Source: a virus
DNA length: 27,951 nt
Reading direction: 5' to 3' (one strand)
IMG/VR virus record: IMGVR_UViG_3300033144_000046
Location: 1-27,951 of that record
Shown here: positions 1 to 27,951 of the stretch, one piece after another
Layout: each line of letters opens with the position of its first letter
Position numbering within the stretch: the stretch's first letter is position 1
Program-made: the position numbers and the translations under genes
Notes under the pieces: model-generated
Database searches by the model: none
Told to the model about the DNA's origin: nothing
What the model saw: the letters and a program-made list of their open reading frames with translations, nothing else

Positions 1-507
1 ATGTCAAATGCTGGAGCAGCTACTTTTGCTGACAGCATTTCAGTTCAAGGTGACGCAATTAATTTATCAACTGATACGCTTATTGAGTATGGGTTAAGCT
101 CTGGTATAGATTACAATATTGGTGCGCCAGTCTCAGGAACAAATGCAAGGGGAGAAAGAATCTCAATGTATACCACTACAGGTATGACAGCAGGCGATTT
201 ATATGTTACAAGTGATTTTGCAGCCGCTTGGACTCCTGCTAATAATACAGATGATGACACTAAAAACATGATAGTTGTAGCTATCGGTGCTTCAAGTTCA
301 ACAGACCAGGTTTTATTAAGGGGTATATTTAGAAAAGCATCTCATGGATTTACAACAGGACAACCATTGTATGTGGGTTCAACTGATGGTCAATTTACAG
401 CCACTTGCCCAACAGCTTCAGGAAGCTTTGCTAGAGTTGTAGGATATGCTGTAAACTCAAATGAAATATATTTTTGTCCAGACAATACTTGGGTAGAAAT
501 TAGTTAA
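1..507 (+). CDS. beta-rich virion/fibre-like protein, possibly 5'-truncated
   Basis: A 168-residue protein rich in Gly, Ser, Thr and Ala, with no predicted membrane segment. The second half, about residues 105-150, has a pattern common in C-terminal domains of phage fibres and decoration proteins (from memory): GIFRKASHGFTTGQPLYVG, then a short turn and RVVGYAV. That suggests a small beta-sandwich. The ATG is the very first base of the window, so I cannot tell whether it is the true start or an internal methionine of a longer gene. The stop lies 5 bases before the methyltransferase gene, consistent with one operon. Virion protein is an inference from composition and neighbours; no specific family is recognised. 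Confidence 0.55.
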   Translation: MSNAGAATFADSISVQGDAINLSTDTLIEYGLSSGIDYNIGAPVSGTNARGERISMYTTTGMTAGDLYVTSDFAAAWTPANNTDDDTKNMIVVAIGASSSTDQVLLRGIFRKASHGFTTGQPLYVGSTDGQFTATCPTASGSFARVVGYAVNSNEIYFCPDNTWVEIS

Positions 508-512
508 TTCTT

Positions 513-1076
513 ATGGCTTATAAAGATAAAAATTTAGTATTTACAGCCGACTCTATTTACTTTGATTATGATGGTGAAAAGGAGTTTGTAATGATGGAAT
601 GGGAAAGACCTTTAATGGAAAAACACGCCAACTATGTTTGTGAAAATGGAGGAGATATTTTAGAGATAGGTTTTGGTATGGGAATAAGCGCTGATTATAT
701 ACAAGCAAATAACATAAACTCTCACACTATTGTAGAAATTCATCCTGATATTTTAAACAAAGCTTATGAATGGGCTGAAGGAAAATCAAACATTAATATA
801 ATAGCTGGGGACTGGTATAATTCTTTAGATGTATTGTCAACTTATGACGGTATTTTTTTAGACACTTTTGGTGATGATAATATTGATAAATTTAACAACC
901 ACATAAACTCTTTAGCTAAATCAGGATGTAAAATTAGTTGGTGGAATAATTCCAGAAAACCTAATAATAATACTTTAAATATAGAGGGGGTTACATATGA
1001 AGAGGTAAATGTAACACCTCCGTTAAATGGATATTTTGACCAATCAGTTTATTATTTACCTAAAAAACAAATATAA
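513..1076 (+). CDS. GAMT/RMT2-like SAM-dependent methyltransferase
   Basis: A 187-residue class I methyltransferase. Motif I is ILEIGFGMG (residues 49-57), the acidic end of strand 2 is HTIVEIH (E75), and motif IV is YDGIFLDTF (D117). The details match the guanidinoacetate N-methyltransferase / yeast Rmt2 group rather than a generic methylase: VMMEWERPLM (26-35) aligns with VMERWETPYM of human GAMT, EIGFGM with EVGFGM, DGIFLDT with DGILYDT, and the PP...YYLP ending with PP...YYAFP (alignment by eye to remembered sequence). E31 and D117 fall where GAMT places the Glu and Asp that hold the guanidino group. At 187 residues it is shorter than GAMT (about 236), missing mainly the N-terminal extension. 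The likely reaction is SAM-dependent methylation of a guanidino group on a small molecule or a protein arginine; the substrate is unknown. The next gene starts directly after its stop. Confidence 0.8.
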   Translation: MAYKDKNLVFTADSIYFDYDGEKEFVMMEWERPLMEKHANYVCENGGDILEIGFGMGISADYIQANNINSHTIVEIHPDILNKAYEWAEGKSNINIIAGDWYNSLDVLSTYDGIFLDTFGDDNIDKFNNHINSLAKSGCKISWWNNSRKPNNNTLNIEGVTYEEVNVTPPLNGYFDQSVYYLPKKQI

Positions 1077-1775
1077 ATGGCTACTACTACTATATATGCA
1101 AGCTCAAACACTAACGGTAGAGGAATCGTAGCTGTTGCTAATAGTGATTGGGATGATGCGATAAACGCAACCTCGGGAAGTGTTCAGTCATCTACATCAA
1201 ATAATTTTGCTATTAGAGCTGGAGCTGTAACAGGAAGGGGTGGAACAGACTATAGGGTTTGGCGTTCTTTTGCTTATTTTGATTTATCTTCAATCACAAC
1301 AACAATTACTGCTGCAACTGTAAAAGTACAAGGATCAGGAAGTATTAACAATGGAGGTACTGCGAAAATGTATGCAAGTACAGCATTCGGAAACAATGGT
1401 ACTGCTTTAGCTGGTTCAGATTTTGATAACGTATCAAGCACCTTATATTCAGCTACTTCTTTTAATGAAATAACTTGGAATAAAAGCGGGCAAAATTCAT
1501 TTGTAGTAAACGCAACAGGTATTTCTGCTATGAACACAAACGGTATACTAAACGTTTGTTTTCGAAATGACATGGATGTAGACGAAGAAGAGCCAGAGTC
1601 TGATCATTATTTAGGAATTAATTTTGGTACAAGTACTCAGAGTTTTAGAATACAAGTTGTTATTACTCATAATGATCCAGGATATGGGAATAAGGTTATC
1701 GATGTAGCCGCTTCTTCAATAGGCGAAATAAACGAAGTGCCGACAGCTAATATTGAGAAAGTAATAGACGCATAG
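1077..1775 (+). CDS. DNRLRE-like beta-jelly-roll virion/fibre protein
   Basis: A 232-residue, Ser/Thr/Asn-rich protein. Around residues 60-86 it reads RVWRSFAYFDLSSI, then ITAATVKVQGS, which fits the DNRLRE/CBM96-type pattern of an Arg followed by an aromatic, FDLS, then I-x-A-A-x-[LV]. That fold is a beta-jelly roll found in surface and carbohydrate-binding proteins. A later FNEITWNKSG segment (about 139-148) is also typical of it. The last 30 residues form a repetitive Val/Ile/Ala linker like those at the ends of Bacteroidota phage appendage proteins. It begins directly after the methyltransferase stop and ends with TAG just before a promoter-like box. Likely a head or tail fibre, or a receptor- or glycan-binding virion protein; the exact location in the virion is unknown. 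Confidence 0.6.
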   Translation: MATTTIYASSNTNGRGIVAVANSDWDDAINATSGSVQSSTSNNFAIRAGAVTGRGGTDYRVWRSFAYFDLSSITTTITAATVKVQGSGSINNGGTAKMYASTAFGNNGTALAGSDFDNVSSTLYSATSFNEITWNKSGQNSFVVNATGISAMNTNGILNVCFRNDMDVDEEEPESDHYLGINFGTSTQSFRIQVVITHNDPGYGNKVIDVAASSIGEINEVPTANIEKVIDA

Positions 1776-1793
1776 CAATTCAAAAAAAATAAC

Positions 1794-1801
1794 TATCTTT
1801 G
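1794..1801 (+). promoter_or_regulatory. Bacteroidota-type -7 promoter box TATCTTTG
   Basis: TATCTTTG matches the TAnnTTTG consensus and lies 26 bases before the ATG at 1828, in a 52-base gap. No TTG is seen at the usual -33 distance, so this is a half-site match only. It would start transcription of the head-fibre, packaging and portal genes. Confidence 0.5.
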
Positions 1802-1827
1802 TTTACTAATTAATAAAATATAATATA

Positions 1828-2100
1828 ATGAAAAAATTAACACAAGAAGAGTTAACATCAGTAACTGAAATCCACAACCAGTACACAAAAGCTAAAATAG
1901 ACTTAGGTGACCACGTTTTACAAAGAAGAGCTTTGTTACAAAACATAGACAGATTAAAAGAAGAGTTTGCAAAAGTTGAAGCTGGTTTAATTGAAAAGTA
2001 CGGTAAAGATTCAATGATTGATTTAGCATCTGGAGACGTAAAATCCGCAGAAGAAGTAGCGGCTGAAAAAGAAAAAGTTGAAAACCTAACAAAAGCGTAA
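1828..2100 (+). CDS. small charged coiled-coil protein, unknown function
   Basis: A 90-residue protein, rich in Lys, Glu and Leu, predicted almost entirely alpha-helical. Residues about 15-60 show heptad-like spacing (LQRRALLQNIDRLKEEF) consistent with a coiled coil. A KYGKDSMIDLASGDV segment follows, then an acidic/lysine tail. It is the first gene after the TATCTTTG box and overlaps the next gene by one base (TAATG), so the pair is probably translationally coupled. I do not recognise a named family. Its place directly before a probable head-fibre gene suggests a virion or assembly role, which is only context. Confidence 0.65.
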   Translation: MKKLTQEELTSVTEIHNQYTKAKIDLGDHVLQRRALLQNIDRLKEEFAKVEAGLIEKYGKDSMIDLASGDVKSAEEVAAEKEKVENLTKA

Positions 2101-2621
2101 TGTCAAAAATAAGTAATCAATCAGCATATCCTGCCTTAAATAATCCTCATTTAGATGACTATTTAGTTATCACGGATTTTGATAATAAATTAAAAACTAA
2201 AACCGTTAGTTTAAATACAATAAAAAATTTATTTCAGGTAAGCTATAATGATATTACTATTGAAATTAGTGCGGCAGAATTAAAAGCATTATTAGGTACT
2301 CCTAAAGAATTAATCCCAGCGCCAGGCGCAGGAAAAGTTTTAGAAGTATTTAGTGTGTTTGTTTATATGGATGTAGGGCTTACAGCTTTTGATTTTGGAG
2401 ACCCAGTGCAAGTAAAGCAAGGAGTGTCGGTATGGGCTGATGTGCCTACTTCTGTAATGAATTCAGTTACGGACTCAGCTGCTCATTTTTCTAAAACTTC
2501 ACTTAACTGTCCTATCAACACATCTATTGTTTTTCAAGCACAAAGCTCTAATGCTACAGTAGGTAACGGTATTTGTAAAATTAATATACGTTACAGAACA
2601 ATAGACCTTCAATCATTCTAA
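2100..2621 (+). CDS. probable head-fibre or appendage protein
   Basis: A 173-residue protein in two parts. The N-terminal 45 residues include DDYLVITDFDNKLKTKTVSL, a pattern that from memory anchors many phage fibre proteins. From about residue 55 a beta-sandwich domain begins with DITIEISAAELKALLGTP and ELIPAPGAGKVLEV, a motif set common in small trimeric phage structural domains (I-x-x-A-E-L...TP-x-x-L-x-P-A-P-G-A-G-K). In crAss-like phages a head-fibre gene lies between portal and capsid genes; here the candidate is upstream of the terminase. Its start overlaps the stop of the 90-aa gene by one base, and another gene starts one base after its stop. A tail-fibre role is the main alternative. 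Confidence 0.6.
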   Translation: MSKISNQSAYPALNNPHLDDYLVITDFDNKLKTKTVSLNTIKNLFQVSYNDITIEISAAELKALLGTPKELIPAPGAGKVLEVFSVFVYMDVGLTAFDFGDPVQVKQGVSVWADVPTSVMNSVTDSAAHFSKTSLNCPINTSIVFQAQSSNATVGNGICKINIRYRTIDLQSF

Positions 2622-2622
2622 C

Positions 2623-2847
2623 ATGGTTATAAGAAAAATTTCTATAGGCGCTGATTATAAGTCAGGAGCAATGCACTATATAGTTGGCCAAGAAGTTTTG
2701 GGAGGAAGCTATAAAATTCACTTAATACAGCATGATGAAAAAGCTAAGTCATATCAAATATGGGTAGACAAAAAATCAGAGATTTTGCTGTGGAAAGAAT
2801 TTAAAACAACACTGCCTATTTCGCTTGAGTATAATATAAACTTTTAA
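2623..2847 (+). CDS. small conserved-looking phage protein, unknown function
   Basis: A 74-residue protein with alternating beta-strand character. Notable segments are VIRKISIGADYKSGAMHYIVGQEV near the N-terminus (residues 2-25) and a hydrophobic-aromatic end, EILLWKEF...PISLEYNINF. The compact sequence without low complexity suggests a folded single domain under selection. I recall similar small proteins in environmental phages but no function. It overlaps the following gene by one base (TAATG), implying coupled translation within the pre-terminase operon. Confidence 0.65.
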   Translation: MVIRKISIGADYKSGAMHYIVGQEVLGGSYKIHLIQHDEKAKSYQIWVDKKSEILLWKEFKTTLPISLEYNINF

Positions 2848-3416
2848 TGAAATCTCCACATTCTTTTATTGTAAGACCTATTGGAAATAGAAGATACGAT
2901 AATATAAAAAAGATTGGTAGTATAGATTTTATTACCAGCACATCTGAGGAAGACCATACAGTTTCAAACAGATATGCAGAGGTTGTAGAAACTCCTATTA
3001 ATTACACAGGGGAAGTAAAAAAAGGAGACACTCTTTTAGTACACCATAATGTTTTTAAATTTTATAATGACATGTATGGTAAAAGAAAAAGCGGTAAAAG
3101 TTTTTTTAAAGAAGATTTATTCTTTATTGATCCTGATCAGTTTTTTTTATTTAAAAGAGGTGATAAGTGGCATGGGTATGATAAATATTGTTTTGTAAAA
3201 CCTGGCAAGGTAAGAGATAGTTTTTTGAAAAAATCAGGAACTGTTGAGCCTTTAATTGGAACTTTAATTTACTCTAATGCTCAACTTAAAAAGAAAGGTC
3301 TCAAAGAAGGAGATGTTGTTTCTTATCAACCAGATTCTGAATATGCATTTAAGGTAGATGGAGAGACTTTGTACAGGATGTTTACAAACAATATAACTCT
3401 TAAATTAAATGGATAG
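2847..3416 (+). CDS. possible GroES-like co-chaperonin (tandem barrel)
   Basis: A 189-residue protein with features of the GroES/T4 gp31 fold. Near the N-terminus FIVRPIGNRR (7-16) resembles the GroES IRPL start. A flexible 25-40 stretch sits where the mobile loop would be. RYAEVVETP (42-50) and VKKGDTLLVHHNV (57-69) correspond to GroES GEVLAVG and VKVGDIVIF. A second, weaker copy follows: GTLIYSN (138-144), GLKEGDVVSY (151-160) and VDGETLYRM (170-178), like GroES NEEVLIM. The length is about twice that of GroES (97), so two fused barrels are plausible. If right, it would cap the host GroEL to fold capsid protein, as T4 gp31 does. The evidence is by-eye pattern only. The ATG of the next gene lies inside its last codons (8-base overlap). 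Confidence 0.4.
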   Translation: MKSPHSFIVRPIGNRRYDNIKKIGSIDFITSTSEEDHTVSNRYAEVVETPINYTGEVKKGDTLLVHHNVFKFYNDMYGKRKSGKSFFKEDLFFIDPDQFFLFKRGDKWHGYDKYCFVKPGKVRDSFLKKSGTVEPLIGTLIYSNAQLKKKGLKEGDVVSYQPDSEYAFKVDGETLYRMFTNNITLKLNG

Positions 3417-3684
3417 CAAAAGTATAAAACTACAAATTATAAACGCAGGGGAACAAGCTGTAAATCAGCTTATTAAAGTTGCAAAAGAAGATATAATTAA
3501 ATATGACAAAGATGACGAGTTGGCAGCTGACAGATTAAAAAATGCAGCAGCTACTAAAAAACTAGCTATATTTGATGCTTTTGAAATTTTACAAAGAATT
3601 GAAGAAGAAAGAGATATTTTGAATGGAGTAGAAAAAACAACAACTAACACCCCTAAAGGATTTGCAGAATCAAGATCAAAATAA
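3409..3684 (+). CDS. small helical protein before terminase, candidate small terminase subunit
   Basis: A 91-residue, predicted all-helical protein. The core is DELAADRLKNAAATKKLAIF (residues 36-55), then DAFEILQRIEEERDIL, a pattern of two amphipathic helices ending in a coiled coil. It overlaps the GroES-like gene by 8 bases, and its 3' end overlaps the proposed TTG start of the large terminase by 23 bases. Small terminase subunits sit in this position and are often of this size and helical, so TerS is a reasonable guess. However, I see no clear helix-turn-helix, so the assignment rests on position. The alternative is a packaging or head accessory protein of unknown role. Confidence 0.45.
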   Translation: MDSKSIKLQIINAGEQAVNQLIKVAKEDIIKYDKDDELAADRLKNAAATKKLAIFDAFEILQRIEEERDILNGVEKTTTNTPKGFAESRSK

Positions 3685-5902
3685 ACTATATCGAATTGTA
3701 AACAAGAAAGTTCCTAAATCTGTTATAGCTACAAAAAACAGAGCAAGAAGCTGGCAGTATGGGTATAATGAAAAATACGATATAGTTGTAATTTCTAAAG
3801 ACGGAACAATAGGGGATATTTACAATATTAATAATTTACTTATTGCTTTACCCTCCACTCCTAAACTAAATTCTGAGTTAAAAAAACAAGACCAATACTG
3901 GAAGTCTTTTGACATCCCAAAAGAAATTAAAAAACTTCAAACTATATTTCACTGGCATCAAACCCCTCCTCACTTTAAATCTAAATGGGTTGATTTTATA
4001 GAAAAAGAATTTGATAAAAGAGAGCAAGGACACTGGTTTTTGAATAATGGAACACCTACATATATTACAGGAACACATTATATGTATTTACAGTGGACAA
4101 AAATAGACGTAGGTCATCCAGATTTTAGAGAAGCAAATAGGATATTTTATATATTTTGGGAAGCATGTAAGGCTGACTCCAGAAGCTTTGGTATGTGTTA
4201 TTTAAAAATAAGACGTTCTGGGTTTTCTTTTATGAGTTCATGTGAAGGGGTAAATCAAGCTACTATTACTAAAGATGCACGTATAGGTATACTTTCTAAA
4301 ACAGGTGCTGATGCAAAAAAAATGTTTACCGATAAAGTTGTACCAATATCTAACAACTACCCTTTCTTTTTTAAACCTATACAAGATGGTATGGATAAAC
4401 CTAAAACCGAACTAGCATACCGTGTTCCCGCATCTAAGATTACTAAAAAAAATATGTATGAAACTAATGATGAAGAATTAGAAGGATTAGATACTACTAT
4501 AGACTGGAAGAACACTTCTGACAACTCTTATGACGGTGAGAAACTTCAATACTTATTACATGATGAAAGTGGTAAATGGGAAAGACCAGAAAACATTTTA
4601 AATAACTGGCGTGTAACTAAAACGTGTTTACGTTTAGGAAGTAAGATAATAGGAAAATGCATGATGGGTTCTACTTCAAACGCTTTAGACAAAGGAGGAG
4701 CAAACTTTAAAAAACTTTATGAAGACTCTGATTGTTTAAAAAGAAACGCAAACGGACAAACTAAATCTGGACTATATAATTTATTTATACCAATGGAGTG
4801 GAACTTTGAAGGGTATATAGATAAATATGGAATGCCTGTATTACATACACCTAAACAACCAGTTGAAGGAATAGATGGTGAGCCTATAAAACTTGGAGCA
4901 ATAGATTATTGGAAAAATGAAGTAGAGTCTTTATCACAAGATGCTGATGCTTTAAACGAATTTTACAGACAGTTTCCTAGAACAGAATCACATGCATTTA
5001 GAGATGAAAGCAAACAATCTTTGTTTAATTTAACTAAAATTTACCAGCAAATAGATTATAACGATTCATTAATAAAAGAACATTTTATAACTCAAGGATC
5101 ATTTCACTGGCGTGATGGAGTTAAAGATTCTACAGTTGTGTGGAGTCCGAATAGAAATGGAAGATTTTTTGTAACTTGGCTACCAAGAAAAGATTTACAA
5201 AACAGAATAATAACTAGAAACGGAAGAAAGTATCCTGGAAACGAACATCTTGGTTCTTTTGGATGTGACTCGTATGATATTTCTGGTGTTGTTGTAGGAA
5301 AAGGTTCTAACGGATCTTTACACGGAATGACTAAATTTAGTATGGAAGAAACACCTAACAATCATTTCTTTTTAGAATATATAGCTCGACCACAAACTGC
5401 TGAAATATTTTTTGAAGAAGTTTTAATGGCTTGTGTGTTTTATGGTATGCCAATATTGGCTGAGAACAATAAACCTCGTTTATTATATCATTTTAAAAAT
5501 CGTGGCTATAGAGGATTTTGTATGAATAGAGTAGATAAAAGATTAAATAAGTTATCAAAAACTGAGCGTGAGTTAGGAGGTATACCTAATTCTTCTGAAG
5601 ATGTAAAACAATCACATGCTTCAGCGATAGAGTCGTATATAGAAAAACATATAGGCCTTGATTTAACAGGTGAATATAGAGATAAAGAAGATATGGGTGA
5701 AATGTATTTTCAACGTACATTAGAAGATTGGGCTAAATTTGACATAAGTAATAGAACTAAATTTGATGCGTCCATCAGCTCTGGTTTAGCTATAATGGCT
5801 AATCAGAAGCACTTATATACACCGACTAAAGAAAAATCAAAAATAAGCGTTAACTTTGCACGATACAACAACTCAAGCTCTTACAGTCAATTAATAAAGT
5901 AA
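3662..5902 (+). CDS. terL: terminase large subunit (TerL)
   Basis: A 746-residue DNA-packaging motor: ATPase domain then nuclease domain. A Walker-A-like segment KIRRSGFS (182-189) lacks the usual G-x-G-K-[ST]. Walker B is LQYLLHDE (295-302) with D301 and the catalytic E302. Motif III is MGSTSN (335-340). FPRTESHAF (438-446) is the usual linker between domains. The RNase-H-like nuclease has GCDSYD (D536) and a second acidic site near AENN (E601). It pumps DNA into the procapsid through the portal. The only start compatible with the full N-terminus is TTG at 3662, inside the preceding gene; an upstream in-frame TAG lies near 3629-3631, and no in-frame ATG comes before about residue 140. The portal gene begins directly after its stop. 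Confidence 0.9.
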   Translation: MQNQDQNKLYRIVNKKVPKSVIATKNRARSWQYGYNEKYDIVVISKDGTIGDIYNINNLLIALPSTPKLNSELKKQDQYWKSFDIPKEIKKLQTIFHWHQTPPHFKSKWVDFIEKEFDKREQGHWFLNNGTPTYITGTHYMYLQWTKIDVGHPDFREANRIFYIFWEACKADSRSFGMCYLKIRRSGFSFMSSCEGVNQATITKDARIGILSKTGADAKKMFTDKVVPISNNYPFFFKPIQDGMDKPKTELAYRVPASKITKKNMYETNDEELEGLDTTIDWKNTSDNSYDGEKLQYLLHDESGKWERPENILNNWRVTKTCLRLGSKIIGKCMMGSTSNALDKGGANFKKLYEDSDCLKRNANGQTKSGLYNLFIPMEWNFEGYIDKYGMPVLHTPKQPVEGIDGEPIKLGAIDYWKNEVESLSQDADALNEFYRQFPRTESHAFRDESKQSLFNLTKIYQQIDYNDSLIKEHFITQGSFHWRDGVKDSTVVWSPNRNGRFFVTWLPRKDLQNRIITRNGRKYPGNEHLGSFGCDSYDISGVVVGKGSNGSLHGMTKFSMEETPNNHFFLEYIARPQTAEIFFEEVLMACVFYGMPILAENNKPRLLYHFKNRGYRGFCMNRVDKRLNKLSKTERELGGIPNSSEDVKQSHASAIESYIEKHIGLDLTGEYRDKEDMGEMYFQRTLEDWAKFDISNRTKFDASISSGLAIMANQKHLYTPTKEKSKISVNFARYNNSSSYSQLIK

Positions 5903-8338
5903 ATGAAAGAAGTTAAAATAAATATTAAGTCCGCTGTATTTCCAGATCAATTCGCTTCAGATGCGCAGAAAAAAACAGAAGAATTTGGATTACAGGTAGG
6001 ACAAGCTATACAATACGAGTGGTTTAGAAAAGATGGTGGGAGCTGTAGGTTTTATGACCAATGGACTGCTTTTAATAGATTAAGATTATATTCGAGAGGA
6101 GAACAATCTATAGCTAAATACAAAAATGAATTAGCTGTAGATGGAGATTTGAGTTATTTAAATTTAGACTGGACTCCTATTTCGGTTATACCAAAGTTTG
6201 TAGACATAGTTGTAAACGGAATGTCGGACAGATTATTTAAAGTAAAAGCGTATGCGCAAGACGCTATGTCTGCCGAAAAAAGAAACAAATTTCAAAACAT
6301 GATAGAAGGACAAATGATTGCTCGTCCTTTATTAAGACAAATAACAGAAGATTTTGGAGTAGATGTATTTAGTGTTCCTGAAGAAACTTTACCTAATGAT
6401 GATCAGGAGCTGGAACTATACATGAATTTAAAATATAAACCAGCTATAGAGATAGCTGAAGAAGAAGCTATAAATACTTTGTTAGCCGAAAATCATTATG
6501 AAGATTTAAGAAAAAGAGTAGATTTAGATTTAATGGTGTTAGGTGTAGGAATGACTAAACACCAATTTTTATTAGGTCAAGGGGTAACGGTTGATTATGT
6601 TGATCCAGCTAATGTTGTTTATAGCTACACAGAAGACCCTTATTTTAAAGACTGTTTTTATTGGGGTGAAATAAAAACTATACCTATAACTGAGCTAGTT
6701 AAGATTGACCCAGATATCACAAATGAACAAATGCAAGAGATATCTAAATACAGTCAATCGTGGTATGACTATTTTAATGTAGCGCAAATGTATGAGAACA
6801 GTATGTTTGCAAAAGACACATGCACATTATTATATTTTAATTATAAAACAACAAATACTTTTGTTTACAAAAAGAAAGAAATAAGCGAAGGAGTATATAA
6901 GACTGTAGAAAAAGACGATCAATTTAATCCGCCAGAAGAAATGATGTCGGAAGGAAAGTTTGAAAAAGTAGAGAAAAGAATAGATGTATGGTATGAAGGT
7001 ATAATGGTTATGGGTACTAACATTATTTTAAAATGGGAGATGATGGAGAATATGGTAAGACCTAATTCTGCAAACCAATACGCTTTACCAAATTATGTTG
7101 CTTGCGCACCAAGAATGTATAAAGGAAACATTGAATCTCTTGTAAGAAGAATGATTCCTTTTGCTGACTTAATACAAATGACTCATTTAAAAATTCAACA
7201 AGTCGTAGCAAGAGTAGTTCCTGATGGTGTATTTATAGATGCTGACGGATTAAACGAAGTTGATTTAGGAACAGGCAACGCTTATAATCCAGAGGATGCC
7301 TTAAGACTGTACTTCCAAACAGGTAGTGTTGTTGGTAGAAGTTACACTCAAGACGGAGAGTTTAACAATGCAAGAATACCTATTTCTCAACTTACTTCTA
7401 ACAGCGGGCAAAGTAAAATGCAAATGCTTATAGGAAATTATAATCATTACTTAGATATGATTAGGCAAGTAACAGGATTAAATGAAGCAAGGGATGGTTC
7501 TACACCTGATCCTAACTCTTTAGTTGGTGTTCAAAAACTAGCAGCGTTAAATTCTAATACCGCTACTAGACATATATTACAAGGTAGTTTGTATATAACT
7601 AAAACTTTAGCTGAGGCTTTAGCTATAAGAACTGCTGATATTTTACAATACTCTGATTTTAAAGATGAGTTCGCAATGCAAATTGGTAAATATAATGTAG
7701 CTATTATAGAAGAAATTAAAAATTTATACCTGCATGATTTTGGAATATTTATTGAAATGTCTCCAGATGAAGAAGAAAAAGCTATGTTAGAAGCAAATAT
7801 ACAAATGGCTTTATCTCAAAAAGATATTAGCTTAGAAGATGCAATTGACATAAGAGAGATTCATAATTTAAAAATGGCGAATCAATTATTAAAAGTCAAA
7901 AGAAAAGCGAAGCAAGACGCAGAACAACAACAGCAAATGCAACAACAACAAATGCAAGCTCAAATGCAAATGCAACAACAACAAGCTGCAGCTCAAGCTG
8001 AAATGCAAAAAGTCCAAATGGAGATGGAAGGTAAGATGCAGTTAAAACAAGCTGAGATAGGTTTCGAAATAGAAAAAATGAAAAACGAAGCTACTCTCAA
8101 GTCTCAGTTAATGGCTGAAGAGTTCCAATACAATATGCAAATAAAAGGCATGGAACAAAGCAATATGGATGCAAGAGAGCAAAACAGAGAGAAAGCAAAA
8201 GACAGAAGGATAAATCAACAATCTTCAAATCAATCTAGAATGATTGAGCAAAGAAAAAGAAACACTCCTTCTATAAATTTTGAGTCTAACGAGGACAGTT
8301 TAGATGGATTTGATTTAGCTGAATTCGACCCTCGATAG
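5903..8338 (+). CDS. portal protein
   Basis: An 811-residue protein of the size seen for crAss-like and related Bacteroidota phage portals. The first 120 residues include FYDQWTAFNRLRLYSRGEQ and then WTPISVIPKFVDIVVNGMSD, a typical portal entry region. The middle (about 520-600) has MLIGNYNHYLDMIRQVTGLN and NSLVGVQKLAALNSNTATRH, matching the helical stem and wing region of large portals (from memory). From about residue 674 the sequence becomes a Gln/Met-rich coiled coil, ending in a polar tail and FDLAEFDPR. Twelve copies would form the DNA-entry ring at one capsid vertex, contacting terminase and then the ring proteins. It starts immediately after the terminase stop, ends with TAG, and is followed by a 49-base gap with a promoter-like box. 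Confidence 0.87.
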   Translation: MKEVKINIKSAVFPDQFASDAQKKTEEFGLQVGQAIQYEWFRKDGGSCRFYDQWTAFNRLRLYSRGEQSIAKYKNELAVDGDLSYLNLDWTPISVIPKFVDIVVNGMSDRLFKVKAYAQDAMSAEKRNKFQNMIEGQMIARPLLRQITEDFGVDVFSVPEETLPNDDQELELYMNLKYKPAIEIAEEEAINTLLAENHYEDLRKRVDLDLMVLGVGMTKHQFLLGQGVTVDYVDPANVVYSYTEDPYFKDCFYWGEIKTIPITELVKIDPDITNEQMQEISKYSQSWYDYFNVAQMYENSMFAKDTCTLLYFNYKTTNTFVYKKKEISEGVYKTVEKDDQFNPPEEMMSEGKFEKVEKRIDVWYEGIMVMGTNIILKWEMMENMVRPNSANQYALPNYVACAPRMYKGNIESLVRRMIPFADLIQMTHLKIQQVVARVVPDGVFIDADGLNEVDLGTGNAYNPEDALRLYFQTGSVVGRSYTQDGEFNNARIPISQLTSNSGQSKMQMLIGNYNHYLDMIRQVTGLNEARDGSTPDPNSLVGVQKLAALNSNTATRHILQGSLYITKTLAEALAIRTADILQYSDFKDEFAMQIGKYNVAIIEEIKNLYLHDFGIFIEMSPDEEEKAMLEANIQMALSQKDISLEDAIDIREIHNLKMANQLLKVKRKAKQDAEQQQQMQQQQMQAQMQMQQQQAAAQAEMQKVQMEMEGKMQLKQAEIGFEIEKMKNEATLKSQLMAEEFQYNMQIKGMEQSNMDAREQNREKAKDRRINQQSSNQSRMIEQRKRNTPSINFESNEDSLDGFDLAEFDPR
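7923..8000 (+). repeat. CAA-rich low-complexity tract in portal gene
   Basis: A run of CAA/CAG/CAAATG codons encodes a Gln/Met/Ala-rich stretch of the portal (about residues 674-700) with blocks such as QQQQMQQQQMQAQMQMQQQQ. It is the start of the C-terminal coiled-coil barrel or crown and is prone to replication slippage. Confidence 0.75.
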
Positions 8339-8363
8339 CTTAAATTTATATTAAATTAAGTAT

Positions 8364-8371
8364 TAACTTTG
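8364..8371 (+). promoter_or_regulatory. Bacteroidota-type -7 promoter box TAACTTTG
   Basis: TAACTTTG fits TAnnTTTG and lies 16 bases before the scaffold ATG, in a very AT-rich 49-base gap. No clear TTG is seen at -33. With the hairpin after the capsid gene it would define a scaffold-capsid transcript. Confidence 0.5.
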
Positions 8372-8387
8372 TAAAAAATTAAATAAA

Positions 8388-9494
8388 ATGGAATTAAAAG
8401 TAAAAGAAGTAAAATTCGAAGAAGAAAAATCTACTCAAGAAATTGAGGCAAAACTATTAGACGAACACGCTAAAAAGCAAGAGGCTCAAGAAGTTACTGA
8501 AGAGCCAGTTGCTGAGGTAAAAGAAAATGTTTCTGATGTAAAAGAAGAAACACAAACTCCCGTGTCAGAGTTAAGTGACACAGATGTTCTTTCATATATT
8601 AAAGAGAGATATGATAAAAACATAAATTCAGTTGATGAATTGTTTGCTCAGAAAAAAGAAAACGAACCATTACCTGAAGATGTTGCAGCATATTTCAAAT
8701 ATAAAAAGGAAACTGGTCGTGGCATCGAAGACTTTTATAAATTACAGAAAGACTACGATAACATGGACGGTGACCAACTGTTAGCTGATTATTATGGCGC
8801 TACCGAAGAAGGTTTAGACGCTATAGATATTCAAGATATGATGGAGGATAAGTTTAGCTTTGATGAAGAGATGGACGATCCAAAAGATATCAAGAAAATT
8901 AAATTAGCTAAAAAACGAGAACTTGCGAAAGCAAAAAAGTTTTTTAATGAACAGAAAGATAAATATAAAGCTCCTCTTGAGTCAAGTGGGGGTGGGTTAT
9001 CTGATGAACAAGAAAAAAATCTTAATGCTTATAAAAGTTATATAGAGGAATCTAAATCAGTTGAAGAGGCAAATAACAAAAGATACAACCACTTCTTGCA
9101 AAAAACAGACTCTGTTTTTAACGATGAATTTAAAGGTTTTAAATTCGATGTCGGAGAGAAGTCAATTTCTTTTAAGCCTGGGACAGCTCAAGAATTAAAA
9201 AACAGACAATCTGATGTAAATATCTTTTTAGAGAAATTTATGAAAGATGGTTTGATAGCTGATGCAGAAGGATACCACAGGTCTCTTTCAATAGCAATGA
9301 ACCCAGACAAATTTGCAAAATTTTTCTACGAGCAAGGGGTTGCTGCAACCGTAGATAATGTTGCTAAAAAATCTAAAAACATCAATATGGATGTAAGGCA
9401 AGCTCCAAAGTCTTTCTCAAAAGATGGGCTAAAAATAAGAGCGGTAGGAGATACATCAACTGGTAAAGGACTCAAAATTAGAAGTATTAAATAA
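8388..9494 (+). CDS. probable head scaffolding protein
   Basis: A 368-residue, highly charged protein immediately upstream of the major capsid gene, the classic scaffold position. The first 60 residues are Glu/Lys/Val-rich and look disordered. The middle is alpha-helical and acidic (for example DAIDIQDMMEDKFSFDEEMD), then Lys-rich, with a Gly/Ser break near residue 200. The C-terminus is basic and carries the pentapeptide GLKIR twice (347-351 and 361-365), suitable for binding the capsid protein as scaffold C-termini do in P22 and phi29. It would guide capsid assembly and then leave or be degraded; no protease domain is visible in it. It has its own promoter-like box and lies 25 bases from the capsid gene. 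Confidence 0.75.
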   Translation: MELKVKEVKFEEEKSTQEIEAKLLDEHAKKQEAQEVTEEPVAEVKENVSDVKEETQTPVSELSDTDVLSYIKERYDKNINSVDELFAQKKENEPLPEDVAAYFKYKKETGRGIEDFYKLQKDYDNMDGDQLLADYYGATEEGLDAIDIQDMMEDKFSFDEEMDDPKDIKKIKLAKKRELAKAKKFFNEQKDKYKAPLESSGGGLSDEQEKNLNAYKSYIEESKSVEEANNKRYNHFLQKTDSVFNDEFKGFKFDVGEKSISFKPGTAQELKNRQSDVNIFLEKFMKDGLIADAEGYHRSLSIAMNPDKFAKFFYEQGVAATVDNVAKKSKNINMDVRQAPKSFSKDGLKIRAVGDTSTGKGLKIRSIK

Positions 9495-9519
9495 ATTATT
9501 AAAATAAAAAAAAGTAATT

Positions 9520-10956
9520 ATGTCAGTATTATTAAACCCAAATTTTCAATTACAGCCATCTGCACAGAGAACTGTATTGCAATCTAACTACATAACAGAC
9601 TTTAATTTCTTGAATCAGTATTTACCAGATACCTATGAAAAAGAATTTGAGCGTTATGGAAATAGATCAGTAGCATCTTTCTTAAGACAAGTAGGTGCTG
9701 AAATGCCAACTAACTCAGATTTGATTAAGTGGGCAGAACAAGGTAGATTACACGTTAAGTATACAAATGTAAACGCAGACGATGCAGCGGCTCAAGGTAA
9801 CGCAGCAGCTAACTTTACAGTTAACGATGTATTAAACCCTGCTACTAACGCAGCAGCAAACATTTCAGGACAAATCGCAATCAGAATTGGTCAAACAATT
9901 ATGATTTCTGATAACACTCCTGGATCAACATTAAGTAACAAAGCAATTGTAACTAACGTAAACTACGCTACAGGAGTTGTAACGGTTGTATTCTATGAAG
10001 CAGCTGGTCAGGCAATGGCACAAAACTCAACTGTAACTCTTTTCGTTTACGGTTCTGAATTCAAAAAAGGAACTGATACAATGGCTGAATCATTAACTTC
10101 AGATGATTTCATCTTCCAAAATTCACCAATCATTATCAAAGACAAGTATAGAGTTGCTGGTTCTGATATGGCGCAAATCGGATGGATTGAAATTTCAGGA
10201 GAAGATGGAGCAAACGGATACCTATGGTATTTAAAGTCAGAGCATGACACTAGACTACGTTTTGAGGACTACCTAGAAACAGCAATGGTGGAAGCAGTTC
10301 CAGCAGCAGTTGGTTCTGGTGCAATCGCAGCTGGTGGTGATGTAGGTAACAAAGGTTCTGACGGAATCTTCTTTGTAGTAGAAAACAGAGGAAATGTATG
10401 GGGTGGAGGTAACCCTGTAACTCTTGCTGGTTTCGATTCAATGATTCAAAGATTAGATAAGCAAGGAGCTATTGAAGAAAATGTTCTATTTGTAAATAGA
10501 CAATTCTCATTTGATATAGATGATATGTTAGCAGCACAAAACTCTTACGGAGCTGGTGGTACTTCATACGGTCTATTTGACAATGATGCAGATATGGCTT
10601 TAAATCTTGGATTCACAGGATTTAGAAGAGGTTATGACTTCTACAAGTCAGACTGGAAATATCTTAACGATGCTACTATGAGAGGTGGTCTAGTTGGAGG
10701 AGCAGTAAACGGACTTTTAGTTCCAGCTGGTTCAACTACTGTTTATGACCAAATCTTAGGTAAAAACGCTAAGAGACCATTCTTACATGTACGTTATAGA
10801 GCTTCTGAAACAGAAGACAGAAGATATAAAACTTGGATTACTGGTTCTGCTGGTGGTGCATCATCTTCTAACTTTGACAGAATGGATGTTAACTTCCTTT
10901 CTGAAAGAGCTGTATGTACATTAGGTGCAAACAACTTCTTCTTATTCAAGCAATAA
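9520..10956 (+). CDS. major capsid protein, crAss-like
   Basis: A 478-residue protein of the size of crAss-like phage capsid proteins (about 490). From memory several segments match that family: YLPDTYEKEFERYGNRSVAS near the N-terminus, IKWAEQGRLHVKYTN (about 69-83), SPIIIKDKYRVAGSD (202-216), QIGWIEI, then GYLWYLKSEHDTRLRFEDYL (233-252). The HK97-like fold is inferred from the family. The middle insertion (about 85-185) is beta-rich and Ala/Asn/Val-rich, likely the capsid surface domain. Codon use is more regular, with more AAC/GGT/TTC than neighbouring genes, as expected for a highly expressed gene. A GC-rich hairpin follows the stop and would end the transcript. Confidence 0.85.
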   Translation: MSVLLNPNFQLQPSAQRTVLQSNYITDFNFLNQYLPDTYEKEFERYGNRSVASFLRQVGAEMPTNSDLIKWAEQGRLHVKYTNVNADDAAAQGNAAANFTVNDVLNPATNAAANISGQIAIRIGQTIMISDNTPGSTLSNKAIVTNVNYATGVVTVVFYEAAGQAMAQNSTVTLFVYGSEFKKGTDTMAESLTSDDFIFQNSPIIIKDKYRVAGSDMAQIGWIEISGEDGANGYLWYLKSEHDTRLRFEDYLETAMVEAVPAAVGSGAIAAGGDVGNKGSDGIFFVVENRGNVWGGGNPVTLAGFDSMIQRLDKQGAIEENVLFVNRQFSFDIDDMLAAQNSYGAGGTSYGLFDNDADMALNLGFTGFRRGYDFYKSDWKYLNDATMRGGLVGGAVNGLLVPAGSTTVYDQILGKNAKRPFLHVRYRASETEDRRYKTWITGSAGGASSSNFDRMDVNFLSERAVCTLGANNFFLFKQ

Positions 10957-10975
10957 GATAAGCTAACCAAATATA

Positions 10976-11010
10976 AGGGGGGTTCTATACCCCCCTAATA
11001 TTTATTTTTA
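10976..11010 (+). terminator. hairpin terminator after major capsid gene
   Basis: Six G (10977-10982) and six C (10990-10995), closed by extra T-A and A-T pairs, form a strong stem with a 5-base loop. A T-rich but interrupted tail follows (TAATATTTATTTTTA). Because the T-run is imperfect, partial termination with read-through to the next gene is likely. Confidence 0.7.
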
Positions 11011-11032
11011 AATTAAATTAAATTATAATAAA

Positions 11033-11782
11033 ATGAAAAAAACAAATAAATTTGTCGCTAAGACATACAAACTCACAAGTGATTCAACTCCACTTTCTTA
11101 CATGTTGGCATCACGTAATTCAGCCAGATATCCATTACTACATTTTGATGACGAAAAAGGTATTAACAGACCAATGCGTTATGCAAAAAATCAAAAGTCT
11201 CCATTCGAGGATGAGCAAGACGGTAATGCTATATTAGAACCAATAGTTTTTGAAGATGGATTTTTACATGTTCCAAAAGAAAACCAAGTACTACAACAAT
11301 TTTTACATTATCACCCACAAAAGGGAAAAGTGTTTGTTGAAGTAGACAAAGCTAGGGATGCAAGTGAACAAGTAGATTGGATGGATTTTGTGTTAGAAGC
11401 ACAAATACAAGCAAGAGATTTATCGGTAGCTAAATTAGCTAGTCTCGGTAGAGTTGTTTTCGGTCAAAAGGCTGATAAAATGACTACAGCTGAACTGAGA
11501 AGAGATATGCTTGTGTATGCTCAAAATGACCCACAAGACTTTTTAGATACTTTAAACGACCCTATGATTCAAATACAAGATGAAGTAGTTCAGTTTGTAA
11601 GCGCAGGATTGTTAAGAATAAACGCTAATAAAGTAAGTTTTAATTTACCAAGTAATAAGAAAAAATTAATGACAGTTCCTTTTGGTGAAGACGCTCATTA
11701 TATACTAGCTTCTTATATGCAAAGTGACGATGGTTTAGAAGTTTATAAGTTGTTGAAAAAGCACCTTAATAAATCTAAGTAA
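11033..11782 (+). CDS. conserved-looking head-region protein, unknown function
   Basis: A 249-residue soluble protein between the capsid gene and the tail genes. The N-terminal half is beta-rich with distinctive blocks: YKLTSDSTPLSYMLASRNS (12-30), PLLHFDDEKGINRPMRYAKN (34-53) and FEDGFLHVPKENQVLQQFL. The C-terminal half is helical, with MTTAELRRDMLVYAQNDPQDF (SAP- or HeH-like spacing, uncertain). SAP-like helices would suggest nucleic-acid contact. I recall similar proteins near capsid genes of environmental phages without known function. No TAnnTTTG box precedes it, so it probably depends on read-through of the capsid-gene hairpin. Candidates are a capsid auxiliary or a DNA-binding head protein. 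Confidence 0.6.
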   Translation: MKKTNKFVAKTYKLTSDSTPLSYMLASRNSARYPLLHFDDEKGINRPMRYAKNQKSPFEDEQDGNAILEPIVFEDGFLHVPKENQVLQQFLHYHPQKGKVFVEVDKARDASEQVDWMDFVLEAQIQARDLSVAKLASLGRVVFGQKADKMTTAELRRDMLVYAQNDPQDFLDTLNDPMIQIQDEVVQFVSAGLLRINANKVSFNLPSNKKKLMTVPFGEDAHYILASYMQSDDGLEVYKLLKKHLNKSK

Positions 11783-11789
11783 TATTGCT

Positions 11790-11797
11790 TATCTTTA
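11790..11797 (+). promoter_or_regulatory. weak -7 promoter-like box TATCTTTA
   Basis: It matches TAnnTTTG except at the last base and lies 38 bases before the ATG at 11836, in a 53-base gap. Seven bases of it are identical to the boxes at 1794 and 21096. It is weaker than the others and could be chance. Confidence 0.3.
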
Positions 11798-11835
11798 TGG
11801 CTCAAATAAATGTTTAACCCTAAAAAATTTTTACT

Positions 11836-12162
11836 ATGTTAAAATATTTAAAAATTGAAATTAGTGATGTTTTTTATCTGATACCTATACACTCGATCAT
11901 TACTGTTGAAGTAGGCGCAAATACTCAAGTTGATATTCTTTTCAACTTAGCTGGCCATACTGCATCGGGAGCGGCAGAAGTGTTAGGAGTAAGATTAACA
12001 GCTACTACAGCAGCTGATGCTGCGAAGACTAAAGAGCAAGCTAATAGTATCATTGATGCTATGGAGCAAGCTTTAAGTACAAGCTGGACAAGTCCTTATT
12101 TTGAGTTAGTTCCTGCGTATCCTATTACTGCAGTTGGGCAACTTCAAGAAGCATGGGCATAA
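11836..12162 (+). CDS. small Ala/Thr-rich protein, possible capsid auxiliary
   Basis: A 108-residue protein. An N-terminal beta segment (YLKIEISDVFYLIPIHSIIT) is followed by an Ala/Thr-rich part with a predicted helix, TKEQANSIIDAMEQALSTSW. No signal peptide, membrane span or known motif is seen. It stands alone between a weak promoter-like box and a strong terminator, which suggests separate, possibly high, expression. Together with its position beside the capsid genes this makes a capsid decoration or auxiliary protein a reasonable guess, but nothing in the sequence proves it. The ATG at 11836 is preceded by an A/T-rich stretch without a Shine-Dalgarno motif. Confidence 0.6.
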   Translation: MLKYLKIEISDVFYLIPIHSIITVEVGANTQVDILFNLAGHTASGAAEVLGVRLTATTAADAAKTKEQANSIIDAMEQALSTSWTSPYFELVPAYPITAVGQLQEAWA

Positions 12163-12184
12163 GTAACATTTGCTAAAAACTAAG

Positions 12185-12217
12185 AAGAGGCTTAAAAATT
12201 TAGGCCTCTTTTTTTTT
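12185..12217 (+). terminator. strong intrinsic terminator between head and tail genes
   Basis: AAGAGGC pairs with GCCTCTT, the stem extends inward through TTAAA/TTTAG, and nine T follow (12209-12217). This is a textbook intrinsic terminator and it ends just 3 bases before the next promoter-like box. Confidence 0.88.
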
Positions 12218-12220
12218 ACG

Positions 12221-12228
12221 TATATTTG
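12221..12228 (+). promoter_or_regulatory. Bacteroidota-type -7 promoter box TATATTTG
   Basis: TATATTTG fits TAnnTTTG exactly, 18 bases before the ATG at 12247 and directly after the terminator T-run. It would restart transcription for the tail genes with a leader of roughly a dozen bases. No TTG at -33 is seen; the terminator occupies that space. Confidence 0.55.
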
Positions 12229-12246
12229 TAAAAATAATTATACACT

Positions 12247-13224
12247 ATGCCAGCAAATATTAATGAGGTAAGAAACACCGTTTTAGCTATTGCTAATAAA
12301 AATAATTATGGCTACATATCTCCTGCAGATTTTAACTTATATGCAAAGCAGGCGCAAATGGATATGTTCGAAGATTATTTTTATCAATACAATAATTGGG
12401 TAAATAAACAAAACGCAAGAGTATCAGGAACAGGATATGCTGATATAGTTAAAGGATTAGTTGAGGTTATAGATTCGTTTTCTGTACAAGTTTTTTTAAC
12501 ACAAACTTTGGCAAATACATATCAACTACCAGTTGATTATTATTTAATTAATAAATTATTTTATTATCCTACAGTTTTGTCTACAGGAACAAACACAACA
12601 GTAACAGCTTTTAAATTAACAGATTCAGCTGCAAGCTTTTCAAACTTAACCTCACCTTATACACCACCTATTTCTAGCTTAATAGTTAACACAACTACTC
12701 AAGCTCAGGCATATGTAACTGATGTAGACAATCCAACTGTTTTATCTATAAGTGGAAACATAATGAACTTAAATGATAATTATGTTATTTATGATAACAC
12801 AAAAATTACGGAAGTAGAAAGAGTTAGTCAAAATAAAATATTTTATTTAACTAGCTCCCCACTTACCGCTCCTTCTGCCCAGTTTCCAGCTTATGTTCTA
12901 GATGGAAATACCGTAACTGTATACCCTACAGTATTAGGGCCTAATGTGGGGAGCAACACATTTAGTCAGTGGACACCGTCAAGTATTATGTGTCAGTATG
13001 TAAGATACCCTCTTACACCACAATGGACTTATGTTTCGTTAGCTGGTGGTGAGCCTTTATTTGATAACACAAACCCAAGCTTTCAAGAGTTTGAGTTACC
13101 TAATTCTGATGAACCTGCATTGATTGCTAAAATTTGTCAGTATGTAGGTATTGAGATTAGAGAAGCTGACGTGTATAATTTTGGAGAAAAACAAGTAATA
13201 GAAGAAGCACAAACAACAACATAA
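12247..13224 (+). CDS. head-tail ring/adaptor protein (first)
   Basis: A 325-residue protein. The N-terminus, VLAIANKNNYGYISPADFNL (about 12-31) and then YAKQAQMDMFEDYF, is a helical pattern that from memory begins ring proteins of crAss-like phages and related adaptors. The middle is beta-rich with many Thr/Asn. The C-terminus FELPNSDEPALIAKICQYVG (about 287-306), then IEIREADV, is a typical helical end of such adaptors. It would form part of the stacked rings under the portal that connect the head to the muzzle. It leads the tail transcript, right after a terminator and promoter box, and the next gene starts one base past its stop. The exact ring number cannot be given. Confidence 0.68.
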   Translation: MPANINEVRNTVLAIANKNNYGYISPADFNLYAKQAQMDMFEDYFYQYNNWVNKQNARVSGTGYADIVKGLVEVIDSFSVQVFLTQTLANTYQLPVDYYLINKLFYYPTVLSTGTNTTVTAFKLTDSAASFSNLTSPYTPPISSLIVNTTTQAQAYVTDVDNPTVLSISGNIMNLNDNYVIYDNTKITEVERVSQNKIFYLTSSPLTAPSAQFPAYVLDGNTVTVYPTVLGPNVGSNTFSQWTPSSIMCQYVRYPLTPQWTYVSLAGGEPLFDNTNPSFQEFELPNSDEPALIAKICQYVGIEIREADVYNFGEKQVIEEAQTTT

Positions 13225-13225
13225 T

Positions 13226-14149
13226 ATGGCATATATTAACGATTATCAATATTACGAGAATGGCGGAAATCTTCCTGCAGATGCTAATTGGGGGTCTTAT
13301 CAATATGTGTCTTTAGAAGAAATAGTAAACAACTTTGTATTAATGTATACAGGTAATAATGAGTTGTTGAACAATGTAAATAGATATCAAGTTTTATTCT
13401 ACGCAAAAAGAGGCATACAAGAATTGAACTATGATGCTATGAAAGAAATTAAAATTTTAGAACTAGACGTGTGCGATTCTTTAAGGTTTGTTTTACCACA
13501 AGACTATGTTAACTGGGTTAGAATATCTATTTATAAAAACCAAGTTCTGATGCCTTTATCAGAAAACATACAAACACTTTGGAGTGGAGCATACTTACAA
13601 GACAATAATTGTAATATTTTATTTGATCAGGATGGTAATGTGTTAAAACCACAACACTCATCTTTAGATATGGATAGGATTACGGGAACTAAAAAAAGTA
13701 TTTATCTAAATGAAGACAGTCCATTTAATGAACAGTTAGGTTATAATGTAGATGGATACTGGTACTTTGACTATGCAATAGGTGCAAGGTTTGGATTAAA
13801 TACCGAGACCGCTAATCAGAACCCAACATTTAGCATCGATAAAAAAGCTGGTGTTATCAATTTTAGCTCAGGGACATTAAATGAATTAGTTATTTTAGAA
13901 TATGTATCAGACGGAATGGAGAATGGTAATAATGCAAACATTGAAGTAAATAAACTTTTCGAAGATTATTTATATGCATATATTAGATACTCGTTATTAA
14001 ACGGTAGATTAGGAGTGCAAGAATACATAGTTAATAGAGCAAGAAAAGACAAATCTTCTTTATTAAGAAACGCAAAAATAAGATTAAGTAATATACACCC
14101 TGGAAGACTCTTACAAAACTTAAGAGGTCAGGCTAAATGGATAAAGTAA
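13226..14149 (+). CDS. head-tail ring/tubular adaptor protein (second)
   Basis: A 307-residue protein. The key region is LRFVLPQDYVNWVRISIYKN (about 85-104) and VLMPLSEN, matching a conserved block of crAss-like ring proteins and of T7 gp11/P22 gp4-type adaptors (from memory). Before it, YAKRGIQELNYDAMKEIKIL is the N-terminal helix pair. Near the C-terminus IEVNKLFEDYLYAYIRYSLL is helical, followed by a basic stretch ending RGQAKWIK. The order ring protein, ring protein, muzzle fits a short-tail assembly. Stop and next start are separated by one base, so it is probably coupled to both neighbours. Confidence 0.72.
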   Translation: MAYINDYQYYENGGNLPADANWGSYQYVSLEEIVNNFVLMYTGNNELLNNVNRYQVLFYAKRGIQELNYDAMKEIKILELDVCDSLRFVLPQDYVNWVRISIYKNQVLMPLSENIQTLWSGAYLQDNNCNILFDQDGNVLKPQHSSLDMDRITGTKKSIYLNEDSPFNEQLGYNVDGYWYFDYAIGARFGLNTETANQNPTFSIDKKAGVINFSSGTLNELVILEYVSDGMENGNNANIEVNKLFEDYLYAYIRYSLLNGRLGVQEYIVNRARKDKSSLLRNAKIRLSNIHPGRLLQNLRGQAKWIK

Positions 14150-14150
14150 T

Positions 14151-17100
14151 ATGGCTTTAGTAAGCACGAATTTCGTACAAGGTAAGATGAATAAGAGCGT
14201 TGATGAACGTCTTATTCCAGAAGGTCAGTATATTGACGCAATGAATGTACGTTTAGGTTCTACCGAAACTACAGAAATTGGTGCAGTAGAAAACTCAAGA
14301 GGTAACACTCAGTTAACCAATATAGATGGTTTAGGTGCTAACCCAAGATGTATAGGAGCTTATGATGACGGTATTAGCGAAACTATGTATTGGTTTGTTA
14401 CTTCTGATACTACTGATATGATTTTATCTTATCACACCCCAACACAAGTTACCACAAAACATGTAGTTTCTGTAAGTGTATTAAACTTTAATTCTCAGTA
14501 TTTAATAACAGGTGTAAATTTAATAGAAGACTTATTGTTTTTTACAGACGATTTTAATCCACCTAGAAAAATAAATGTAAATAGAAATTATCCTGAACCA
14601 AGTGGCTCACCTTTAACAGATAATATTATTGCAGAAGATTTAAACGTAATATTAAAACCACCAGGATATGAGCCTTTAGATAATTTACCAGCACCACAGG
14701 TAGATTTATTAAATATTCCAGGCGAAGAAAATTATATAGAAGATAGATTTATTTCTTTTGGTTATAGATATAGATATCAAGATAAAGAATATAGTGCAAC
14801 TTCCTTATTTACAGTGCCAGCATTTCAACCTGGTACTTTTAGCTTAGACCCTAATAATTATAACAATAAGGGTATGGTCAATAACTTTAATTCAGCTAAT
14901 GTAACTTTTGATACAGGATCAGAAAGAGTTATTGAAATTGATTTATTATACAAACTTACCACATCAAGTACTATTTATGTAATTGAAAGATTTGTAAAAG
15001 AAGATTTAGGTTGGGGTGATAACACTAATCAAACTATTCTCTTTACTAACAGTAAAATATATACTACGTTAGGATCAGACGAATTATTAAGGTTATATGA
15101 TAATGTGCCTAGATTATCAAAAGCTCAAACAATAATGGCAAACCGTTTAGTATATGGAAACAATGTAGATGGTTATGATATAGCTGATGCTAACGGGCAA
15201 ATATTATCTCAAAATTTTAACACTACTTTAGAAAGCACTCAGCTTTCATTAACTGAAGGGCCAAGTCCTACATTTAATACTGCTGCACCAAATAACGCTA
15301 ACTCTATACCTTATAACATAAATCCTAATTCAGCAAACTTAACTTACGCTAATAGCACGATAACTTTTGATTTAACTGATTTTGTAGCTAACCCAAGCGC
15401 TGGATTACCAAACAGGCTATTACAAGGAACACAATTAAATTTCAACTTTACGGTTGAAAGTTATAGATGGGAGTCAACCTCAACAAATTCAGCAGGAACA
15501 GTAACAACAACCTGTACTGCAGCTGGTGCGCCTATAGCGGACTGTTCTTGTTTTCCAACATGGACAGGAACTGACTCGCCTTTTGACATATCATTTACAT
15601 TTAGATTAAATCAGGATTATACAACTATTTTTGATATGGTTAATAGTTCTGAGTTTCAAGCACAAGTAGGAACAGAATTACCATTAAACATAACTGCTTT
15701 ATCGGCTTGCGGAACAGCTAATCAAGGAACTTCAATGTGCGACAACTTTAATTGTTCAGTAGCTATACCAACAATATGCGCATATACTAAAAACAATAGT
15801 AGTATAAACGATCAAACACAGCAACAAGGATTTAGGCTTACAGCAACACCAGGAAGTAATCAGTTTTCTTTACAGCTAATAGCGATGAACTCTAGATTTA
15901 CTGATGGTACTGGAATTCGTCACGATGTTTTTGAATATTTTAGATTTGTAAATGGTAGTTTCTTTTATATAAGTGACCAAAACACTGCAAGCTTACATAG
16001 TAATAGAGATTACGAAACAGGTATAGTTTATCTTGATGATTATGGTAGAGCATCTACGGTATTAGTTTCTTTATTTAATACAGTGTTTGTTCCTCCAGCA
16101 CAATCAATAGATAAAAACCAAATTAAAGTTAACATACCTACTTTTGACCAAGCGCCATATTGGGCTAATTCATACAAGTTTGTAGTTAAACCAAGTGCAA
16201 CAACTTACGAAACTATTTTTGTAAACTTCTTTTATGTTGACCCTTTAACTAATATTACTTATTTTAAATTAGAAGGTGATAATATAAATAAGGTAAAATT
16301 AGGTGATACTTTAATTGTAAAAAAAGATACACTAGGGCCTACAACACAAGAAATAAAAGTTACAGTTTTAGATACATCTGCACAGTCAAGAAACTTTTTA
16401 AACTCAGACCCTACTAATCCATCACCAGCAACTAATGTTCAATTAGCTGGGTATTATATGCAGTTAAAAGCTATAAACTTTTCAGCTGCTGCGCAAGAGG
16501 GAGATGTAATAGAAACTTGGCCAACTAAAAGTGCAGGCGGAATAGTAACAGGAGCTTTCCCTTGTTCTGGTGGTTACGATTGGATTGGTACAAGATCTAG
16601 ACAAAATGTAGCATCTGTTAATTACAATAGATGGATGTATAGGCTAGCTCAGTTTGATGACTTAAACAACCCGAGTTACGCCAACATGACTAACATTGAT
16701 TTGCCTGCAGGGTCGGTTGTTCAAATTAAAATTGAAAACAAAAGAACCCATAGAGGAAATAAGTGTGAAGGGTTAGAATATATATACGACAAACAATATG
16801 TGGTATCGCAAGACTACGCTACTTTTAGTGCGTGGTGGTTTGGTGATAATATTGCTATAGACACGGGAGATGTTAATGCAGGTAATTTAACAAATACCTT
16901 TAATAACACCGTTATAAACTCAACAACCATACCTCCATGTAAATCTGACATCCCAAATCCTCCAGGTTTTGGAGAAACACAATATCACTTTATAAAAGAC
17001 TCTAACGGTATAGAGTATTTTGCAATTGCAGTAGCTATTCCAGCTTGTAGAGGTTCTGTATTTGCACCAGTAAGAGATTCTATATCTTCAATGGAATTAG

Positions 17101-19292
17101 TTGTATATAGAGCGGATAATACTATCATATTTGAAACTGAGCCAGCGGATGCCGACCCAGATTTATTTTATGATTCTTCTGAAAAATACCCTGTTATTCA
17201 CACCCCTCAACACAGTTATCACGCCACAGGGCCTATAAAGGCTAGCTCTACGATAACATCAGTTGCGGTTGACAAATTGGTTGATAGTACAGCAAGCTTC
17301 ATAGGAACAATAGCTGTTGGAGATTACGTATACAACACTACTACACTTGGAGCAACAAACACAGCTTTAGTTACAGCTATAGATAGTGGTACTCAATTGT
17401 CGATTGACACTAATATATTTTTAGCAGGTAATGAATCGTATACAATAGTACGCCCATATGCTGGTAATATAAATCAAAACAACTCTACACAGGCGGAAAT
17501 AATTTTACCTTTTATGAATTGTTATACTTTTGGTAACGGTGTTGAAAGTTTTAAAATAAACGATGCTTTAGCTGGTAGGTCATTCTCATTAGGAGAAAGG
17601 GTTTTAGCTGTATCGAATGCTGATTATAAAGAAGCTGATAGGTTTGCAGGTTTGACATACAGTGGTCTGTATAGTGGAACAAATAACTTAAACAACTTAA
17701 ATGAGTTTAATTTAGGACTAGCAAACTTTAAAGATTGCGAAACTTCTTTCGGCCCTATTCAGTATTTACATGCACGTAAAACAGACATCTTAGTTTTACA
17801 AGAAGATAGAATTACTTATGTGTATGCGGGTAAAAATATATTAACAGATGCTGTAGGGGGTGGTTTAGTAACATCAGTTCCTGAAGTTTTAGGAGAGCAA
17901 ATAGCTAGAATAGAAGAGTATGGAATGAGTTTTAATCCAGAAAGCTTTGCTTCATTTGGTTATGATATGTACTTCACAGATACAAAGCGTGGCGCTGTTT
18001 TACAGTTAAGTGGGTCAAGCGCAGCTAATGATGTATTAAATGTTATATCAGAACAAGGAATGCGTTCATGGTTTAGAGATCAGTTTTATGCTCAATTATT
18101 AACACAAAAACTAGGAGGATACGACCCTTATATGCAAGAATATGTATTGAATAGTAATACAATTGAAGTACCTTTTGAAGCTCCTAAAGTTCCGTGTAAT
18201 CAAGTGCTGCAACAACAAAACAGAACCACACCTTATTCATATGTAGTAGATGCGGGTAATGTTATCGGAACTGTTAGTATAATATTAGTAGTAGAGGCTG
18301 GAAGTGGAAACGTACAATTAACTGGAGAATGGAATGGTGTTAGCTTCCCTAATGCACCTGTTGGGCCTGGAACTTATACTTTTACTGTTAATAAAACAGC
18401 TAATACTCCTAGCGATGTAAACATAACAATTACACCAAGTAGCGCTGCTAGTTATTCTGTTCAAGTAAAATGTCCTCCTCCTGTAAATATAACTGTTACT
18501 CAAGTAGTAATAACTTCTGCACAGGATGTAGGTAAGTATATACACGCAGAATACTATTGGTCAAACAATACTGTGACAAGCCCTATCTCAAGTTCTATGG
18601 TAACTTTTGGTAACAGCACAACCGTAGCGTCTTTATTTTATTCTCAAACAGGGGTGCGTTCAGTAGGAGTATTTCCGTATGATGGTGTAAATTTAATATT
18701 GAGAAGTAATAAAATTAATTTTGATGACTTTGATTTCCAGCAAGGTTCAAATAAATTTTTATGGTTAAGCACAAATACTGTTTATCAAAACACTGCAGCT
18801 GATATATCTACATTACTTCAGGCTGGTAACCTCATAGTGCCTGTAACAAATCCGCAAACAGGATTATTTCAAGCACAAGTAACAGGTGCTAGTATACCAA
18901 ATAATCAAAATCAGTTATATTTGATTTATGATTTAAGAGAAGTGACTGCACAAAAGTTATGTTATAGTGCAGTAAGTGCGGCTGAAGCATGTTGTGATTG
19001 TCAAAGCACTGGTGATGGTTGTACAGCTAACCCAGCTTGTTGCTTTGGGTGTACAGCTTTTGCAGTGGGTGGATTAAGATATAATCCAAGTGACGCTTGC
19101 GCATCACCACAATTTACAAATTATTATCACTCAGGAACAGGTACATATCCAATTGTTGGAGATATTGTATATTCGTCAACAACTTGTGATAGTGGTACTC
19201 ACGTTGGTCAGGGGTATTATAAAATTATGAATGAAAACACAGTAATGGAAATAGGAACACAAGGATTAGTAATTAGTAAACAAACATGTTAA
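14151..19292 (+). CDS. giant tail muzzle/nozzle (stabilization) protein
   Basis: A 1713-residue protein, the largest complete gene here. The start, STNFVQGKMNKSVDERLIPE (4-23), then YIDAMNVRLG, is the hallmark opening of phage stabilization, nozzle or muzzle proteins (T7 gp12, P22 gp10 and crAss-like muzzles, from memory). The body is beta-rich. Around 1260-1334, NPESFASFGYDMYF, ISEQGMRSWF and GGYDPYMQEYVL are the end of the propeller region. Two Cys-rich parts stand out: seven Cys between 455 and 543, and eight Cys in 1604-1634. Residues 1335-1600 look like Ig-like or beta-sandwich appendages. The last 65 residues form a module shared with the next gene. It would build the tail tube tip and probably carry adhesins. 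It is long for the family, through insertions and a C-terminal extension. Confidence 0.78.
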   Translation: MALVSTNFVQGKMNKSVDERLIPEGQYIDAMNVRLGSTETTEIGAVENSRGNTQLTNIDGLGANPRCIGAYDDGISETMYWFVTSDTTDMILSYHTPTQVTTKHVVSVSVLNFNSQYLITGVNLIEDLLFFTDDFNPPRKINVNRNYPEPSGSPLTDNIIAEDLNVILKPPGYEPLDNLPAPQVDLLNIPGEENYIEDRFISFGYRYRYQDKEYSATSLFTVPAFQPGTFSLDPNNYNNKGMVNNFNSANVTFDTGSERVIEIDLLYKLTTSSTIYVIERFVKEDLGWGDNTNQTILFTNSKIYTTLGSDELLRLYDNVPRLSKAQTIMANRLVYGNNVDGYDIADANGQILSQNFNTTLESTQLSLTEGPSPTFNTAAPNNANSIPYNINPNSANLTYANSTITFDLTDFVANPSAGLPNRLLQGTQLNFNFTVESYRWESTSTNSAGTVTTTCTAAGAPIADCSCFPTWTGTDSPFDISFTFRLNQDYTTIFDMVNSSEFQAQVGTELPLNITALSACGTANQGTSMCDNFNCSVAIPTICAYTKNNSSINDQTQQQGFRLTATPGSNQFSLQLIAMNSRFTDGTGIRHDVFEYFRFVNGSFFYISDQNTASLHSNRDYETGIVYLDDYGRASTVLVSLFNTVFVPPAQSIDKNQIKVNIPTFDQAPYWANSYKFVVKPSATTYETIFVNFFYVDPLTNITYFKLEGDNINKVKLGDTLIVKKDTLGPTTQEIKVTVLDTSAQSRNFLNSDPTNPSPATNVQLAGYYMQLKAINFSAAAQEGDVIETWPTKSAGGIVTGAFPCSGGYDWIGTRSRQNVASVNYNRWMYRLAQFDDLNNPSYANMTNIDLPAGSVVQIKIENKRTHRGNKCEGLEYIYDKQYVVSQDYATFSAWWFGDNIAIDTGDVNAGNLTNTFNNTVINSTTIPPCKSDIPNPPGFGETQYHFIKDSNGIEYFAIAVAIPACRGSVFAPVRDSISSMELVVYRADNTIIFETEPADADPDLFYDSSEKYPVIHTPQHSYHATGPIKASSTITSVAVDKLVDSTASFIGTIAVGDYVYNTTTLGATNTALVTAIDSGTQLSIDTNIFLAGNESYTIVRPYAGNINQNNSTQAEIILPFMNCYTFGNGVESFKINDALAGRSFSLGERVLAVSNADYKEADRFAGLTYSGLYSGTNNLNNLNEFNLGLANFKDCETSFGPIQYLHARKTDILVLQEDRITYVYAGKNILTDAVGGGLVTSVPEVLGEQIARIEEYGMSFNPESFASFGYDMYFTDTKRGAVLQLSGSSAANDVLNVISEQGMRSWFRDQFYAQLLTQKLGGYDPYMQEYVLNSNTIEVPFEAPKVPCNQVLQQQNRTTPYSYVVDAGNVIGTVSIILVVEAGSGNVQLTGEWNGVSFPNAPVGPGTYTFTVNKTANTPSDVNITITPSSAASYSVQVKCPPPVNITVTQVVITSAQDVGKYIHAEYYWSNNTVTSPISSSMVTFGNSTTVASLFYSQTGVRSVGVFPYDGVNLILRSNKINFDDFDFQQGSNKFLWLSTNTVYQNTAADISTLLQAGNLIVPVTNPQTGLFQAQVTGASIPNNQNQLYLIYDLREVTAQKLCYSAVSAAEACCDCQSTGDGCTANPACCFGCTAFAVGGLRYNPSDACASPQFTNYYHSGTGTYPIVGDIVYSSTTCDSGTHVGQGYYKIMNENTVMEIGTQGLVISKQTC

Positions 19293-19295
19293 ATT

Positions 19296-20288
19296 ATGGC
19301 AGGATGTATAGGAACATATTATTACGATGGGACGAGTTTTGCAAATTCGACATCTATATACACTAACTCAAGCTTACTAACTGTAGCTCCAGATGGATGG
19401 TATAGTTTAAATGGTTTAAGTAGACAAATGATAGGTGGAGTTCTTCAAGCTGCAGTTGCGTGTGTAACTTGTGCGTCACCGTGTACCATTACACCAGCGG
19501 CAAATAGTGCTGGTAGAGGGCAGTTTAAAGCAACAATAGATTTAGGAACTGCAACTGGCGCTGTTATATTAAAATTTAACCCACAAGGTGTTCCAGATGG
19601 ATTAACTTGGGTTTATGACGGAACAACAGCATCAGAATACTCTTCTCCAACTTTTGGTTATTTACAAGGTTTAATAGGAACAGTTGCCGCTGCAGGATTA
19701 ACATCTTGCGATAGTAATTTAGGTTTAGGAAGCGGGCTTGATAATGCGACTGGAAGTAACGGAGGTTCTTATCTAAACGTTCCTGTTTTTAATTGGGATT
19801 CAGGAAGTAATTCTTTTGTAAACAGTGGTGGCACAACAACACTAGGCCCTTATGCTAATCAAGCTGCAGGTGGTGTAGATTTTACATCAACCCCTCCAGC
19901 ACCAACAGGTGATTGGGTATATATAGTAGTGCCAAAACCAAATGCCACCCCAACTACAATGTTAATAACAGTTGAAGCGCCATGTACAGGTACAGCTTGG
20001 AGTATGCAAAGTTCGTGTCCAGCTCCTTTAACTGGAAATAATACTTTTACTGCTGCAAAAGCATCAGCAGCTCAAGCGTGTGCTGAGACCACTCGAGCAA
20101 CTAGCTTATATAATGTTCCAGTGAATGGAACTGCAGGTGTACCAGGTTTATATGACTGGGTATTTACTGATCCTAATGGAGTCACTCCAGCATTAGGATT
20201 TTATTCATACGGGCCTCAAGGAACAGGCGCACCATGGATAGAAGTAGGAACAGATGGAGTAGTAGTAGCAACAGGAACTTGTCCTTAA
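19296..20288 (+). CDS. tail appendage protein with C-terminal module shared with muzzle
   Basis: A 330-residue, Gly/Thr/Ala/Ser-rich, Cys-containing protein with strong beta character. An early Cys group (CVTCASPCTI, about 56-65) precedes a beta domain with GRGQFKATIDLGTATGAVIL and FNPQGVPDGLTWVYDG. The last about 70 residues (ACAE...YDWVF...GFYSY...WIEVGTDGVVV...C) align by eye with the C-terminus of the preceding muzzle protein. It starts 3 bases after that gene. Likely a tail-tip or receptor-binding appendage co-assembled with the muzzle; no named family is recognised. Confidence 0.6.
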   Translation: MAGCIGTYYYDGTSFANSTSIYTNSSLLTVAPDGWYSLNGLSRQMIGGVLQAAVACVTCASPCTITPAANSAGRGQFKATIDLGTATGAVILKFNPQGVPDGLTWVYDGTTASEYSSPTFGYLQGLIGTVAAAGLTSCDSNLGLGSGLDNATGSNGGSYLNVPVFNWDSGSNSFVNSGGTTTLGPYANQAAGGVDFTSTPPAPTGDWVYIVVPKPNATPTTMLITVEAPCTGTAWSMQSSCPAPLTGNNTFTAAKASAAQACAETTRATSLYNVPVNGTAGVPGLYDWVFTDPNGVTPALGFYSYGPQGTGAPWIEVGTDGVVVATGTCP

Positions 20289-20298
20289 AAAATTAATT

Positions 20299-21087
20299 AT
20301 GTCAGGAACATCGATACCAACTTGTCCAACCTTATCGTATAGCGGGCCTCCTGTAAACGGATGGCCATCGTTTTATTCTTTCTGTCCTGAGTGGATGCAA
20401 GGAATGAATAACTTTTTTTATTCATTTAAGAATGGCGAGTTGTATAGACATAATACTAACAACGCAAGAAACACTTACTACGGAATATTTAGTCCCTCAA
20501 CTATAACAGGAGTGTTTAATCAAGAACCACAAACTATTAAATTATTTAAAACAATGTCTCTCGAGTCAGATGCCTCATGGGCGGCTACAGAATTGTTTAC
20601 AGATTTGAGTACAGGATCAATGCTGAACACTTATTTTGAACAAAAAGAAGGCGAGTGGTTTTCTTTTATTAGAGCTAATGCAGGAACAGTAAATTGGAAT
20701 ATGCGTTCAGCAAATGGTATAGGAAATAACAACGCTGTATCAGGGCCTGTAGCGGCAACTGTTATAGGTTTTTCAGCTCCTAATTCTCCTGGTTACATTA
20801 TATCTGTAGGAGATATAGCTTATTGGAATAATGGTGGAGCGGCTACTTTGATAGGGCCTGTAACAGCTGTTAACAATAGCAATACAGTAAACCAGTCATC
20901 TATAACTGTTGATGCTTCAGCTACTGCACAACCACCAGTAGGTGCATTTATTATGTACATAAAAGATGCAGTTGCAGAGTCACATGGAGCTAGAGGATAT
21001 TATATGCAATTTACTATTTCAAATTCACTAACTACGCCTGTTGAATTATTTGCTGTAGGAAGTAGCGTGATGAAAAGTTATCCATAG
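20299..21087 (+). CDS. tail protein carrying a muzzle-type WPSFYSF domain
   Basis: A 262-residue protein. Residues 21-65 read GWPSFYSFCPEWMQGMNNFF, then YSFKNGELYRHN and NTYYGIF. In crAss-like muzzle proteins this W-x-S-F-x-S-F...NG-x-x-x-x-H-N...FYG pattern normally follows, in the same chain, the GGYDPYMQEYVL-type segment (from memory). Here it stands as a separate gene, two genes past the muzzle. A beta-rich part with VGDIAYWNNGG and a C-terminal SHGARGYYMQFTISN follow. Likely part of the tail muzzle or tip. It ends with TAG, 8 bases before a promoter-like box. Confidence 0.62.
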   Translation: MSGTSIPTCPTLSYSGPPVNGWPSFYSFCPEWMQGMNNFFYSFKNGELYRHNTNNARNTYYGIFSPSTITGVFNQEPQTIKLFKTMSLESDASWAATELFTDLSTGSMLNTYFEQKEGEWFSFIRANAGTVNWNMRSANGIGNNNAVSGPVAATVIGFSAPNSPGYIISVGDIAYWNNGGAATLIGPVTAVNNSNTVNQSSITVDASATAQPPVGAFIMYIKDAVAESHGARGYYMQFTISNSLTTPVELFAVGSSVMKSYP

Positions 21088-21095
21088 ATTTTTAT

Positions 21096-21103
21096 TATCT
21101 TTG
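21096..21103 (+). promoter_or_regulatory. -7 promoter box TATCTTTG giving a leaderless start
   Basis: TATCTTTG fits TAnnTTTG exactly and ends only 5 bases before the ATG at 21109. With normal spacing the transcript would begin at or within a base or two of that ATG. It heads the ejection-protein genes. Confidence 0.5.
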
Positions 21104-21108
21104 CGTAA

Positions 21109-21519
21109 ATGGATTTGGATATTAGAGTATTAAAAGAAGGGGATTACGAAGATATATTAGTAAAATGGTGGAAAGATTGGAGATGGACTCCCCCTTCAAA
21201 AGAATTTTTACCTGAAGATGGCAAGGGAGGTTATATAGTATATGACGGAGAAACTCCTGTGTGTGCAGGATTTATGTATCTTACAAATTCAAAAGTAGTG
21301 TGGTGTGATTGGATAGTTTCTAATTTTCAATACAAAGACAGGGAAAAAAGAAAACAAGCTATTTATTTATTAATAGCAACTATAAGCCAAATGGCTAAAG
21401 ATTTAGAAAAAAAATATGTTTATGCTTTATTAAAAAATCAACCTTTAATAAACGCATACAAACAACTAGGGTATCAAGAAGGTAGTACATATACTCAAGA
21501 AATGATAAAAATATTATAA
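21109..21519 (+). CDS. GNAT-like acetyltransferase-fold protein
   Basis: A 136-residue protein with GNAT fold features. DIRVLKEGDYEDI is the first strand and helix. GYIVYDGETPVCAGFMYL (41-58) is the beta2-beta3 hairpin, WCDWIVSNFQY (65-75) is strand 4, and KNQPLINAYKQLGYQ (109-123) is the motif-B helix with the N...Y-x-x-x-G-[YF] signature. The acetyl-CoA loop Q/R-x-x-G-x-[GA] is not evident: KDREKRKQA replaces it, so catalysis is doubtful. T7 gp13 (138 residues) is a GNAT-related protein in the same position before internal virion genes, from memory. A catalytic role in modifying a virion or host protein remains possible. It is the first gene after the TATCTTTG box; the next starts one base after its stop. 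Confidence 0.7.
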   Translation: MDLDIRVLKEGDYEDILVKWWKDWRWTPPSKEFLPEDGKGGYIVYDGETPVCAGFMYLTNSKVVWCDWIVSNFQYKDREKRKQAIYLLIATISQMAKDLEKKYVYALLKNQPLINAYKQLGYQEGSTYTQEMIKIL

Positions 21520-21520
21520 T

Positions 21521-22324
21521 ATGGCAGCAGTAACATCATCTATAGTCGGGATTGCTTCGGGAGCTTTTGGTGCTTATCAATCTTTTAAACAAGCAGCAGA
21601 CGCAAAATCCGCTGCAGCAAAGGCCGCAAAAGATTCTAAAAAATTAATGGCAGAAGCAAAGCTAATGGCAGAAAAGAACTACTTTGAAGGTCTTAATGTT
21701 CCTATGGGTGCATACGAAAGACAAAGAGAGGAAAATCTTGTTGCTGGTCAACAAGCTATTGCAGCACTACAAGAAGGGGATCAAAGAGCTTTAGCTGGTG
21801 GTGTAGGTTCTGTAAATCAAGCACAAACTGTAGCATCTGAAAATTTAAGAAATGATTTAGGTCAAGCTTTGTATGATAATGAAAAAATGAAAGCTGAAGA
21901 AAGAAAGTCGATAAATGAAAACTTAATTGCAGCAAATGTAGGTGAAGCCAAAGATTTAAGAGCTGAAGCAGATTATCAAGAAAGAGCTAGAAAACAATCT
22001 ATGATGTCTGGAGTTACTTCAGCATTAGGTGCTGTTAGTTCTGCAGCAGACTTAGTACCTTTGTATGGTAAAAGCAAAAGCGCTAAACGTGCTGAATCAA
22101 TTTATAAAGCAAACGAAAGTGCATTTAAAGAGAGAGGTATTGGTTCTGCAAGAGCGCAAAGATTACTTTCTAACCTTGATAAAAACCAACTAAAAGATTT
22201 AAGTAAAGAAGGAGCAACTTTTGATTTTGAGACTATATTTGGTAAAGGTAGAAACAATAAAGCTGGAACGATGATGCTGTATGAAGGGGATATAGGGTAT
22301 TATGATGATCCTTCAGACAACTAA
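21521..22324 (+). CDS. predicted internal virion (ejection) protein, T7 gp14-like position
   Basis: A 267-residue, Ala-rich protein. The first 25 residues (SSIVGIASGAFGAYQSF) form a glycine-zipper-like amphipathic or hydrophobic segment, followed by a long Ala/Lys/Glu helix (DAKSAAAKAAKDSKKL) to about residue 55. A second small hydrophobic patch, MMSGVTSALGAVSSAADLV, lies near 165-183. Such features suit a small ejection protein that inserts into the outer membrane, as T7 gp14 (196 residues) does. Placement after a GNAT-like gene and before two large virion proteins supports this. The function is inferred from position and composition, not from a matched family. Confidence 0.6.
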   Translation: MAAVTSSIVGIASGAFGAYQSFKQAADAKSAAAKAAKDSKKLMAEAKLMAEKNYFEGLNVPMGAYERQREENLVAGQQAIAALQEGDQRALAGGVGSVNQAQTVASENLRNDLGQALYDNEKMKAEERKSINENLIAANVGEAKDLRAEADYQERARKQSMMSGVTSALGAVSSAADLVPLYGKSKSAKRAESIYKANESAFKERGIGSARAQRLLSNLDKNQLKDLSKEGATFDFETIFGKGRNNKAGTMMLYEGDIGYYDDPSDN

Positions 22325-22333
22325 AATAAAAAT

Positions 22334-24523
22334 ATGGCTAATTTAAAAGATAAAAATTTCTGGTCAGTCAGAGGCGAAAAAAGTGTTGCTGAAACACAAA
22401 TCGATTGGAGTGCGGTATCTAAAGATGTTACGACAACTTTAGAAACAATTCGTGATGAAAGAGCTGCAGCTAAACAAGCTATAGAAGACTCAACCAATGA
22501 GATGATGAAAGAGTTGATGAAAGGTGAAGACATCAACAACGCCACATTATCTACAGCATTAATTGACGGAGGACAGAGTGGAGCAGACGCTTTACAAGTT
22601 CAATTTGATTTACTGAAAAAAGGATTAATAAAGCCAAAAGATTATAAAATCTTTATGCAGAAGCAACAGAATGCATACACTAACCTTAAAAATGTTGTTA
22701 CTAACTGGGATGCGTGGGATACTAAATCTAAAGAAAGATTAGCTATCGACCCTGCTACTGGACTTCAAATTGCATCACAACTAGAACAAGACTTTAATAT
22801 AAGCACTTCAGCTTTTGGAAATATGGAAAACGTAAAGTTTATACCAACTGAAGACGGTGGTATGGAAGCGGTTAGATTTATTTACGATGAAGCCACTCAG
22901 CAATACGTAATGCCAGACAGAGATAAGAACCCTGAAAACTTTATGAACCCTAATGTTATTGGTGCAAGACAAAGATTTGAAATGAACACCACTGATATTA
23001 CAACTTCAATGAAGAAGCAAACAGATGCTTTAGGTCAATTTTTAAGAGAAGAACAAATACGTTCTGGTAGAATATTTCAATCTGTAGAAGATTTTAAAGA
23101 CTCTCCTAATTATTTATCAGCTAAAGAAGCTGCAATAAAAGCGCTAGCTACTACTGATTTACAGAAAGCTAATATAGCTGGTCAAATGGGGTATAGGTTT
23201 GCAATGAGTGAAGACCAAAAAGAAAAGATGATTAGCGAAGGAGTGGATGCAAGTAAAATTATCATGTATAAAGCAAATGACGGAAGACCTTCTTTTGCTG
23301 ATGATGCATTTGATAATGTGGGTATAGAAGAGTTTTTAGGAAATAGATTTGATTCTCAATTAACAGACACATTAAAATTAGAGAAAGGTATTGACCCAAT
23401 AAAACCATCTGCTAGTGAAACTTTAATAGAGCAAAAAGAAGAGAAAAAAGGTACGACAATTAGAGATTACAATAAGATATTAACTTCAGATAATCTTGAT
23501 GATGTACAAACTAGTTTAGAAGGACTAATTCAAAGTTATAATCAAGGTGTTAGAGAAGAGGGTGGTAAAGGAGCAGGTAAGGCTATTGTAAGTTATGAGT
23601 TAACTGATAATGCAATTATATTTAAATATGCAGACGGAAGCGCTAGTGACCCTATTGAAAGGATAGACCCAGGGCCTGATGGTGAATTCGGAACTGATGA
23701 CGATGTAATAGTAGATATGTCGGCTCAAATATACGCTATGAGTGAAGCCTTAACTCCTGATATTTTTGATAATTCTACAGAGGTAACAGACTGGATTACA
23801 GAAAATAATTTTGAGGTAGGAGATCAAAGAAGAGTAACTGCAGAGGAGGCTAAAGAAATGTTAGCAGGAGAGAATGGTCAAACTATCAGAGATAATGCTA
23901 TAGCTAGAATTAGAGCTAAAAAGAATGAGAAAGAGGAAGGAAGTGGAGATAATTATAATCCAAGTGAAGAGGAGATAATTAGAGATATTGTTCAGTCAGG
24001 TAAAGATGCGTTTAGTGTAACTTTAGGTGGATCAGAGCCTTACAACATAGACGAAACTGCTAATGCTGAAACATTCAGTGCAGGCTTGCAGATTGACGGA
24101 AGTACTAGAACTGATATGTTGGCTGGAACATTTAATCCACCACTTAACCTAATTTCTAACTCACTATTAACCGCTTTAGGTCAAATGTTACCAACAGAGC
24201 TTATAGATGATATGAGAAAGAAAGGATTAACATTAGATGTTAATCTTATAGATTTAGATGCTGATGAAAACGCAAATACAGATAAAGGTAAAATGGTATT
24301 TACTTTTGGAAAGAAAGGTCAGGCTGGATACCAGGAGTTTGTATTAGATTTTAGTGACCCGTCAGAATTTGGTGGTACTGAAATGGGAGAGATTCCTTTT
24401 AATGTGATATTAAAAAATGCTGAAGATGGATTCATAAAAAGAATTTTAGATTACGCAAACGAACAAAGAGGACAGAAAACACAAAAAGGAGGTATAGGTG
24501 GTAAGAAAAAATTTAACGGATAA
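22334..24523 (+). CDS. predicted internal virion (ejection) protein, T7 gp15-like position
   Basis: A 729-residue, acidic, mostly helical soluble protein with no membrane segment. The N-terminal part (1-130) is coiled-coil-like (TLETIRDERAAAKQAIEDST). Residues 445-457 read DPGPDGEFGTDDD, a calcium-loop-like motif usual in secreted bacterial proteins. The C-terminus is basic (GGKKKFNG). The length is close to T7 gp15 (747), which sits at the same place in the T7 order between gp14 and gp16 and forms the ejection conduit. No sequence match to gp15 can be claimed from eye inspection. It starts 9 bases after the preceding stop, and the next gene starts 5 bases after its end. Confidence 0.62.
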   Translation: MANLKDKNFWSVRGEKSVAETQIDWSAVSKDVTTTLETIRDERAAAKQAIEDSTNEMMKELMKGEDINNATLSTALIDGGQSGADALQVQFDLLKKGLIKPKDYKIFMQKQQNAYTNLKNVVTNWDAWDTKSKERLAIDPATGLQIASQLEQDFNISTSAFGNMENVKFIPTEDGGMEAVRFIYDEATQQYVMPDRDKNPENFMNPNVIGARQRFEMNTTDITTSMKKQTDALGQFLREEQIRSGRIFQSVEDFKDSPNYLSAKEAAIKALATTDLQKANIAGQMGYRFAMSEDQKEKMISEGVDASKIIMYKANDGRPSFADDAFDNVGIEEFLGNRFDSQLTDTLKLEKGIDPIKPSASETLIEQKEEKKGTTIRDYNKILTSDNLDDVQTSLEGLIQSYNQGVREEGGKGAGKAIVSYELTDNAIIFKYADGSASDPIERIDPGPDGEFGTDDDVIVDMSAQIYAMSEALTPDIFDNSTEVTDWITENNFEVGDQRRVTAEEAKEMLAGENGQTIRDNAIARIRAKKNEKEEGSGDNYNPSEEEIIRDIVQSGKDAFSVTLGGSEPYNIDETANAETFSAGLQIDGSTRTDMLAGTFNPPLNLISNSLLTALGQMLPTELIDDMRKKGLTLDVNLIDLDADENANTDKGKMVFTFGKKGQAGYQEFVLDFSDPSEFGGTEMGEIPFNVILKNAEDGFIKRILDYANEQRGQKTQKGGIGGKKKFNG

Positions 24524-24528
24524 TAATT

Positions 24529-27500
24529 ATGGAGAACAAATTATTTGAAGAACTATATAGTTATTTCTCAGACGAAGGACTTACAGACCTTGCAGCTGAG
24601 GAATTTTTTAATGCTTATAAAGATATAGAAAGCCCGCAGTATAGCGAGCTTTATCAATATCTTTTTGATGAAGGCATGACCGACCTTTCTAAAGAAGAGT
24701 TCAACGAAAAATACTTTACAGAACAAGTCGTTGAAAAAAAAAATCCCGACCTTACTCCTGTCGTACCTGGTGGGCCTGGTTCACCAGACGCTCCATCAAA
24801 TTTCACGCCAGAGGAGGAAGATACGGAATCTCCTACCACACCCCAAGTAACACCACCTTCATCGGATATTGGAGAAGAAGAAATAATTGAAGAAGAGCCT
24901 GAAGAAGAAACTGTAACTTATACCGCATCACTAGGCGGTGATGGTACACCTGAAACCGAAGATCAGAATATTGTAAGAACAACTGATGTAACGCCTGGAC
25001 TAAACCCTCAAGGAGAAAAAATAACTGCAATAGAAGAGCTTTTTGGCTACAATGGCTTCACAGATTTCTTTGGTGACATGTATAGAGGAGTAGAAGTGGG
25101 AGCTGCGCAAGCAGACGCTGTAGACGAATACATGGCTTTAGCACTATCCAACCCTAACAATATAAGCGATGAAGATGTCGCTGATTATTTAGAAGCTCTA
25201 GAACGTTTAGAAAGTCAGCCTGAGTCTAAAGAAATGGAGGAGTTTAGAAAAGTCTCTGCAGCTAACGGTGGTGGATTTATGGGTATGATGGTTGGTTTAA
25301 TGCAGAATTTTTCTATAGCACCAGCTGTTATGTTGCAGTCGCTTAGAAGCATGTTAAATGCTTACTCACTAGCTACAGGGGGAGCAAGTGCAGTGGTAGT
25401 AGGAAAAGCTTCAGCCGCAGCCAGCGCAGGTTTAGCCGCAGCAGCTAGTTCATTTACAGGGCCAGGTGCGGCAATCGCAGGTACTTTAGCTGGTTTGATA
25501 GGAGGAACTACAGGAGCTATCGGAGGATTTATTGGGGGAGCAACAACTGCCTTAGAAGGAGCATTATCTTTTGGCGAATTTTTTAAAGAAGAAATAGAAA
25601 AACAAGACCTACCTGTAAATGAAAGGGGTGTTAAAACTATTTTACAAGACCCTGAAGCTATGGCTCGTATAAGAAACAGAGCTTTGTCTAGAGGTTTTAC
25701 TATTGGTACAGTGGAGGCTTTAACTTTTGGATTATCAAAAGGTGCAGTAACAGGAGGTGCAGTAACAGGCATAGCAAAAGTAGGAACAGAAGGGGTTAAG
25801 AAAGGTATATTGGCTGGAACTATGAAAGGGACTAGGGCTATTCAAGCTAGTAATATTTCGGCTGCAGCTGCAGCTTACGCTATAGAAGCAGGAGGAGGTT
25901 CGTTAGGTGAAGTATTAGGTAGAGTAGCGGCAGACCAAGAGATGGATGAAATAGATATATTTCTAGAAGGTATTGCTGGAACATCTACAGCACCAATATC
26001 TTTAGCCTCTGGTTTAATGAAAGTTCCTAAATATAAGATTAATGGAAAGCCTGCGACTCAAGCAGACGTAGATGCTTTACTTAAAAAAGTAGAAGACGGA
26101 GGAATGACTATGGAAGAATTAGCTTCTCCTGAGTTAAACATTGAGGTTTTTAACGACCCTGTTAGAAAAAAAATTATTACCGATGCTAAGTCATATGCTA
26201 AATTAGGATTAGAGTTAGACCCTAACATTACAGAGTTTGCTGATAAAAAATTAGCAATAGATTTAGAGTACAAGAAAAGAGCAATTAAAAATCCAGATTT
26301 AGAAACATCAAAAGAAACTATTAAAAAAATTGATAAAGTATTAAAAGCTATATCTAATAAATACAACGGAACGCTAGATGCGGAAGCAAAAGCAGAATTA
26401 ATAAAAGAAGGTGTGGAAAGTCCCACCCAAGAACAAATAACAGAAAGAGCCAATGCCATTTTTAAGCGAATCACAGAGACGGTGGATGTACAAAAACTTA
26501 CCACGGGTCGCAGCAAAGTGGGAAAAAGAGACGAATCCGAACAAGAAACTACCGAACAAAGTCAGGAAGAAGCCGAAGTTGCAGCTACCGAGACAGAGAA
26601 GACGGAAGTAACAGACCAAGATGCTATAGACGCATTGAACGAGGAGGGTATCACAGATCCTACAGACAAACAAGTAGCCGACAAGAAACAATCTTTACAA
26701 GTAGAGGTTGATAAACTAGAAGAGCAAAAAGAACCAGCCATGCAGCGTAATGAGTCTACAGAAACTGAGACCACTACTAAGGATGGTTCTAAAATTAAAG
26801 TTGCAGTAGAAAAGGTTATGGATAATTTATTTAATTATCAAGGAAAACCTATAACAAATAAAGTAGCAAGAGTAGCCTACAACAAAACAGTTAATATAGC
26901 AAAAAGAGCAGCTAAAGCAGCAAAAAGGATACTTCCTAAAACTAAAATAGTTTTAGTTGAAGACCCTGATACTTTTACACTACTTACAGGTAAACCAGAT
27001 GCTGCAGGTGAATATTCCGTAGCTGACAATACAATATATATTAACACCTCAAAAGCTACTACAGCCACTATAGCTCACGAAATAGGGCATGCTGCATTCA
27101 TTCAGGCTCTTAAAAAAAGTGAAAAAAATATTACTGCGGTAACAACCAGAATGTTTGAGTCTTTAAAAAACTCTAAAGCTTTAAATAACATTAGAGTAAC
27201 TTATACAGACACTAGAACAGGTAAAAAAGTTAAAGAAACCTTAGAAGATTATTTAAATAAGTTTGCTGAACAATACGAGTCTAATTTACAAAACGAAGAA
27301 AAATTAATGGAGGCTATAGGATTTTTAGCTGGTAACTTTTCAAGGTTAGATATAAAAGAACAAGGCACTATAAGAAAGTTTGTAAATAAAATTCTTAAGG
27401 CTTTAAAATTAGATAGATTTGTTAGTGAAGTAACTAAAACAGATAGGCAGATTGTGCAATTCATGAATGCTATTGCAGGAAAAGTTGCATCAGGTACTGA

Positions 27501-27951
27501 ACTAACCACAGAAGACTTGTCTATGTCTATATTGCAAGAAATAGAACAAGAGGTGGCGGCTGAAGAAGCAGCTGCACCTAAAAAGAAAGCGCCTAAGAAG
27601 AAAGCACCTAAAAAGAAAGCGCCTAAGAAGAAAGCACCATCTAAAAAAACTCCGAAGGCTGAACCAAAATCTAAAGCTACTAAGAAATCAACAGTAAAAG
27701 GCCAACAAGAAGAAGAGGCTGTTGTTGAAGATGCAACGCAAACTGAATTACAATTTGACCAGGAATTATCTGAAACAGGTACTGCAGCAGTTGGAAGCCC
27801 AACAGAACTAGCAAGTCCACAACAAGAGCTTGATAATCAAATAAACGAAATAGAGGCTGAAAGAGACGGATCAGTTGAAGATTTACAAGTTGAAATAAAT
27901 AATGTAAAAGAACAACTAAAGGTTGATTTAAAAAAGAAAGGTTTAAGTAAA
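24529..27951 (+). CDS. giant internal virion protein with HEIGH metallopeptidase motif (3' partial)
   Basis: Open for 1141 codons and running off the right edge. ATG at 24529 follows the previous stop by 5 bases. Order: two 23-residue repeats (8-30 and 40-62; ELYxYxxDEGxTDL); a Pro/Glu/Thr linker (about 64-130); a hydrophobic Gly/Ala region (about 247-345, e.g. AGTLAGLIGGTTGAIGGFIG) that could cross or perforate a membrane; further Ala/Gly helices (to about 490); a charged linker (about 630-760); and a zincin-type region with IAHEIGHAAF (H850, E851, H854), the third ligand perhaps E928 in LMEAIGF. KFVNKILKALKL and FMNAIAGKVASGTEL follow, patterns I recall from large phage polyvalent proteins. 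Four PKKKA repeats (1017-1036) and an acidic coiled-coil end complete it. By position it corresponds to T7 gp16 (1318). Probably ejected with DNA; protease activity is inferred from the motif. Confidence 0.72.
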   Translation, partial: MENKLFEELYSYFSDEGLTDLAAEEFFNAYKDIESPQYSELYQYLFDEGMTDLSKEEFNEKYFTEQVVEKKNPDLTPVVPGGPGSPDAPSNFTPEEEDTESPTTPQVTPPSSDIGEEEIIEEEPEEETVTYTASLGGDGTPETEDQNIVRTTDVTPGLNPQGEKITAIEELFGYNGFTDFFGDMYRGVEVGAAQADAVDEYMALALSNPNNISDEDVADYLEALERLESQPESKEMEEFRKVSAANGGGFMGMMVGLMQNFSIAPAVMLQSLRSMLNAYSLATGGASAVVVGKASAAASAGLAAAASSFTGPGAAIAGTLAGLIGGTTGAIGGFIGGATTALEGALSFGEFFKEEIEKQDLPVNERGVKTILQDPEAMARIRNRALSRGFTIGTVEALTFGLSKGAVTGGAVTGIAKVGTEGVKKGILAGTMKGTRAIQASNISAAAAAYAIEAGGGSLGEVLGRVAADQEMDEIDIFLEGIAGTSTAPISLASGLMKVPKYKINGKPATQADVDALLKKVEDGGMTMEELASPELNIEVFNDPVRKKIITDAKSYAKLGLELDPNITEFADKKLAIDLEYKKRAIKNPDLETSKETIKKIDKVLKAISNKYNGTLDAEAKAELIKEGVESPTQEQITERANAIFKRITETVDVQKLTTGRSKVGKRDESEQETTEQSQEEAEVAATETEKTEVTDQDAIDALNEEGITDPTDKQVADKKQSLQVEVDKLEEQKEPAMQRNESTETETTTKDGSKIKVAVEKVMDNLFNYQGKPITNKVARVAYNKTVNIAKRAAKAAKRILPKTKIVLVEDPDTFTLLTGKPDAAGEYSVADNTIYINTSKATTATIAHEIGHAAFIQALKKSEKNITAVTTRMFESLKNSKALNNIRVTYTDTRTGKKVKETLEDYLNKFAEQYESNLQNEEKLMEAIGFLAGNFSRLDIKEQGTIRKFVNKILKALKLDRFVSEVTKTDRQIVQFMNAIAGKVASGTELTTEDLSMSILQEIEQEVAAEEAAAPKKKAPKKKAPKKKAPKKKAPSKKTPKAEPKSKATKKSTVKGQQEEEAVVEDATQTELQFDQELSETGTAAVGSPTELASPQQELDNQINEIEAERDGSVEDLQVEINNVKEQLKVDLKKKGLSK
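27577..27636 (+). repeat. four tandem 15-base units encoding PKKKA
   Basis: Two exact copies of a 30-base unit, each made of two 15-mers (CCTAAAAAGAAAGCG and CCTAAGAAGAAAGCA), encode PKKKA four times. The alternating synonymous codons show the last step was duplication of a 30-base block. Flanking codons (CCA TCT AAA AAA ACT CCG AAG) extend the same lysine/proline composition. Confidence 0.95.

Follow-up and report, generated by a model that had tools for sequence, protein, structure and literature searches.

The locus studied here raises the question of what a GAMT-like methyltransferase does among the tail-fiber genes of a phage. The window (the whole stretch of DNA that was analyzed, an IMG/VR virus record of 27,951 bases) contains, at positions 513 to 1076 on the plus strand, a complete open reading frame of 187 codons that begins with ATG. 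A sequence-only reading had taken this gene for a phage enzyme that methylates a guanidino group, had recognized four GAMT-like motifs in its product, and had called such an enzyme unusual. Based on homology searches, alignment, and the predicted structure, we conclude that the 187-aa product is a class I SAM-dependent N-methyltransferase closely related to GAMT. Its acceptor group and its target can be proposed with graded probability from its residues, its gene context, and its relatives.

Relationship to GAMT

In a phmmer search against all PDB sequences, the four highest-ranking matches are GAMT (3orh, E = 2.9e-11; 1p1b, 1khh, and 1xcj, about 2e-10 and up to 2.4e-10). This is far beyond chance, as the next PDB protein (3mgg, the best non-GAMT match) has an E value of 0.011. 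A profile of 63 family members, compared with the PDB, matches GAMT at E = 9e-30 versus 3e-8 for the next family. The AlphaFold model of the protein (pLDDT 96.1, pTM 0.92) retrieves GAMT first in Foldseek (E = 9.7e-14), and VIA-align places it on GAMT over 183 of the 187 residues (Z = 23.1, rmsd 2.2), compared to Z = 16.2 for the next fold. The kinship proposed from the letters of the DNA was thus borne out by profile search and by structural overlay, and no other methyltransferase class displaced GAMT from the top of either the sequence or the fold ranking. PRMT7 occurs in the Foldseek ranking far beneath GAMT (E = 5.9e-6). No PRMT is found among the profile sequence matches up to E = 0.1, an absence from a hit list that is not in itself proof. 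Pfam and NCBIfam yield generic methyltransferase matches, all below threshold.

The likeness to GAMT (3orh, 1xcj, 1khh, and 1p1b) extends over the whole-chain fold at 21 to 25% identity and includes the VMxxWE motif, the E46/D135 pair, the G-F-G-M SAM loop, and conserved tryptophan at two further positions. All of the motifs were located in the 187-aa translation: VMMEWERPLM at residues 26 to 35, EIGFGMG at 51 to 57, DGIFLDT at 112 to 118, and the C-terminal PP (169 to 170) and YYLP (180 to 183). The proposed correspondence of the C-terminal motif holds only in part. Its PP aligns with P214-P215 of GAMT, but the tyrosine pair of GAMT (220 to 221) is matched by Y174-F175 and not by YYLP. In the phage family, a median of 22 residues lies between strand beta 6 and the PP motif, apparently about 20 fewer than in GAMT (43 by the human GAMT row used for the 105-homolog alignment and for the tree, a row that matches the PDB alignment over the part between VMERWE and residue 163 or so). 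Such a shortened loop would suit an enzyme that is more open toward its substrate.

Two acidic residues had been proposed to occupy the guanidino-binding positions of GAMT, and the alignment of 105 homologs (the distinct, near-full-length family members among the matches listed) supports this placement. E31 (codon at positions 603 to 605, plus strand) corresponds to human GAMT Glu46 and rat Glu45 and is glutamate in 103 homologs and aspartate in 2; D117 (codon at 861 to 863, plus strand) corresponds to human Asp135 and rat Asp134 and is aspartate in 104 of the 105 and asparagine in 1. In rat GAMT, the role of Glu45 is guanidino binding. Asp134 of the rat enzyme accepts the proton that the substrate gives up as the methyl group is transferred (PMC12471008). 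Further GAMT positions are retained across the 105 homologs (W30, H71, E75, W87, and W101); W87, W101, and E75, together with the LEIGFGMG loop, are invariant in the family and match GAMT. A mostly aromatic pair of residues is found at positions 143 and 144. The gene evolves under purifying selection, with a dN/dS of 0.12 relative to the 89%-identical homolog in contig L003. From its family and these catalytic residues, the enzyme probably carries out SAM-dependent methylation of a guanidino nitrogen.

A facultative gene of the tail-fiber cassette

The gene does lie among fiber genes, as the earlier reading had it. Upstream, positions 1 to 507 (plus strand) encode the C-terminal part of a tail fiber whose full-length form, in the longer contig L002, has 692 aa and whose tip domain is related to Phage_cement_2 and to the tail fiber of Flavobacterium phage immuto. 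Downstream, positions 1077 to 1775 (plus strand) encode a 232-aa protein with a CBM96-like fold. Its model (pLDDT 90.8) has carbohydrate-binding modules as top fold matches (8wab and 7vbo), one of its homologs has a weak Pfam CBM96 match, and of 109 loci, 64 have a member of its family as the next gene downstream. Five bases separate the fiber gene from the methyltransferase gene, and none separate the latter from the gene for the 232-aa protein.

Of 119 contexts at the homologous loci, 113 show an upstream gene in the same orientation as the methyltransferase gene, and a one-base overlap is the spacing seen most often. Fiber tips were typed upstream in many of these loci and comprise three or more unrelated kinds (44 cement-2-like, 21 "FYWD," and 9 S74-chaperone); the other 39 upstream genes, which are untyped, include some fibers of further kinds and some non-fiber genes. 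In LR745206.1, from an uncultured 634-kb phage, the methyltransferase gene comes directly after two long fiber-like genes. Members of a second subclade are near a 2OG-Fe(II) oxygenase or unrelated genes, not fibers (L007, L036, L093, and L111; also L067). In L007 (positions 5370 to 9282), the second-clade gene is part of a run of small genes that contains at least one 2OG-Fe(II) oxygenase (PF13759) and adjoins tail genes; this run may encode a group of enzymes that modify proteins or surfaces.

Other genes near these cassettes were also recognized. The window encodes a GroES-like co-chaperonin (positions 2847 to 3416, plus strand; phrog_13932, E = 6e-22) shortly before the terminase, and L003 has GroEL (positions 2983 to 4536) and a GroES-size gene after the same cassette. 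In L004, from the 634-kb phage, two genes that by eye resemble RNA-ligase-type nucleotidyltransferases (positions 6552 to 8141, minus strand; KLDGSN and KVDGAN) are located right after the methyltransferase gene on the opposite strand.

When loci were sought from the fiber tip without regard to the methyltransferase, 21 could be assessed. Five have the order tip, methyltransferase, and CBM-like gene, eight have the CBM-like gene directly after the tip, and eight have another gene after the tip; near-duplicates are present (L142/L143/L154, L155/L156, and L157 to L159), so that these counts are not independent events. Searches anchored on the downstream gene added three more trios and L140. In total, trios found without using the methyltransferase occur in L140, L142, L143, L154 to L156, and L164 to L166, and the fiber tip and CBM-like pair occurs without it in L144 to L147 and L157 to L160. 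As the same pair exists without the methyltransferase, we consider the latter a facultative gene of the fiber cassette. By terminase, the window is nearest to MW202828 (73% identity) and Flavobacterium phage elemo (45%); neither phage has a homolog in the corresponding region. Given these phages and the cassettes without the gene, the enzyme is not needed for assembling such fibers. Genes that take the place of the cassette after the tip (L148, 410 to 1408; L149, 2833 to 3840; L150; and L152) begin with V..VA..SI.K, a pattern shared with the repeats at the C terminus of the CBM-like protein. Judged by these sequences, the fiber partner genes look modular.

Distribution and phylogeny

The claim that such a methyltransferase is unusual in a phage needs revision, as more than 100 homologous genes are present in IMG/VR, where they are common in uncultured phage contigs, and viral GAMT had already been catalogued. 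The family is widespread among uncultured phages of aquatic origin. A phage origin of the gene is supported. A protein search of IMG/VR retrieved copies with 100% and 89% identity in other contigs, a scan for codons of EIGFGMG gave at least 120 stretches, and a profile search of all loci gave at least 123 matching ORFs, repeat fetches of the same contigs included. Dereplicated members share 25 to 89% identity with the window protein. Among 50,697 annotated phage records, tblastn found a homolog (45% identity) in LR745206.1 only. This fits with the result from PHROGs, which has no family for the window methyltransferase and gives scattered weak matches for 63 homologs.

No homolog came up in an initial scan of bacterial genomes; a second scan returned ten loci, of which seven are GAMT-like (L127 to L133). 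The other three (L134 to L136) were rejected, as they look like an unrelated methyltransferase, TrmB-like by eye. We draw only on the broad split of a 72-protein tree into two groups, because many of its inner branches are weak and GAMT sits on a long one. One group comprises 53 phage rows, including the window, and is mostly fiber-linked. The other contains phage genes mainly of other contexts, mixed with GAMT-like genes from metagenome-assembled genomes (MAGs) of Chlamydiae and Aerophobetes, and human GAMT and gammaproteobacterial genes join it more loosely. Among cellular genes, those nearest to the second phage clade are from Chlamydiae/Aerophobetes MAGs (L128, L129, and L133) and have a long insert. 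An alphaproteobacterial MAG (L127, 4323 to 5528, plus strand) encodes a fusion of apparent TPR repeats with a GAMT-like domain that branches basally to the phage clade. This architecture may hint that the cellular relative acts on a protein. Tandem pairs of GAMT-like paralogs occur within single phage contigs (L119, 6425 to 7763, minus strand; L030, 5959 to 7273, minus strand).

Possible substrates

It is distinctly unlikely that the gene is a creatine AMG, that is, a true GAMT or another guanidino methyltransferase that would act during infection on a free metabolite (guanidinoacetate, arginine, or a guanidino compound of the host). GAMT is the nearest solved family, and in a global-ocean study viral GAMT (K00542) was annotated as a creatine-pathway gene and found to be 85.4-fold enriched compared to microbial homologs (PMC11360552). 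That gene, from Arctic Ocean viruses, has the same family assignment and is from marine viruses, and it probably belongs to the same family, a likeness taken from the published description of nine virus populations (PMC11360552). There, creatine was read from annotation and abundance, whereas the gene context of the window family points to the virion. Unlike GAMT, the phage form occurs within tail-fiber operons, a location not expected of a metabolic gene, has the apparently shorter region after strand 6, and lacks detected creatine-pathway partners. In 48 gene-carrying records, including the 634-kb phage, the amidinotransferase family PF02274 (GATM) was not found and the positive control matched, although these records are mostly fragments and a host could supply the amidinotransferase. 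A search of gene-carrying records for a guanidino kinase gave no match, but neither did its positive control. BlsL of blasticidin S biosynthesis, which has reported similarity to GAMT, acts on a guanidino group that is not that of guanidinoacetate (PMC5572114). BlsL is a Streptomyces secondary-metabolite enzyme, unlike the phage fiber-cassette gene, and we liken the two by description only (PMC5572114).

The fiber context would also suit a GAMT-fold N-methyltransferase acting on a non-guanidino group of the fiber or surface (a lysine, N-terminal amine, or amide, or an amino sugar recognized by the CBM-like protein). Class I methyltransferases switch substrates easily, and the mostly aromatic pair at positions 143 and 144 could suit many of them. 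We consider such a target unlikely, as the putative guanidinium-binding residues E31 and D117 are kept in nearly all of the 105 divergent homologs. Modification of host proteins or the host surface, leading for instance to superinfection exclusion or a changed receptor, would link the gene to fibers since both match the host receptor. The several unrelated fiber tips are what a gene tracking a receptor, and not one fiber, would show, and host protein methylation goes up in phage-infected Cellulophaga (PMC13288928). This is nonetheless quite improbable: expression with the fiber in one late operon would come late for a block of superinfection, and the studied Cellulophaga phages are without this gene. 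Methylation of DNA or RNA, the usual role in phages, is scarcely credible. The rRNA adenine dimethylase family gives a weak, sub-threshold Pfam match (E = 0.0014) and also follows GAMT in the profile search (1e-5), but GAMT is better by more than 20 orders of magnitude in E value and by 7 Z units in structure, and the 187-aa protein has no DNA- or RNA-binding extension. The profile and fold rankings led us to reject this identity.

We tentatively favor an arginine of a fiber protein as the target, with a probability somewhat short of even. This preference draws on the likely translational coupling, the fiber linkage of the main clade, the absence of PF02274 from the 48 records, and the methylarginine reported in virions. 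Operon position by itself is no proof that a neighbor is the substrate, and linkage to several kinds of tip could equally mean a target elsewhere than the fiber. Among the arginines of the fiber tip and the downstream protein, none is specific to loci with the methyltransferase, and conserved ones persist where the enzyme is absent. A GRGG motif in the downstream protein, considered as a PRMT-type target, was discarded because it is also present in loci that lack the gene. Two further points count against a fiber target: the second subclade lies away from fibers, and the phages with measured methylarginine are without the gene and were believed to rely on host enzymes.

On this reading, podoviruses of the Flavobacteriia type, as well as many further uncultured phages, have the gene as a facultative member of the tail-fiber operon, where it is probably translated together with the upstream fiber gene. 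The product, presumably an active enzyme of the GAMT lineage, would use SAM to methylate an arginine on its guanidino group, most likely in a coexpressed fiber protein (the fiber itself or its CBM-like partner). E31 and D117 would grip the guanidinium, and D117 would take the proton. Yeast Rmt2, a relative of GAMT, is a type IV (delta-N) protein arginine methyltransferase, and this is the kind of reaction that we propose for the phage enzyme. Methylation would then alter binding by the receptor-binding apparatus or the way in which it is recognized.

Implications for phage protein methylation

Arginine and lysine methylation has been measured on proteins of Cellulophaga phages, including a tail fiber in free virions, where the methylated arginines are R23 and R580 of phi18:1 gp52 (PMC13288928). 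The first report of such methylated arginines and lysines on phage proteins dates from 2026; its phages, phi38:1 among them, encode no known methyltransferase for this modification and were taken to rely on host enzymes (PMC13288928). The terminase of phi38:1 belongs to the same family as that of the window (36% identity), making this phage a distant relative by terminase. The phages with measured methylarginine, and phi38:1, have no GAMT-like gene detectable by tblastn in the 50,697 phage records. In the open-licence literature, we found neither a GAMT-like family linked to fibers nor an arginine methyltransferase encoded by a phage described.

The GAMT-like family is a concrete candidate enzyme for phage protein methylation, and many uncultured phages have it. 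A broader proposal, which we regard as doubtful, is that widespread and previously undescribed phage protein arginine methyltransferases, built on the scaffold of GAMT and not that of PRMT, modify receptor-binding fibers, and that the published viral "creatine" genes are misread members of this family. If the fiber is indeed the target, the most virus-enriched "metabolic" gene of the ocean catalog (GAMT; PMC11360552) would be a virion-modifying enzyme and not one of creatine synthesis.
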